A stretch of DNA of 64,000 nt from Meiothermus sp. (GTDB lineage: Bacteria > Deinococcota > Deinococci > Deinococcales > Thermaceae), in NCBI RefSeq assembly GCF_026004075.1, contig NZ_BPIK01000001.1, positions 908,041 to 972,040 of the forward strand, written 5' to 3'. The position numbers and the translations under genes are program-made. Shown here one piece after another: positions 1 to 64,000 of the stretch (positions within the stretch are counted from its first letter, which is position 1; each line of letters opens with the position of its first letter). Under the pieces are notes generated by a model that was not told the origin of the DNA, did no database searches, and saw only the letters and a program-made list of their open reading frames with translations.

Positions 1-738
1 CAGGTTGTAATCAAGGACAGCGATCTTTCAGAGAATGTTGGAAGCGGCCTATCCTTATACGACGGTAGCGCCGGACAGGTAGATAACACCCTATTCGAGC
101 AGAACGAAGCCAGCGGCATAGAGCTGTTTGACCGTAGCCAGCTAACCCTGGAAAACAGCGACCTCCAAATGAACGGCGAGTTTGGCTTGTATGTGGCGGA
201 TGCTGCCAGCGCGACAGCCAGAGAGAACTCCATTCAACAAAATACCTTTAGCGGCGTGCTGGCTCGAGACCAGGCCCAGGTGACCCTGGAAAACAACGAC
301 ATCCTGAGCAACAAGGAGGCCGGCATTTTGTGTGTGGGTCTGGCCACAAGCGTCATTCGCAATAACCTAATCGAGAAGAACGCAACCAACGGCATCGGCG
401 TTAGCGAGAAAGCCCGTGTGCTGGCTATTAACAACCTCGTTCGCGGCAACGCCGAGTTTGGGCTAGCCGCCAGCAAAGAGGCTGTAGTATCAGCTCAACA
501 AAATACGATTGAATTCAGCGGTTATAGCGGCATTTTAGCCCGCGACAATGTGCAGGTCATCCTCGAGCGCAACCTCCTGCAAAACAACGGCGAACACGGG
601 ATTTTCTTCGTGGGCAATGCGGGGGGCCGGGCCCAGGGCAACGAGTGCAAGCAGAACAAGCTCACCGACCTCTATCTGGAAAAGAGCAGCAACCCCACCC
701 TAGGCACAAACGCCTGCAAGGTCGAGCGGCAGCCCTAG
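1..738 (+). CDS. Right-handed parallel beta-helix repeat protein (5' truncated)
   Basis: The frame is open from the first base, so the N-terminus lies outside the window; 245 residues are visible. The sequence is built of repeats of about 22-24 residues with recurring small and Asn residues (variants of NxIxxNxxxGI and ARDxAQVxLExN), the pattern of beta-helix proteins of the pectate-lyase/NosD type. No catalytic site is recognisable in the visible part. In the family this fold serves polysaccharide lyases, surface proteins and periplasmic proteins such as NosD; which one applies cannot be told here. It ends one base before the convergent hisH stop codon. Confidence 0.8.
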   Translation, partial: QVVIKDSDLSENVGSGLSLYDGSAGQVDNTLFEQNEASGIELFDRSQLTLENSDLQMNGEFGLYVADAASATARENSIQQNTFSGVLARDQAQVTLENNDILSNKEAGILCVGLATSVIRNNLIEKNATNGIGVSEKARVLAINNLVRGNAEFGLAASKEAVVSAQQNTIEFSGYSGILARDNVQVILERNLLQNNGEHGIFFVGNAGGRAQGNECKQNKLTDLYLEKSSNPTLGTNACKVERQP

Positions 739-739
739 G

Positions 740-1339
740 CTACAGCCGGGAAGCGAAATACCGCCGGATGGCCTCGAGCAAAGCCAAACCCACAGCCCCG
801 CTCTTTTCTGGGTGGAATTGGGGAGCTACCACGTTACCCTGGGCATAAAGCGCGGTAAAGCAGGTTCCGCTGTAGTCGGTGACGCCCACGCTCCCCTCCA
901 CCAGCGGGGCAAAGTAGGAGTGCACAAAGTAGAAGTAGCGGCCCGATAGGTGCTGGAAGTGGGCGCTGTACTCCACCGTGTTCCACCCCATCTGCGGCAC
1001 CCGTGCGGCCTGGAAGCGGGCCAGCCGGCCCCGCACCAGGCCCAGCCCGGCGGTTTGGGGGGCTTCTTCGGAGCTTTCGAACAGGATTTGCATCCCCACA
1101 CAGATGCCCAAAAAAGGCTTGCCCAAGGCAATGTGCGCCCGCACCCCTTCCTCGAAGCCGGAGGCCTGAAACGAGCGCATGACCTGCCCAAAATGGCCCT
1201 GTCCCGGCAGCACCAGCAGGTCGTGCCCTACTACCTGGCGGGGGTCGTCCGAGACCGTGACCCGGTAGCCCGTGGCTTGCAGGGCCTTGGCGGCGCTGTG
1301 CAGGTTGCCCGAGCCGTAGTCAATCAGGAGGGTCTTCAT
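740..1339 (-). CDS. hisH: Imidazole glycerol phosphate synthase, glutaminase subunit HisH
   Basis: HisH hydrolyses glutamine and passes ammonia to HisF in histidine biosynthesis. The 199-residue protein begins MKTLLIDYGSGN, has the nucleophile elbow GICVGMQ with Cys80, and the His176/Glu178 pair in FHPEKS, completing the class I amidotransferase triad. Length is normal for the family. The start lies 4 nt after the hisB stop, and an open frame running further upstream is only hisB read in another frame. It is last in hisC-hisB-hisH; hisF and hisA are not in the window. Confidence 0.95.
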   Translation of the reverse strand: MKTLLIDYGSGNLHSAAKALQATGYRVTVSDDPRQVVGHDLLVLPGQGHFGQVMRSFQASGFEEGVRAHIALGKPFLGICVGMQILFESSEEAPQTAGLGLVRGRLARFQAARVPQMGWNTVEYSAHFQHLSGRYFYFVHSYFAPLVEGSVGVTDYSGTCFTALYAQGNVVAPQFHPEKSGAVGLALLEAIRRYFASRL

Positions 1340-1343
1340 GGCG

Positions 1344-1928
1344 CTACAGCACTTCCTTGGTGCTGGGCAGGTCGGGCCGGGTGAGGCGGGTGGCTTGGTA
1401 GAGGGCCCGGGCCAGGGCTTTGAAGGTGGCCTCGAGCACGTGGTGGGCTTCCCGGCCAGCCAAAAGCCGCACGTGCAGGGTGAGCCCCGCATGGTTGCAA
1501 AGCCCGCGCAAAAACTCCCGCAGGTGGTAGGCATTGAGGCCCCCGGCGCTCCCTTCGATGCCCAGTTCCTCGGGCACAAAGGCCAGGTGGCTGCGCCCGG
1601 ACAGATCCAGCACCACCTGCACCAGGGTTTCGTCCATGGGCACGCTGGCCTCGCCGTAGCGTTCGATACCCCGGCCCTCCCCCACGGCTTGCCGCAGGGC
1701 CATCCCCAGCACGATGCCCACATCTTCCACCAGGTGGTGCACGTCCACGGCCAGGTCGCCCGTGGCTTTGACCTCGAGCCCCAAGCGCCCGTGCCGCTGC
1801 AAAGCCAGAAGCATGTGATCCAGAAAGCCCAGCCCGGTCGAGATCTCTCCGCTCGAGGGTGCATCGAGGTTCAGGCTGAGGCGGATCTGGGTCTCGGCGG
1901 TGTTGCGTTCGATGGTAGCGCTACGCAT
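1344..1928 (-). CDS. hisB: Imidazoleglycerol-phosphate dehydratase HisB
   Basis: Monofunctional IGPD, the dehydratase of histidine biosynthesis, 194 residues. Visible motifs are GFLDHM, the metal-binding DVHHLVED and, near the C-terminus, GREAHHVLEATFKA, the two His-rich Mn2+-binding signatures of the family. The chosen ATG overlaps the hisC stop codon in ATGCGTAG, typical of translational coupling; the longer open frame upstream is hisC read out of frame. There is no N-terminal phosphatase domain, unlike the bifunctional E. coli enzyme. Confidence 0.95.
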   Translation of the reverse strand: MRSATIERNTAETQIRLSLNLDAPSSGEISTGLGFLDHMLLALQRHGRLGLEVKATGDLAVDVHHLVEDVGIVLGMALRQAVGEGRGIERYGEASVPMDETLVQVVLDLSGRSHLAFVPEELGIEGSAGGLNAYHLREFLRGLCNHAGLTLHVRLLAGREAHHVLEATFKALARALYQATRLTRPDLPSTKEVL

Positions 1929-2979
1929 GGGGCACCTCGGCCAGGGAAAAGGCGGCTTCCAGGAAGCGCTGGTTCTCCTGGGGCGCGCCCACCGAGACCC
2001 GGATGCAGCCCTCGAGGCCCGGATAGTGATCCTGCCGCCGCACCAGGATGCCCTGGCGTAGCAGCCCCTGGTAGGCCGCCGCCGCATCGGGGGTGCGGAT
2101 CAGAAGGAAGTTGGTCTGGCTTTCGTACACCCGCCAGGTGGGGTGCTTTTGCAGAGCCCGGAAGAGCTTTTCCCGCTCGGCTACCAGGGTCTGCACAATC
2201 CCCTGGACATAGCCGGGTGCCTCCAGCACCGTCAGGAGAATCTGGGCGGTGTGGGCCGGCAGGCCAAAAGGCGGAACAAAGTTCTGTACCACGTTGCACA
2301 CCTCCGGCGAGGCCAGCAGGTAGCCGGCCCGAATCCCCCCCAGGCCCCAGGCCTTGGAGAAGGTGCGCAGAAGGGCTACGCTGGGGTTGGCTCGAGCCAG
2401 CGGCGCATAATCCGTACCCGAAAACTGGTGGTAGGCCTCGTCTATGACCAGCAACCAGCCCGTCCGGGCGGCTTTGTCGGCCAGAAGTTGGATGTCCGCT
2501 TCGGCAAACAGCCGGGCCGTGGGGGCGTGGGGGTTGGGCAGAAACAGCACGCCCGGAGGGGTGTCCATGGCCTCGAGCAGAGCCTCTGTCGGCAGGGAGA
2601 AGCCGCCCTCGAGCGGAATTGCTTGGTAAGGCGTGGCCGAAATTTTGGCGGAGAATGCATAGTGCGGAAACGAAGGGGCGGTATCCAGCACATGGTTGGA
2701 GGCCTGTACCAGGGCTTGAATGAGCAGGTTGGAGCCCGGTGCAACCACTAGCCCCTCCATGGGCCAGCTCAGCCAGTCGGCCAGCTTTTCCCGCACGTCC
2801 TCGGCGTGGAGGTGCGGATACCGATTGAAATCCAGGCCCTGCAAACGCGCCAGAACCCGCTGCTTGAGTTCGGCGGGCAGGTCGTAGGGGCTCTCGTTCT
2901 GGTCGAGCTTGATGGGCGCATCTACCTTTTTGTAGGGGTAGCTGGGCAGTCCCTGTAAATGGGGCTTAAAGGCCTTCAC
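1921..2979 (-). CDS. hisC: Histidinol-phosphate aminotransferase HisC
   Basis: PLP-dependent fold type I aminotransferase converting imidazole acetol phosphate to histidinol phosphate; 352 residues, full length. It has the N-terminal substrate motif LDQNESP, the Asp of VIDEAYHQF, and the Schiff-base Lys209 in RTFSKAWGLGGIRAGY. The start is GTG. A -10-like GACAAT lies 6 nt upstream with TTGACG 17 nt further, so the mRNA may be leaderless. It is the first gene of hisC-hisB-hisH and divergent from bshA. Confidence 0.93.
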   Translation of the reverse strand: MKAFKPHLQGLPSYPYKKVDAPIKLDQNESPYDLPAELKQRVLARLQGLDFNRYPHLHAEDVREKLADWLSWPMEGLVVAPGSNLLIQALVQASNHVLDTAPSFPHYAFSAKISATPYQAIPLEGGFSLPTEALLEAMDTPPGVLFLPNPHAPTARLFAEADIQLLADKAARTGWLLVIDEAYHQFSGTDYAPLARANPSVALLRTFSKAWGLGGIRAGYLLASPEVCNVVQNFVPPFGLPAHTAQILLTVLEAPGYVQGIVQTLVAEREKLFRALQKHPTWRVYESQTNFLLIRTPDAAAAYQGLLRQGILVRRQDHYPGLEGCIRVSVGAPQENQRFLEAAFSLAEVPHA

Positions 2980-2985
2980 CCCCCG

Positions 2986-3014
2986 ATTGTCGGAACTCGT
3001 GGGCTGCCCGTCAA
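2986..3014 (-). promoter_or_regulatory. Putative promoter of hisCBH
   Basis: On the minus strand TTGACG (3009-3014) is followed after 17 nt by GACAAT (2986-2991), 6 nt before the hisC GTG. A 7-bp dyad, GCTGGGT (3028-3034) and ACCCAGC (3045-3051), lies just upstream and could be an operator. Both are inferred from sequence only. Confidence 0.45.
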
Positions 3015-3088
3015 GTATGGCCCGATGGCTGGGTGCAACCGTGAACCCAGCACCAATGCAGGCGGGGCGGATTCTTTAGGCTAAGGCC

Positions 3089-4207
3089 ATGCGAATCGGG
3101 ATGGTGTGCTATCCGGGCCTGGGCGGGAGCGGCATTGTGGCCTCGGAGCTGGCCGACCGGCTGGCCCGCCGGGGGCATCGGGTGTATCTGTTTGCTACCG
3201 AGCTGCCCATGCGTCTACCGGAAGGGAGTCCGGTGCAGTTTGCTGCGGTGGACGTACCCAATTATCCGGTGTTCCCCGCACCCCTCTACACCCTGGCGCT
3301 GGCGGGGGCGCTCGAGCGGGCCATCCGGGAGGAGGGCCTGGAGCTGATTCACACCCACTACGCCATCCCCCACGCGGTAGCCGCCGAGCTGGCCGCCGAG
3401 GGCCGCATTCCCCTGGTGCATACTCTGCACGGCACCGACGTCACCCTTCTGGGCATAGACCCCGCCTACCAGACCCTTACCGCCCGGGCCCTGCAAAAAG
3501 CCGCCGCCGTCACCGCCGTTTCCCAGAACCTGGCCCAGCAGGCCCAGCGCACTTTTGGGGTAAGCCCGCAGGTCATCTACAACGCCGTAGACACCGAGCG
3601 CTTCCGGCCCAACCCCCAGGCTAGGCGCTTCTATGCAGCCCAGGACGAGTTTCTGCTGGTGCACGCCTCCAACTTCCGGGCGGTCAAGCGCGTGGGCGAT
3701 ATCGTGCATGTTTTCGCTAAAATTCGCCAGAAGCTTAAGGCCCGGCTGGTCTTGGTGGGCAGCGGGCCGGAGCGGGCCGAGGCCCTTTCGATTGCCCATA
3801 ACCTGGGGGTAGACGATTGTGTGACCTCGCTGGCTACGGCCAAAAACCCCGAGGAGATCATTGGGGCGGCTGATGTGTTCCTGCTGGCCTCGGAGTACGA
3901 GGGGTTTGGTCAGTCGGGCCTCGAGGCCCTGGCCTGTGGGGTTCCGGTGGTAGCGACCCGCGTGGGCGGCGTGCCCGAGTGGCTTACCCCCGAGGTGGGC
4001 CGTCTGGTACCGTTTGGCGACCTGGAAGCTTTTGCTCAAGCGGTGGTGGAGGTGCTTACATCGCCCGGCCTCGAGCAGATGCGTGCTTCAGCCCGAAGCT
4101 ACGCCCAGACCCACTTCAACCCAGAACGAATCACCAGCCAGTATGAGCAGGTTTATCAGATGGCTGTAGGGTGCAAAAACCTCGAGCCCACAGCACCTGC
4201 CGAATGA
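3089..4207 (+). CDS. bshA: N-acetyl-alpha-D-glucosaminyl L-malate synthase BshA
   Basis: GT4-family retaining glycosyltransferase joining GlcNAc to L-malate, the first step of bacillithiol synthesis. The 372-residue protein starts MRIGMVCYPGLGGSG, the glycine-rich N-terminus typical of BshA, with HTLHGTDVT in the acceptor domain, HASNFRAVKR at the domain boundary, and the GT4 signature region ASEYEGFGQSGLEALACG in the C-terminal Rossmann domain. Length matches the family (about 375-380). bshB and bshC are not in the window, but a YpdA-type bacillithiol disulfide reductase lies at 40.9-41.9 kb. Confidence 0.88.
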   Translation: MRIGMVCYPGLGGSGIVASELADRLARRGHRVYLFATELPMRLPEGSPVQFAAVDVPNYPVFPAPLYTLALAGALERAIREEGLELIHTHYAIPHAVAAELAAEGRIPLVHTLHGTDVTLLGIDPAYQTLTARALQKAAAVTAVSQNLAQQAQRTFGVSPQVIYNAVDTERFRPNPQARRFYAAQDEFLLVHASNFRAVKRVGDIVHVFAKIRQKLKARLVLVGSGPERAEALSIAHNLGVDDCVTSLATAKNPEEIIGAADVFLLASEYEGFGQSGLEALACGVPVVATRVGGVPEWLTPEVGRLVPFGDLEAFAQAVVEVLTSPGLEQMRASARSYAQTHFNPERITSQYEQVYQMAVGCKNLEPTAPAE

Positions 4208-4262
4208 CAACCTGTGAAACCAGATTTGCACACGACATTCATATAATTGATATAGTCTCCTA

Positions 4263-4304
4263 ACAGAAGAGCAAAACCAGTGCTAAATTGCCGCGCTCTT
4301 CTGT
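4263..4304 (+). repeat. 10-bp perfect inverted repeat in the mscL leader
   Basis: ACAGAAGAGC (4263-4272) and GCTCTTCTGT (4295-4304) are exact reverse complements around a 22-nt loop. No T-run follows, so it is not a standard terminator. It lies downstream of a TATAGT at 4251-4256 (weak TTGCAC at 4226-4231) and 27 nt before the mscL start, so it would be in the mscL 5' UTR. Confidence 0.5.
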
Positions 4305-4331
4305 AGACGGTTGTATAACAAGGAGAATGAT

Positions 4332-4700
4332 ATGTTGGAAGGGTTCAAAAAGTTTATTTTTCGTGGGAATGTGATCGACCTGGCTGTAGGTGTGATTATT
4401 GGGGGTGCCTTCGGAGCTATTGTCAACTCGTTGGTTGCGGATATTATCACCCCCTTAATCGGTATGATATTTGGGGCTCCAGACTTCTCGAGCCTCAAGC
4501 TGGGGGCCATAAATATTGGGAAGTTTATCAACGCCCTGGTGAGTTTCTTGATGGTGGCCTTTGCGCTGTACTTCTTCGTGGTCACACCCATGAACAAACT
4601 GCAAGAGATGTCCAGGAAAAAAGAGCCAGAAGCGGCTCCCGCAGGCCCGCCGGAAGAGATTGTGCTTTTGCGGGAAATTCGCGACGCTTTGAAGAAATAA
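4332..4700 (+). CDS. mscL: Large-conductance mechanosensitive channel MscL
   Basis: Homopentameric inner-membrane channel that opens under membrane tension in hypo-osmotic shock. The 122-residue protein has the amphipathic N-terminal helix (MLEGFKKFIFRGNVIDLAVG), the glycine-rich TM1 pore region (AVGVIIGGAFGAIVNSL), a periplasmic loop, TM2, and a charged C-terminal helix (EIVLLREIRDALKK). The ATG at 4332 was chosen because AAGGAG (4320-4325) sits at proper spacing; an ATG 21 nt upstream would place the Shine-Dalgarno sequence inside the gene. A strong terminator follows. Confidence 0.95.
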   Translation: MLEGFKKFIFRGNVIDLAVGVIIGGAFGAIVNSLVADIITPLIGMIFGAPDFSSLKLGAINIGKFINALVSFLMVAFALYFFVVTPMNKLQEMSRKKEPEAAPAGPPEEIVLLREIRDALKK

Positions 4701-4716
4701 AGGGATGTGCATACCA

Positions 4717-4756
4717 GGTTCGGTTGGGTCATCGATGATCCAACCGAATCTTTTAT
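4717..4756 (+). terminator. Rho-independent terminator of mscL
   Basis: A stem of about 15 bp (4717-4731 with 4736-4750, two G-T wobbles, TCGA loop) is followed by TTTTATT. It separates mscL from the convergent rsmA. Confidence 0.85.
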
Positions 4757-4794
4757 TGCCTGGGGCGCTTTGTCGGCCTCGAGCAGGCTCGCAC

Positions 4795-6457
<1,663 letters not shown>

Positions 6458-6470
6458 AGCTATCCTTTGC

Positions 6471-7124
6471 TCAAGAGGCCTGACCTTTTAGCAAAGCCCG
6501 CAGCTCGCCGTAAAGTTTACGGGTTTCCTCGGGATGTTTGCCATACCCCCCATACTTCATCACGATTAGCGCAGCCTGCTTGCCCAGACCAGCCTGTCTA
6601 AGACGCTCAATTAAGCGATCGATAAGCTCCTGTGGCTCGGGCTTGGCCTCGCTGATGGGGGGAGGGGCAGGCTGGGATGGCTGAACCTCGAGGTCGGGCT
6701 GCTGATAATCTTCGCCCATGCCATCGAGCTGGGGTGGAACAAACTTTTCGCCGACGGGGTCGTAGTCAACCCATTGCCGTGGATAGCGGCCAATGCCAAA
6801 CTTGGCTGCCGCCCGCACCAATGCGTCGGCGAAAGCCGCTTTGAGGCTATTCCCCACGCCCACATCCTCTTTGGCAACGTCCATTATGGTAAGCCTGCAC
6901 TTGACCGCATAAAAACCGTCTGCCCGAGCTGGAATCTGAACCACTTCGTAGCTATCTTGCCAGCCCTGTATGCCAGCTACCTCGTCGAGGCGCTCCAGCA
7001 CGGCGCTGTGGCGCACAAAAGGTGTAATCAGGGCTCTTCGCTTATCTTTGGATAGGGCCTCCACCCGCCACTGCAATTCTTCGGGAGCGAAGGGTTCACT
7101 GAGCACATCCCAGACATCGTTCAT
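6471..7124 (-). CDS. ddrA: DdrA-like single-strand DNA annealing/end-protection protein (Rad52 family)
   Basis: 217 residues. The N-terminal about 140 residues match the Rad52/22 fold: LQWRVEALSKDKRRALITPF, LDEVAGIQGWQDSYEV, CRLTIMDV, then LKAAFADALVRAAAKFGIGRYPRQWVDY split by short gaps, a pattern shared by Rad52-like annealing proteins. A Pro/Gln/Glu-rich linker leads to a helical C-terminus. DdrA of Deinococcus binds 3' single-stranded ends and protects them after irradiation; the same role is inferred here. A -10-like TAGAAT (7133-7138, -) lies 8 nt before the ATG. Confidence 0.82.
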   Translation of the reverse strand: MNDVWDVLSEPFAPEELQWRVEALSKDKRRALITPFVRHSAVLERLDEVAGIQGWQDSYEVVQIPARADGFYAVKCRLTIMDVAKEDVGVGNSLKAAFADALVRAAAKFGIGRYPRQWVDYDPVGEKFVPPQLDGMGEDYQQPDLEVQPSQPAPPPISEAKPEPQELIDRLIERLRQAGLGKQAALIVMKYGGYGKHPEETRKLYGELRALLKGQAS

Positions 7125-7234
7125 TGACCATCATTCTATCAGTCTGGGTTGTAGCTATCACAACTAAGAACCTCCAATGGTGGGGGAGAGGCTATTGTGT
7201 TGCTTGGTACAGGTCAGCAGATCGGCCATCCATC

Positions 7235-7263
7235 TTGTAATGAGCCCGGTTCTTTTGTATACT
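7235..7263 (+). promoter_or_regulatory. Promoter of rplJ-rplL
   Basis: TTGTAA (7235-7240), 17-nt spacer, TATACT (7258-7263). Transcription from about 7270 would give a leader of about 214 nt ahead of rplJ. Confidence 0.6.
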
Positions 7264-7264
7264 C

Positions 7265-7400
7265 CCTGCTTGGTGTCCTTCCTCGGTCGTATGACCGCGA
7301 AGGCAGCCAAAGACAGCGACGGGCTCAGAAGCCTTAATCATGTCGCCGAGGCGCTCGTAGGGAAGCGTTTTCGTGGTACAGCGCTGGGATTTCCCTAGTC
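7265..7400 (+). ncRNA. Ribosomal protein L10 leader RNA
   Basis: The 5' UTR of rplJ carries the conserved blocks of the L10 leader: CAAAGACAGCGACGGGC, then AAGCCTTAATCATGTCGCCGA, closed by flanking stems. The CAAAGACAG and CTTAAT...CCGAGG elements form the kink-turn-like site to which the L10(L12)4 complex binds to repress its own operon. The match was recognised by eye; the borders are approximate. Confidence 0.75.
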
Positions 7401-7483
7401 CCAAGTCCAACGGGGGTTGATGCCGGCGGCTTGTGGCCCTGGCGGCTATGCCGTCGCACGCAATGCCCCTACCAGGAGGAACT

Positions 7484-8008
7484 TTGCCTAGCAAGCGCAA
7501 CATCGAACACCTCGAGGCGCTCACCGCTACCCTGAAAGGTACGGCAGGCTCGTTCTTCGTGGTGAACTACCAAGGGCTCGAGGCGGGCCCAACCGGGAAG
7601 CTTCGCAAGGTGATACGGGAAAAAGGTGGCGAGATGATCGTCGCCAAAAATACCCTCATCCGCAAAGCTATAAGCGACCTGGGGCTACCAGAGCTCGAGG
7701 GCCTGAATGGTCCCTCAGCGGTGGTAGTTTTCTCTGATCCCGCTGCAGTGGCAAAAGCCCTCAAGGAGTTCGCCAAGACGAACGATAAAGGCATTCCTGT
7801 TCTTAAAGCGGGTGTGCTCTCGGGACAGGCCCTAACGGGCAAGCAGGTAGAGGCCCTGGCCGACCTTCCCAGTCAGAAGGAACTGCAAGCCGAACTCGTC
7901 GGCGTGCTATCGGCCACGATGTCCAACTTCGTGGCTGTGCTGGGGGCAAAGGCTCAGGAATTCGTCGGCATCTTGGATGCCCAGGTTCAGAAACTAGAGG
8001 CCGCATAG
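7484..8008 (+). CDS. rplJ: 50S ribosomal protein L10
   Basis: Ribosomal stalk base protein that anchors L7/L12 dimers, 174 residues. It begins at a TTG codon ([13 protein letters not shown] aligns with the known Thermus N-terminus MPNKRN) preceded by AGGAGG at 7474-7479. An upstream ATG at 7433 would add 17 residues lying in the RNA leader. Typical features are [20 protein letters not shown] and the C-terminal helix that binds L12. rplL follows after 19 nt. Confidence 0.95.
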
Positions 8009-8027
8009 GCCAACAGGAGGATACAAA

Positions 8028-8405
8028 ATGGCTCTGGATATCGCTTCGATCAAGGCTCAACTTTCTGGCGCAACTGTGCTGGAACTCAAGCAACTCATCG
8101 ACGAACTGAAAGAAGAGTGGGGTGTAACCGCTGCTGCTCCGGTTGCTGTGGCTATGCCGGGCGCTGCTGCTGCGGCTGCTCCTGCTGCCGAAGAGAAGAC
8201 CGAGTTTGATGTGGTGCTCAAGGATGCTGGCGCTCAGAAGCTCAACGTCATTAAGGAGCTCCGCGCCATCACCGGCCTGGGTCTCAAAGAAGCCAAGGAT
8301 CTGGCCGAGCAGGGCGGCGTCGTCAAGGAAGGCGTGTCCAAAGACGAAGCCGAGAAGATCAAAAAGCAGCTCGAGGACGCCGGCGCCAAGGTCGAACTCA
8401 AGTAA
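8028..8405 (+). CDS. rplL: 50S ribosomal protein L7/L12
   Basis: 125-residue stalk protein that recruits translation factors and stimulates their GTPase activity. The N-terminal dimerisation and L10-binding domain (residues 1-33) is followed by an Ala-rich hinge and the C-terminal domain with [18 protein letters not shown] and [12 protein letters not shown]. It has a good Shine-Dalgarno sequence (AGGAGG), is second in rplJ-rplL, and ends in a strong terminator. Confidence 0.97.
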
Positions 8406-8422
8406 CTTCTTTTTGCTTTCAA

Positions 8423-8449
8423 CCCCCCAGCCACCGCTGGGGGGTTTTT
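8423..8449 (+). terminator. Rho-independent terminator of rplJ-rplL
   Basis: Perfect 9-bp stem CCCCCCAGC / GCTGGGGGG (8423-8431 and 8436-8444), CACC loop, then TTTTT. It also lies just before the convergent lipoprotein stop and could act in both directions. Confidence 0.92.
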
Positions 8450-8452
8450 GCC

Positions 8453-9526
8453 CTAGCGTCCTGGCACAAGAAAGGGTCCAAAAGGACTATCCGGAGGATC
8501 GTAGGGGCCGGCTACAAACTCGCCCATGCCTTTGGCCAAAACCCCCTGCCCCTGCCAGGTACCGCTGCCTATCACCGGGCCTTCCCAGTAGGCTACGCGG
8601 GTCGAGGAGGTCAGCAATTCCTGATCTTTGCGAAGGGGCTCGAGGCGAAGGCTTAGGCCCTCGGCCTCCACCTGCCAGACTAGACTATAGCTGCGTGCGC
8701 TGGACGAGACCCAGCTTTCTAGGGGAATCATCCGAAGGTTGTGGAGCGCCTGCACCTTTCCCTGGGTGTCAATTGCGGTCGCTGCAAGCTGGACAACCTC
8801 CCCTCTGGCATTCTTGACACGGTAGAGCATCAAATCTACCCCGTTGGAAAGGTGCAGACCAAACCAGTCCCACAAGGCCCCCAAGCCTGTAGGGTTGCCA
8901 CTCTGGCTCCCGATCTGATCGCCCCACTGATGATCCATCCAGGCTTCACCGCGCACGGCCCGGCCAGCGATGACACCCTCGAGGGCCATGCGGGTAAAGG
9001 ACACGTAATACATATGGCCGGTTTCAGCCGTGCCGGAGTAACCCGGTGGATGAACTACAGCGGGTTTGAGCGGGGTTAGGCGTACCTGGATGGGCCCGGC
9101 TGACAGGTGGTAGCCTGAGCCTTCTTGCACCAGCTTCCATTCGCCTTGCTCGAGCCGCAGGGGCGGAAACCGCACGAGGCTATCGCCTTGGGGCCGGTCG
9201 GTGCGGAAATCGAAGCGCTCTTCAAAGAGTTTTTGATTGGTGCGGAGGTCGGTCACGGCCAGGTGCGTAGCATGATAGGGGCCGGGAAAAAATATCGCAG
9301 GGTTTATCAGGCCAATTTGCCAGTTTTGCGGAGCATAGGCCTTGAAGAAGGCCCAGTGGAAGGCCAGCCCCTCCTCGGGTAGATAGCCGGAAACATACCA
9401 CCACTCCAAGGGTGTGTTATTGGGGCCCCAGTTGTCGGCTGTGGGTAAGCGGTTGGGATCTACGCCCTGCAGGGACGGGAGACAACCGGTAAGACCCAGC
9501 AATAGAACCATCAACCATAAGCGCAT
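8453..9526 (-). CDS. CrtC/AttH-like lipocalin-fold secreted lipoprotein
   Basis: 357 residues beginning with a lipoprotein signal peptide (MRLWLMVLLLGLTGC; lipobox LTGC). After it come the hallmarks of the AttH/CrtC (hydroxyneurosporene synthase-like) family: PLEWWYVSGYL near the N-terminus and GEAWMDHQWGDQ in the middle. Members of this double-lipocalin family hydrate carotenoids or are uncharacterised secreted proteins; the substrate here is unknown and the lipobox argues against a cytoplasmic carotenoid enzyme. The ATG at 9526 is preferred because a -10 box TACACT (9533-9538, -) lies 6 nt upstream, suggesting a leaderless mRNA. Confidence 0.78.
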   Translation of the reverse strand: MRLWLMVLLLGLTGCLPSLQGVDPNRLPTADNWGPNNTPLEWWYVSGYLPEEGLAFHWAFFKAYAPQNWQIGLINPAIFFPGPYHATHLAVTDLRTNQKLFEERFDFRTDRPQGDSLVRFPPLRLEQGEWKLVQEGSGYHLSAGPIQVRLTPLKPAVVHPPGYSGTAETGHMYYVSFTRMALEGVIAGRAVRGEAWMDHQWGDQIGSQSGNPTGLGALWDWFGLHLSNGVDLMLYRVKNARGEVVQLAATAIDTQGKVQALHNLRMIPLESWVSSSARSYSLVWQVEAEGLSLRLEPLRKDQELLTSSTRVAYWEGPVIGSGTWQGQGVLAKGMGEFVAGPYDPPDSPFGPFLVPGR

Positions 9527-9600
9527 AGATTTAGTGTAGCCAGGCAACGGCTTGGGTGGCTGTAGCTCAGGACGTAAACTGGACTCCGGCGAGACTCAGC

Positions 9601-10389
9601 ATGACCGATACCCACTGCCACCTAGACTTCATGGAGCCCCAGGAAACCCAGGCCGCTATCGAGGCCTCGATGGATTTTAAAGCCATCCTAACCATCGGTA
9701 CCAACCCTGTACGCAACCGCAATACACTGGCCCTGGCCGAGGCTCATCCCCACATCTGGGCTGCTGTGGGATTGCACCCTACCGAGGCCCAGCTTCTTTC
9801 ACCGGAACTCGAGGCCGACCTGCAACACCTGGCCCAGCACCCAAAGGTACGGGCTATCGGCGAAACCGGTCTGGATTTTTACTGGACACCCGAGACCCGC
9901 CAGGCCCAGTATCGAGCCTTGGATTTTCAACACCAGCTGGCGGCCTCGCTGGAGTTGCCGCTTATTTTTCACGTGCGTAGCAAGCAAGACGATCTGGCCG
10001 AGCAGGAACTGGCAGCGTGGTTGCTATATAACCGTCCCTCGAGGTTTGTTCTGCACGCGTTTGCAGGTCATCCTAAGCTAATCGAGGTGGGTCTTGCGCT
10101 GGGGGCCTACTTTGGCTTTGCTGGGCCGCTGACCTACAAAAAGAATGTAGCCCTGCGCGAGGCGGCTAAGCAAATTCCACTCGAGCGCTTGCTTATCGAA
10201 ACCGATGCGCCTTTTTTGCCTCCCGAGCCCTACCGTGGTAAGCGGAACCACCCAGCCCTTGCCAGGTTTACTCTGGCCAAGCTGGCCGAGATTCGAGGCC
10301 TAGACCTCGAGCAGATGGAGCAGATTACCGATCAGAACGCCCAGGCTTGCTTTGCGTTTAACGCAGACGCGATAGTTAACCGATTCTAA
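9601..10389 (+). CDS. tatD: TatD family metal-dependent hydrolase (deoxyribonuclease)
   Basis: 262 residues. Begins MTDTHCHLDF with the metal-binding HxH, then GLHPTE, the family signature IGETGLDFYW, HVRSK, HAFAG and ETDAPFLPP with the last metal Asp. TatD enzymes are cytoplasmic amidohydrolase-fold nucleases acting on DNA 3' ends. A frame reading 45 nt further upstream has no conserved sequence, so the ATG at 9601 was chosen. It converges on the cation efflux gene with a 14-nt overlap of the 3' ends. Confidence 0.9.
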   Translation: MTDTHCHLDFMEPQETQAAIEASMDFKAILTIGTNPVRNRNTLALAEAHPHIWAAVGLHPTEAQLLSPELEADLQHLAQHPKVRAIGETGLDFYWTPETRQAQYRALDFQHQLAASLELPLIFHVRSKQDDLAEQELAAWLLYNRPSRFVLHAFAGHPKLIEVGLALGAYFGFAGPLTYKKNVALREAAKQIPLERLLIETDAPFLPPEPYRGKRNHPALARFTLAKLAEIRGLDLEQMEQITDQNAQACFAFNADAIVNRF

Positions 10390-11278
10390 ATGTCGAGTGT
10401 TTGGCCTTGTGGTCGGGCTCCACATGAATGGTAGTGGTTACTCCATCTAGGCTGGCTTGCAAGGCGTTCTCGAGCCGGTCGCAAATCTGATGGGCCTGCT
10501 CCACCGAGGTCTGCCCCGGTACAACCAGATGAAATTCCACAAAAGTGCGCGGCCCAGCTCGCCGGGTGCGCAGGTCGTGGATCTCGAGTACCTTGCCTTC
10601 GGTTGCCAGACCCTCGAGGGCGTAGTTTAAGGTGCTGTGAATCTCGGCCAACTCGGCTTCAGAAACTGACTCGTCCATCAGGCCCCCTACAGAGTCGCGC
10701 ACCAGCCGCCAACCTACCCACAAAATGTTGATTGCTACGGCAATGGCCAGCAAGGCATCCAGCACCCACCAGCCGCTTAGCCAAGCCAGCCCTATTCCCA
10801 GCAATACTCCAACTGAAGTCAGCACATCAGCCAGGATGTGCCGCCCATCCGCCACAACAGCAGGTGAACGAGCCTTGTGCCCACTGCGGATTAAAAACCA
10901 GCCCAGTGCGGTGTTAATTCCCGAAGCTCCCAAGGAAACCAATAACCCCGCGCCCAACCCCTCGATGGGCTGTGGTGCGAGCAGCCTGGGCCAGGCCTCG
11001 CGCACGATAGTCAAAGCGGCCAGTACAATCAATACTCCCTCCAGCACTGCCGAAAAATATTCGGCTTTGGTGTGCCCGTATGGGTGATTGCTGTCAGCAG
11101 GACGGCGTGAAACCAGCACCGCAATCAAAGCGGTTCCGGCTGCCACAATGTTGACTATGGATTCCAGCGCATCGGAGTACAGGGCTACCGAGCCAGTGAG
11201 TATATAGGCCAGCCACTTCAGACCAAATACGCCACCTGCTACTACAAGGCTAAGGGTTAAGGCCTGTACCGGGGTCAT
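10376..11278 (-). CDS. Cation diffusion facilitator (CDF) family transporter
   Basis: 300-residue inner-membrane divalent-cation/proton antiporter with about six TM segments and a C-terminal cytoplasmic domain. Metal-binding residues of the transport site are visible: YSDALES (Asp36), HPYGH (His65, His69) and ADGRHILADVLTS in TM5. The C-terminal part (ALEGLATEGKVLEIHDLRTRR, VEFHLVVPG) has the ferredoxin-like dimerisation fold of the family. The metal (Zn, Fe, Mn or Co) cannot be assigned from sequence alone. Confidence 0.9.
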   Translation of the reverse strand: MTPVQALTLSLVVAGGVFGLKWLAYILTGSVALYSDALESIVNIVAAGTALIAVLVSRRPADSNHPYGHTKAEYFSAVLEGVLIVLAALTIVREAWPRLLAPQPIEGLGAGLLVSLGASGINTALGWFLIRSGHKARSPAVVADGRHILADVLTSVGVLLGIGLAWLSGWWVLDALLAIAVAINILWVGWRLVRDSVGGLMDESVSEAELAEIHSTLNYALEGLATEGKVLEIHDLRTRRAGPRTFVEFHLVVPGQTSVEQAHQICDRLENALQASLDGVTTTIHVEPDHKAKHSTFRIG

Positions 11279-11343
11279 AGGTCTCCATGTTGCAGCGAAA
11301 AGGAAAGGTGTTGCTTTAGGCGCATACTGACCTCACAAAGATA

Positions 11344-11364
11344 GTAGGCTTTAGGAAAGCCTAC
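11344..11364. repeat. 9-bp perfect hairpin
   Basis: GTAGGCTTT (11344-11352), AGG loop, AAAGCCTAC (11356-11364). It lies between the rplA terminator and the start of the CDF gene. There is no T-run, so an operator or a structure in a nearby transcript is possible; its role is not known. Confidence 0.4.
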
Positions 11365-11395
11365 AACCCCCTCGGGCCTTTGCAAGCTCGTGCAA

Positions 11396-11420
11396 TAGAA
11401 AAGCTCCCTTTGCAGGGAGC
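11396..11420 (-). terminator. Rho-independent terminator of the tuf-nusG-rplKA unit
   Basis: Minus-strand hairpin GCTCCCT-GCAA-AGGGAGC (11403-11420) followed by TTTTCTATT, 20 nt after the rplA stop. Confidence 0.85.
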
Positions 11421-11440
11421 TTTGACGAAGCCAGGCTCTG

Positions 11441-12142
11441 CTACGACTGATGGGCGGCGCTGGTGCTTACCTTGATACTGGGCCCCATGGTCGTGGTGAG
11501 GTAGATGGAGCGCAGATAAGTACCCTTGGCACTGTCGGGCTTGGCGCTCTCAACAGCCTTGATAAAAGCCCGGACGTTTTCTGCAATTTTCTCAGGGGCA
11601 AAGCTGGCCTTACCTACGGGGCCGTGTACCACGCCGGTTTTGTCGTTGCGAAACTCGATACGGCCGGCCTTGATTTCGCGCACCATATCGCCGATATTGA
11701 AACCGACCGTACCGGCTTTGGGGTTGGGCAGCATGCCTTTAGGGCCCAGAATCCGCCCGAGCTTCGAACCGACCGCGCCCATCACGTCGGGGGTAGCGAC
11801 CACCGCATCGAAGTCGGAGCGGCCATCCAGGATTTCCTGAATAATTTCCTCACCAGCAGCAATGTCGGCACCGGCAGCTTGCGCCTCGGCAATTTTCTCA
11901 CCTTTGGCAATTGCCAGCACGCGCACTGTGCGCCCTGTCCCATGCGGCAAAGCCACGGTAGAACGTACGTTTTGATCAGATTTCTTAGGATCAATCCCCA
12001 GCTTGACGTGCACCTCGACGGTCTCGTCAAACTTGGCGCTCTTGATTTGGGGTATCAGGGCAGCAGCTTCTTCGACCGTATACACTTTGCTCAGATCTAC
12101 TTTTTCCAGCAAAGCCCGATAGCGCTTACCGTGCTTAGGCAT
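11441..12142 (-). CDS. rplA: 50S ribosomal protein L1
   Basis: 233 residues; binds 23S rRNA at the L1 stalk and, in many bacteria, represses its own operon by binding a mimic in the mRNA leader. Conserved features: [31 protein letters not shown] split across the first domain, [18 protein letters not shown], and the RNA-binding C-terminal domain ending TMGPSIKV. It starts 8 nt inside the end of rplK, indicating coupling. A candidate L1-binding mimic is present upstream of rplK. Confidence 0.97.
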
Positions 12143-12569
12143 TGGGCACCCCCGTCACTTCTACGCCCATCGAGCGGGCAGAACCTGCAATCTGGCGAGC
12201 AGCTGCTTCCACGTCTAGGGCGTTCATATCTGGCATTTTTTGCTTGGCAATCTGAAGGCACTGCTCCCAGGTGAGCGTACCTACCTTTTCACGTCCGCTC
12301 TTGCCTGAGCCCTTCTCGATACCGGCAGCTTTGCGAATCAGGTACGAGGCGGGTGGGGTTTTGGTGATAAAAGTAAACGAGCGATCGGAGAAGATGGTGA
12401 TCTCGACAGGCACGATGGCGTCGCCCATATTCGCGCTGACCGCGTTGAATTGCTTGACAAACTCCATGATATTGGCGCCGTGCTGACCCAGCGCCGGGCC
12501 TACTGGGGGTGCAGGTGTGGCCTTGCCAGCCGGAAGCTGCAACTTAACCACAGCAGTAATCTTTTTCAT
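12135..12569 (-). CDS. rplK: 50S ribosomal protein L11
   Basis: 144 residues; component of the GTPase-associated centre. It begins [22 protein letters not shown] with the Pro-rich N-terminal segment, followed by [14 protein letters not shown], the thiostrepton-binding region, and a C-terminal rRNA-binding domain with [20 protein letters not shown]. The Shine-Dalgarno sequence AAAGGAGG is strong. It follows a structured 150-nt gap after nusG. Confidence 0.97.
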
Positions 12570-12609
12570 TTATCTTCCTCCTTTGTATTGTCCCGCAAGC
12601 TGCGGGTAT

Positions 12610-12639
12610 GGCTCCCACGAACTTCGTGGTGGTATCGCC
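12610..12639 (-). promoter_or_regulatory. Candidate L1 protein-binding site (mRNA mimic of 23S rRNA) before rplK
   Basis: On the minus strand the leader contains GGCGATACCACC, a CCACGAA/TTCGTGG hairpin, then GTGGGAGCC. The strands ATACCAC and GTGGGAGCC are the same as the two sides of the L1-binding region of bacterial 23S rRNA as I recall it, but in swapped order, as in a circularly permuted copy. Autogenous control by L1 at this position is established in E. coli. The resemblance was found by eye. Confidence 0.6.
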
Positions 12640-12719
12640 TTGGCGCTTTCGCGCCGCTCACAGCGGATAGAAGCATTACTCACTATCCGCGATAAGCCAC
12701 TGGCTATCTAGTGTTCGCG
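12640..12719 (-). other. Structured intergenic leader between nusG and rplK
   Basis: Two further clean hairpins: GGCGC-GAAA-GCGCC with a GNRA tetraloop (12643-12656) and GCGGATAG/CTATCCGC (12663-12690). A third, GTTCGCG/CGCGAAC, spans the nusG stop codon (about 12713-12730). None has a T-run. They probably insulate, process or modulate the rplKA portion of the transcript. Confidence 0.5.
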
Positions 12720-13277
12720 TTATGCGCGAACTACCTGCGAAAACTCCAGCTCGACTGGGGTTTCGCGCCCGAAGATGGATACCAGCACCTTGACCTTTTG
12801 ACGCTCGAGGTTGACCTCGCTCACCACGCCGGTGAAGTCGGCAAAGGGGCCCGAAACTACCCGCACCACATCGCCCTCCTTGAAGGTAACCTGAGGTTTG
12901 GGGGCTTCTTTTTTCCCTGCCAGACCGGCAATTTCTAGTAGGTGCTGTACTTCATCTGGAGTAAGAGGTACTGGATGGGTGGCTGTGCCGACAAAACCGG
13001 TAACGCCAGGGGTGTTGCGTACTACTTCCCAGGCTTCGTTCACCTCTCCAGGGGTGTCACCTAAGTCCACCAGCACGTAGATGTAGCCGGGATAAAGCTT
13101 ACGGCGCACCACTTCCTTCTTACCCCCATCGCGGTGTTCTACTACCTCCTCGGTTGGAATTAAGACCTGAAAGATCTTGTCTTGCATACCGAGGGCCTTC
13201 ACCCGTTGCTCGAGGTTCTGTTTGACCTTTTCCTCGTGGCCAACATAGGTGTGGACGGCGTACCATTCAATGCTCAT
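12720..13277 (-). CDS. nusG: Transcription termination/antitermination factor NusG
   Basis: 185 residues. NGN domain ([39 protein letters not shown]) and C-terminal KOW domain ([19 protein letters not shown]). Binds RNA polymerase and couples it to Rho or to the ribosome through S10. The ATG at 13277 matches the family N-terminus; a frame extending to 13334 adds only sequence overlapping secE. Follows secE by 16 nt. Confidence 0.95.
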
Positions 13278-13293
13278 AGCTCGCACCAATGTA

Positions 13294-13512
13294 CTAGGGT
13301 AGACGTACCGTAATGAAGCGGAAGATGGTGTCAATCAGGCCCAGCACAACCATCGCTACCGTGGCAAACACCAAAATGACCTGGGTGGACTCGATAACCT
13401 CCTGGCGACTAGGCCAAGTGACACGGGACAGCTCGGCCCGGGCCTCGCGGAAGTAGTTGATAATCCGCGCACCAAGCGGGCGCCGAGGGGCGGCATTCTG
13501 CTCTTGGGCCAT
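13294..13512 (-). CDS. secE: Preprotein translocase subunit SecE
   Basis: 72-residue single-span clamp of the SecYEG channel. The amphipathic helix [19 protein letters not shown] is the conserved SecE signature, followed by one TM helix ([20 protein letters not shown]). It is placed between rpmG and nusG as in most bacteria. Confidence 0.95.
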
Positions 13513-13521
13513 ACGTCCGCC

Positions 13522-13686
13522 TTAGACCTTTACTTCCTTATGGGGCAGGTGCTTATTGCACCAAGGGCAGAACTTCTTGAGCTCGAGCTTAGCGGTGGTA
13601 TTGCGGCGGTTTTTTTCCGTCGCGTAGTTGCGCCGCTTGCACTCAGTGCATTCTAAAAGCAGCTTGATTCGTACGTCACTCGCCAT
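13522..13686 (-). CDS. rpmG: 50S ribosomal protein L33
   Basis: 54 residues, from [20 protein letters not shown] to HLPHKEVKV. It carries two CxxC zinc-ribbon pairs (CTEC and CPWC), so it is the zinc-binding type of L33. It lies between tuf and secE in the same orientation, the usual order in Thermaceae. Confidence 0.93.
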
Positions 13687-13763
13687 CTTGATCCTCTTTC
13701 AACCTTCGGCCCAGCCAGGGCCACGTGGGCCTGACCGGGCCAGTAAGCTATTAGTTTACCACG

Positions 13764-14981
<1,218 letters not shown>

Positions 14982-15031
14982 GTGTGGTGCCTCCTTTTTG
15001 GCTTCCGCTAAAGTGTTTTCCCTTTCAGGAA

Positions 15032-15063
15032 CACACCGCCCGCAGCGGTGGACGGGCGGTGTG
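15032..15063 (-). repeat. 11-bp hairpin in the tuf leader
   Basis: CACACCGCCCG (15032-15042) and CGGGCGGTGTG (15053-15063) pair perfectly around a 10-nt loop, between tRNA-Thr(GGT) and tuf. It has no T-run, so a processing stem or regulatory hairpin rather than a terminator is likely. Confidence 0.5.
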
Positions 15064-15067
15064 GGTT

Positions 15068-15143
15068 TGGAGCTCGGGATCGGGCTTGAACCGACGACCT
15101 CACCCTTACCAAGGGTGTGCTCTACCAGCTGAGCTACCCGAGC
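15068..15143 (-). tRNA. tRNA-Thr(GGT)
   Basis: Cloverleaf with acceptor GCTCGGG/CCCGAGC, anticodon loop TTGGTAA (anticodon GGT), GGTTCAAGCC T arm and encoded CCA. It is the last tRNA before tuf. Confidence 0.95.
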
Positions 15144-15171
15144 ACCGAAGTATTCGCGCAAGAAGCGCTTA

Positions 15172-15247
15172 TGGAGCGGGAAACGGGACTCGAACCCGCG
15201 ACCCTCTGCTTGGGAAGCAGATGCTCTACCAACTGAGCTATTCCCGC
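15172..15247 (-). tRNA. tRNA-Gly(CCC)
   Basis: Acceptor GCGGGAA/TTCCCGC, anticodon loop TTCCCAA (anticodon CCC), GGTTCGAGTCC T arm, encoded CCA. The equivalent position in the E. coli tufB unit holds a Gly tRNA reading with UCC. Confidence 0.93.
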
Positions 15248-15332
15248 GTTGGGCGCTTCCGCGCCGCCTATAGCGGACGGCTTGTAGCTTTTAGCTAACA
15301 GCTATCTGCTATGGACACACCCGAAGGGTGCT

Positions 15333-15418
<86 letters not shown>

Positions 15419-15421
15419 TTG

Positions 15422-15497
<76 letters not shown>

Positions 15498-15558
15498 CCG
15501 GCTTGCTGTTCTTCCGATGGCAGCCTGGACAAAGGGATTGAACCTCGTCCAAGTCGTA

Positions 15559-15587
15559 AGGTTACACCACGGACGGAGGGCTGTCAA
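15559..15587 (-). promoter_or_regulatory. Promoter of the tRNA-tuf-rpmG-secE-nusG-rplKA unit
   Basis: Minus strand TTGACA (15582-15587), 17-nt spacer, TAACCT (15559-15564), about 60 nt before tRNA-Thr(TGT). The -35 hexamer matches the consensus exactly. Confidence 0.65.
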
Positions 15588-15671
15588 GCCAAACAAAAGC
15601 CCAGCGATAAGCCAAAAGCCAGATTCGATTGAGCAAATGGCAGCGGGTGCAAAGTCTGGTACAGTACACGC

Positions 15672-17015
15672 ATGCGGATAATCCCCTTTGGTGCGGCTCA
15701 GACTGTGACTGGCAGCTGCCACTTGGTGGAACACCAGGACTATCGTTTGTTGTTGGATTGCGGTTCGTACCAAGGCGCAGCTGAAGAGCGTAACCAAGAG
15801 CCTTTTGGTTTTAATCCAAAAAGCCTTCATGCGGTGCTGATCACGCACGCCCACAACGACCATATTGGGCGCTTGCCTCTACTGATACGACAGGGGTATG
15901 CGGGGCCTGTATATGTTACTGAGCCAACCCGGCTTATACTGCCAGTGATTCTTGAAGATGCCCTGAAGCTCATGCAGGAAGAACGTGAGCGGCTGGAACG
16001 CAAAGGTCGCGAAGCGCCGCCCTTACCCTGGAATGAGACTGACCTAGCCGAGCTGTATAGCCGCCTAGAAGAAGTTACCTACTATCAGACGCAAAGCCTG
16101 GGCCCCTTTCGCTATCGCTTGCGCGATGCGGGGCATCTGCCGGGCAGCGCTTTTATTCAGCTCGAGGCCGGAGGTAAATCACTGATCTTTAGCGGTGATT
16201 TGGGCCACCGACGCAAGGATGTGCTCACAGATCCCGACTACCCGGCCCAGGTCGATTTAGTGCTATGCGAAGGAACCTACGGAGACCGGTCGCATCGTCC
16301 TTTTTCTGCAACCCTGGAAGAGTTTGCTGAAATCCTGAGCGATGTGCTAGGCCGCGGGGGCAAGGTGTTCATACCCTCATTTGCCCTCGAGCGCACCCAA
16401 GAGGTTTTGTTTTATATTCGCGAACTCGAGCAGCGAGAGGCAATACCCATCGTACCGGTGTTTGTGGACTCGCCCATGGCCTCCAAAATAAGCGAGATTT
16501 ACCCTAAAGTGCGCGACTTTTTCAGCACTGAGGTTCAGCACATTTATTCACACGGCCTCGATCCATTCCGCCCCAAACGCCTTGAATACACACACAGCGT
16601 AGAAGAGTCCAAGGCCCTCAATCTCATGCAGGGCCCCCTAATCATAATTGCCGGCAATGGGATGCTTTCCGGAGGGCGCATTCTGCACCACCTACGACAA
16701 GGCTTGCCCGACGAAAAAAACGCGGTAATTATCACAGGTTACCAACCCAGAGGCGGCTTGGGCGAACTGCTAATTAATGGTGCCGAATCGGTGCGTATTC
16801 TGGGGGAAACTGTGCGGGTACGAGCCAAAACCCATACCCTGGGCGGCTTTTCGGGCCACGCGGGTCGCGATGAACTGATTGACTGGCTAGGCAGCGAGCA
16901 TCGGGTGGCGCTGGTGCATGGTGAGGTGGATAAGCTGCAGGCTCTGGGACAGGCTTTGCGGGAACGCGGCAAGGTAGCCTTTATAGCAGAGTGGGGCAAG
17001 GCCATTGAGGTTTAG
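15672..17015 (+). CDS. Beta-CASP metallo-beta-lactamase ribonuclease
   Basis: 447 residues. The MBL domain contains the zinc motif THAHNDHIGRLP (HxHxDH), further ligands in DAGHLPGSAF and FSGDLGH, and the beta-CASP block between (CEGTYGDRSHR, IPSFALERTQEV, DSPMASKISEIY), ending with GFSGHAGRDEL. This is the RNA-processing CPSF73-like group; the T. thermophilus homologue TTHA0252, also beside tuf, is a characterised member. A -10-like TACAGT (15660-15665) 6 nt before the ATG suggests a leaderless mRNA. Confidence 0.9.
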   Translation: MRIIPFGAAQTVTGSCHLVEHQDYRLLLDCGSYQGAAEERNQEPFGFNPKSLHAVLITHAHNDHIGRLPLLIRQGYAGPVYVTEPTRLILPVILEDALKLMQEERERLERKGREAPPLPWNETDLAELYSRLEEVTYYQTQSLGPFRYRLRDAGHLPGSAFIQLEAGGKSLIFSGDLGHRRKDVLTDPDYPAQVDLVLCEGTYGDRSHRPFSATLEEFAEILSDVLGRGGKVFIPSFALERTQEVLFYIRELEQREAIPIVPVFVDSPMASKISEIYPKVRDFFSTEVQHIYSHGLDPFRPKRLEYTHSVEESKALNLMQGPLIIIAGNGMLSGGRILHHLRQGLPDEKNAVIITGYQPRGGLGELLINGAESVRILGETVRVRAKTHTLGGFSGHAGRDELIDWLGSEHRVALVHGEVDKLQALGQALRERGKVAFIAEWGKAIEV

Positions 17016-17169
17016 GTGTTTCCATCAGCACAGCGGCTTTGGTCGTACAGGGTGACGCAAACCTCTAGGGACGGCCGCGAGTATCCATAACGCCCTAAAG
17101 AGCAACGATAAACTCATGCCAGCACCTGAGCTGTATGCAATGATTGGGCCATACCAAAGGGAGTAGCTC

Positions 17170-18024
17170 ATGCAAAAAAAACTGATCGGGATTGGGGCAC
17201 TTTGGGTATTGGCTGCCGCAGCCCAGCCTAGTGTGGGTTCGGTACCTTGGGCTGTTGGAGGGGTGCAAGAACCTGCACTGTTACGTGTTGCTGAGCTTAG
17301 ACGGCTGCTCGAGCCCAAAGGTGTGCGCTTTAATGAGACCGGCATCCTGGGGCGTTATTTGCTCGAGGTCAAGTTTCCCCAGACCGCTAATGGTCTGTAC
17401 TTACGCATGGTAAGCCAGAACGAAGTGCCGTATGCTGTATTTGACGACCTGTTTATCAACCTGGCCCAGGTAGATTTGGGCGTTGGAACCCCCGTTCGGG
17501 TGACGGGCTGGGCCAATCCCACGGTTACCATTGGGCCTACCACCTTTAGTCTCGGTACCACGAAGAATCCGGTTAATCCTTATCTTGGCTATATGTACCT
17601 CGTTCGTAAGCTGCTCATTGATCGGAGTGATGCTCCGCCTTACCTCGCAAAGCTCTTGGATGAAAACCCTAAAGCCCGTCGCTGCTTGCATGAGCTGGAG
17701 GTTGGCGACCCACCCGGAACTGTATATGCGGCAGCCAGTAAAGTATGGGCTGAGGCCAACCTAAAAGCACCCTATGATTATCCTCCCGACTTCCCTGCAC
17801 CAGCGGCATTTCATGTGGACGCTGTGCAGAATGGACGCATTCGGTTGCTCCTGCCCAATGATAAGGCCAATTATGCCGCCAGTCTCGAGGACTGGAAAAA
17901 ATCGCGCGACCGAGAAATGCTAGTTCTAATCAAGCTAACAGGATGGATCAAGAACTTAAATGCCGAGTACCAGATAGTAAGGCCACCTCGAGGGCGTAGT
18001 CAGGCAGTGCGCTGTGGCTTTTAG
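17170..18024 (+). CDS. Secreted protein of unknown function
   Basis: 284 residues. Residues 1-19 (MQKKLIGIGALWVLAAAAQ) look like a Sec signal peptide. The mature part is mixed alpha/beta without a motif I recognise; two Cys may form a disulfide. A good AGGGAG Shine-Dalgarno sequence precedes the ATG. It is monocistronic, 154 nt after the beta-CASP gene, and I cannot suggest a function. Confidence 0.7.
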   Translation: MQKKLIGIGALWVLAAAAQPSVGSVPWAVGGVQEPALLRVAELRRLLEPKGVRFNETGILGRYLLEVKFPQTANGLYLRMVSQNEVPYAVFDDLFINLAQVDLGVGTPVRVTGWANPTVTIGPTTFSLGTTKNPVNPYLGYMYLVRKLLIDRSDAPPYLAKLLDENPKARRCLHELEVGDPPGTVYAAASKVWAEANLKAPYDYPPDFPAPAAFHVDAVQNGRIRLLLPNDKANYAASLEDWKKSRDREMLVLIKLTGWIKNLNAEYQIVRPPRGRSQAVRCGF

Positions 18025-18133
18025 TCGACGATGCTGAAATTTGTCTAGAAACCAGAAGTGCTTTGATACATCACAACGCGCAAACACTCTTTCAGACCAA
18101 AACCATTTTCCCGCGATTCATCGAATCTTCTGA

Positions 18134-18147
18134 TGGGAATTTTCCCA
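18134..18147. promoter_or_regulatory. Perfect 14-bp palindrome upstream of pepA
   Basis: TGGGAATTTTCCCA (arms TGGGAA/TTCCCA). It lies 25 bp upstream of a second dyad in the same promoter region; an operator is the simplest reading. Confidence 0.4.
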
Positions 18148-18171
18148 CCGCTTATCCGAATTCCTCAGTGA

Positions 18172-18209
18172 CTGACCGGTTGGTCAGCGGCGGGTTTTTG
18201 TGATATAGT
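18172..18209 (+). promoter_or_regulatory. pepA promoter with TetR-like operator
   Basis: The perfect dyad CTGACC-GGTT-GGTCAG (18172-18187) covers the -35 position; TATAGT (18204-18209) is the -10 box, 9 nt before the pepA ATG. The GACCGGTTGGTC core resembles sites of several TetR-family repressors. No TetR gene is in the window. Confidence 0.5.
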
Positions 18210-18218
18210 TCGCTTGTC

Positions 18219-19703
18219 ATGGAGCTTACACTAAAGTCGGCAAGGCGATTTGTTGACGAGATCCCTGCCCCTCTGGTAGTGGTAGGGGTGTGGGGTGGCG
18301 AGTTTAGCGAAGAGGGGAACAGGCTGGATGCTAGGTACCGCAAAGCACTCTCACGAATGATGGGTGGCTTGCATTTTAGAGGTGATTTTGGCGAAACCTT
18401 GCTAGTTCCCCTGGGTAAAGATGAAGAGCCTGGGTTTGCTCTACTATTTGGCCTGGGTAAGAAACGCGGTGTGAGCATTGAGACTATCCGCAAAGCTGGG
18501 GCCAAGCTGGTGCAGGAAATCGCACGCCTCGGCTTTAAGGAAGCAGTAACCGAGACCTTCCTCTCAGAAAAATTCGGCAAAGTGGAGGCCAGCTATGCCT
18601 TGGCCGAAGGCGCACTTCTGGGTGGGTATACCTGGAACAAATACAAGACCACCGGAGCTTCGAGCAAACGTGGGGAAAAACTGCGCTTATGGCTAGCTCG
18701 AGCCTCGGGGTCTGCGGTAAATCGGGCAGAAATCGTGGCTGAAGCGGTTAATTTTGCGCGCGATCTTGTCAATGAGCCCCCTAACATCCTGACTCCAGCC
18801 GAACTGGCCCAGCGTGCAAGCGCAATGGCCCGGGAACTTGGACTCGAGGTGAAGGTCTGGGACGAGGCGCAGATTAAGCAAGCAGGTATGGGTGCTTTTT
18901 ATGGTGTAGCCCAGGGCTCGGCCAACCCGCCGCGTTTTATCCAGCTAACTTACAAACCCCAAGAACCTGCTGGCCGTGTGGTCGCTTTGGTGGGCAAAGG
19001 CCTGACCTTCGACACCGGAGGGTACTCCCTCAAACCGTCCGAAAGCCAGATCACCATGAAGTGCGATATGGCCGGCGCAGCCGCGGTGCTGGGTGCAATG
19101 CGGGCCATTGCCAGATTACAGCCTACGGTGGAGGTTCGTGCCTATGTGGCTGCCGCCGAAAATATGATTTCTGGTACGGCTTACCGAGTGTCTGATGTAC
19201 TTAAAAGCCTGTCAGGAAAGACCATCGAGGTTTTGAACACCGATGCAGAGGGCCGTCTCACTCTGGCAGATGCCATTACCTATGCAGACCAACAGGGGGC
19301 GGATGCAATTGTAGAGCTTTCTACCCTAACAGGGGCCTGTGTGGTGGCGCTGGGTGAAAAAGTAGCTGGTCTGTTTTCCAACGATGCCCGTTGGGGACGT
19401 GAGGTGCAGGAGGCAGCTGAGCGAGTAGGGGAAAAAGTCTGGCCCTTGCCGATGGAAGAGGAGTACCTCGAGGCCCTCAAGTCTAACACCGCCGATATCA
19501 AAAACACCCATGGACGAAGCCGTTCGGGAGGGGCTATTACTGCAGCACTCTTTTTGGCAGAATTCACTGAGAAACCACTGGTACACCTGGATATTGCGGG
19601 GCCTGCTTATACCGAAAAAAACCATGACCTGGGGCCAGCAGGTGGTACTGGGTTTGGTGTTCGAACCTTAGTTGAATTGCTCGATACCACTGTAGCAGAC
19701 TAG
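18219..19703 (+). CDS. pepA: Leucyl aminopeptidase (M17 family)
   Basis: 494 residues; hexameric cytosolic dizinc peptidase releasing N-terminal residues. The C-terminal catalytic domain has VGKGLTFDTGGYSLKPS, MKCDMAGAAAVLG and the family signature NTDAEGRLTLADA, carrying the metal ligands and catalytic Lys/Arg. The N-terminal domain is as in other PepA proteins, and length is normal. The promoter arrangement suggests a nearly leaderless mRNA under repressor control. Confidence 0.93.
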   Translation: MELTLKSARRFVDEIPAPLVVVGVWGGEFSEEGNRLDARYRKALSRMMGGLHFRGDFGETLLVPLGKDEEPGFALLFGLGKKRGVSIETIRKAGAKLVQEIARLGFKEAVTETFLSEKFGKVEASYALAEGALLGGYTWNKYKTTGASSKRGEKLRLWLARASGSAVNRAEIVAEAVNFARDLVNEPPNILTPAELAQRASAMARELGLEVKVWDEAQIKQAGMGAFYGVAQGSANPPRFIQLTYKPQEPAGRVVALVGKGLTFDTGGYSLKPSESQITMKCDMAGAAAVLGAMRAIARLQPTVEVRAYVAAAENMISGTAYRVSDVLKSLSGKTIEVLNTDAEGRLTLADAITYADQQGADAIVELSTLTGACVVALGEKVAGLFSNDARWGREVQEAAERVGEKVWPLPMEEEYLEALKSNTADIKNTHGRSRSGGAITAALFLAEFTEKPLVHLDIAGPAYTEKNHDLGPAGGTGFGVRTLVELLDTTVAD

Positions 19704-19930
19704 GGCAGTTTTTGAAAAAAACCAGATGCTGTTAGTTCGTCAGCGAATGGTGGCGAACTAGCCCGACCAAAGTTATCCGCGTTGAGGCAGGCGATACCCG
19801 CCTCTTGGGACGGGATACGCTTTCAGACGTACGGCAGATGCGTCTCACTCCGGCAGGTATGTGGGCCTCTATGTGTCTGGTAAGCTAGCCACATCACGAC
19901 TCTGAAGACTGCTCTAAAGCGATTTGGGTG
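19704..19930. other. Intergenic stretch without recognised gene
   Basis: 227 nt between pepA and the convergent fur-like gene. It contains an imperfect hairpin TAGTTCG (19733-19739)/CGAACTA (19754-19760) and GC-rich short dyads but no convincing ORF or terminator. Confidence 0.4.
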
Positions 19931-20371
19931 CTACTGGCATCCAGGACAAACGCCCCGTAGCTCTAGGCGGGCTTCTTCTATAAACCAACCATTTTTGGTT
20001 TCTACAGCTTTTTTGATGGGCTCAGGATTGAATTCAGGTAGATCTTTTGCCAAAACATCCTCTACGCTTCCGCACTGCAGGCAAAAAAGATGGTGGTGGC
20101 GTTCATTGAAGCCATCGTAGCGAGTATTACCTTTTTGGTCTTTGAATTCCCACAACAGGCTGGCTTCGCGCAACACCTGGAGATTAAGATAGACGGTCGA
20201 AAGCCCAATATCGTACCCCCTTTTTTTGAGACCCTGATACAGCTCCTCGGGTGTCGGATGAGTGTTTTTGTGATCAAGGTAAGCCAGTATGCGTTCTCTG
20301 GGTAGAGTATGGCGAAGCCCCAATGCTTTTAGGCGCGCTCGGTAGCTTTCCCGCTCTTTGGTCTTGGCCAT
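19931..20371 (-). CDS. Fur family transcriptional regulator (Fur/PerR/Zur type)
   Basis: 146 residues. N-terminal winged helix (ALGLRHTLPRERILAYL, IGLSTVYLNLQVL) and C-terminal dimer/metal domain with HHHLFCLQCG and a second CxxC (CPGC), the structural zinc site. Which metal or peroxide it senses cannot be decided by eye. SD GGAGG precedes the ATG. An imperfect palindrome resembling Fur/PerR boxes overlaps the -10 region, suggesting autoregulation. Confidence 0.85.
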   Translation of the reverse strand: MAKTKERESYRARLKALGLRHTLPRERILAYLDHKNTHPTPEELYQGLKKRGYDIGLSTVYLNLQVLREASLLWEFKDQKGNTRYDGFNERHHHLFCLQCGSVEDVLAKDLPEFNPEPIKKAVETKNGWFIEEARLELRGVCPGCQ

Positions 20372-20390
20372 TTTTGCCTCCGTGTGTAAG

Positions 20391-20404
20391 TTATCAAATT
20401 ATAA
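20391..20404 (-). promoter_or_regulatory. Possible Fur/PerR-type box over the promoter of the fur-like gene
   Basis: Minus strand TTATAATTTGATAA includes a TATAAT -10 box and is close to the PerR box pattern TTATAATnATTATAA with one base fewer. It is about 20 nt upstream of the gene start. Confidence 0.4.
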
Positions 20405-20567
20405 AACATTTTCAGAAAGTGAGCACTATTGAGTTTTTGTCCAGCTCTCGATGGCCTGCCTGCTGAGATCCCATCTGTAAACCTGACCAGACATGGCCCG
20501 AACAGCTCCTTTGTTGAGAGTAATACTACCTAGACGCAAGAGATGGAGATGATATACTAATTCCATT

Positions 20568-20858
20568 GTGGAGAAGCCAGTTTATCGTTTTTTGCACCTG
20601 ATATTTGCGCTGGGAACGCTACATGTATTGCTTTTGATTGCCTTGGAGCTTCAACGAAATTTTCAGACACGCAACCAGATTTTGCAGATGCAGACTCGTC
20701 TGGAGCAACTTGAGTTGCGTAACCAAAAGCTAGATATTGAGCTTCAACTTGCCGCCGACCCCCGCTACCGCGAGGGCTTGATTCGCCAAATGGGCTATGT
20801 GCATAAGGACGAACTGCTTTTACCGATCGCGACAACTAACCACTTTCCTTCGAACTAA
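20568..20858 (+). CDS. FtsB/DivIC-like septum protein candidate
   Basis: 96 residues starting at GTG. One TM segment (residues about 7-25, LHLIFALGTLHVLLLIALE) is followed by a coiled coil (NQILQMQTRLEQLELRNQKLDIELQ) and a short tail with RQMGYVHKDEL, the layout of FtsB/DivIC/FtsL bitopic divisome proteins. The match is by architecture and the R-x-x-G-Y/V-x-x-x-E tail, not strong identity. TATACT at 20553-20558 lies 9 nt before the start, suggesting a leaderless mRNA. Confidence 0.65.
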   Translation: MEKPVYRFLHLIFALGTLHVLLLIALELQRNFQTRNQILQMQTRLEQLELRNQKLDIELQLAADPRYREGLIRQMGYVHKDELLLPIATTNHFPSN

Positions 20859-20972
20859 ATCGAATCCTTTACTGAAGCCTATACAGGGTTGATGCAGATA
20901 AAACGGGTTTTGTGTTGGATGATGCCGTGGTGTTCAATTTCATCGCAATACCGCATAGTATAAAGATCGTAT

Positions 20973-21263
20973 ATGCTTGAACAGCTAACGGAACTGCTTC
21001 TCGAGGACGAAGCACTAACCGATGGGCTCTCGGATGAAGAAGCTAGCGAATTACTGGGCTGGCTCATTGGCATTGCGGAGAGCCTCGAGGCGGAGTCTGG
21101 CGAGATGCCGCAAGCATACATAAGCCAGTTGAAGCAGTTTGGGCGCGAAATTGCTCGGATATCTAGTCGCTACAAAGTTCCAGTGCAGGAGCTAATAGAT
21201 CTGGTCGAGCTTGCCTGGGAAGAGCCTAATGAGACATTGTCCCCCAAGCCCATGCGGGCATGA
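20973..21263 (+). CDS. Small acidic protein of unknown function
   Basis: 96 residues, rich in Glu and Leu, predicted mostly helical (MLEQLTELLLEDEALTDGLS at the start, then DEEASELLGWLIGIAE). No motif recognised and no signal peptide. Codon use and compact spacing look normal. It may be a conserved Thermaceae protein, but that cannot be checked here. Confidence 0.55.
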   Translation: MLEQLTELLLEDEALTDGLSDEEASELLGWLIGIAESLEAESGEMPQAYISQLKQFGREIARISSRYKVPVQELIDLVELAWEEPNETLSPKPMRA

Positions 21264-21494
21264 GAATTTGTAAGGCAGTACACCCTTTGCTACGCCGTTG
21301 GTCGGGGATAGCACTAAAGACAAAATACGGTGCAACACGACTATCTTACTAGTTTGTCGGCGTATCCGGTAGTATAGGCGGGATGGTCAAACATTAAGAA
21401 TTCTTAATGTCTTTTGGTGCAAATGTAACGCGCCTATAACGGCTGATGGTTTAACCTACAAGCATGAGTAGGGAGCTTATATTACAGATTGCAT
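21264..21494. other. Gene-free region with a 20-bp palindrome
   Basis: About 230 nt without a convincing ORF. The notable feature is the palindrome at 21391-21410, listed separately. A TATAAC (about 21434) may be a -10 box. Confidence 0.4.
21391..21410. promoter_or_regulatory. Perfect 20-bp palindrome
   Basis: ACATTAAGAATTCTTAATGT is exactly self-complementary and AT-rich against a GC-rich background. The core TTAAGAATTCTTAA resembles MarR-family operators. It stands about 85 bp upstream of a possible RNA transcription unit. Confidence 0.45.
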
Positions 21495-21693
21495 TTGACA
21501 AAACCCGACCCCCTCGGGTTCGGCCTCATCCGATGGGCAGTGGGCGTATCTCGTTGCGCAATTGGCTTTTACCTGCCCCCATTGAGTTTAGCGGTGGTAT
21601 TGCGCCACGTGCCCAGGTGCGCTTTAGACACCTCGCTTAAGTTGTGTCCCCCTGGCAACTGCCACCGCGCCTCCCGGTGGCAGTTGATTTTTT
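21495..21693 (+). ncRNA. Candidate small RNA with its own terminator
   Basis: The stretch has no credible ORF but folds: hairpin AACCCGA/TCGGGTT (21502-21520), a rod with TGGGC/GCCCA (21541-21545, 21611-21615) enclosing GCGCAAT/ATTGCGC (21556-21562, 21599-21605), AGGTG/CACCT, and finally a strong terminator at 21656-21693. A TTGACA at 21495-21500 exists but has no clear -10 partner, so the 5' end is unknown. The family is not recognised. Confidence 0.35.
21656..21693 (+). terminator. Strong Rho-independent terminator with no upstream gene
   Basis: CAACTGCCACC / GGTGGCAGTTG form a perfect 11-bp stem (21656-21666 and 21676-21686) followed by ATTTTTTG. The nearest upstream coding sequence ends almost 400 nt away. 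Confidence 0.85.
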
Positions 21694-21792
21694 GCATATT
21701 TGCCGCTAGAGCTTTGTAGGTACAATGATTAGAAATGCGGGCCAGAATGCTGGTGGAATGGAGTCTTGGGAGCGCTAATAGATATACCTGGA

Positions 21793-21816
21793 GGTCGTGT
21801 CAAGATTTATGTGTAG
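21793..21816. repeat. Left terminal inverted repeat of the IS
   Basis: Begins GGTCGTGT; the transposase stop codon (21800-21802) lies inside it. Matches the right repeat at 21 of 24 positions. Confidence 0.9.
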
Positions 21817-22978
21817 CAGTCTGTGTAGAGGGGAAGTACCGCTCCTTCAGCATCTGTTCTAGCATCTCCTTTGCCTCGGCAAAGCCTCTGAGTGTACGCT
21901 CTGTCCATTTGCCCTCCTGCCTTTCGCTCTCCAGATACAGCACTTTGAACACCGCCTCCGTTGTAGGAAACTTGTGATCCCGTACCTTGGTACTGCGTCT
22001 TATCTCCCGGATAAACCGTTCCATCGGATTGGTGCTCCGAAGGTAGGGCCACAGCACCTTGGGATAGCCATAGAACCGCAGCAGCGCCGCGGAGTCCTCC
22101 CACCAACCGCTCACCAGCCGCGGGTACCTCGACCCCCAGGTTCGCCGCAGCCGCTCCAGGCCTTCCAGGGCTTCCTGTCGGCTTTCCGCCCGGTACACCC
22201 CGCGTAGATGCTCGGCCACCGCCCCCCGATCCCGTGCACGCACCTGTGCCAGGCTGGAGCGCACCATGTGCACCACGCAGCGCTGCCATTCGGCGCCGGG
22301 GTAGACCCTTTGGATGGCCGCCTCCATGCCGGGAAGGCCATCGGTCACGAAGAGCAAGACCCGCCGTAGGCCCCTTTGCCACAAGCCCTTCAACACCTCC
22401 TCCCAGGCCAGAGCGCTCTCTGCGGGCAGGAGCCAGAAGCCCAGCACCTGCCGCTCCCCGCTGGGGGTGATGCCCAGCGCCACATACACCGCCTCTTGCT
22501 GAACCCCCAGGTCGTCCCGCATGACCCTCAGAAACAGACCGTCCAGGTAGACCACGGCCAGTTCCTCCGGCAAAGGCCGCTGGCGGTACTGCTCCGCCGC
22601 CCGCAAGACCTGGTCGGTCAGGCTGCTAAGGGTCTCGTGGGTATAGCGGTGCCCCAGCAACAGGCTCAGCACCTCCGCCGCTTTGCGCTGCGTCACCCCG
22701 GCGGCATACAGGGCCACGGCCACCTCCCCCACGTCCACCAGGCGCCGGGCATAAGGTTCCAGGAAGCTGGGATAGTAGCACCCCTCGCGATCCCTGGGCA
22801 TCTGGAGGTTCACTGAACCAAAGCGGGTCGAAAGCCGCCTGGGGTAGTAGCCGTTTTTGCGTCCTCCGTGTTCCCGCAAGAAGGCCTCCCGGTCGGCGTC
22901 CAGCAGAATCTGCAAGACCTCGGTGGCTGTTTCCCTTACCGCTTCGCGCAAAATCATCTGTAGGGTATCCTGATCCAT
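21800..22978 (-). CDS. IS256-family transposase
   Basis: 392 residues, full length. The DDE residues are Asp146 (VVYLDGLF), Asp213 (FVTDGLPG) and Glu320 (STNPMERF), with WQRCVVHMVR between as in all IS256 (mutator-type) transposases. The gene has its own AGGAGG Shine-Dalgarno sequence just inside the right repeat. No frameshift or internal stop is seen, so it is probably active. Confidence 0.96.
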   Translation of the reverse strand: MDQDTLQMILREAVRETATEVLQILLDADREAFLREHGGRKNGYYPRRLSTRFGSVNLQMPRDREGCYYPSFLEPYARRLVDVGEVAVALYAAGVTQRKAAEVLSLLLGHRYTHETLSSLTDQVLRAAEQYRQRPLPEELAVVYLDGLFLRVMRDDLGVQQEAVYVALGITPSGERQVLGFWLLPAESALAWEEVLKGLWQRGLRRVLLFVTDGLPGMEAAIQRVYPGAEWQRCVVHMVRSSLAQVRARDRGAVAEHLRGVYRAESRQEALEGLERLRRTWGSRYPRLVSGWWEDSAALLRFYGYPKVLWPYLRSTNPMERFIREIRRSTKVRDHKFPTTEAVFKVLYLESERQEGKWTERTLRGFAEAKEMLEQMLKERYFPSTQTATHKS

Positions 22979-23026
22979 GGGGTACCTCCTTGTTGATTGC
23001 GGTACCCCCTCTTTTTACACAAACCC

Positions 23027-23050
23027 CTACACATAATTCCTTACACGACC
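23027..23050. repeat. Right terminal inverted repeat of the IS
   Basis: Ends ACACGACC at 23050, followed directly by the target duplication TACCTGGA. Confidence 0.9.
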
Positions 23051-23402
23051 TACCTGGAACGGGCAATGCCTTGTGCCCAGGGAACCCCCTTGGCAGGCTG
23101 AATGGGGCTTACCACCGGTTAACTACGGCCTAATTCCGGATTGCTATAACCCAGCTGACCAAGGCGCCCTCGATGCAATTTGGGCTAATAGAGAGCCGAT
23201 ACCGGTTGGAACCTGGCTCGAGGGTCAGGTATTGGGTATGGTCTGGCTATGCGATGGGGATCACAAAATAATCCTGGGCGAACCTCAGAATCTCCCAAGC
23301 CTCGATCTCGATGCGCTCTGGCGTTGGTTTCGTGGTCGTCAACCCCGTTTGACGAATGCAGATGAAGCTGAGGCCTTTATTCATTCCTTAGAACTTTCTT
23401 AA

Positions 23403-23597
23403 AACAAAAACTTACCAAAGTTGCGTGGGTGCTTCCTGTTGACTCGAAACTGAGAGCGATTCACGGAGGGAGCCCGGCAATCCTCAAAAGCCAAAAAGCT
23501 GCACGTTGGGCCGGCTTGGAATGGGGTAGATTCTGCGACCAGAGAAGAGATAACACAAATCCGGAGCCTAAGCGACCCCGGTTTTTGTGTCCTGGAG
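23403..23597. other. Intergenic stretch before the tRNA cluster
   Basis: About 195 nt. CACAAATCCGG (about 23550-23563) and CCGGTTTTTGTG (about 23578-23589) form an imperfect stem and could terminate the minus-strand tRNA transcript. No ORF is supported. Confidence 0.35.
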
Positions 23598-23673
23598 TGG
23601 CGCGCCCGGGAGGACTCGAACCCCCGACCTACCGCTTAGAAGGCGGCTGCTCTATCCACTGAGCTACGGGCGC
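23598..23673 (-). tRNA. tRNA-Arg(TCT)
   Basis: Acceptor GCGCCCG/CGGGCGC, anticodon loop CTTCTAA (TCT), GGTTCGAGTCC T arm, encoded CCA. Confidence 0.95.
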
Positions 23674-23740
23674 AAGAAAGCCCAAACTGGGCCAGCGATA
23701 GTTTAGCAGACTTATTGAAATCGCAAAATTGCCTTCCTGA

Positions 23741-23769
23741 AAAAAGAGCCGCCCAGAAGGCGGCTTTTT
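23741..23769 (-). terminator. Terminator between tRNA-Gly and tRNA-Arg
   Basis: Minus strand stem AGCCGCC/GGCGGCT (23747-23765) followed by CTTTTTTC. It directly abuts the CCA end of tRNA-Gly(TCC), so tRNA-Arg probably has its own promoter. Confidence 0.75.
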
Positions 23770-23844
23770 GGAGCGGGAGACGGGATTCGAACCCGCGACA
23801 TTCAGCTTGGAAGGCTGACGCTCTACCAACTGAGCTACTCCCGC
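23769..23844 (-). tRNA. tRNA-Gly(TCC)
   Basis: Acceptor GCGGGAG/CTCCCGC, anticodon loop CTTCCAA (TCC), GGTTCGAATCC T arm, encoded CCA. Confidence 0.95.
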
Positions 23845-23870
23845 GTGTCGCTCTAGCTGCTTGGAGCGCT

Positions 23871-23947
23871 TGGTCGGGGAGACTGGATTCGAACCAGCGA
23901 CCCTCTGCTCCCAAAGCAGATGCGCTACCAGACTGCGCTACTCCCCG
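23871..23947 (-). tRNA. tRNA-Pro(TGG)
   Basis: 77 nt, acceptor CGGGGAG/CTCCCCG, anticodon loop TTTGGGA (TGG), GGTTCGAATCC T arm, encoded CCA. Confidence 0.93.
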
Positions 23948-24037
23948 ATTGTACGCCTGGCACGTGCTGCCACAGCGTAGCACCAAAGATAACATGCCTG
24001 AGTAAAAATGGTCAAAGGGTTATCCGGGGCTTTAATG

Positions 24038-24067
24038 TTGTCTCTATTTTCCATAAGAGATTACACT
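24038..24067 (+). promoter_or_regulatory. Putative promoter of potABCD
   Basis: TTGTCT (24038-24043), 18-nt spacer, TACACT (24062-24067), 7 nt before the potA GTG. Confidence 0.45.
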
Positions 24068-24074
24068 TTGCCCT

Positions 24075-25217
24075 GTGGAACCTACGCTTTTTCGTAGCCG
24101 ACGCGAGCGCAAGCTTGGCGAGCATATTGCGGTGCGCCTCGAGGGGGTCACCAAGCGCTTTGGCGACCAGGTGGTAGTGGACAATGTCAACCTCGAGATT
24201 CGCGATGGTGAGTTTTTTAGCCTGCTAGGGCCCTCGGGCTGTGGGAAAACCACCCTGCTGCGCATGATTGCGGGTTTCGACACCCCCGATGCGGGCCGAA
24301 TCATTATTGGTGGAAAGGATATGACCCAAGTGCCGCCCTATCTGCGCCCGGTCAATACTGTTTTCCAAAACTACGCGCTTTTCCCACACATGACTGTGGA
24401 GCAGAACATTGCCTTTGGCTTGCGCATGAAAAAAATGCCCCGCGACCAGATTGCCCAGCGGGTGCAGTGGGCGTTGGAGCTCATCAACCTGCCGGGCTAC
24501 GAGAAACGCCGCACCGACCAGATGTCGGGGGGGCAGCGTCAGCGGATTGCTCTGGCCCGGGCCCTGGTCAACGAACCCGAGGTGCTGCTGCTTGACGAGC
24601 CGCTCTCGGCACTTGACCTGAAGTTGCGCCAGGAATTGCGAATAGACCTGATGAACCTGCAAGAGCGGTTGGGGATCACCTTCATTTTTGTGACCCACGA
24701 TCAGGAAGAAGCCCTGGTGATGTCAGATCGCATCGCTGTTATGAACAAGGGCCGCATCGAGCAATTGGGCCCCACAGAGGAGATCTACGAACTTCCCAAA
24801 ACCGCTTTTGTGGCCAAATTTATCGGTGATTCCAACCTGATTCCGGCTCAGGCCATTGAGCCGCGAAAGGTCAGAACGGCACTGGGTGAGTTTGTACTTG
24901 ATGACGAGGATGCCTTAGTTCCCGGTCAGGAGGTGCTGCTCTCGATTCGCCCCGAGAAAATACGCCTCTTTCGAGAGAAGCCCAATCTCCCCAACCTTTT
25001 TCGGGCCAAAGTGGACGACATCATTTACACCGGCTCCGAAAACCAGTACGTGCTGGTGGCGGGAGGCCAGCGATTGATGTGCGAGACCCTCAATCAGGAC
25101 ATCCAGGAGCCGGGTCACGAAGAATTCACCTACGACGAGGAGGTCTGGGTGGCCTTTACCCCAGAAAAGCTAGTGGTTATTCAGGACACTGCCAGCGGGA
25201 GTAACCCCTATGCGTGA
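24075..25217 (+). CDS. potA: Spermidine/putrescine ABC transporter ATP-binding protein PotA
   Basis: 380 residues from a GTG. ABC ATPase with Walker A GPSGCGKTT, signature MSGGQRQRIALARAL, Walker B VLLLDEPLSALD and switch His in VTHDQEEA, then a C-terminal TOBE-like domain (LLSIRPEKIRLF). It energises import of polyamines by PotBC at the inner membrane. It overlaps potB by 8 nt; the four genes form one operon. Confidence 0.92.
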   Translation: MEPTLFRSRRERKLGEHIAVRLEGVTKRFGDQVVVDNVNLEIRDGEFFSLLGPSGCGKTTLLRMIAGFDTPDAGRIIIGGKDMTQVPPYLRPVNTVFQNYALFPHMTVEQNIAFGLRMKKMPRDQIAQRVQWALELINLPGYEKRRTDQMSGGQRQRIALARALVNEPEVLLLDEPLSALDLKLRQELRIDLMNLQERLGITFIFVTHDQEEALVMSDRIAVMNKGRIEQLGPTEEIYELPKTAFVAKFIGDSNLIPAQAIEPRKVRTALGEFVLDDEDALVPGQEVLLSIRPEKIRLFREKPNLPNLFRAKVDDIIYTGSENQYVLVAGGQRLMCETLNQDIQEPGHEEFTYDEEVWVAFTPEKLVVIQDTASGSNPYA

Positions 25218-26073
25218 AGCTACAACGCCCTGGGAGCGCCTACGTCGGGTGCTATTTACTGTAGGGCCCGGCGCGCTGTGGCTGGTGCTGTTTATTCTGA
25301 TTCCGACCCTCATCATGTTTGTAGCCTCGCTGATGAGCCGGGGTAGTCTGGGCCAGCTTGTACCGCCCTTTGGCCTGCATAACTACCTACGTTTCTTCTC
25401 CGACCCGCTTTTTATCGAAATCATTGGGCGTAGCCTGTGGATTGGTTTCTGGTCAACGGTATTTATTATGTTGCTGGGCTACCCGCTGGCCTTTTACATC
25501 GCCCAGAGCCGCTACAAGGAAGCTTTGCTGCTGCTGGTGGTCATCCCGTTTTTCACCAACTTTCTGATCCGGGTCTATGCCTGGATTGTGGTCTTCCAGA
25601 AAGAGGGCCTGCTAAACGGCCTCATTACGGCTTTTGGCCTTCCGCCTGCCGAACTGCTGCCCTCTACCTTTGCGGTGTATGTGGCTACGGTGTACACCTA
25701 CCTGCCTTTTTTCGTGTTGCCGCTCTATGCCGCCGTCGAGCGCATTGACTGGAGCCAGCTCGAGGCCGCCTACGACCTGGGGGCCAGGCCCATCCGGGCT
25801 TTTTGGGAGGCCATCTTTCCCCAGACGGTGCCGGGCTTGTTTGCCGGTTTCTTGCTGGTGTTTATTCCGGCGGTGGGCACCTTCGTCATTGCCGATCTGC
25901 TGGGTGGGGGCAAGGTGACGTTGGTGGGCAACCTGATTCAGCTCCAGTTTGGTTCCGCCCAGAACTGGGCTTTTGGCAGCGCGGTCAGCATGGTGCTGAT
26001 GGCTATGGTGCTGCTGGGCCTGTGGCTTTACGCGCGAACCCAGGGTGAGAAAGGACTGGACAAACTGGTATGA
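25210..26073 (+). CDS. potB: Spermidine/putrescine ABC transporter permease PotB
   Basis: 287 residues, six predicted TM segments, and the EAA loop AAYDLGARPIRAFWEAIFPQ that contacts PotA. The first TM region (GALWLVLFILIPTLIMFVAS) and the order potA-potB-potC-potD identify it. It overlaps potC by 4 nt (ATGA). Confidence 0.92.
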   Translation: MREATTPWERLRRVLFTVGPGALWLVLFILIPTLIMFVASLMSRGSLGQLVPPFGLHNYLRFFSDPLFIEIIGRSLWIGFWSTVFIMLLGYPLAFYIAQSRYKEALLLLVVIPFFTNFLIRVYAWIVVFQKEGLLNGLITAFGLPPAELLPSTFAVYVATVYTYLPFFVLPLYAAVERIDWSQLEAAYDLGARPIRAFWEAIFPQTVPGLFAGFLLVFIPAVGTFVIADLLGGGKVTLVGNLIQLQFGSAQNWAFGSAVSMVLMAMVLLGLWLYARTQGEKGLDKLV

Positions 26074-26849
26074 GGCGCTGGCTCTCCCTGCATGCCTGGC
26101 TGGTATTTGCTTTTTTGTACCTGCCCATACTGGTCATTGTGGCGCTTTCGTTCAACCAGAGCCGCTTTGGGGTGCGCTTTACCGGCTTTACCTTCGACTG
26201 GTATATCCGCCTGTTCAACAACGAAAGAATCCTCGAGTACCTGACCAACACCCTGATTGTGGCGGTGGTGTCCACGCTGGTCTCGACCGTTCTGGGCACC
26301 CTTTTGGCGCTGGGGCTGGTGCGCTATCGGTTCCGCTGGCAAAATGCCCTGCGCTACTTGCTGTATGTGCCGGTGGTGGTGCCGGATGTGGTGATGGGTA
26401 TCTCGCTGCTGCTGCTGTTTGATGTGGTGCGCGATGCCATTGGCTGGCCCCGCCTGTCGCTGTTTACCATCATCCTGGCCCATATCAGCTTTCAGATTGC
26501 CTACGTGACCCTGGTGGTGCGGGCGCGGTTGATGCTGCTCGACCCAACCCTGGAGGAAGCAGCCAAAGACCTGGGTGCGACCCCCTGGCTCACCTTCCGC
26601 GAGGTCACCCTACCCCTGATCATGCCAGGGGTGGTTTCGGGGGCCTTGCTGGCGTTTAGCCTTTCGCTCGACGACTTTGTGGTGACCTTTTTTACCGCTG
26701 GCCCTGGCTCCACTACCCTGCCCCTTTACATCTACTCCTCGGTTAAGCTGGGGGTAAGCCCCGAGATTCACGCCCTCTCCACTCTGATGGTGGGGATTAC
26801 AATTTTGGTACTGTTGTTGGGGACACTGTTCTGGAGGAAGCGCTCGTAA
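26070..26849 (+). CDS. potC: Spermidine/putrescine ABC transporter permease PotC
   Basis: 259 residues, six TM segments, EAA loop EEAAKDLGATPWLTFREVTL, and the family segment FSLSLDDFVVTFFTAGPGSTT characteristic of PotC-type permeases. Second permease subunit of the polyamine importer. Confidence 0.92.
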   Translation: MRRWLSLHAWLVFAFLYLPILVIVALSFNQSRFGVRFTGFTFDWYIRLFNNERILEYLTNTLIVAVVSTLVSTVLGTLLALGLVRYRFRWQNALRYLLYVPVVVPDVVMGISLLLLFDVVRDAIGWPRLSLFTIILAHISFQIAYVTLVVRARLMLLDPTLEEAAKDLGATPWLTFREVTLPLIMPGVVSGALLAFSLSLDDFVVTFFTAGPGSTTLPLYIYSSVKLGVSPEIHALSTLMVGITILVLLLGTLFWRKRS

Positions 26850-26873
26850 GTGCTCGAACGGAGGAAGGTGCGA

Positions 26874-27899
26874 ATGAACAGAGTTTGGTTGGTTGTTTTG
26901 TTGGGTCTTTTGGTAGCCGGTTGTGGGCAGCAGAAAAAAGAGCTGCGCCTTTTGAACTGGTCGGACTACATGCCCAAAGAGGTGCTTGAGGAATTCGAAA
27001 AGCGCGAGGGCATCAAAGTGGTGGAGGATACCTACGACTCCCCCGAGGCCATGCTCTCCAAGCTGCAAGCCGGGGGCGACGCCGAGTACGACGTGCTGAT
27101 TACCCCCGACTACACGGTGGGGTCGCTGGCCCGGGCCGGCAGCCTGCAGGAACTCGATAAGGCCAAAATTCCCAACCTGAAGAACCTCGACCCCCAGTTC
27201 ACCGACCCCGCTTTCGATCCGGGGGGCAGGTATAGCGTGGTGTACCAGTGGGGAACCACCGGGCTGGCCTACCGGGAAGACCTGGCGCAGGGGCCGGTGG
27301 AGAGCTGGGCGGTGCTGTTTGATCCGGCCAAGCAGGTGGGGCGCTTCTTGTTGCTCGACGAGATGCGCGAGATGGTGGGAGCGGCCCTTAAATACATAGG
27401 CGAGTCGGTCAACACCACCGATCCCGATAAACTCGCCCAGGCCCAGAGACTTTTGCTCGAAGCCAAGCGCCGCTCGCAGGGCTTTGCCGGCGGAACCAGC
27501 ATCCGCGACCGCCTGATTGCGGGTGATATTGCTGTGGGGCCAGCTTACTCGGGGGATATTCTGGCGGCCCAGGCCGAGAACCCCCAGCTCAAATATGTGA
27601 TTCCTGTCGAAGGGGCTACCCTCTGGACCGACAACCTGGTGGTGCTGAAGAAAAGCCCCAACCACGAGCTGGCCTACAAGTTTATCAACTTCTTGCTCGA
27701 GCCCGAGATAGCCGCGCAAATCTCAAATTCAATTGGCTATGCCACGCCGGTGGTGGCGGCCATGGATCAGATTGAAGAAAAGGACAACCCCATCATTTAC
27801 CCCAGCCCGGAGATACGGGCCCGCCTCGAGCTGCTCGCCGACTTAGGCGATCAGGCCGATGCTTTCAATAAGGTCTGGTCGGAGGTGAAGTCGCGTTAG
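26874..27899 (+). CDS. potD: Spermidine/putrescine-binding lipoprotein PotD
   Basis: 341 residues. Lipoprotein signal (VVLLGLLVAGCG), then the type II binding-protein fold with LNWSDYMPKEVLEEFEKREG, VVEDTYDSPEAMLSKL and YDVLITPDYTV. Polyamine-binding acidic and aromatic residues are as in PotD/PotF. The ATG at 26874 is preferred over an upstream GTG because GAGGAAGG precedes it. The lipid anchor suits substrate delivery to PotBC. Confidence 0.9.
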   Translation: MNRVWLVVLLGLLVAGCGQQKKELRLLNWSDYMPKEVLEEFEKREGIKVVEDTYDSPEAMLSKLQAGGDAEYDVLITPDYTVGSLARAGSLQELDKAKIPNLKNLDPQFTDPAFDPGGRYSVVYQWGTTGLAYREDLAQGPVESWAVLFDPAKQVGRFLLLDEMREMVGAALKYIGESVNTTDPDKLAQAQRLLLEAKRRSQGFAGGTSIRDRLIAGDIAVGPAYSGDILAAQAENPQLKYVIPVEGATLWTDNLVVLKKSPNHELAYKFINFLLEPEIAAQISNSIGYATPVVAAMDQIEEKDNPIIYPSPEIRARLELLADLGDQADAFNKVWSEVKSR

Positions 27900-27962
27900 G
27901 GACAGCTTAATTTCTGCTGGGTGGCGCGTGCGGCGGAACGGGCAGGCCGGGCGTGTTTAGGA

Positions 27963-27979
27963 AGGGTTAACCTAACCCT
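27963..27979. promoter_or_regulatory. Dyad upstream of the first cytochrome gene
   Basis: AGGGTTA-ACC-TAACCCT, perfect 7-bp arms, about 40 bp upstream of the -10 box TATACT (28021-28026). Possible activator site. Confidence 0.4.
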
Positions 27980-28032
27980 GTCTGCGGCGCAAATCTTACT
28001 TTTGCCCGGAAGTTTGGGGCTATACTCGAGGC

Positions 28033-28485
28033 GTGAGATACCTTGTTGGGCTTCTAGCGATCCTCGGCCTGGCGCTGGCTCAGTCGGGGCCCCAGCTCTA
28101 CCAGCAGAACTGTGCCTTCTGTCATGGAGACAATGGGCAGGGACGGCCAGGGGCTTTTCCACCCCTGGCGGCCCACGCCCCCGAGCTGGTCAAGACCCCA
28201 GAGGGCCGGCTCCACCTGATTAACGCGCTGCTGTTTGGGATGCAGGGCCCGGTGCGGGTTAAGGGCAGTACCTACAACGGGGTGATGCCGGCCTTTAGCC
28301 AGCTCTCCGATGACCAGATTGCCACTGTGCTCAACCACATTCTCAATGCCTGGGGCAACGATAAGCTGCTGCCACGCGACCACCGGCCCATCACTGCTGC
28401 CGAAGTGCGCGATGCACGCAGCGTGCCCAATCGGCCCACCCCCCAGCAGATTGGCAATGCTCGTTCCCGTATCAATGTTCCGTAA
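28033..28485 (+). CDS. Class I c-type cytochrome
   Basis: 150 residues from a GTG. A signal peptide (residues 1-17, ending LALAQ) precedes a single haem site CAFCH (Cys27, Cys30, His31) and a Met ligand candidate in NGVMPAF. Likely a periplasmic electron carrier or small cytochrome domain protein. TATACT lies 6 nt before the start, so the mRNA is probably leaderless. It is a tandem paralogue of the next gene. Confidence 0.88.
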   Translation: MRYLVGLLAILGLALAQSGPQLYQQNCAFCHGDNGQGRPGAFPPLAAHAPELVKTPEGRLHLINALLFGMQGPVRVKGSTYNGVMPAFSQLSDDQIATVLNHILNAWGNDKLLPRDHRPITAAEVRDARSVPNRPTPQQIGNARSRINVP

Positions 28486-28515
28486 AGGGTCTTTGCCTTG
28501 AATGAAGGAGGATAG

Positions 28516-28956
28516 ATGAAACAGGTGTTGGTTGCATTGGTTCTGTTGGTTTCTGCGACTTTTGCCCAGAGCGGCCCTGCCCTGTACCAGCAATGCCAGG
28601 GCTGCCATCAGCCGAGCGGCGCGGGTATTCCGGGCGTATTTCCCCCGTTGGCCGGGCACGTGCCTGAGATTCTGGCCGCCAAAGGGGGCCGCACCTGGCT
28701 TATTCAGCTCTTGCTGTGGGGCATGAGCGGGGAGATTGTGGTCAAAGGGGCTAGGTACAGCGGGGTCATGCCGGGGTACCGCCAGCTCAGCGACGCCGAA
28801 ATTGCCGCCCTGCTCAACCACATCTCCACCCAGTGGGGCAATAAATTCCCGGCCGGCCAGAAACCGTTCACGGCAGCCGAGGTCAAGGCCCAGCGCAGCA
28901 AGACCCTCACACCTGCCCAGGTCAATGCTGCCCGCAAAGCCCTGGGCTTGAAATGA
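28516..28956 (+). CDS. Class I c-type cytochrome, paralogue of the preceding gene
   Basis: 146 residues with signal peptide (MKQVLVALVLLVSATFAQ), haem site CQGCH (Cys27, Cys30, His31), and SGVMPGY carrying the probable axial Met. It shares the layout and the FPPLAxHxPE and LNHI segments with its neighbour, so the pair arose by tandem duplication. It overlaps the PadR-type gene by 4 nt, implying co-transcription. Confidence 0.9.
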   Translation: MKQVLVALVLLVSATFAQSGPALYQQCQGCHQPSGAGIPGVFPPLAGHVPEILAAKGGRTWLIQLLLWGMSGEIVVKGARYSGVMPGYRQLSDAEIAALLNHISTQWGNKFPAGQKPFTAAEVKAQRSKTLTPAQVNAARKALGLK

Positions 28957-29501
28957 AGGAAGCGCCAACCCTAAAGCTCTCGACCACCGACTGGGCCGTG
29001 CTGGCTGCTTTGCTCGAGCAACCCTCGCACGGCTTTCGTATAGCGGCCCTGTTTGCGCCGAGCGGCGCACTGGGGGATATCTGGCGCATCCAGCGCCCAC
29101 AGGTGTATCGAGCTCTGGAACACCTCGAGGCCCGTGGGCTGGTAGAAGCCCTGGGCCAGCAGGAAGGTCAGGCGGGGCCGCCCCGGACGCTGTTTGCCGC
29201 TACCTCCAGCGGCCAGACCGCGGCGCTCGAGTGGCTTTTTACCCCGGTGCACCGGCTGCGCTACGGTCGCTCGGACTTGCGCTTGAAAATCGCCTTCCTG
29301 ATTCGATTGCACCACGACCTCGAGCCGCTCCTAAAGGCCCAGACGGGTGTTTTTGGGGCCATCCTCGAGGATCTGCAACACCAGTTGCAAAAAGCCGAGG
29401 GCCTTCAGTTTGTCTCCCTGCTATGGCGCATACAGATGGCGGAGGCCAGCCTGGGGTTTATCGAGCAGGTGCGGGCGCAAAGTGTGGCCTTGTCTCAATA
29501 G
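28953..29501 (+). CDS. PadR family transcriptional regulator
   Basis: 182 residues. N-terminal winged helix (LAALLEQPSHGFRIAALF, IQRPQVYRALEHLEARGLVEA) followed by a helical C-terminal dimerisation part typical of PadR. It starts inside the end of the cytochrome gene (ATGA) and lies just upstream of modA, with a 19-bp dyad between. The likely targets are modABC and perhaps the cytochromes; the effector is unknown. Confidence 0.82.
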   Translation: MKEAPTLKLSTTDWAVLAALLEQPSHGFRIAALFAPSGALGDIWRIQRPQVYRALEHLEARGLVEALGQQEGQAGPPRTLFAATSSGQTAALEWLFTPVHRLRYGRSDLRLKIAFLIRLHHDLEPLLKAQTGVFGAILEDLQHQLQKAEGLQFVSLLWRIQMAEASLGFIEQVRAQSVALSQ

Positions 29502-29513
29502 GGCCACCGCCAT

Positions 29514-29532
29514 ATAGTTACACTGTAACTAT
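29514..29532. promoter_or_regulatory. 19-bp perfect dyad between padR-like gene and modA
   Basis: ATAGTTACA-C-TGTAACTAT, 9-bp arms, directly before the modA Shine-Dalgarno sequence (GGGAGG 29535-29540). PadR proteins bind dyads with TnACA/TGTnA half sites; a ModE site is an alternative. Confidence 0.6.
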
Positions 29533-29544
29533 TTGGGAGGCCGC

Positions 29545-30396
29545 ATGATTCGCGTTGTGTGTGTGGGGCTGCTGATGCTGAGCTGGGCTCTGGCCCAGAA
29601 TACCGTGCGGGTGGTGGCAGCGGCAGATTTACAGTACGCCCTGTCGGAAATTGCCCAGGCCTTCCTTCGGCAGAATCCGGGCCTGAAGGTTGAACTGAGC
29701 TTTGGCTCCTCGGGGAAAATTTATACCCAGATCGTGCAGGGTTTGCCGGCGGATATTTATTTTTCCGCCGATGAGGCCTTCCCACGCCAGCTCGAGCAGG
29801 CAGGTCGCACCGTGCCGGGAACCCTGCGCCTGTTCGCGGTGGGTCGTATGGTGATCTGGGCTTCGAATCGCCTGGTTCAGCAGGGCCTTGATCCACGCCA
29901 GCTCGGGCCGCGCATACTGCTCGACCCGCGGGTGACCCGGCTGGCGGTAGCCAACCCGGTGCACGCCCCGTACGGCCGGGCTGGCGTGACGCTTCTGGAA
30001 CGGTTTGGCCTTCTGCGTTCAACCCGACCGGCCCGCTGGGAGGAGATGACGGCAGGTATTCCCGCTTACTACGATGTGGCCCCCCTACAGCGGGGCAAGG
30101 CCAGCTTCGAATTCGTGTATGGCGAGAACATCTCCCAGACTGCCCAACTGGCCCTGACCAGCACCAACATTGGCCTGCTGGCCCTCTCCATTGCCAGGAG
30201 TGAGGCGATGGAGCGTGCAGGTGTGTACTGGCTGGCCCCCTTGAGTAGCCATTTGCGCCTTAATCAGACTTTTGTGATTCTGCAAGGCCGGGATCGTCCG
30301 GCAGTGCGGCGTTTCTACGACTACATCAACACGGCCGAAGCCCACCGCGTCCTGCGCAAGTATGGCTTCTTGCTGCCGGGGGAGCAGCCAGAGTAA
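29545..30396 (+). CDS. modA: Molybdate ABC transporter substrate-binding protein ModA
   Basis: 283 residues. Signal peptide (MIRVVCVGLLMLSWALAQ), then VVAAADLQYALSEIAQAF, SFGSSGKIYTQIVQG and PADIYFSADEAFP, the oxyanion-binding loops of ModA. Binds molybdate or tungstate in the periplasm. The ATG at 29545 is favoured by GGGAGG just upstream. First gene of modABC, likely controlled through the 19-bp dyad. Confidence 0.92.
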   Translation: MIRVVCVGLLMLSWALAQNTVRVVAAADLQYALSEIAQAFLRQNPGLKVELSFGSSGKIYTQIVQGLPADIYFSADEAFPRQLEQAGRTVPGTLRLFAVGRMVIWASNRLVQQGLDPRQLGPRILLDPRVTRLAVANPVHAPYGRAGVTLLERFGLLRSTRPARWEEMTAGIPAYYDVAPLQRGKASFEFVYGENISQTAQLALTSTNIGLLALSIARSEAMERAGVYWLAPLSSHLRLNQTFVILQGRDRPAVRRFYDYINTAEAHRVLRKYGFLLPGEQPE

Positions 30397-31076
30397 TGGA
30401 CGACCCGGTTTTCTGGCAGACCATGCGCCTGACCCTGGGGGTTAGCCTGGTGACCACCCTCATTCTGCTTTTGTTGGGGCTGCCGTTGGGCTGGGTGCTG
30501 GCCCACAAGCGCTTCTGGGGCAAGCGGGTGCTGGAATCGGTGGTGCTGCTGCCCCTCACCCTACCGCCCACGGTGCTGGGGTTTTACCTGCTGTTGCTCC
30601 TGGGGCAGAATGGCCCCCTCGCGCAGTTTTTGGGTATAACCTGGGCTTTTCGCTTCGAGGGGCTGGTGGTGGGGTCGGTGCTCTTTAGCCTGCCGTTTGC
30701 CCTGAACGGCTACCGCGAGGCCTTTCGCAGCCTGGATCTGGACCTGATTCAGACCGCGCGAACATTGGGGGCGGGCTGGCGGCGGGTCTGGCTCGAGGTC
30801 ATCCTGCCCATCACCTGGCCGGGGATTTTGTCGGGTTCCATTCTGGCCTTTGCCCATACCCTGGGCGAGTTTGGGGTGGTGCTGATGGTGGGGGGTAGCA
30901 TTCCCGGCAAAACCCAGATGGTGAGCATCTACATCTACGATCAGGTACAGGCCCTGCAGTTTGGGCGAGCCGCCGAGGCCTCGGGGGTTTTGCTTGTGGT
31001 GAGCTTTGCCCTGGTGTACCTGGTGCGTACCCTGGAGGACACGTGGAGATTGCGTATGCCCTCGAGCACCCGGTAA
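30396..31076 (+). CDS. modB: Molybdate ABC transporter permease ModB
   Basis: 226 residues, five to six TM segments, LPLTLPPTVLGFYLLLLLGQ early and the EAA motif ARTLGAGWRRVWLEVILPIT facing ModC. The start overlaps the modA stop (TAATG), so translation is coupled. Confidence 0.92.
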   Translation: MDDPVFWQTMRLTLGVSLVTTLILLLLGLPLGWVLAHKRFWGKRVLESVVLLPLTLPPTVLGFYLLLLLGQNGPLAQFLGITWAFRFEGLVVGSVLFSLPFALNGYREAFRSLDLDLIQTARTLGAGWRRVWLEVILPITWPGILSGSILAFAHTLGEFGVVLMVGGSIPGKTQMVSIYIYDQVQALQFGRAAEASGVLLVVSFALVYLVRTLEDTWRLRMPSSTR

Positions 31077-32050
31077 AGCTCGAGCTCAGCCTGCAGGTAC
31101 GGGGCTTTACGGTACTGCTGGGCGAGAGCGGGGTGGGGAAGACCAGCCTGCTCAAGGCCATTGCTGGCCTGATTCCGGCCAGGGGCCAGCCCTTCACGGG
31201 GTTGCGAGCCGAGGTGCGGCCGGTGGGCTACCTGCCCCAGCATCTGGCCCTGTTTCCCCACCTGCGGGCCTGGCAGAACGTGGCCTTTCCGCTGGCCCAC
31301 CTGCCCCCCCAGGCCCGTAAGCAAAAGGCCCTGGCCTACCTCGAGCTGATGGGCATGGCCGAACTGGCCGAACGCTACCCCCGCCAGATGTCCGGGGGAC
31401 AGCAGCAGCGGGTGGCCCTGGCCCGGGCCCTGGCCCGAGAACCCCAGATTCTATTGCTGGACGAGCCTACCAGCGCCCTGGATGTGGCGACTCGAGAGGA
31501 GGTTTTTGGAGGGGTGCTGGAGCGTCTTAGAACCTTGCAAATACCCACGCTGGTAGCCTCGCACGACCAGTGGCTGGCCCAGCGGGCCGACTGGGTGGCG
31601 GTTTTGACCAAAGCAGGGCTGGCCCAGCAGGGAACCTCCGAAGAGATATTTACCCGCCCCGCGACCCTCGAGGTAGCCCGGCTGGTGGGCTTTCGCAACC
31701 TTCTGGAGGGCACGGTTCTGGCCGTGGACGGCCTTTGGGTGCAGGTACAAACCCCCCTGGGCATGCTCAAAGCCCTATACCCAAACGGCATTTCGGTTGG
31801 GCAGCGGGTGATGGTGGGCGTCCGCCCGGAGGAAGTTTTTACCCAGGAGGGCCCTGAGAACCGCATCCGGGGCCAGGTGCGGCACCTGCGCACGCAGGGC
31901 CTGCGGGTGCGGGGGCAGTTGGCGGTGGGCTCGGTGGGCCTGGACTTCTTCCTGCCGCGCTACAAACAGGCCCAGCTCGAGCTTGCCGAAGGCCAGTGGC
32001 TCGAGGTTGCCCTCGAGCCACGCTTTTTGCACCTGATACCGCTTACCTAA
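31043..32050 (+). CDS. modC: Molybdate ABC transporter ATP-binding protein ModC
   Basis: 335 residues from a GTG that overlaps modB by 34 nt. Walker A GESGVGKTS, signature MSGGQQQRVALARAL, Walker B ILLLDEPTSALD, switch His in VASHDQWL, and a C-terminal TOBE-type region (VMVGVRPEEVF). It supplies ATP-driven molybdate import for the Mo-cofactor oxidoreductase at 36.7-39 kb. Confidence 0.92.
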   Translation: MEIAYALEHPVKLELSLQVRGFTVLLGESGVGKTSLLKAIAGLIPARGQPFTGLRAEVRPVGYLPQHLALFPHLRAWQNVAFPLAHLPPQARKQKALAYLELMGMAELAERYPRQMSGGQQQRVALARALAREPQILLLDEPTSALDVATREEVFGGVLERLRTLQIPTLVASHDQWLAQRADWVAVLTKAGLAQQGTSEEIFTRPATLEVARLVGFRNLLEGTVLAVDGLWVQVQTPLGMLKALYPNGISVGQRVMVGVRPEEVFTQEGPENRIRGQVRHLRTQGLRVRGQLAVGSVGLDFFLPRYKQAQLELAEGQWLEVALEPRFLHLIPLT

Positions 32051-32226
32051 GACTGTTTTTGCTCGGGTTTGCTCTCCTCGGTCTTTTTCTCTTCCTCGCT
32101 CAGACCTTTGCGAAACTCCCGGGCCGACTGGCCCAGACCTCGAGCCAGCTCGGGCAGCTTGCGTGCGCCAAACAACAAAACCACAATCAGCAGGATGATG
32201 ATGAGCTCAGTAGGGCCTAAAGGCAT
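32047..32226 (-). CDS. tatA: Sec-independent protein translocase TatA/E
   Basis: 59 residues. N-terminal TM helix (MPLGPTELIIILLIVVLLFG), the hinge FGARKLPELARGLG, an amphipathic helix and a charged tail. It forms the protein-conducting part of the Tat pathway for folded, often cofactor-containing proteins. It converges on modC with a 4-nt overlap; tatB/tatC are not in the window. Confidence 0.9.
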   Translation of the reverse strand: MPLGPTELIIILLIVVLLFGARKLPELARGLGQSAREFRKGLSEEEKKTEESKPEQKQS

Positions 32227-32309
32227 GGTCTTCCTCCTTGGTTCCAGTATACGCCGACCGGTATGAACCCAACTGTAAAGCCATAAGGTAACAGGAATGT
32301 GAAAACCGC

Positions 32310-33392
32310 TTATACCTCGCTGTAGCGGTCGCGGTGGATGAGCAGGGCCAGCCCCAGCCCCAGATACACCATAATCAGGCTGCTACCGCCCTTGGAAACC
32401 AGGGGCAGGGTCAGGCCGGTCACCGGGGCCAGGCCCAGCGTGACCGCAATGTTGACCACGACCTGAAAGGCCAGCATCGAGAGCACCCCCACGATGATGA
32501 GGCGATCCTCGAGGCGCACACACTCCAGCGCCATGCGGCCCAGCCGGAAAAAGAGCAAAGCGTACAGCACCATGAGGGTGGAGGCGCCCACAAAGCCCCA
32601 CTCCTCGGCCAGCACAGCATAGATGAAGTCGGTCTGACGCTCGGGCACAAACCCTAACTGGGTCTGGGTACCGGCCCCAAACCCCTTGCCCATCAGGCCC
32701 CCCGAGCCAATGGCAATGGTGGACTGGATCTGCTGGAAGCCTTTGCCCTTGGGGTCTTTGGAGAGGTCAAACAGAATTTCCACCCGATCCCGCTGGTACT
32801 GATTGAGGTTGGGCCAGACCACCGTGGGCACCAGCACCATCACCGCCAGGAGCCCCACCACGATATGGATGGTGGGCATGCCCCGCACGAACAGCATGCC
32901 CAGCAGCCCGGCGATAAGCACCAGGGTGCCCCCCAGGTCGGGTTGGATGAATACCAGGCCCAGAATGGGGGCCGTCAGCAAAACCGGCAGCGCATAATCC
33001 AGCCAGCGCTCCAGCGGACGGGCCGCCAGCACTTTAGCCAGCACCAAAATAAGCCCAATTTTAGCCAGCTCGAGCGGTTGAAAACTCAACGGGCCCAGGT
33101 TGAACCAGGCTTTGGCCCCGTTAATCTCGCGCCCAACCAGCAAAACCAGCACCAGCAAAACCAGCGAGACTGCATACAGTGGAAAGGCCCAGGAAAGCAC
33201 CTGGCGGCGGGAAAACAACTGCACCAGCAGGCCTACCGATAGGGCGATGGGGAAGGCCAGTATCTGCTGTAGCCAGACCCCGCGGCTGGGTGCTGCACTG
33301 TAGAGCGTGACCAGACCAATCAGATTAATCAGCAACACCAGGCCAACCAGCACCCAGTCGTAGGCAAAAACCGGCACCCTGCGCAGCGTCAC
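32310..33392 (-). CDS. rodA: Rod shape-determining protein RodA (SEDS family)
   Basis: 360 residues, about ten TM segments. SEDS signatures: NGAKAWFNLGPLSFQPLELAKIG split around WFNLG and QPSE-type region, FIQPDLGGTLV, GFGAGTQTQLGFVPERQTDFIYAVLAEEWGFVG in part, and GLTLPLVSKGGSS near the C-terminus. It is the peptidoglycan glycosyltransferase of the elongasome. Assigned RodA rather than FtsW by length and QTDFIY context; the partner PBP2 gene is not here. TATAAT (33429-33434, -) is the likely -10 box. Confidence 0.88.
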   Translation of the reverse strand: MTLRRVPVFAYDWVLVGLVLLINLIGLVTLYSAAPSRGVWLQQILAFPIALSVGLLVQLFSRRQVLSWAFPLYAVSLVLLVLVLLVGREINGAKAWFNLGPLSFQPLELAKIGLILVLAKVLAARPLERWLDYALPVLLTAPILGLVFIQPDLGGTLVLIAGLLGMLFVRGMPTIHIVVGLLAVMVLVPTVVWPNLNQYQRDRVEILFDLSKDPKGKGFQQIQSTIAIGSGGLMGKGFGAGTQTQLGFVPERQTDFIYAVLAEEWGFVGASTLMVLYALLFFRLGRMALECVRLEDRLIIVGVLSMLAFQVVVNIAVTLGLAPVTGLTLPLVSKGGSSLIMVYLGLGLALLIHRDRYSEV

Positions 33393-33442
33393 CCCAACAG
33401 TCTATAAAGGCTGGGTGAGATTTGTCAGATTATACCCTTTCC

Positions 33443-33490
33443 GCTTGAATCCTTCACCGTTGGACGCAGTCAGAGGTGGAGGATTCAAGC
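33443..33490. repeat. 16-bp hairpin, first of two
   Basis: GCTTGAATCCTTCACC (33443-33458) pairs with GGTGGAGGATTCAAGC (33475-33490), one G-T wobble, 16-nt loop. It covers the -35 region of the rodA promoter. Confidence 0.7.
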
Positions 33491-33510
33491 CGACCGAAGG
33501 GAGTAGAAAA

Positions 33511-33564
33511 GCATTTCGGTAGTATCGTTTAGGCTTGTCAAAGTGAACGATACTACCGAAATGC
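33511..33564. repeat. 19-bp perfect hairpin, second of two
   Basis: GCATTTCGGTAGTATCGTT (33511-33529) and AACGATACTACCGAAATGC (33546-33564) are exact reverse complements around a 16-nt loop. No T-run follows. It lies 20 nt after the first hairpin and about 70 nt before the 34-codon gene. Confidence 0.75.
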
Positions 33565-33633
33565 GTATTACACTGCTGCGGAAGGCGCAGACAGTGCTAA
33601 ACTCTACTCGGATAATAGGAGGCTTAGAAGACT

Positions 33634-33738
33634 ATGGACGAGATCATCACCATCGGTTCGGCTGTGGTTATTGTGCTGCTGCTCTTGATGTTCATTTTTT
33701 TGGTCAAGGACAAGGGCTTGCCCAATAAGGATCACTAG
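33634..33738 (+). CDS. 34-residue single-span membrane protein
   Basis: Begins MDEIITIGSAVVIVLLLLMF with one TM helix and a short charged tail ending NKDH. AGGAGG at 33617-33622 is 11 nt before the ATG, somewhat far. A terminator follows 20 nt after the stop, which supports a real transcription unit. Function unknown. Confidence 0.5.
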   Translation: MDEIITIGSAVVIVLLLLMFIFLVKDKGLPNKDH

Positions 33739-33758
33739 GTCGCTGCTACTCAGCGAGG

Positions 33759-33789
33759 CCACCCCGATGGGGGTGGTTTATGTTTTTAG
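33759..33789 (+). terminator. Terminator after the 34-codon gene
   Basis: CCACCCC-GATG-GGGGTGG (33759-33776) followed by TTTATGTTTTTA. Confidence 0.75.
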
Positions 33790-33912
33790 CGGGCTGGCAC
33801 CATACCGCCGGCCAGTCGCCGTACGTGGTTTGGGCCTGGATAACACCGGCTAATACATTACGGATTTACGTTAGCAGGTCAAAATGGCGTAATATATCGG
33901 GAGGAGGCAGTT

Positions 33913-35106
33913 ATGCGTGAGGTATGGGTGGTTTCGGCGGTGCGCACCCCTATTGGGCGTTTTGGCGGCGCGCTCAAGGACTTTTCGCCGGTAGACCTGG
34001 GGGCGCACGTGATGAAGGCGGCGCTCGAGCAGGCCGGATTGAGCGGGGCTGAACTCGACCTATTTGTGTTCGGTCAGGTGTTGCGGGCCGGACACGGCCA
34101 GCTACCGCCCCGTCAGGCAGCCTTTAAGGCGGGGATTCCCAACACCGTGGACGGCTACGCGGTGGATATGGTGTGCGCTTCGGGGATGCAGGCCGTAGCC
34201 AACGGCGCGCTGGCTATCAAAAATGGCGATGCCGAGCTGGTGCTGGCCGGCGGGATGGAGTCCATGACCCAGACCGGTTTTTACCTCTCGAGCCGGGCCC
34301 GCTGGGGCTACAAGTACCTGGCCGGTGCGCCCGAGCAACTGCAGGACATTTTGCAGCGCGACGGGCTCTCCGACCCCTTCACCGGCGAGGCCATGGGCGA
34401 CCAGACCGAGCGCCTGGCGGCGGAGTTTGGGGTGACCCGACCCGAGCTGGACGAGGTGGCCCTGGAGTCGCACCGGCGGGCTGCGAGGGCCCAGGAGGCC
34501 TGCTACTTTAGCCGGGAGATTGTGCCCCTCGAGGTCAAGACCCGCAAGGGGCTCGAGCGGGTCGAAAAGGACGAAGGGGTGCGGCCCGAGACCACCCTCG
34601 AGTCGCTGGCGGCCCTGCGCCCGGCCTTCAAGAAAGACGGGGTACTGACCGCGGGCAACGCCTCGCAAATTTCCGACGGGGCCTCGGCGCTGCTCCTGGC
34701 CAGCCCCGAAGCTGTGCAGAAGTACGGCCTGAAGCCCATTGCCCGCATCCTGGGCAACAGTTGGGCAGCGGGCGAGCCCTGGCGTTTCCCCGAAGCCCCC
34801 ATTCCGGCGGTCAAAAAACTGCTGGAGAAGCTTAATATGAGCATTGCCGACTTCCACCTGTTCGAAAACAATGAGGCCTTTGCCCTCAACAACCTGCTCT
34901 TCAACCGCCTGCTGGGTGTGCCCATGGATCGCCTGAACGTGCATGGCGGGGCCATCGCCCTGGGCCACCCCATCGGGGCTTCGGGGGCGCGCATCCTGAC
35001 CACCCTGATTCACGCTCTGCACACCCACGGCCAGGAGCGTGGCCTGGCGGCCATCTGCCACGGCACCGGCGGCTCCACGGCCATGGCGGTGGAGGCTGTG
35101 GGGTAG
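33913..35106 (+). CDS. Acetyl-CoA acetyltransferase (thiolase)
   Basis: 397 residues. Nucleophilic Cys88 in DMVCASGMQAV, the NEAFA motif (ENNEAFALNNLL), GGAIALGHPIGASGARI with the catalytic His, and C-terminal AICHGTGGSTAM carrying the second Cys in a setting unlike the usual CxGGGQG. It condenses or cleaves acyl-CoA; direction (beta-oxidation or acetoacetyl-CoA synthesis) is open. TAATAT at 33890-33895 and GAGGAGG precede the ATG. Confidence 0.9.
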   Translation: MREVWVVSAVRTPIGRFGGALKDFSPVDLGAHVMKAALEQAGLSGAELDLFVFGQVLRAGHGQLPPRQAAFKAGIPNTVDGYAVDMVCASGMQAVANGALAIKNGDAELVLAGGMESMTQTGFYLSSRARWGYKYLAGAPEQLQDILQRDGLSDPFTGEAMGDQTERLAAEFGVTRPELDEVALESHRRAARAQEACYFSREIVPLEVKTRKGLERVEKDEGVRPETTLESLAALRPAFKKDGVLTAGNASQISDGASALLLASPEAVQKYGLKPIARILGNSWAAGEPWRFPEAPIPAVKKLLEKLNMSIADFHLFENNEAFALNNLLFNRLLGVPMDRLNVHGGAIALGHPIGASGARILTTLIHALHTHGQERGLAAICHGTGGSTAMAVEAVG

Positions 35107-35200
35107 GCGTTATCATCGGAGTGACTCGAGCCCATTGAAGCCATCACGCATCGGTGAGCCCAGCATCTACGAGAAGCCTGCTCGAGCCAGGGAGGAAACT

Positions 35201-35545
35201 ATGGAAGACACCCCTAAACCCGACCAAAAAACCTGGGTTGAAGAAATTCAGGTCCAGGGTAGCGAACTTGTAAGCAAAATTCAGGAGCTATTGCGCGATG
35301 CTACCGCCACACGGGTGACCATCTGCAAACCCAACGGCGAGGAGCTGATCTCGTTGCCCCTCACCGTGGGAGTGCTGGTGGGCGGGTTGCTGACCCTGGC
35401 CGCCCCGCGGCTGGCCGCCATTGGGGCGATTGGCGGCCTGATTGCCCAGTTCAAGCTCAAGATTGAGCGCAACGCCGAGGGGCAGCTCGAGGTGCGGACG
35501 CTCGAGGAAGAAGCCAAGACCGACTTCCCCGACCAGCCGGCCTAG
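35201..35545 (+). CDS. DUF4342 domain protein
   Basis: 114 residues. The core EIQVQGSELVSKIQELLRDA, RVTICKPNGEELISLPLTVG and a hydrophobic glycine-rich segment (VLVGGLLTLAAPRLAAIGAI) fit the DUF4342 family, of unknown function. The ATG at 35201 has GGAGG upstream; the frame is open further back only because of low stop density. Acidic tail. Confidence 0.8.
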   Translation: MEDTPKPDQKTWVEEIQVQGSELVSKIQELLRDATATRVTICKPNGEELISLPLTVGVLVGGLLTLAAPRLAAIGAIGGLIAQFKLKIERNAEGQLEVRTLEEEAKTDFPDQPA

Positions 35546-35554
35546 AACGGCACT

Positions 35555-35881
35555 TCAGGAAACCCAGGCCGGGAGCAGGTCTTCCAGGCCCACTTCTTCG
35601 ATGCTCCAGCTAACTTCGGTCACCCGGTACTCGGCCTGGGCCGCGATGAAGTCGGCGGCCTCGCGCAACACGGTCTCGACCCAGACGCTGTCGTGGCCGA
35701 TCAGGCTGAAACCCACCACCTCCCAGCCGTGCTCGTCTTGCCCGGCCAGGCGGGCCGCCGAGACCGGAAAGCGCGCGCGCAGCCGCTCGATGGTGGGTTT
35801 GACCAGGGCCCGCTTTTCCTTGAGGCTTTTGACCCAGGGCATTTCCAGGCGCGCGGTGTAGAGGCCCAGGTAGGCTTTCAT
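35555..35881 (-). CDS. DUF503 family protein
   Basis: 108 residues. MKAYLGLYTARLEMPWVKSL and KEKRALVKPTIERLRARFPVS match the DUF503 (YlxP-like) pattern: LxxpxxxSLKeKRxxvkxl, then the VSaAe and DxxxxxxvG segments. Ferredoxin-like fold; homologues lie near ribosome-binding factor genes, but the function is not established. An ATG 18 nt upstream is less likely. Confidence 0.85.
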   Translation of the reverse strand: MKAYLGLYTARLEMPWVKSLKEKRALVKPTIERLRARFPVSAARLAGQDEHGWEVVGFSLIGHDSVWVETVLREAADFIAAQAEYRVTEVSWSIEEVGLEDLLPAWVS

Positions 35882-35924
35882 ACCCAGATTGTGCCACACC
35901 CTCGAGCCGGTGGACTAAATTTCT

Positions 35925-36782
35925 TCACAAAGTATCCAGTTCCAGACGCTCCGCACCGCTATAGACGTTGAAGCTGTCCCGCAAGAAGCCAATCAGGGTG
36001 AGGTTGAAGGCCTGGGCCAGCTCCACCGCCAGGCTGCTGGGGGCCGAGATGGCGCACAGCACGGGAACGCCCGCGGCCAGGGCTTTTTGCACCAGTTCGT
36101 AGCTGGCCCGCCCGCTGACCAGCACGATCTGCTCGGAGAGGGGCAGCCGGTTTTCCAGCAGGGCCCAGCCCAGCAGTTTGTCCAGGGCGTTGTGGCGGCC
36201 CACGTCCTCGCGCAGGGCCAGGAGGTGGCCTGCTCGGTTGAACAAAGCGGCGGCGTGCAGCCCCCCGGTCTGGGCAAAGAGGGTTTGCTGGGCGCGGAGC
36301 TGCTCGGGAAGCTTGGTAATCAGCGGGCTCGAGACCCGCCAGCTTATATCCAATGGCGCATAGCGGCGCTGCAGGTTTTCCAGGCTGGCCTTCCCACACA
36401 CCCCACAGGCCGAGGTAGTGTAGAAGTGGCGTTCCAGCGGGGCCAGATCGGGCAGGGTGGCCGCGTTCAGCTCGACGTTCACGATGTTGTACTGCTGGGG
36501 CTCGCTGGGGTCGGTGCAGTAGGCGATGCGCCGGATTTCCTCCCGGCGGCGAACCAGCCCTTCGGAGAGCAGGAACCCTGCGGCCAGCTCGAAGTCGTGG
36601 CCGGGAGTGCGCATGGTGATGGCGACGGTTTTCCCGCGGGTTTGCGCAGCCAGCAGCCGGATTTCCAGCGGCTCCTCGGTGGCGACCAGGTCAAACCGGG
36701 CCGAGGCCTGGCCCTGCTCAATCCGCAGCAGCCGGGTTCGGGTGCGGGCTTTGGGGCGGTGGTTGGGTGTGGATATAGACAT
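35925..36782 (-). CDS. fdhD: Formate dehydrogenase accessory sulfurtransferase FdhD
   Basis: 285 residues. The catalytic loop CGVCGK, ATEEPLEIRL at the N-terminus, FELAAGFLLSEGL, and LREDVGRHNALDKLLGWAL are FdhD signatures. FdhD carries sulfur from IscS-type desulfurases to the bis-MGD cofactor of formate dehydrogenases. It starts 65 nt inside the end of the upstream oxidoreductase gene, so both are in one operon. The ATG at 36782 is favoured over an earlier ATG deeper in the overlap. Confidence 0.9.
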   Translation of the reverse strand: MSISTPNHRPKARTRTRLLRIEQGQASARFDLVATEEPLEIRLLAAQTRGKTVAITMRTPGHDFELAAGFLLSEGLVRRREEIRRIAYCTDPSEPQQYNIVNVELNAATLPDLAPLERHFYTTSACGVCGKASLENLQRRYAPLDISWRVSSPLITKLPEQLRAQQTLFAQTGGLHAAALFNRAGHLLALREDVGRHNALDKLLGWALLENRLPLSEQIVLVSGRASYELVQKALAAGVPVLCAISAPSSLAVELAQAFNLTLIGFLRDSFNVYSGAERLELDTL

Positions 36783-38982
36783 ACGCCTCTTTGTAGGCCG
36801 GAATTTTGGCCTGGCTCGAGCGCAGCCTGGGGTCAATCAGGACATTGCCCTCGGGCCAGTGCACCTGGAGGCTGCCGGGCCGTACCTCGGCCGCGAAGAC
36901 CCGGCCCGCCAGGGTGCCAAAAGGGTTGTGCAACCAGACCGGCTGGCCGGGCTTCAACCCCAGCCTTTCCAGGTCGCTCGGGTTCATCAGGACGGCCTCG
37001 CGGGGGGCGCCGTTGATGGGGTCGGTGGCCTCGTGCACCATGCTGTTGAACTGCTTGCCGCGCCGGGTAACCAGGCGAAAAGCGCCCTCGGGCACAGCGC
37101 TTTGGGGTAGGGCCACCGGCAGAAAGCGGGCCCGCCCGCTGGGGGTGGGGCAGACCCCGCCGGGGCAGAGGTGGGGCCCCCCGTACTGGAAGGCGTCGCC
37201 CCGGGCCTTTAGGTGCTGGATGCCGTCGTAGAGGGGGACGACCCGGGCAATCTCGGCCCGCACCGCGGCGGTATCGGCAAAGCGCACCTTTTCGGCCAGC
37301 TCGGGCCTGCACATGCGGGCCACCACCTCCTGAAAGACCTCCCCCTCCCAGCGGGCCTCGGGCAGGCGGGGGCCGGGGATCTCGGGGCTGAAGACCACCC
37401 GGCGTTCGGTGGTGGTTTCACTGCAGCCGCCCGGAATCTCGTAGCGGGTGGTGGCGGGGAGCAGAATCACCTCCTCGGCGGGCTCGACCAGCATCTGCGA
37501 CGACAGCACGATGTCCTGGTGCACCCGCAGCGGCACCTGGGCCAGGTGGGCCTCGGCCTGGGCCGGGCTGGGCAGGGTCTCGAGGAAGTTGCCCCCCACG
37601 CTCCACAGCACCTCGAGGCCCCCCTCGAGCATCTCCGTCACGGTCAGGCCCGGCTGGCTGGGCACCGCAAAGCCCCAGGCTTTTTCCAGGGCCGCGGCGG
37701 TTTCGGCATTAATCGGCAGGCCGCCCGGAAACACCGTGGCGTAGGCCCCCATCTCGGCCCCGCCCTGCACGCCCGAATGCCCGCGGATGGGCATCAGGCC
37801 GCAACCTTCGCGCCCCAGGTAGCCCCGCGCCAGGCCCAGGTTGATGATGCTCTGCACGCTCTCCTCGCCCGAGCGGTGCTGGGTGATGCCCATGCTCCAG
37901 ACCAGCACGGCCCGGTCGGCCTTGGCAAGCAGCAGGGCGAACTCGAGCATCTCGGCTTTGGAGAGCCCGCTCAGGCTCTCGAGCGCCTCCCAGGGGGTTT
38001 GTTTGACCTGATCGGCCAGCGCCTCAAAGCCCTCGGTGTGCTCGGCGATAAAGGCCTGGTTCAGCCAGCCCTGCTCTATCAGGTGCTTGAGGGTTCCGGT
38101 GATAAAGGCGCTGTCGCCCCCCGGCTGTACCTGGAAGAAGCGGTCGGTGATCTTGGTGCCAAAGAGCGCACTCTCGGGGTCGGAGGGAACCCAGTAGTGC
38201 CGCATGGCCGGTTCCAGGTAGGGGTTGACACAGACCACCTGGGTTCCGGCTTTTTTGGCGTAGTACAGGTACTTCATCATCACCGGCTGATTAACTGCCG
38301 GGTTGGAGCCGAAAAACACCACCAGGTCGGTGCCGATCAGGTCGCGGTAGCTGCAGGTGGTGGCGGCCACCCCCAGCGCGGCCTTGAGGGCCACGGTGCT
38401 GGGGCTGTGGCAGATGCGGGCCGCGTTGTCAATGTTGTTGCTGCCCAGGGCCCGCACCGCTTTCTGCACCACGTAGTAGGTCTCGTTGGGGGTGCCCCGG
38501 CTGGTGAGGTAAAAGCCCATCTTTTCGGGAGGGGTTTTGCAGAGCCTCCAGGCGATGCGGTCGAGGGCCTCGTCCCAGCTGATCCGGGTGAACCCCGCTT
38601 CCCCCCGGCGGCGGCGCATGGGGTAGGGGAGGCGGCCCAGCGCCCGCAGCTCGGCAGAGCTTCTGGACTTGAGGTCTTCCACATTCCGCAAAACTTCCGC
38701 CTTCAGGGGCCCCATGGTGTTGAGCCGCAGCAGGCGCAGCCGGATGTTGCAGAGGTGGATGCCCTCAATCGTCCAGTCCCTCAGGCCGCGGGTGCCCAGG
38801 GCGCAGCCGTCGCAGACCCCATCGCGCAGGATGCGCCAGGCGTACTCGAGGTTGTCGGCGTTCTCGCCGATGGCCCGGAAGACCTCGAGGAAGTTGTTGG
38901 GCTTTTGCAACCCCAGCCCAAACGGCCGCAGGCTCACCCAGGTTTCGGGGCTCCACCCTTTTTTCACAGGCTTGAGTGCCAC
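36718..38982 (-). CDS. FdhF/YdeP family molybdopterin oxidoreductase
   Basis: 754 residues. N-terminus with CDGCALGT (Cys57, Cys60) and GIHLC (Cys78) as in the YdeP branch, then molybdopterin domains (GFYLTSRGTPNETYY, FGSNPAVNQPV, MGITQHRSGEESVQ, GCGLMPIRGHSGVQG) and a C-terminal MGD-binding domain (LVTRRGKQFNSMVH). Related to formate dehydrogenase H, but the physiological substrate of this branch is unclear. It lacks a Tat signal, so cytoplasmic. Forms an operon with fdhD. Confidence 0.88.
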   Translation of the reverse strand: MALKPVKKGWSPETWVSLRPFGLGLQKPNNFLEVFRAIGENADNLEYAWRILRDGVCDGCALGTRGLRDWTIEGIHLCNIRLRLLRLNTMGPLKAEVLRNVEDLKSRSSAELRALGRLPYPMRRRRGEAGFTRISWDEALDRIAWRLCKTPPEKMGFYLTSRGTPNETYYVVQKAVRALGSNNIDNAARICHSPSTVALKAALGVAATTCSYRDLIGTDLVVFFGSNPAVNQPVMMKYLYYAKKAGTQVVCVNPYLEPAMRHYWVPSDPESALFGTKITDRFFQVQPGGDSAFITGTLKHLIEQGWLNQAFIAEHTEGFEALADQVKQTPWEALESLSGLSKAEMLEFALLLAKADRAVLVWSMGITQHRSGEESVQSIINLGLARGYLGREGCGLMPIRGHSGVQGGAEMGAYATVFPGGLPINAETAAALEKAWGFAVPSQPGLTVTEMLEGGLEVLWSVGGNFLETLPSPAQAEAHLAQVPLRVHQDIVLSSQMLVEPAEEVILLPATTRYEIPGGCSETTTERRVVFSPEIPGPRLPEARWEGEVFQEVVARMCRPELAEKVRFADTAAVRAEIARVVPLYDGIQHLKARGDAFQYGGPHLCPGGVCPTPSGRARFLPVALPQSAVPEGAFRLVTRRGKQFNSMVHEATDPINGAPREAVLMNPSDLERLGLKPGQPVWLHNPFGTLAGRVFAAEVRPGSLQVHWPEGNVLIDPRLRSSQAKIPAYKEAYVYIHTQPPPQSPHPNPAAAD

Positions 38983-39009
38983 TTCCTGCCTCCGCTGAAC
39001 GCCCCTATT

Positions 39010-39675
39010 CTAACGGCCAGATTGGGGTGTGGGTGTGTCCTCAAACTCAAGCCAGTGGCCCTGCCAGTCGAAATACTCCAGCGCCCCCAGCCGCTTTTTG
39101 TAGTCGTACTCGGAAGGTTCCGGGTAGGCGTAGCCGGGGTAGTAGTAGGCCTTGCCCCAGGCCCTCGAGAGCAGAATCGAGTGCAGGATCATCAGGATGC
39201 CCAGGCTGCGTTTGGAGAGGTCGGGGTCGAAGCACTGGTAGACGCTCGAGGTGGCCTGCGCCCCCTCGTCCAGGTAGCTGATGCCCACCAGGCGGCCCTG
39301 GTGATGCAGGGTCAGGCTGTGGCAGCGGCAGGGGATATGGGCCGGATGCCGCGAGATGAAGTTGTAAATGCTTTTGGGGATGCTGTGGGAAAAGCGGGTT
39401 TTGTGCCGGGCAAAAAGCGCCTCCACCTGGGCGTTCACAAAGGCCGGCTGTAGCTTTACCTGGATGTCCTGGTTCTTCTTGAGCACCCGCTGCTGGCTTC
39501 GACGCAGGACAAACCCGGCCAGCCGCACCCGCAGGGGCAGCACGGTGTGGCTTCTGGTTTGACTGTAACGAAAAAAGTACTCCCCGAAGTGGCGCCAGCC
39601 CTCGGCCCAGAGCCGATCCATGGTCTTGGGCTCGACCTCAGCGGCCAGAAAATACTCATTCAGGTAGGGCACCAT
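39010..39675 (-). CDS. Aminoacyl-tRNA-protein transferase-like (Ate1/Bpt-type GNAT)
   Basis: 221 residues. The C-terminal half (VGISYLDEGAQATSSVYQCF, LGILMILHSILLS, YYPGYAYPEPSEYDYKKRLG) fits the GNAT domain of arginyl- and leucyl-transferases of the N-degron pathway. The N-terminal Cys-rich motif seen in classic Ate1/Bpt is absent; the protein starts MVPYLNEYFLAAEV. It could therefore be a specialised member. 27 nt separate it from the oxidoreductase gene on the same strand. Confidence 0.7.
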   Translation of the reverse strand: MVPYLNEYFLAAEVEPKTMDRLWAEGWRHFGEYFFRYSQTRSHTVLPLRVRLAGFVLRRSQQRVLKKNQDIQVKLQPAFVNAQVEALFARHKTRFSHSIPKSIYNFISRHPAHIPCRCHSLTLHHQGRLVGISYLDEGAQATSSVYQCFDPDLSKRSLGILMILHSILLSRAWGKAYYYPGYAYPEPSEYDYKKRLGALEYFDWQGHWLEFEDTPTPQSGR

Positions 39676-39723
39676 CGCTGGATGAGCCTACCATCTCAGG
39701 TGCTTTCCGTTGGAGCGATGGCC

Positions 39724-40788
39724 CTACACCGACTGGAGGTGGGCATGAAACAGCGGGTTGAAGATGTGGGGCTTTTCCATGTGGGGTGAGTGGCCGGTGT
39801 CAGGGATCACCTCTTCGCGGAAGGAGCCGCCGTTGGCCCGGTACTGCTCGAGCACATAACGGGTCTGCCCCACCATCGGCTGCGGGGGGTGCACCTCGTC
39901 GCCCGGCCAGCCGGGCACCACCCCCAGCTTGCCCAGGGTGCCCATGTTGAAGAGGCTCATATCCCCCACAATCGGGTCGTCGGAACCGCGCACCCAGAGG
40001 ATGGGGGGCTTGGAGGGGGCCGAGAGCATTCTTTGTACGCTATCCCCCACGTACTTGGGCGAGATGGCGTTGGCCGGCCCCCACTTTCCAGGGGCGACCC
40101 CCGGCCAGTGGGGCGAAGGCTCGGCGTCGCCCGGATACTTGTCGGGCCCAATTTTCTCGGATAGAACGCCCGAGAGCAGGGCTTCTTCGCGGGGATGCCG
40201 GAAGGGTGGCTTCCAGTAGAAGCTGTTCATAACGTTGCGGGGGGCGGCCTGAAACTCGCTGCCCCGGTAGCCCTCGGCGATGAGCCGGGCGAACTCGGGG
40301 TTGACGATGCCGGCCCCCGAGCCGGCAAAATCCGGGGCGCAGGGGGTTCCCAGAATGTCTTTGGTGCCGCCAAAGCCAAAAGGGGAGCCCGGCGCGATGA
40401 CGGTGGCGGTGTGGATGCGCTCGGGGGCCGCCGCCAGCATGGCCCAGACCACACTGCCGCCCAGCGAGTGTCCGGCCGCGTGAAAGCGGGCATAACCCAG
40501 CAAGTCCATCAGGCCCAGGAGGTCGTCTACCCAGTCCATGCAGCCGCGGGTGGCGTCAACCAGCTTGTCTTCGGTGTCGCCATAGCCGCGCAGGTCGGGC
40601 GCGATGGCGCGAAAGCCATCCGGCAGGGCCAGCATGGTTTCTTCCCAGAAGGTGTTGCTGCTGGCGTTGCCATGAATCAGGAGCACCGGCACCCCGTCGG
40701 AAGGGCCCCGTAGCAGTACGTGCGTCTTGAGACGAGGGGTTTCGACCATGGTGGAAACTAGGCCTGGCAGGGGAGGAATAGAACCCAT
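39724..40788 (-). CDS. Alpha/beta hydrolase
   Basis: 354 residues. Oxyanion region LLIHGNASSN, nucleophile elbow AGHSLGG (Ser108), acid in VRGSDDPIVG, and the C-terminal His in PDTGHSPH complete the triad. A long insert between the core strands forms the lid. AAGGAG before the ATG supports this start. Substrate unknown; such enzymes are esterases, lactonases or C-C hydrolases. Confidence 0.85.
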   Translation of the reverse strand: MGSIPPLPGLVSTMVETPRLKTHVLLRGPSDGVPVLLIHGNASSNTFWEETMLALPDGFRAIAPDLRGYGDTEDKLVDATRGCMDWVDDLLGLMDLLGYARFHAAGHSLGGSVVWAMLAAAPERIHTATVIAPGSPFGFGGTKDILGTPCAPDFAGSGAGIVNPEFARLIAEGYRGSEFQAAPRNVMNSFYWKPPFRHPREEALLSGVLSEKIGPDKYPGDAEPSPHWPGVAPGKWGPANAISPKYVGDSVQRMLSAPSKPPILWVRGSDDPIVGDMSLFNMGTLGKLGVVPGWPGDEVHPPQPMVGQTRYVLEQYRANGGSFREEVIPDTGHSPHMEKPHIFNPLFHAHLQSV

Positions 40789-40909
40789 AGTGCTCTCCTT
40801 CAGATCAGGTTTAGATATGCCGTCATGTTATCTGGTAGTTGTTACAAACCTGTTACTCGAGCTACCAGCACAACAATCGGATTTCTCGAAAACAGGTATT
40901 CTTGAGCGT

Positions 40910-41899
40910 ATGTGGGACTTGATAATTATCGGTGCGGGGCCGGTGGGTCTGGCCGCTGCCATCGAGGCCAAGCGGGCGGGGCTACGGGCGGTGGTGCTGG
41001 AAAAAGGCACCATCGTGCACACCCTGTACCGCTGGCCCAAAGAGACGGTCTTCTTCAGCGAGGCTAAAAACATCGAAATCGGGGGGCACCCCTTTCCTTC
41101 GCTCTCGGCCAAGCCTACCCGTCGGGAGGCCTTGCAGTATTACCGCCGGGTGGCCGAAAACGAAGAGCTGGACATCCGCACCTATACCGAGGTAACCGAC
41201 CTATACCCTGAGCCGGGACATTTCAGGGTGAGCTACCGCGACCGCGATGGGGAAGGTGGGCTGAAGAGCCGCTTTGTGCTGGTGGCGACGGGCTACTACG
41301 ACAACCCCAACCGCCTGGGGGTGCCGGGGGAGGATCTACCCCACGTGCGCTATGGCCTCGACGAAACCCTGCCCTACTGGAACCAGCGGGTGGTGGTGGT
41401 AGGGGGTTCTAACAGCGCGGTGGAGGCAGCCCTCGAGCTCTACCGCGCCGGGGCCAGGGTCACAGTGGTTCACCACGGGCCCGAGATTCGGCCCAGGGTC
41501 AAGTACTGGCTCAAACCCGACTTCGAGAACCGGGTTAAGGAAGGCTCCATAAATCTGCTGCTCAATGCCAGGGTGCGGGCGATTGCTCCGCGGGAAGTGC
41601 TGGTAGAGACCTCGAGCGAGCAAGGCTTCCGGAGCATCCCCTGTGATTTTGTGCTCATCCACATCGGCTATAGAGCCGTGGATGGGCTATTGCGCCGGGC
41701 CGGGGTGGCCTACCAGGGCGACGCGCCGGTGCTCAGCGAGGCTTACGAGACCAGCCTCGAGGGCCTCTTTGTGGCCGGAAGCGCGGGGTATGGCACCGAT
41801 ACCCGCACGGTGTTTATCGAGAACGGTCGGGAACATGCGAGAAGAGCTGTGCAGGAAATGGTCGCGCGCATGCAGAGAGCGAGCGGCGTAATTGTGTGA
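40910..41899 (+). CDS. ypdA: YpdA family bacillithiol disulfide reductase (FAD/NADPH)
   Basis: 329 residues. MWDLIIIGAGPVGLAAAIEAK is the FAD-binding dinucleotide fold; VVVVGGSNSAVEAALELYRAG is the NADPH fold; ATGYYDNPNRLGVPGEDLPH and the C-terminal GTDTRTVFIENGREHA are YpdA features. YpdA reduces bacillithiol disulfide. It pairs functionally with bshA elsewhere in the window. TATTCT (40897-40902) 7 nt before the ATG suggests a leaderless mRNA; the open frame further upstream is not conserved. Confidence 0.88.
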   Translation: MWDLIIIGAGPVGLAAAIEAKRAGLRAVVLEKGTIVHTLYRWPKETVFFSEAKNIEIGGHPFPSLSAKPTRREALQYYRRVAENEELDIRTYTEVTDLYPEPGHFRVSYRDRDGEGGLKSRFVLVATGYYDNPNRLGVPGEDLPHVRYGLDETLPYWNQRVVVVGGSNSAVEAALELYRAGARVTVVHHGPEIRPRVKYWLKPDFENRVKEGSINLLLNARVRAIAPREVLVETSSEQGFRSIPCDFVLIHIGYRAVDGLLRRAGVAYQGDAPVLSEAYETSLEGLFVAGSAGYGTDTRTVFIENGREHARRAVQEMVARMQRASGVIV

Positions 41900-41902
41900 G
41901 CC

Positions 41903-41932
41903 TTGACACGGTATACCAAACACCCGTAAACT
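41903..41932 (+). promoter_or_regulatory. ilv operon promoter containing a motif shared with the pnt promoter
   Basis: TTGACA (41903-41908), 18-nt spacer, TAAACT (41927-41932). The spacer holds ACGGTATACCAAAC (41908-41921), found exactly again at 55402-55415 before the transhydrogenase genes. It includes the palindrome GGTATACC and may be an operator. Confidence 0.6.
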
Positions 41933-41942
41933 CTTTCACAAG

Positions 41943-42014
41943 ATGCTTCTGCCGAGCAGCCTAATCCTAGTGGTAGTAGGCCTAATTATCGGGCCTGCGG
42001 GGGATTTGGTGTAG
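41943..42014 (+). CDS. ilv operon leader peptide
   Basis: A 23-residue ORF starts about 4 nt after the expected transcription start. Of its residues 13 are Leu, Ile or Val (core LILVVVGLII), including runs of Val and Ile codons. It precedes an attenuator hairpin and ilvB, as in classic branched-chain attenuation. There is no Shine-Dalgarno sequence; leaderless translation is likely. Confidence 0.7.
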   Translation: MLLPSSLILVVVGLIIGPAGDLV

Positions 42015-42069
42015 CGAAGAGCCTAGAAGCGCATCCTAAAGCCCCCCGAAGCCTCGGGGGGCGGTTCTT
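41998..42069 (+). promoter_or_regulatory. ilv attenuator
   Basis: Terminator hairpin GCCCCCCGA-AGCC-TCGGGGGGC (42041-42062), 9 bp, followed by GGTTCTTT. CGGGGG within the end of the leader-peptide ORF (41998-42003) can pair with CCCCCG (42043-42048) and so form a competing antiterminator. Ribosome stalling at the Leu/Val/Ile codons would choose between them. Confidence 0.65.
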
Positions 42070-42082
42070 TGAGGAGAGAGGT

Positions 42083-43768
42083 ATGAACGGAGCCGCCGCC
42101 ATTCTGAAAGCCCTGGAGATGCAGGGAGTGGATACCATTTTTGGGCATCCGGGGGGCACCATTATGCCCACCTACGACGCCCTCTACGACTCGCCCATCC
42201 GGCACATCCTGGTGCGCCACGAACAGGCCGGGGTACATGCTGCAACGGCCTATGCGCGGGCCTCGGGCCGGGTGGGGGTGTGTATGGCCACCTCGGGGCC
42301 GGGGGCCCTGAACCTGGTCACAGGTTTACAGGATGCCCTGATGGACTCCACGCCGGTGGTGGCCCTGACCGGCAACGTGCCCCAGCACCTGATTGGCACC
42401 GATGCCTTTCAGGAAGCCGATGTGGTGGGTATCACCCAGCCGGTCACCAAGCACAACTTCCAGGTGCGCAACGTCAACGACATTCCGCGGGTAATTGCCG
42501 AGGCTTTCTACATCGCCTCTACCGGGCGGCCTGGCCCGGTCTTGATCGATTTTCCTAAGGATGTACAGCAAGCCGAGTTTACCGGTAGCTTCGACGTGGA
42601 GATTGACCTGCCGGGCTATAAGCCCACCTACAAGGGCCACCCCCGGCAGATCGAGCGGGCCCTCGAGGCCCTGCAAAAAGCCGAAAAACCCGTGCTGATG
42701 GTGGGGGGCGGGGCGCTGAATGCGGCACCGGAAATCGTGGCCCTGGCCGAGAAAACCGGAATTCCGGTGATCCCAACCCTGATGGGGCTGGGGGTGTTTC
42801 CCGGAACCCATCCGCAATGCCTGGGGATGCCGGGGATGCACGGCTCGGTCGCGGCCAACCGGGCCATCCACCACGCCGATACCATTCTGGCCATTGGGCT
42901 GCGCTTCGACGATCGGGTGACCGGCAAGGTCTCGCGCTTTGCCCCCCACGCCCATACCATCATCCACGTAGACATTGACCCCGCCGAGATCGGCAAGCTG
43001 GTCAAGACCACCATTCCGGTGGTAGGGGATGCCAAATGGGTGGCGGCAGAGCTGGTCAAGGGGGCTCAAAAGCTGAACCTGAGCAAGTGGTGGGCGCAGC
43101 TCGAGGACTGGAAGACCAAACACCCCTTTGCCTGGAAGCCCAAGCCCCACCTGCAAAGCCAGGAGGTGATCCAGGCCTTTTGGGAGGCCACCCAGGGCAA
43201 AGCGGTAGTGACCTCGGGCGTGGGCCAGCACCAGATGTTTGCCGCGCAGTTTTATAAGTTCGATGCTCCGCGTTCCTGGATCAACTCGGGAGGCCTGGGC
43301 ACCATGGGGGTGGGCCTGCCCTTTGCCATTGGGGCAGCGCTGGCCCGACCGGGCGAGCTGGTGATCGACTTCGACGGCGACGGCAGCTTCCAGATGACCC
43401 TGCAGGAGCTGGCTACCCTCAAGAAACACAACCTGAACGTCAAAATTGTGATTCTGAACAACGGCTTTTTGGGGATGGTGCGGCAGTGGCAGGATCTGTT
43501 CCACGCCAAGCGCTACAGCGAGGTCTACCTGGCCGACTCCAACCCCGACTTCGCCAAGCTGGCCGAGGCCTACGGCATCCGGGGTATCACCCTGACCGAC
43601 AAGGCCAAGCTGCACGAGACTGTTAAGGAGGTTCTGGCCCACCCCGGCCCGGTGCTCTTGGAGGCGCGGGTCTACCACGAGGAAGGGGTTTTCCCCATGA
43701 TTCCCTCGGGCGGTGCGGCAGAGGACATGATTATCGAGAACCCGCGGGAGACCGTGGCGGGCGACTAA
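42083..43768 (+). CDS. ilvB: Acetolactate synthase large (catalytic) subunit
   Basis: 561 residues; ThDP enzyme condensing pyruvate to acetolactate or with 2-oxobutyrate. N-terminal Glu in VRHEQAGVHAATAYARAS, FAD-binding middle domain (GLRFDDRVTGKV), and the ThDP motif GDGSFQMTLQELATL...NN near the C-terminus. First enzyme of the operon ilvB-ilvN-ilvC-leuA-cimA; SD GAGGAGAG. Confidence 0.95.
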   Translation: MNGAAAILKALEMQGVDTIFGHPGGTIMPTYDALYDSPIRHILVRHEQAGVHAATAYARASGRVGVCMATSGPGALNLVTGLQDALMDSTPVVALTGNVPQHLIGTDAFQEADVVGITQPVTKHNFQVRNVNDIPRVIAEAFYIASTGRPGPVLIDFPKDVQQAEFTGSFDVEIDLPGYKPTYKGHPRQIERALEALQKAEKPVLMVGGGALNAAPEIVALAEKTGIPVIPTLMGLGVFPGTHPQCLGMPGMHGSVAANRAIHHADTILAIGLRFDDRVTGKVSRFAPHAHTIIHVDIDPAEIGKLVKTTIPVVGDAKWVAAELVKGAQKLNLSKWWAQLEDWKTKHPFAWKPKPHLQSQEVIQAFWEATQGKAVVTSGVGQHQMFAAQFYKFDAPRSWINSGGLGTMGVGLPFAIGAALARPGELVIDFDGDGSFQMTLQELATLKKHNLNVKIVILNNGFLGMVRQWQDLFHAKRYSEVYLADSNPDFAKLAEAYGIRGITLTDKAKLHETVKEVLAHPGPVLLEARVYHEEGVFPMIPSGGAAEDMIIENPRETVAGD

Positions 43769-43788
43769 GCCCTGAATGGAGACTGTTC

Positions 43789-44298
43789 ATGAGGCACTTG
43801 GTTTCGGTACTGGTACAGGACAACCCCGGCGTTTTGCAACGCATCGCGGGCTTGATTGCCCGTCGGGGCTTCAACATCGAGTCGCTGGCGGTGGGGCGCA
43901 CCCATCAGCCCGGCCTTTCGCGCATCTCGCTGGTGGTTTCGGGCGACGATGCGGTCTTGGAGCAGGTGGAGAAGCAGCTCAACCGACTGATTGAAGTTAT
44001 TAAGGTAACCGACCACTCCGAGCCCCACGTGGAGCGCGAGCTGGCGCTGGTCAAGGTGAGCATCGCCGGCATGGAGGAGCGCCTCGAGGTCAAGGACATC
44101 GCCGAGGCCTTCCGGGCCCGCATCGTGGATGTGGCCAAAAAGTCCATCATCTTCGAGCTCACCGGCGACTCCACCAAGGTCAACAACTTTGTGGAAGCCA
44201 TGCGGCCCTATGGGCTGCTCGAGGTCATGCGCACCGGCGCGGTGGGGATGTCCCGCGGCGAGCAGGTACTCAAGGTACGCGAGAAGAAGGCGGTCTAG
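43789..44298 (+). CDS. ilvN: Acetolactate synthase small (regulatory) subunit
   Basis: 169 residues. ACT domain at the N-terminus (LVSVLVQDNPGVLQRIAGLI, RRGFNIESLAVG) and the C-terminal ALS_ss domain. It stimulates IlvB and gives valine feedback. 20 nt after ilvB. Confidence 0.95.
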   Translation: MRHLVSVLVQDNPGVLQRIAGLIARRGFNIESLAVGRTHQPGLSRISLVVSGDDAVLEQVEKQLNRLIEVIKVTDHSEPHVERELALVKVSIAGMEERLEVKDIAEAFRARIVDVAKKSIIFELTGDSTKVNNFVEAMRPYGLLEVMRTGAVGMSRGEQVLKVREKKAV

Positions 44299-44326
44299 GA
44301 TGGGCTAAGGCCCATCTTTTGTTTTT
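44299..44326 (+). terminator. Possible intra-operon terminator between ilvN and ilvC
   Basis: GATGGGC-TAAG-GCCCATC (44299-44316), then TTTTGTTTTTG, directly after the ilvN stop. ilvC follows after 77 nt with its own SD, so read-through or a second promoter is needed. Confidence 0.7.
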
Positions 44327-44330
44327 GTGA

Positions 44331-45395
<1,065 letters not shown>

Positions 45396-45420
45396 CCGAG
45401 GTTAGCAGAACGGAGGTTGT

Positions 45421-46980
45421 ATGCGGCACATCCGAATTTTCGATACCACCCTGCGGGACGGCGAGCAGAGCCCTGGTGTAGCCCTTTCACTACAGCAAAA
45501 GCTGGAAATTGCCCACGGCCTGGCCTGGCTCAACGTGGACATCATCGAGGCGGGTTTCCCGGTGAATGGGGCCAGCGAGTTCGAGTGTGTCTCGCGCATC
45601 GCCGCCGAGGTCAAGGGGCCGGTGATCTGCGGGCTGGCCCGCACCCACAAGCTCGACATCGAGCGAGCCGCGGCGGCCCTCGAGAAGGCCGAGAAAAAGC
45701 GCATCCACGTGTTTACCAGCGCTTCCAAGGTGCACCTGGAGTACATGCTGCGCAAGACCCCGGAGGAGATCCTGGAAATTTCCGACGCCATGGTGCGCTA
45801 TGCCCGGCAGTTCACCGACGACGTGGAGTTTAGCGCCCAGGACGTGATGCGGGCCGACTTCGACTTCGTCATGAAGCTCTACGAGACCGCCATCAACGCC
45901 GGGGCCACTACCATCAACATCCCCGATACCACCGGCTACGGCACCCCACAGGAGTACGGGGCCCTTATCAAGCGCATCTACGACGAGGTGGTGCGGGGGC
46001 GGGACGTGCACATCTCGGCCCACTGCCACGACGACCTGGGCATGGCCACCGCCAACAGCCTGGCCGCGGTGGAGAACGGGGCCACCCAGATCGAGTGCAC
46101 CATCAACGGCATCGGGGAGCGGGCGGGCAACACCGCTCTGGAAGAGGTGGTGATGGCTTTGTACGTGCGCCGCGACCACTACAAGGCCCATACCCGCATC
46201 AACACCCGTGAGCTGTACCGCATGAGCCGGATGGTGGAGCGCTACACCGGCATGGTGGTGCAGCCCAACAAGGCCATTGTGGGCGACAACGCCTTCGCCC
46301 ACGAGTCGGGCATCCACCAGGACGGGGTCATCAAGAACAAAGAGACCTACGAGATTATGAACGCCGAGCTGGTGGGCCGCCAGGCCGCGGTGCTGGTGCT
46401 GGGCAAGCACTCCGGGCGGGCCGCGGTCAAGAAAGCCCTGGCCGACCTGGGTTACAAGCTGGACGACACCCAGATTGGCACGATTTTTGCCCGCTTCCGG
46501 GAGATCGTGGAGCGCAAAGGCCCCATCGAGACCGAGGAACTGCGGGCCCTGGTAGAGAGCGAGTCGGTCTCGACCCCGCACCTGTTCAACCTCGAGAAGC
46601 TCCAGTTCTTCTCCGGCTACGGCATGCTGCCCACCGCTACGATAAGCCTCGAGACCCCCAAAGGCGTGGTCACCACCACCGCGATTGGGGACGGGCCGGT
46701 GGACGCGGTGTATAAGGCCCTGTCCGAGGCCATCGGGTTCAAGCCCGAGCTCGAGCTGTACCGGGTGGAGTCGGTGACCGGGAGCACCGAGGCTTTGGGC
46801 GAGGTGACGGTCAAGCTCAAGCTGGGCGAGGTGATGGCCACCGGGCACGGAATTTCGCCGGACATCATCGAGGCTTCGGCGCGGGCCTACCTGGATGCCG
46901 CCAACAAGCTGGCCGCGGGGCAGTCGGCGCGGCATCCGAAGTCGCTCGAGGAAGTGCAGCGCTCGGGTTTGGGCAAATAA
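45421..46980 (+). CDS. leuA: 2-isopropylmalate synthase
   Basis: 519 residues; acetyl-CoA plus 2-oxoisovalerate to 2-isopropylmalate. Family signatures: RIFDTTLRDGEQSPGVAL, metal site HISAHCHDDLGMA, and INGIGERAGNTALEEV; the C-terminal leucine-sensing regulatory domain (residues about 390-510) is present. 25 nt after ilvC. Confidence 0.93.
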   Translation: MRHIRIFDTTLRDGEQSPGVALSLQQKLEIAHGLAWLNVDIIEAGFPVNGASEFECVSRIAAEVKGPVICGLARTHKLDIERAAAALEKAEKKRIHVFTSASKVHLEYMLRKTPEEILEISDAMVRYARQFTDDVEFSAQDVMRADFDFVMKLYETAINAGATTINIPDTTGYGTPQEYGALIKRIYDEVVRGRDVHISAHCHDDLGMATANSLAAVENGATQIECTINGIGERAGNTALEEVVMALYVRRDHYKAHTRINTRELYRMSRMVERYTGMVVQPNKAIVGDNAFAHESGIHQDGVIKNKETYEIMNAELVGRQAAVLVLGKHSGRAAVKKALADLGYKLDDTQIGTIFARFREIVERKGPIETEELRALVESESVSTPHLFNLEKLQFFSGYGMLPTATISLETPKGVVTTTAIGDGPVDAVYKALSEAIGFKPELELYRVESVTGSTEALGEVTVKLKLGEVMATGHGISPDIIEASARAYLDAANKLAAGQSARHPKSLEEVQRSGLGK

Positions 46981-46982
46981 CC

Positions 46983-48569
46983 ATGATCGAAATCCTCGAC
47001 ACCACCCTCCGCGACGGCACCCAGGGCGAAGCAGTCAACCTGTCCTCGGACGACAAGATCGCCATCGCCAAGCGCCTGGCGGCTTTCGGGGTTCCCCTCA
47101 TCGAGGGGGGCTGGCCGGGCAGCAACCCCAAGGACGCCGAGTTCTTCGCCCGCATGAAGGGGGTAGACCTGGGGAATAGCCAGCTCTGCGCCTTTGGCTC
47201 CACCCGGCGCAAAGGGGTGCGGCCCGAGGACGACCCCTCGGTGCAGGCCATGCTGGCGGCGGCCACCCCGGTGGTTACGGTAGTAGCCAAAAGCTGGGAC
47301 TTCCACGTGACCCACGCGCTCGAGGTCTCCCTGGAAGAAAACCTGCGCATGATTGAGGAGACCTACCGCTACCTGGTCTGCGAAGGCAAGCGGGTGATTC
47401 ACGACGCCGAGCACTTCTTCGACGGTTTCAAGGCCAACCGGGGCTATGCCCTGGCCACGCTCGAGGCCGCCGTGCGGGGCGGGGCCGACACCCTGTGCTT
47501 ATGCGATACCAACGGGGGTAGCCTGCCCGAAGAGGTCTTCGAGATCACCCAGGCCGTGCGCCAGGCTTTTCCCGGCCTGACCATTGGGATTCACCCCCAC
47601 AACGACGCGGAACTGGCGGTAGCCAACGCCCTGGCTGCCGTGCGGGCGGGGGCCACCCACGTGCAGGGCACCATCAACGGCTACGGCGAGCGCTGCGGTA
47701 ACCTGAACCTGACCAGCGCCATTCCCAACCTGATGCTGAAGTACGGCCTGCCGCTCCAAGGGCTCACCCCCGAAAAACTTGCCGAGCTGCGCGAGGTCTC
47801 GCACTTTGTGGACGAACGGGCCAACCTGGCCCCCAACCTCCGCGCGCCCTACGTGGGGGATGCAGCCTTTGCCCACAAGGGGGGCATCCACGTCTCAGCG
47901 GTGCTCAAAGACCCCCGCACCTACGAGCACGTCCCGCCCGAGGCCGTGGGCAACAGCCGCCGGGTGCTGGTCTCCGACCTCTCGGGTCGCAGCAACCTGC
48001 TAGCCAAACTGGCCGAGTCCGGGGTTAATGTGCCCAAGGAGATGGCCGGGGCTTTGTTGGAGGAGGTCAAGCAGCTCGAGCACGCCGGCTACTCGTTTGA
48101 AGGAGCCGAGGCCAGTTTCTACCTGCTGGCCCACCGGCTGCGGGGCGGTCAGATGCCCTTCAGCGTGGAAGGCTTCACGGTGTTCGTGCACGTCAACGAC
48201 GCCAACCCCGAGACCCCCACCTGGGCCGAGGCCACGGTGCGGGTCAGGGTGGGCGAGACCCTCCAGCACACCGCCGCCGAAAGCCAGCATGGGCCGGTCT
48301 CGGCGCTGGACAAAGCCTTCCGCAAGGCCATTGAGCCCTTTTACCCCGAGATTGCCGAGATCGAGCTTTGCGATTACAAGGTACGTATTCTCTCGGGCCA
48401 GGAGGCCGGTACGGCCTCCGGGGTGCGGGTCATGATCGAGATGCACCGGGCCGGGGAGCGCTGGAGCACTGTGGGGGCCAGTAAAAACAACCTCGAGGCC
48501 TCCCTCAAAGCCCTCACCGATGGCTACGCCTATGCCTTGGTGAAGAGCCAGCCCATACCGCAGGACTAG
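46983..48569 (+). CDS. cimA: (R)-citramalate synthase
   Basis: 528 residues; related to LeuA but with CimA features: MIEILDTTLRDGTQGEAVNL, GGWPGSNPKD, CLCDTNGGSLPEEV and IGIHPHNDAELAVAN. Condenses pyruvate and acetyl-CoA to citramalate, feeding isoleucine synthesis without threonine. It starts 2 nt after leuA and ends the operon, overlapping the convergent methyltransferase gene by 4 nt. No dedicated threonine deaminase gene is in the window. Confidence 0.9.
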   Translation: MIEILDTTLRDGTQGEAVNLSSDDKIAIAKRLAAFGVPLIEGGWPGSNPKDAEFFARMKGVDLGNSQLCAFGSTRRKGVRPEDDPSVQAMLAAATPVVTVVAKSWDFHVTHALEVSLEENLRMIEETYRYLVCEGKRVIHDAEHFFDGFKANRGYALATLEAAVRGGADTLCLCDTNGGSLPEEVFEITQAVRQAFPGLTIGIHPHNDAELAVANALAAVRAGATHVQGTINGYGERCGNLNLTSAIPNLMLKYGLPLQGLTPEKLAELREVSHFVDERANLAPNLRAPYVGDAAFAHKGGIHVSAVLKDPRTYEHVPPEAVGNSRRVLVSDLSGRSNLLAKLAESGVNVPKEMAGALLEEVKQLEHAGYSFEGAEASFYLLAHRLRGGQMPFSVEGFTVFVHVNDANPETPTWAEATVRVRVGETLQHTAAESQHGPVSALDKAFRKAIEPFYPEIAEIELCDYKVRILSGQEAGTASGVRVMIEMHRAGERWSTVGASKNNLEASLKALTDGYAYALVKSQPIPQD

Positions 48570-49108
48570 GGCCGCGCCTCCTCGAGGTCGGGGTTTTCAG
48601 TCGGGGTGTAGGCCGCGAGGGCCTTTTCCTCGGCGGGGATGCGCACGCACAGCAGCAGCAGGGCGTTGAGGATGGTGGCTGTCAGGGCTGTAACCCAGGC
48701 GTTAAAGATGAGGGGCAGGGACAGCAACTCCAGGGCCACCGCCAGGTAGTTGGGGTGGCGCAGGTAGCGGTAGGGCCCTCGGGTGATCTGTTGGCCCCCA
48801 GGAACAACCAGAATTCGGGTATTCCAGTACCGGCCCAGGCTGCTGATGGCCCAGTAGCGCAGACCCTGGGCCAGCAAGAAGACCAGCAGCCAGAATCCCC
48901 AGATGGGGGAGGGCTGGTTGCGGGCAAGCCCCTCCAGCAGCCAGCCCAGCATCCAGCCGATGTGCAGCAGAAAAAACAGTGGGTAGTGCTCTCGTCCGTG
49001 CTCTTTGGCCCCCTGCGCCAAAGCCCAGCGCAGGTTGGCCTGGGCCAGGCGAAGCTCCAGCAGCCGCTGGAGTACCACCCAGATCAGCGCGACCCAGAGC
49101 GCTACCAC
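48566..49108 (-). CDS. Isoprenylcysteine carboxyl methyltransferase-like membrane protein (BpsB-like)
   Basis: 180 residues, four to five TM helices. The C-terminal ICMT motif is visible: TRGPYRYLRHPNYLAVALEL, then PAEEKAL. It starts 7 nt inside the end of the type III polyketide synthase gene. In Bacillus subtilis the same pair is bpsA-bpsB, where BpsB O-methylates alkylpyrones; the same role is inferred here. Confidence 0.8.
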   Translation of the reverse strand: MVALWVALIWVVLQRLLELRLAQANLRWALAQGAKEHGREHYPLFFLLHIGWMLGWLLEGLARNQPSPIWGFWLLVFLLAQGLRYWAISSLGRYWNTRILVVPGGQQITRGPYRYLRHPNYLAVALELLSLPLIFNAWVTALTATILNALLLLCVRIPAEEKALAAYTPTENPDLEEARP

Positions 49109-50163
49109 TGCAAAACCACCCCTTCTGCGGCAAAGCCAGGCCCCAGGGCCAGCAACACCCCTTTGCTGCCGGGTGTAGGTCGCTCGAGCTGGTACATCTG
49201 ATGGGCCAGCACGAAAAGCACCGTGGGACTGGACATATTGCCGAATTTCCTCAAAACGCAGTGGGAGGCCTCGAGGCTTTTTTCATCCACACCCATCCCC
49301 TCACGGTAGGCTGTCAAAACCTTGGCCCCGCCAGGGTGGAGTGTCCAGGTCTTCACATCTGGAGCGGTAAGGCCAAAACCCGCCAGCCCGTCCCGGATCA
49401 GATTGCCCAACTCCCCTTCTACCAGGGCCGGGATGCTTTGGGCGAAGCGCACTTGCAGGCCGTCGGGCACGATGTCCCAACCCATCACCTCATAGCTTTC
49501 TGGTAGCAGCCGGCTGAATCCGCCGAGCACCTTCGGCCCTGTGCCTGGGCCCGGTTCGCCTGGCCTACCCAATACCGCAGCGGCAGCACCGTCGGCGAAC
49601 AGGCTGGTCGCTACCAGGTTGCTCTTGCTCAGGTCGCCCTGTATGAAGGTCAGGCTGCACAACTCAACCGCTACCATCAGCACATACGCACCGGGATGGT
49701 TCAGGGCTATCTCGGCAGCCCTGGCCAGCCCTGCCGAGCCCCCGGCGCAGCCCAGCCCCCAGATGGGGAGGCGGATGGCCGAGAGCGGGAGGCCCAGGCG
49801 CTGAACGAGGTGGGCCTCGAGGCTGGGGGTGGCAATTCCGGTGGTGGTAACCAGCACCACCGCCCCCACCTGTTTGGGTTCGATGGCCGCGAGCTGTAGG
49901 GCTTCACGGCAGGCCTTTTCGCAGAGGTCTAGAGCGGTTTCAAACCACAACTGGTTTTTCTCGGCAAAGCTGTGGGGCTGGGTAAACCACTCGAGGGGGG
50001 CCGAGAGGTAGCGCGACTCGATGCCGGTGTTCTCAAAAACGCGGATGAGGCGCTCGAGGCCCTGCAGGCGGTCAAACAGGTTCTGCACCAGATCCCGTAC
50101 TTCAGACTGTCCTACCCGGTGCGGGGGGTTGGCAGTGGCGACGCTGAGAATTCTGGGATGCAT
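49102..50163 (-). CDS. Type III polyketide synthase (chalcone/stilbene synthase-like)
   Basis: 353 residues. Catalytic Cys139 in GLGCAGG, His276 in LHPGG and Asn309 in FGNMSSPTV. Bacterial BpsA-type enzymes extend fatty acyl-CoA with malonyl-CoA to alkylpyrones or alkylresorcinols, probably membrane or pigment lipids. It is followed by a methyltransferase gene and preceded 9 nt upstream by a nitroreductase gene on the same strand. Confidence 0.9.
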   Translation of the reverse strand: MHPRILSVATANPPHRVGQSEVRDLVQNLFDRLQGLERLIRVFENTGIESRYLSAPLEWFTQPHSFAEKNQLWFETALDLCEKACREALQLAAIEPKQVGAVVLVTTTGIATPSLEAHLVQRLGLPLSAIRLPIWGLGCAGGSAGLARAAEIALNHPGAYVLMVAVELCSLTFIQGDLSKSNLVATSLFADGAAAAVLGRPGEPGPGTGPKVLGGFSRLLPESYEVMGWDIVPDGLQVRFAQSIPALVEGELGNLIRDGLAGFGLTAPDVKTWTLHPGGAKVLTAYREGMGVDEKSLEASHCVLRKFGNMSSPTVLFVLAHQMYQLERPTPGSKGVLLALGPGFAAEGVVLQW

Positions 50164-50172
50164 AAAGATGCC

Positions 50173-50958
50173 TCAGACGTCGCTTTCGGGGGTTGCGCAG
50201 GAATCGCGGAAAACAAATTGCGAGATGCGCTTGCGATGATCGGATTTCCAGTCAATGCGGGGGCGGGGTTTTTCCTCGGGCAGATAGCCCAGCCGATAAA
50301 CTGCCATCAGCTCCAGGTGCTCGGGCACTTCCAGCAGCCGCTTGATTTCCTCCCAGGCCTCGGGAATTTCCATGGGTGTGGAGACAAACTGAATGCCCAT
50401 CCCAAGCTCGACCGTGGTAAGCCAGATGTTCTCGATGGCCATGCCCAGGCCCAGCACGCTATACAAGCCGGAGAGCTGGCCCGGACGGTATTCTTGCTTG
50501 TCCAGCAGGGCCGCCAGCAGGAGGGGTGAGCCTGCAATTAGTTTGCGGTTGTCCTCGCCTAGGGTTTGCGGAACCCGCAAGGTTTTTAGCAGTCCGAGGG
50601 CATTTGGGCTCATAATCTGGCGGGTGAAGGGACGTAAGGGACCCGGCAGCTGGTCAATCAGGATGCCGTCGCGCCGCTCGTCCATCTCTTTTTCTGTAAA
50701 GCGAAAGTAGGGGCGATAGCGCTCGAAAAACTTGCCGTCGGCAATCAGTTGTTGCATGGTTCGCCCCCCAATCTCGGCAATTTTCTCTCGCTTGACCCTG
50801 TCCTCAATCAAAATGAAGCGCCAGGGCTGGGAGTTGAAATGGCTGGGGGCTCGGCTGGCCGCTTCCATCAAAAGGCGCTGGTGTTCTTTGGATACGGGCT
50901 TGTCCAGAAAGGGGCCATTGGTGGTTTTGCGCTTCCGGATTACCTCTAGAAATTCCAC
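50173..50958 (-). CDS. Nitroreductase family protein
   Basis: 261 residues. FMN-binding N-terminus ([33 protein letters not shown]) and the C-terminal dimer segment ([20 protein letters not shown]). NAD(P)H oxidoreductase of unknown substrate. It is in line with the polyketide synthase operon; modification of its product is possible but unproven. Confidence 0.85.
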
Positions 50959-50959
50959 A

Positions 50960-51241
50960 TCAACCCCCGATCGACAACAAGTATCCCACCAACCCCACCG
51001 CGCCCAGTGTGGGATGGGGCCAGGTGTGGGGGCGGGCCTTGGGGAAGAGGGCCAGGCAAGCGATGGTTAGCAGCAACCACCACTCGCGTGTGAACACCAG
51101 GGCCAGCAGCGCAGCGACCAGCACCACCAGATAAAGCGCGTGATGCCACAGGCCGAAGTGGGCCAGACGCAGTTGCGCGGCCAGGCCTACCAGCAAATTG
51201 AGCACGTACAATCCCAAACCCACTGCCAGGAACGGAGACAT
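50960..51241 (-). CDS. Small membrane protein of unknown function
   Basis: 93 residues, three to four TM helices ([36 protein letters not shown], further downstream two short ones). No family recognised. It ends 2 nt before the nitroreductase start, so it is probably in the same operon. Confidence 0.65.
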
Positions 51242-51304
51242 CCAAACCTAGCATACGCTACCAGGTCTGTAAATGGTTTGTGGGCCTGGCGCCCCAGGCT
51301 TTTT

Positions 51305-51880
51305 TTATCTTTTCTCGCAGCTCGAGCCCGTCCAGCGGCCACCCCGACTCTGGCACTCGCGTCGCAGATTTTCCTCGGGCGCTCGAAGCACTGCCAGTAC
51401 CAGACCTGCCGGGTAGCCACCGGCACCGGCCCCCAGGCCCAAGTCCAGGCGGGTTAGGGTGAAGCTTTCACGGGTACTGGGTACCTGCGTACTAAAGTAA
51501 CCCTGCCCATCCCAGATGTAAATCACACTCTTGATGACCCGACCACTGGGGCGATAAGGCGGATTAACCTGTAATTCAATCTCGATGGGCTTTAGGAAGC
51601 TGGTTGTTCCTGAGGAAAGCCGGTAAATTCCCACTACCTCACGTTCGGGCAGCGTTTGGATAAAATAAACCTCGTTTTGGGGCGGAGAAGAGGGTACAGC
51701 CTGAAGGCGCTCGAGGCGGAATCGAACCGAAGAAACCAGGGCACCGGGTGGAATCAGAACCTGAATGCCGGGTAGCATTAGGGCCCCCCCCTGGGCATCA
51801 ATCCGGCGCTCAACCACTTGAGCACTCAGCCCCCATCCTGCAGTTGCCAGCAGACTAAATAGCAATAATAGCCGCATCAT
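51305..51880 (-). CDS. Secreted protein with ZU5-like domain
   Basis: 191 residues. Signal peptide (MMRLLLLFSLLATAGWGLSA). The segment GGALMLPGIQVLIPPGALVS resembles the start of ZU5 domains, followed by a beta-rich region, and the C-terminus has two Cys (CQSRGGRWTGSSC). The function is not known and the ZU5 resemblance is by eye. Confidence 0.6.
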   Translation of the reverse strand: MMRLLLLFSLLATAGWGLSAQVVERRIDAQGGALMLPGIQVLIPPGALVSSVRFRLERLQAVPSSPPQNEVYFIQTLPEREVVGIYRLSSGTTSFLKPIEIELQVNPPYRPSGRVIKSVIYIWDGQGYFSTQVPSTRESFTLTRLDLGLGAGAGGYPAGLVLAVLRAPEENLRRECQSRGGRWTGSSCEKR

Positions 51881-52052
51881 AGCTTGTCCACCCCTGGGCT
51901 CAGATTAACCCACAAATTTCTGAGAAAATCCATGTCCACACTGCACAAGCTAAGAATGTCACCAACCGACGATAAATGAAAGCCAAGGTGGTGCTTTAGC
52001 GGCAGCCGGCACTGCAAAAAACTTCCAATATTGGGTAGGTATGGCTTATCGG
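51881..52052. other. Intergenic stretch without recognised feature
   Basis: 172 nt between the pgm stop and the secreted protein start. No clear terminator or ORF is seen. Confidence 0.4.
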
Positions 52053-53474
52053 CTATAAACCTACCAGTTTTTTGGCTTCGGCAAGAACGGCTTTTACAGT
52101 TTTTTCTTCCTGGGCCTCGCAATAAATGCGCAGTACAGGCTCGGTACCGGAGGCCCTGAACAACAGCCAACCGGCATCACCAAAAAGCCACTTTATGCCG
52201 TCCAGATTCTCGGTATCGCTCACCTGCTGCCCTGCAATAGGTTTTGGGGTTTGTACCTTGGCCATGACTTCCTTGAGTTGCTCCATCGAGGGTAGGTGTA
52301 AGTCGATGCGGTCATAGGCGTGTTTGAAACCCACCTCGGCCTCAATTTCGGCAAACTGCTCTCCCAGGCTTTTTCCAGTATGTACAATGGACTCCAGAAG
52401 CAACAAGGCGTTCATGAGGCCGTCGCGCTCGGGTATGTGCCCGACTACTCCAATACCGCCCGACTCCTCACCCCCAATCAGGACATCGCCTTTTAGCATC
52501 TCATCGGTGATGTATTTGAAGCCGATGGGCGTGACCAGCAACTCCAGACCCAGCTTATGCGCGAGCTTGTCAATGACTACAGAAGTAGAGAAGGTTTTGA
52601 CTACCCGGCCACGGTATCCCTTGCGGTGCAGGTGTTTGAGTAGTACTGCAAAAATTTGATGACTGTTGAAGTTGATCCCGCCTGCCAGCACAGCGCCAAT
52701 GCGATCGGCATCGCCGTCGTTTACGGCTGCAAAGGTGGGGTTATCCTCGGCCTTTAGCACGGTTATGACGGTGAACAGGTTTTGCGGGATGGGCTCGGGG
52801 TTCACACCATAGAACATGGGGTCGGGTACAGCGTGTAGCTCACGCAGCTCGAGCTTTAATCCCACGTGCTTAACGAAACCTGCCAGCCAGCCCGCCCCTG
52901 CCCCGCCCATGCTGTCGTGGTACATCACCCCGGTGTAACCGCGCAGGGCCTCCAGGTCTAGCTGCTGAGCCAGAAAGTCGTAGTAGGCTTTTCGCACATC
53001 CAGGCTGTGCACGGTTGCGCTGGTTGTTTTGGGTGCTGCCCCCAGGTGCTTTTCCACTTCGGCTACCAGTGCTGGGGTGGCCGCACCGCCGTAGCTGCCC
53101 TTGATTTTGAATCCGAGATACTCGGCCGGGTTGTGGCTCGCCGTAATCATGACGCCGCCATCGGCCTGCAAGTGCTTAACGGCAAAAGACAGCACTGGGG
53201 TGGGAAGGTACGATTTGGAAAGGTAGACCTCGAGCCCATTGGCGGCCAGAACCTCGGCAGCTCTTTGAGCAAAGCGATGGGCCATGAAGCGGGTATCGTA
53301 GCCCACCACCACTTTCTTGCCCTGGTGCTCCAGGAGGTATTCAGCGTAGGCCTGGGCTACGCGAGCCACATTATCGAAGGTGAATTGGTCGCCAATAATG
53401 GCCCGCCAGCCGTCGGTGCCGAACTTGATGATGGTTTTTGATGGGGTGCTGACGGCTTCTGTTGCCTTTTCCAT
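52053..53474 (-). CDS. Phosphoglucomutase/phosphomannomutase
   Basis: 473 residues. Catalytic phosphoserine loop TASHNP, metal loop DGDADRIGA, sugar loop GGEESGG and phosphate loop FRASGTEP. Interconverts hexose 1- and 6-phosphates. The ATG at 53474 is chosen because TATAGT (53485-53490, -) lies 10 nt upstream; an ATG at 53504 would be upstream of this promoter. A small dyad ACACT/AGTGT (53483-53496) overlaps the -10 box. Confidence 0.9.
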   Translation of the reverse strand: MEKATEAVSTPSKTIIKFGTDGWRAIIGDQFTFDNVARVAQAYAEYLLEHQGKKVVVGYDTRFMAHRFAQRAAEVLAANGLEVYLSKSYLPTPVLSFAVKHLQADGGVMITASHNPAEYLGFKIKGSYGGAATPALVAEVEKHLGAAPKTTSATVHSLDVRKAYYDFLAQQLDLEALRGYTGVMYHDSMGGAGAGWLAGFVKHVGLKLELRELHAVPDPMFYGVNPEPIPQNLFTVITVLKAEDNPTFAAVNDGDADRIGAVLAGGINFNSHQIFAVLLKHLHRKGYRGRVVKTFSTSVVIDKLAHKLGLELLVTPIGFKYITDEMLKGDVLIGGEESGGIGVVGHIPERDGLMNALLLLESIVHTGKSLGEQFAEIEAEVGFKHAYDRIDLHLPSMEQLKEVMAKVQTPKPIAGQQVSDTENLDGIKWLFGDAGWLLFRASGTEPVLRIYCEAQEEKTVKAVLAEAKKLVGL

Positions 53475-53514
53475 ACCAGAAAACACTATACAGTGTAGGC
53501 GCAAGCCAGCCGCT

Positions 53515-54513
53515 TCAAATCTGCATTTTCATCCACGGGGCGGAGTTATGAAAGTTGGCCACGGCGCTGCCGGGCGGAACCAGCCCATCGCAGGCTATTC
53601 GGATGTCTTCCGGGAGCTTCATGTCCAGTACAGGTAGCAGGTGCTCGAGCTGTCCCACACTCCTGGGCCCGATGATGGGCGCGGTGATACCGGGCTGATC
53701 CTTGACCCATAGCACGGCCAGTTGGGCAGGATCGTAGCCGGCCTCGCGGGCTAGCTTGACAAAGCGGTTGCCCACCTCCACCGCCCTGGGCGTGACCCGC
53801 TCGGCATAGATCCCACCCCGCAGGTGGGCCCGGGAACCCTCGGGACGAATGTTTTCCTCGGCATAGCGCCCGGCCAGCATGCCCATGGCCAGCGGCGACC
53901 AGGGCAGCAGAGCCAGGTTATATGCCTGGGCCATGGGAACCAGCTCGTTCTCGATGCGCCGATCCAGCAGGTTGTAGGGCGGCTGTTCCGAGACAAAGCG
54001 CACGTAGCCCTTCAGCTCGCTCACCAGAATGCCTTCCAGCACCTTCCAGGCCGGGGCGGTGGAGCTGCCGATGTAGCGCACCTTGCCCTGTCGTACCAGG
54101 TCGTTCAGGGCCGCAAGCGTTTCGTCAATGGGCATATCGAAGACCGGGCGGTGAAGCTGATAAAGGTCGATGTGGTCGGTTTGCAGGCGCTTGAGCGAGT
54201 CTTCACAGGCCCGCAGGAGGTGGAGCCTCGAGTTCCCTCGGTCGTTGGGGCCGGGGCCGGTGGGGTAGTGGGCCTTGGTGGCGATGAGCACCTGGTCGCG
54301 CAGGCCACTTTCCTTGAGGGTCTGCCCAATTACCCGTTCGGCCTCGCCCTGCATATAGCTGTTGGCGGTATCAATCAGGTTAATACCGGCCTCGATGGCC
54401 CGCAGAATCATCTTTTTGGCCTCGGCCTCGGGGGTGGGGTTCAGGATGTTATCGGTTCCCAGGGCCAGAGGCGCTACTTTAACGCCGGTTCGACCCAGAT
54501 TGCGGTATTCCAT
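53515..54513 (-). CDS. Aldo/keto reductase
   Basis: 332 residues. [19 protein letters not shown] (Asp, Tyr of the catalytic tetrad), ATKAHY (Lys), YQLHRPVF (His) and the C-terminal cofactor region [21 protein letters not shown]-dependent reductase of the AKR superfamily; substrate unknown. 32 nt downstream of the SDR gene on the same strand. Confidence 0.9.
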
Positions 54514-54545
54514 GGGTGGCTCCCTTCAGTGCAGGACAGGTGTGC

Positions 54546-55289
54546 TCATCGGGCCGCGTACCCCGCATCCACCAGCACCAGCGAGCCGGTCATGTAGCTG
54601 GCTTTATCGGAGGCCAGAAAGAGCACCACCTGGGCGATTTCTACGGGGTCGGCCAGGCGGCCCATGGGCACGGTCTCGGCCAGGCGTTGCAGCAGTTCGG
54701 GGGTAACGGGTTCCTTGCGTTCGGACTGAAGCATGGGGGTGTTGACCTCGCCGGGGCAGACCGCGTTGATGCGGATGCCGTCTTTGGCGTGGTCGAGGGC
54801 CAGGGCGCGGGTGAGGTTGTGCACGGCCCCCTTGCTCGCACAGTAGGCCGCCACCCCCGCCGCCCCCAGGTCGCCCCAGATCGAGCCAAAGTTGACGATG
54901 GCCCCGCTACGCTGGGGCTGCATGGCCCGGATAGCGGCCCGGCACATAAAAAATGTGCCGCTCACGTTTACCGCCATGACCCGCTGCCACTGCTCGTCGC
55001 TGGTCTCCACGCCGCTGGCCCGCACGATAATGCCAGCCGCATTGACCAGCACGTCGAGCCGCCCGTACTGGGCGAGGGTATCGGCGACCACCTGGTTGCA
55101 GAAGGCCGAGTCGCTTACGTCCCCAATCCGTACCCGTGCGCCGATTTCGGCGGCCACCTGGCGGGCCCGCGCCTCGTTGCGATCCAGAATTGTTACATGG
55201 GCTCCGGCCCTGGCAAACTCTCTGGCTGTGGCCTCGCCCATGCCCGAGGCTCCTCCGGTTACGATCACCACTTTTCCCTGGAAATCCAC
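54546..55289 (-). CDS. Short-chain dehydrogenase/reductase
   Basis: 247 residues. Cofactor loop TGGASGMG, NAAG, catalytic Ser region and YCASK, PGEVNTPM. Classical SDR; substrate unknown. It probably forms an operon with the aldo/keto reductase, the two together acting on sugars or small carbonyls (inference). Confidence 0.9.
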   Translation of the reverse strand: MDFQGKVVIVTGGASGMGEATAREFARAGAHVTILDRNEARARQVAAEIGARVRIGDVSDSAFCNQVVADTLAQYGRLDVLVNAAGIIVRASGVETSDEQWQRVMAVNVSGTFFMCRAAIRAMQPQRSGAIVNFGSIWGDLGAAGVAAYCASKGAVHNLTRALALDHAKDGIRINAVCPGEVNTPMLQSERKEPVTPELLQRLAETVPMGRLADPVEIAQVVLFLASDKASYMTGSLVLVDAGYAAR

Positions 55290-55362
55290 AAGCGCTCCTT
55301 ATCTGAACGAAAGCGATTGTATTGAGCGCAAGCAACCGAGGTCAATCTTGGGGGCCGGGACG

Positions 55363-55415
55363 TTGCTCTCTAGCCCTACACTGGTATACTTCCCTGCGGA
55401 GACGGTATACCAAAC
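55363..55415 (+). promoter_or_regulatory. pnt promoter and inverted repeat
   Basis: TTGCTC (55363-55368), 16-nt spacer, TATACT (55385-55390). An inverted repeat TGGTATAC (55382-55389)/GTATACCA (55405-55412) overlaps the -10 box. The second copy is within ACGGTATACCAAAC (55402-55415), identical to the ilv promoter motif. Confidence 0.6.
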
Positions 55416-55442
55416 CGCAGCACGTTTTTAGTAGGAGGTCGA

Positions 55443-56570
55443 ATGGTCTTGATCGCTGTTCCCAAAGAGACGGCTCCAGGCGAACGCCGGGTCGCGCTTA
55501 CGCCCGAGGTGGTGGGTCGCTTGCGCAAAGAAGGCTGGGGTGTGCGGCTCGAGGCAAATGCAGGTGCCCAGGCCTACTTTAGCGATGAGGCCTACCGCAA
55601 TGCCGGGGCCGAAGTAGTCACCAGAGACCAGCTTTTCCAGGGGGCTCAGGTGGTGTTTACCGTGCAGCCGCTGGAAGAGGCCGACCTGGCCCGGCTCGAG
55701 CCCGGCACCGTTGTGGCGGGCCTGATGTACCCCCACCGCAACCCGGCGCGGGTGCAGGCCATGGCCTCGGGTCGGATCTCCGCCCTGGCCATGGAGCTGA
55801 TACCCCGCATCACCCGGGCTCAGAGCATGGACGTGCTCTCGTCCCAGGCCACCGTGGCCGGGTATGTGGCGGCCCTGATCGCGGCCCGCGAGAGCAGCCG
55901 CTTCTTCCCCATGCTGACCACCGCCGCCGGCACCATCCGCCCGGCTAAGGTAATGGTAATGGGAGTGGGGGTGGCGGGCTTGCAGGCCATCGCCACGGCG
56001 CGCCGCCTGGGGGCCAATGTCTGGGCCTACGACGTGCGCAAGGCCGCTGCCGAGCAGGCCCTCTCGCTGGGGGCCAAGGTCATCGAGCTACCCATCAGCG
56101 CCGAGGGCGAGGGGGGGTATGCCCGCGAGCTCACCGAGGAGGAAAAGAAAATCCAGCACGAGGCCCTGGCCAAAGAGGTCGGCAGCATGGATGCCGTCAT
56201 CACCACCGCCCAGATTCCGGGCCGCAAGGCGCCCATCCTGATTACCAAAGACATGGCCGAGCGCATGAGCCCCGGCGCCGTCATCGTGGATCTGGCCGCC
56301 GAGTCGGGGGGCAACTGCGAGCTGACCAAGCCCGGAGAGACCCTCGAGCTGAACGGCGTGAAGATTGTGGGGCCCCTGAACCTGCCCAGCGCGCTCTCGG
56401 TGCACGCCAGCGAGATGTACGCCAAAAACCTCTACAACCTTTCCAAGCTCCTCATCAAAGACGGGCAGCTCGCGCCCGACTGGAGCGACGAAATTCTGGC
56501 GGGGGCTCTTCTCACCCACCAAGGCGAGATTACCCATGCGCCCACCAGGGCGCTCGTAGGAGGTGCGTGA
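55443..56570 (+). CDS. pntAA: NAD(P) transhydrogenase subunit alpha part 1 (PntAA)
   Basis: 375 residues; NAD(H)-binding dI domain. IAVPKETAPGERRVALTPE and the Rossmann loop VMVMGVGVAGLQAIATARRL are typical of alanine dehydrogenase/PntA; the order with two membrane-spanning partners shows it is transhydrogenase. Transfers hydride between NADH and NADP+ coupled to the proton gradient, supplying NADPH. SD AGGAGG. Confidence 0.93.
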   Translation: MVLIAVPKETAPGERRVALTPEVVGRLRKEGWGVRLEANAGAQAYFSDEAYRNAGAEVVTRDQLFQGAQVVFTVQPLEEADLARLEPGTVVAGLMYPHRNPARVQAMASGRISALAMELIPRITRAQSMDVLSSQATVAGYVAALIAARESSRFFPMLTTAAGTIRPAKVMVMGVGVAGLQAIATARRLGANVWAYDVRKAAAEQALSLGAKVIELPISAEGEGGYARELTEEEKKIQHEALAKEVGSMDAVITTAQIPGRKAPILITKDMAERMSPGAVIVDLAAESGGNCELTKPGETLELNGVKIVGPLNLPSALSVHASEMYAKNLYNLSKLLIKDGQLAPDWSDEILAGALLTHQGEITHAPTRALVGGA

Positions 56571-56863
56571 TGGACTCTACCTGGGCTGCACTGTACATCT
56601 TCTTGTTGGCGGCTTTTACCGGATACGAAGTGATTAGCCGGGTGCCGGTGATTCTGCACACCCCCCTGATGTCCGGCTCCAACTTCATCCACGGGATTGT
56701 GGTGGTGGGGGCCATGGTGGTGCTGGGCCATGCCGAGACCCCTTTGGAACAGGCCATCGGCTTTTTCGGGGTGATTCTGGGCGCGGCCAACGCCGCCGGC
56801 GGCTACGCCGTAACCGAGCGGATGCTGGAAATGTTTGAGCGGAAGCCGAAGGGAGGTCAGTAG
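56570..56863 (+). CDS. pntAB: NAD(P) transhydrogenase subunit alpha part 2 (PntAB)
   Basis: 97 residues, three TM helices (TWAALYIFLLAAFTGYEVIS, FIHGIVVVGAMVVLGH, IGFFGVILGAANAAGGYAV). Membrane part dII of the alpha chain, a separate gene as in Thermus and Rhodospirillum. Its ATG overlaps the pntAA stop (TGATG). Confidence 0.93.
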   Translation: MDSTWAALYIFLLAAFTGYEVISRVPVILHTPLMSGSNFIHGIVVVGAMVVLGHAETPLEQAIGFFGVILGAANAAGGYAVTERMLEMFERKPKGGQ

Positions 56864-56917
56864 CTTTTCAGCCGATAGCTCTGGAATTGCCTGGCTATCA
56901 GCTTGCGCGACGCAAAT

Positions 56918-58276
56918 ATGGAAAACTTCGTTCAGCTCATTTACTTCGTTACGGCCTTCCTCTTCATCCTGGGCCTGAAGCGTATGTCCTCGCCCAACAC
57001 CGCCCGCAGCGGGGTGGTCTGGGCCGGGGTGGCCATGGTGGCGGCCACATTGGTGACGTTTTTTGTGCCCGGCCTGCACAACCAGGGTCTGATGATTCTG
57101 GCGGTGGTGGTCGGCACGGTGGTGGCCTGGATTGCCGCCAAGCGGGTACAGATGACCGATATGCCGCAGATGGTGGCCATCTACAACGGCATGGGAGGTG
57201 GAGCAGCCGGGGCCATCGCGGCGGTCGAGCTTTTGCGCGGGGAGTTTGGCGAGGCCCAGGGGCTCAAACTCCTGGCTATCCTGGGGGCTCTGATCGGCTC
57301 GGTCTCCTTTACCGGCAGCCTGATTGCCTTCGCCAAGCTCCAGGGCCTGATGTCGAGCCGGCCCATCCAGTTCCCGGCGCAAAAACTGGTCAATGCGGCG
57401 GTGGGGGTGGGGGCCTTGCTGCTGGCCCTGCTGGTGCTCTTCACCCAGTCGGGGCCGCTCATTCTGGTCTTCTTCCTGCTGGCTTTGGGTTTTGGGGTGC
57501 TGATGACCCTGCCCATCGGGGGCGGGGATATGCCGGTGGTGATCTCCCTCTACAACGCCTTCACCGGCCTGGCGGTGGGCTTCGAAGGCTTTGCCATCGG
57601 CAACGCCGCGCTGATCGTGGCCGGTACGGTGGTGGGGGCCGCCGGTACCCTGCTCACCCTCCTGATGGCCAAGGCCATGAACCGCAGCCTCTGGAGCGTG
57701 CTGGTGGGCGGCTTTGGCGTGGAGCAGGACAGCGGTGAGGTCAAGGGCAGCCTCAAGCCGATTGACCTCGAGGACGCCGCGGTGATGCTGGCTTATGCTT
57801 CCAAGGTCATCTTCGTGCCCGGCTACGGGATGGCGGTGGCCCAGGCCCAGCACAAACTGCGCGAGCTGGCGGACGTGCTCGAGTCCAAGGGTATCGAGGT
57901 TAAGTTTGCCATCCACCCGGTAGCAGGCCGCATGCCCGGCCACATGAACGTGCTGCTGGCCGAGGCCGGGGTGGCTTACGAAAAGCTCTACGACCTGGAA
58001 GACATCAACCCCGAGTTCCCCCAGGCCGATGTGGCGGTGGTGATCGGGGCCAACGACGTGGTCAACCCGGCCGCTCGGCGCAAGGGCTCGCCCCTGTACG
58101 GCATGCCGATTCTGGAAGTGGACAAGGCCAAGAACGCCATTGTCATCAAGCGTGGGCAGGGCAAGGGCTTTGCCGGTGTAGAAAACGAACTGTTTTATGC
58201 CGACAACACCCGGATGCTGTACGGCGATGCACAAAACGTGCTGGGACAACTGGTGCAGTCCCTCAAGAAGCTCTAG
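56918..58276 (+). CDS. pntB: NAD(P) transhydrogenase subunit beta (PntB)
   Basis: 452 residues. About nine TM helices, then the NADP(H)-binding dIII domain (VPGYGMAVAQAQHKLRELAD, HPVAGRMPGHMNVLLAEAGV, DVAVVIGANDVVNPAAR). The ATG at 56918 gives MENFVQLIYFVTAF; there is no clear Shine-Dalgarno sequence. Confidence 0.93.
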   Translation: MENFVQLIYFVTAFLFILGLKRMSSPNTARSGVVWAGVAMVAATLVTFFVPGLHNQGLMILAVVVGTVVAWIAAKRVQMTDMPQMVAIYNGMGGGAAGAIAAVELLRGEFGEAQGLKLLAILGALIGSVSFTGSLIAFAKLQGLMSSRPIQFPAQKLVNAAVGVGALLLALLVLFTQSGPLILVFFLLALGFGVLMTLPIGGGDMPVVISLYNAFTGLAVGFEGFAIGNAALIVAGTVVGAAGTLLTLLMAKAMNRSLWSVLVGGFGVEQDSGEVKGSLKPIDLEDAAVMLAYASKVIFVPGYGMAVAQAQHKLRELADVLESKGIEVKFAIHPVAGRMPGHMNVLLAEAGVAYEKLYDLEDINPEFPQADVAVVIGANDVVNPAARRKGSPLYGMPILEVDKAKNAIVIKRGQGKGFAGVENELFYADNTRMLYGDAQNVLGQLVQSLKKL

Positions 58277-58287
58277 AGTCTGAGGTT

Positions 58288-58554
58288 GTGGAGCCGAGGC
58301 TGGATCAGGTGCTGGTCTGGCTCGAGCAGGGCCGGGCAGTGGTGCAGGTGGAGTACTTCGATGCCCTAGGTAAGCTACGGCGCGAAACCTTCCACCGCCC
58401 TACGCGTGATTTAGGGCGGGCCCTGGAGGAGGTGGCGCACCTGCTGGCTGGAGAGGGTATGAAGGGACGGCCTCGAGTGCGCCGTAAGCAGGGAGGTCGG
58501 TTGCGAGTGGAGCTCGAGTTACAGGAGTGCTTCTGGAAGGCCCTGGGTTCTTGA
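58288..58554 (+). CDS. Hypothetical protein downstream of pntB
   Basis: 88 residues from a GTG, 11 nt after pntB. Basic middle segment (GRPRVRRKQGGRLRVELELQ) and no family recognised. It is followed by a strong terminator and so probably ends the pnt operon. Confidence 0.55.
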   Translation: MEPRLDQVLVWLEQGRAVVQVEYFDALGKLRRETFHRPTRDLGRALEEVAHLLAGEGMKGRPRVRRKQGGRLRVELELQECFWKALGS

Positions 58555-58600
58555 GCTGAACCTGTCCGGCGCTGCTGTGCTTTCTGGCCGGAGCAACCTG

Positions 58601-58630
58601 AAGAAGCCCCCACCGGTGGGGGCTTCTTTG
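58601..58630. terminator. Bidirectional terminator between pnt and lon
   Basis: AAGAAGCCCCCACC/GGTGGGGGCTTCTT is a 28-bp perfect palindrome (58601-58628), flanked by T- and A-rich ends; it serves convergent transcripts. Confidence 0.9.
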
Positions 58631-58645
58631 CTAAGGATGTTGGTG

Positions 58646-61027
<2,382 letters not shown>

Positions 61028-61062
61028 ATGGTATCTATCTCCTATGTTCCGCCTTTGGTTCG

Positions 61063-61088
61063 TCGCTCTCGCGGCGGTATGGGAGCGA
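61063..61088. repeat. Dyad in the lon promoter region
   Basis: TCGCTC (61063-61068) and GAGCGA (61083-61088), close to a minus-strand TATATA-type -10 box near 61090. Possible operator. Confidence 0.35.
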
Positions 61089-61223
61089 TATATACCAGAT
61101 TCTAATAGCAGAAAGCCCGCCGATAGGGTCAAATCTTACACTTAGCGAACTTGAGTACGGCTTGCTCAAGGCTGGCTTGGCTTGGGTTATACGTAGAGCT
61201 ATTTTTGGTGCATGAACCTAGAC

Positions 61224-61529
61224 TCAAACGCACGAGACCCGCTTCACCTCGTGGACATTTCCCAGAATTAGAACAACCTGCAGGCACTCTCCTTGCTTAG
61301 GGGCCGGACTCAGGAAGGTGTCTTGAAAGCGCAACTTGCGTACAGCGTTTTGGGTTTGTAGAACCAGATCGTAAAAGATGGCCCCGTGGATACTTACAGC
61401 CTCGGCATGCAGTACGGAACCCTCGAGCGTCTCATACATGATTCTAGGATGCCCTCCAAGCTCCAGGCGATGCAAGACCTCGAGTGTGTCAGCAACGGGA
61501 ATCCCCAAACCCCTGCCGGCCCTACTCAA
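61224..61529 (-). CDS. Small hypothetical protein
   Basis: 101 residues from a TTG at 61529; 71 residues if started at the ATG at 61439. The C-terminal part (LRFQDTFLSPAPKQGECLQV, then VLILGNVHEVKRV) looks like a small beta-barrel but no family is recognised. The start is uncertain and no good Shine-Dalgarno sequence is visible. Confidence 0.4.
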   Translation of the reverse strand: MSRAGRGLGIPVADTLEVLHRLELGGHPRIMYETLEGSVLHAEAVSIHGAIFYDLVLQTQNAVRKLRFQDTFLSPAPKQGECLQVVLILGNVHEVKRVSCV

Positions 61530-61574
61530 TAAAAAGGTGACACCATGTACTGGGTTTGAAGAGCTAGGGCAATG

Positions 61575-61697
61575 TTAAAAGGTAGGTGCAAAACGAATAA
61601 ACAGCACCAGCAGCAAGGTCGCGATCGCACCGGTTGCAATGTCGAGAAGCAGATCTCTAACCAGATTTTTTTTGGAAGTAGTTCGTTTCAGTGACAT
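61575..61697 (-). CDS. 40-residue single-span membrane protein (candidate)
   Basis: Basic N-terminus (MSLKRTTSKKNLVRD) then one TM helix (IATGAIATLLLVLFIRF). The -10-like TATACA on the minus strand lies just upstream of the ATG, so the mRNA could be leaderless. It lies 45 nt upstream of the 101-codon ORF in the same direction. Function unknown. Confidence 0.4.
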   Translation of the reverse strand: MSLKRTTSKKNLVRDLLLDIATGAIATLLLVLFIRFAPTF

Positions 61698-61814
61698 AAA
61701 ATATGTATATAGCAGATAGCAATTTAAGTCAATACATAACATGGCTGCTTATTTTTACTTACAACACAATATTTGGACAGTGTGACAAAACTCTGTGGGC
61801 CATCATCACGGGCC

Positions 61815-61844
61815 TTGACAACTATCTGCCCAAGTTCGTATATT
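61815..61844 (+). promoter_or_regulatory. Promoter of preT-preA
   Basis: TTGACA (61815-61820), 18-nt spacer, TATATT (61839-61844). The transcript would have a 5' UTR of about 130 nt before preT, unusually long for this window. Confidence 0.6.
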
Positions 61845-61982
61845 CCCAACTAACAAGCAAAGTGTCGGGTTAAATCGGCTCCTGCGAGGGCACGAACCTT
61901 CTTAGTGATTGCGCTATCACCAAGAGGGTTTATAGCTTTTTTCATAGCCGAATGGCCAGACCTCAGCGTCAAAGGAGGAAGC

Positions 61983-63311
61983 GTGCAGATCATCAAGCCC
62001 GAGGAAGTGTTGAGTGAGTACCATCCGCCCCTCACCGACCACGAAGCGGTTGTAGAGGCCAACCGGTGCCTCTACTGCTACGACGCGCCCTGTACCCACG
62101 CGTGCCCAACCCACATCGACATCCCCAGGTTCATCAAGAAGATCGCAACCGGGAACCTGGTGGGCTCGGCCCGTACCATTCTGGAGTCCAACCTGATGGG
62201 GGCCACCTGTGCTCGGGTCTGCCCGGTGGAGGAGCTATGTGAAGGCGCCTGCGTGCTGGGGGCCGAACACAAGCCCATCATGATTGGCCGCTTGCAGCGC
62301 TATGCCACCGACTACGTCTACGAGCACGGCATTGACGTATTCAAGCCCGGTGCGCCCACCGGCAAAAAAGTAGCGGTCATCGGGGCCGGGCCGGCGGGCC
62401 TTACCTGTGCGGGTGAGCTGGCCAAGCTGGGCCACAGCGTAACCGTGTTCGAGAAGCGGGAGCTGCCCAACGGGCTATCCACCTACGGCATTATCGTGCT
62501 GCGCGAGCCAGTCGAGGTAGCCCTGGCCGAGGCCGAGATGGTCAGACGGCTGGGGGTTGAGATAAAAACCCAGATGGAGCTGGGGCGGAACCTGAGCTGG
62601 GAGGAGGTGCGCAACAACTTCGACGCGGTCTTCCTGAGTGTGGGGCTGGGCTCGGTGCCCCAACTGGGCATACCGGGCGAGGAGCTAATTGTAGATGGCC
62701 TCAGCTATATCGAGACCTCCAAGATGAACCCCCAAGCCCTTCAGGTGGGCCGGGAGGTGGTGGTGATCGGCGCGGGCAATACCGCGGTGGACTGCGCCAC
62801 CATCGCCAAGCGGCTGGGGGCCGAACGGGTGACCATGGTCTACCGCCGCACTGACAAGGAGATGACAGCCTACCCCCACGAGTACGAGTTTGCCAAAAAG
62901 GAGGGCATCGAGTTTCGCTTCCTCACCCAGCCGGTCGAAGTACTCCACGAAGGAGGGAAGATTACGGGGTTGAAGTGTGTGCGGATGCAACTCGGAGCCC
63001 CGGACGCCAGTGGACGGCCTGCGCCGGAGCCGGTGCCGGGCTCGGAGTTCGTGCTGCCCTGCGACCAGGTGGTCAAGGCCATTGGGCAGGAGAAGCCGGC
63101 TGTGGCCAAGCTATTGGGCCTCGAGACCGAGAAAGGCTTCATCAAGGTCAACCACGAGTTTGAGACCAGCCTGCCGGGGGTGTATGCGGGCGGCGACTGC
63201 ATCCGCGCGAAAGGTTCGGCCTCGACGGTAATGGCCGTTCAGGATGGCAAGCTGGCGGCCTTTGCTATTCATCGGCGGCTGGTTGCTGGCCTCGAGGCCG
63301 CCGCCGATTAG
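61983..63311 (+). CDS. preT: NAD-dependent dihydropyrimidine dehydrogenase subunit PreT
   Basis: 442 residues. N-terminal Fe-S helical domain with NRCLYCYDAPCTHACPTHID and CARVCPVEELCEGACV, FAD fold (KVAVIGAGPAGLTCAGELAK) and NAD(P)H fold (EVVVIGAGNTAVDCATIAKR), as in GltD-like enzymes. With PreA it reduces uracil and thymine or oxidises dihydropyrimidines. The GTG at 61983 has AAAGGAGG upstream, better than an ATG at 61905. Confidence 0.88.
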   Translation: MQIIKPEEVLSEYHPPLTDHEAVVEANRCLYCYDAPCTHACPTHIDIPRFIKKIATGNLVGSARTILESNLMGATCARVCPVEELCEGACVLGAEHKPIMIGRLQRYATDYVYEHGIDVFKPGAPTGKKVAVIGAGPAGLTCAGELAKLGHSVTVFEKRELPNGLSTYGIIVLREPVEVALAEAEMVRRLGVEIKTQMELGRNLSWEEVRNNFDAVFLSVGLGSVPQLGIPGEELIVDGLSYIETSKMNPQALQVGREVVVIGAGNTAVDCATIAKRLGAERVTMVYRRTDKEMTAYPHEYEFAKKEGIEFRFLTQPVEVLHEGGKITGLKCVRMQLGAPDASGRPAPEPVPGSEFVLPCDQVVKAIGQEKPAVAKLLGLETEKGFIKVNHEFETSLPGVYAGGDCIRAKGSASTVMAVQDGKLAAFAIHRRLVAGLEAAAD

Positions 63312-63327
63312 GTGAAAGGAGACGTAG

Positions 63328-64000
63328 ATGGCAGACTTAAGTATCAACTTTGCCGGCATCAAATCCCCCAACCCCTTCTGGCTGGCCTCGGCGCCCCCCA
63401 CCAACTCGGGGGCCCAGATACACCGGGCTTTCGAGTACGGTTGGGGTGGTGCGGTCTGGAAGACCATCGGTGCGCCGGTGCTGAACGTGTCCAACCGCTA
63501 CGGGGCCTGGCACTACGGAGGCCAGAAAATGCTCGCCATCAACAACGTGGAGCTGATCTCCGACCGGCCACTCGAGGTCAACCTGCGGGAGATTCGCGAT
63601 GTCAAGCGCCACTGGCCCGACCGGGCGGTAATCGTCTCGGCCATGGTGGAGTCTACGCCAGAGGCCTGGCGGGACATCATCCTCAAAATTGAGGACACCG
63701 GGGCCGACGGCATCGAACTCAACTATGGCTGCCCCCACGGTATGAGCGAGCGGGGGATGGGCAGCGCGGTGGGGCAGGTGCCGGAGTACTGCCAGCAGAT
63801 CACCCAGTGGGTGATGGACGTAGCCAAAATTCCCGTCATCGTCAAGCTCACGCCCAACGTGGCCTCGGTGGTGCCCCCGGCGCGGGCGGCCCTGGCTGCG
63901 GGGGCCAACGCCCTGAGCCTCATCAACACCATCAACTCCATCATCGGGATTGACCTGGACACCCTGGAAATCACCCCCAGCATCGGCGGTAAAGGCGGGC
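63328..64000 (+). CDS. preA: NAD-dependent dihydropyrimidine dehydrogenase subunit PreA (3' truncated)
   Basis: 224 residues visible. MADLSINFAGIKSPNPFWLA, SAPPTNSG, GWGGAVWKTIG and IELNYGCPHGMSERGMG are those of the FMN barrel of dihydropyrimidine dehydrogenase; the C-terminal ferredoxin domain lies outside. 16 nt after preT, so it is an operon. The gene runs off the window. Confidence 0.9.
   Translation, partial: MADLSINFAGIKSPNPFWLASAPPTNSGAQIHRAFEYGWGGAVWKTIGAPVLNVSNRYGAWHYGGQKMLAINNVELISDRPLEVNLREIRDVKRHWPDRAVIVSAMVESTPEAWRDIILKIEDTGADGIELNYGCPHGMSERGMGSAVGQVPEYCQQITQWVMDVAKIPVIVKLTPNVASVVPPARAALAAGANALSLINTINSIIGIDLDTLEITPSIGGKGG

Follow-up and report, generated by a model that had tools for sequence, protein, structure and literature searches.

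The window analysed here, 64,000 nucleotides of the Meiothermus sp. contig NZ_BPIK01000001.1, contains a small pyrophosphatase-like gene that is split by an insertion sequence. The interval 21735–23402 is that of the entire split gene and is larger than the element itself, which occupies 21793–23050 (1258 bp; minus strand, as defined by its transposase) and is a complete, ISTth4-like member of the IS256 family. Its terminal inverted repeats, GGTCGTGTCAAGATTTATGTGTAG on the left (21793–21816, plus strand) and GGTCGTGTAAGGAATTATGTGTAG on the right (23027–23050, minus strand), are identical at 21 of 24 positions, and the element is bordered by a perfect 8-bp target-site duplication, TACCTGGA, at 21785–21792 and 23051–23058. 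It encodes an intact transposase of 392 aa (21800–22978, minus strand), which scores 324.9 bits against the IS256 equivalog model NF033543 (cut-off 150) and matches PF00872 with an E-value of 8.5e-88. The features that define the IS256 family, namely an IS256/Mutator-type transposase, inverted repeats of about 20–30 bp and a target duplication of 8–9 bp, are thus all found in this element.

The closest named element is ISTth4 from Thermus thermophilus, with 73.8% DNA identity over the full 1258 bp and 73% identity between the transposases. Each of the two elements encodes one transposase, on the minus strand and in a matching arrangement, and each has 8-bp direct repeats. In a study of Thermus insertion sequences, ISTth4 was assigned to the IS256 family, with a length of 1200–1500 bp and repeats of 8–9 bp (PMC6352166). 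The difference of about 26% in DNA makes the window element a separate one by usual naming practice, and it is a relative of ISTth4 rather than ISTth4 itself, for which a DNA identity of about 95% or more would be needed. A closer copy was seen neither in 60 related genomes, where the best full-length match is 76%, nor among the plasmid matches listed, where it is 75.5%. The transposase family and the 8-bp duplications are also those of IS256 from Staphylococcus, which interrupts genes and leaves them precisely.

Six copies of the element exist in this genome (3.25 Mb in two contigs), and they are 100% identical over their full length. Each of the six is flanked by a perfect 8-bp duplication and each duplication is different (CAACGTAG, GAGGTGAA, GAGTATGC, AAAACCCA, GAGCTTCT and, in the window, TACCTGGA). 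Chance can be excluded, because the five other identical copies have their own perfect duplications and because the DNA of relatives continues uninterrupted through the site. The six identical copies represent a recent burst of one element, and they imply that this element was probably active recently. As the comparison set has one genome per species, it is the identity of the copies and the lack of decay that suggest a recent insertion within the species. In two of the other copies the joined flanks also form open frames that are apparently interrupted, one of 338 codons (L003, 1501–2758) and one of 82 codons with a helix-turn-helix look (L005, 1501–2758). The original prediction of a recent insertion by an element with an intact IS256-family transposase is supported by these results.

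The split gene lies on the plus strand. Its 5' part (21735–21792) comprises codons 1–19 and the first base of codon 20, includes the left duplication and starts at an ATG shared by the homologues, while its 3' part (23059–23402) runs from the rest of codon 20 to the stop. When the two flanks are joined with one copy of the duplication kept, they form an open frame of 133 codons that is broken in codon 20. All figures of the original prediction hold, including the 21/24 matched ends, the perfect 8-bp duplication, codon 20 and the rejoined frame of 133 codons.

The relatives were searched for the rejoined protein, and uninterrupted versions were found. A clear homologue exists in 15 of 17 congeneric genomes (55–78% identity), and homologues with 43–57% identity exist in other genera of the family. 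Among the 17 congeners, G005 gave no match, and all that G001 gave was a weak match such as a canonical pyrophosphatase would be expected to produce. The homologues in G010 and G016 are frames of 130 codons, and the stops listed for them are simply where these frames naturally end. A shorter homologue of 105 codons, which stops sooner than the other members of the family, was observed in G017 (L066, 4001–4318; the same place as L023). A search of genome contigs with the single rejoined protein returned no match, and a contig search with an alignment of the family matched 12 named loci.

In four congeners (L008–L011), the DNA aligns straight across the insertion point with a single copy of the target. 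The gene order on the left is also common to the window and these loci: in all four, the homologue is preceded by a 96-codon gene, which in three of them follows a fur-like gene, the L008 locus being too short to judge the latter. There is practically no chance that the flanks are unrelated sequences which happen to be in frame, a reading for which nothing speaks beyond the weak Pfam score described below. The homologues found at full length in 15 of the 17 congeners speak against it, and the alignment straight through the junction refutes it. The two halves belong together, as had been proposed. Just upstream of the split gene, at 21656–21686, a strong hairpin that resembles a terminator is followed by a run of six T; three congeners share this hairpin, which separates the split gene from the upstream 96-codon gene.

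Pairwise dN/dS (NG86) between the window gene and its homologues in L008–L011 is 0.08–0.10, an approximate value as synonymous changes are near saturation, and no second lesion was found in the split gene. A dN/dS of about 0.1 and the absence of further damage point to a recent loss, and the gene was thus under selection until recently. From the above, we infer with a probability of about 95% that an autonomous ISTth4-like element of the IS256 family inserted recently in a conserved gene with a pyrophosphatase fold that is not essential, breaking it in codon 20 and duplicating 8 bp of the target. IS256-type insertion uses an 8-bp staggered target, and the ISTth4-like element would have transposed in this standard way. 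The insertion would abolish the gene product, as the predicted translation contains 19 native residues followed by residues encoded by the element (80-codon frame, 21735–21977), and the lineage presumably tolerates this loss, as do relatives that lack the gene.

The original prediction also described the insertion as a knock-out, and this stands insofar as a real, conserved gene is broken. It has to be qualified in two respects, namely that the housekeeping pyrophosphatase is intact elsewhere and that the 3' part retains an open frame of 109 codons from a GTG at 23073. If this part were still expressed, from the GTG or by outward transcription from the end of the element, the protein would be altered and partly functional rather than abolished. 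The positions D53, D58, D85, D87 and K89 are indeed kept in it. However, the first 24 residues are gone, and with them the conserved strand 1 as well as the invariant residues E8 and R16; a simple scan, which is weak evidence, found no sigma-70-like promoter in or near the end of the element. We consider residual function unlikely.

Complete loss of the product by a recent insertion could still be reversed on rare occasions, if the element left precisely by way of the 8-bp repeats and so restored the gene. For IS256 in Staphylococcus, precise excision was reported to need a duplication of about 8 bp and was proposed to occur by slippage, independently of the transposase, as summarised in a later paper (PMC5225508). 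The window site has the 8-bp duplication that such excision needs, as do all six copies, and by analogy its reversal would be plausible. A stronger version of this idea is that the insertion acts as an on/off switch, with a population that mixes interrupted and precisely excised alleles, as was reported for staphylococcal genes that carry IS256. The exact 8-bp duplication and the in-frame rejoining fit such a switch, but any clean IS256-type insertion looks the same, and among six copies that are alike nothing singles out the site in codon 20, which makes the switch very unlikely. The simple recent insertion is routine and the whole case is ordinary transposon biology; it marks an ISTth4-like element that was active not long ago and, in one strain, the natural loss of a gene.

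The pyrophosphatase likeness of the gene, also part of the original prediction, is supported at the level of sequence family and fold. The rejoined frame scores 25.4 bits against PF00719 (cut-off 23.5), a weak match, which is backed by the pyrophosphatase fold in a confident model of homologue L058 from Meiothermus taiwanensis (mean pLDDT 92.6). Compared with solved pyrophosphatases, this model reaches a best E-value of 9.4e-8 and TM-scores up to 0.81, and a profile search hit solved pyrophosphatases with an E-value of 2e-8. By both sequence and fold, the gene belongs with the family I inorganic pyrophosphatases (PF00719).

These enzymes are about 175 residues long, compared with about 130 residues in the short family. 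The short family was aligned to the canonical pyrophosphatase of the window genome, and the aligned positions were read by the roles that their counterparts have in the E. coli enzyme. Positions E20, Y55, D65, D70, D97, D102 and K104 (E. coli numbering) are kept in the short family, while K29 is replaced by R, the E31 position and the R43 region are not conserved, the position of D67 is variable (G in the window gene) and the C-terminal part with Y141 and K142 is missing. The full catalytic set, which includes D67, R43, Y141 and K142, is therefore absent. The short family is predicted to have a pyrophosphatase fold, and we do not claim pyrophosphate hydrolysis because of the variable D67 position and the absent C-terminal residues. 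An intact canonical inorganic pyrophosphatase is encoded on the second contig of the window genome (G000:C2:245098–245565), so the housekeeping enzyme is unaffected by the insertion and the split gene is a different one.

The genomic neighbourhood of the family was summarized from loci L008–L036, L058–L069 and L079–L086. Generally, a family member lies directly behind mgtE (25 of 29 genomes; L008–L036), and the ends of the two genes often touch or overlap. The four exceptions without mgtE ahead (G008, G010, G012 and G016) are the closest relatives of the window genome. In eight further genomes, four members are linked to mgtE, two are unlinked and two are not judgeable owing to a contig end. 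The mgtE gene of the window genome itself is at G000:C1:1861486 and is followed by a different, convergent gene, so the split gene does not lie beside it. In the clade of the window, the family gene has left mgtE.

In five genomes (G001, G005, G020, G023 and G033), mgtE is present but not followed by a family gene, and a clear homologue is lacking in other places too, indicating that the family gene is dispensable in some lineages, with the proviso that drafts are among these genomes. A literature search on MgtE and pyrophosphatase in Thermus found nothing on the family gene by title and abstract. One tentative and rather doubtful idea is that this uncharacterised family of Thermus, Meiothermus and their relatives, which has a pyrophosphatase fold and keeps metal-ligand positions without the full catalytic set, acts together with MgtE. 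It might be a partner that binds or senses Mg2+, and in the clade of the window it would have moved out of the operon with mgtE and be on its way to being lost. The conservation of such a small gene behind mgtE across Thermus, Meiothermus and their relatives may outweigh the insertion itself in importance. Some genomes of Thermus type encode the pyrophosphatase-like domain and an ADP-ribosylglycohydrolase as one in-frame fusion; this was observed at five loci (L025, L026, L032, L033 and L068), and in L068 the ADP-ribosylglycohydrolase domain matches PF03747 with an E-value of 1.5e-75.
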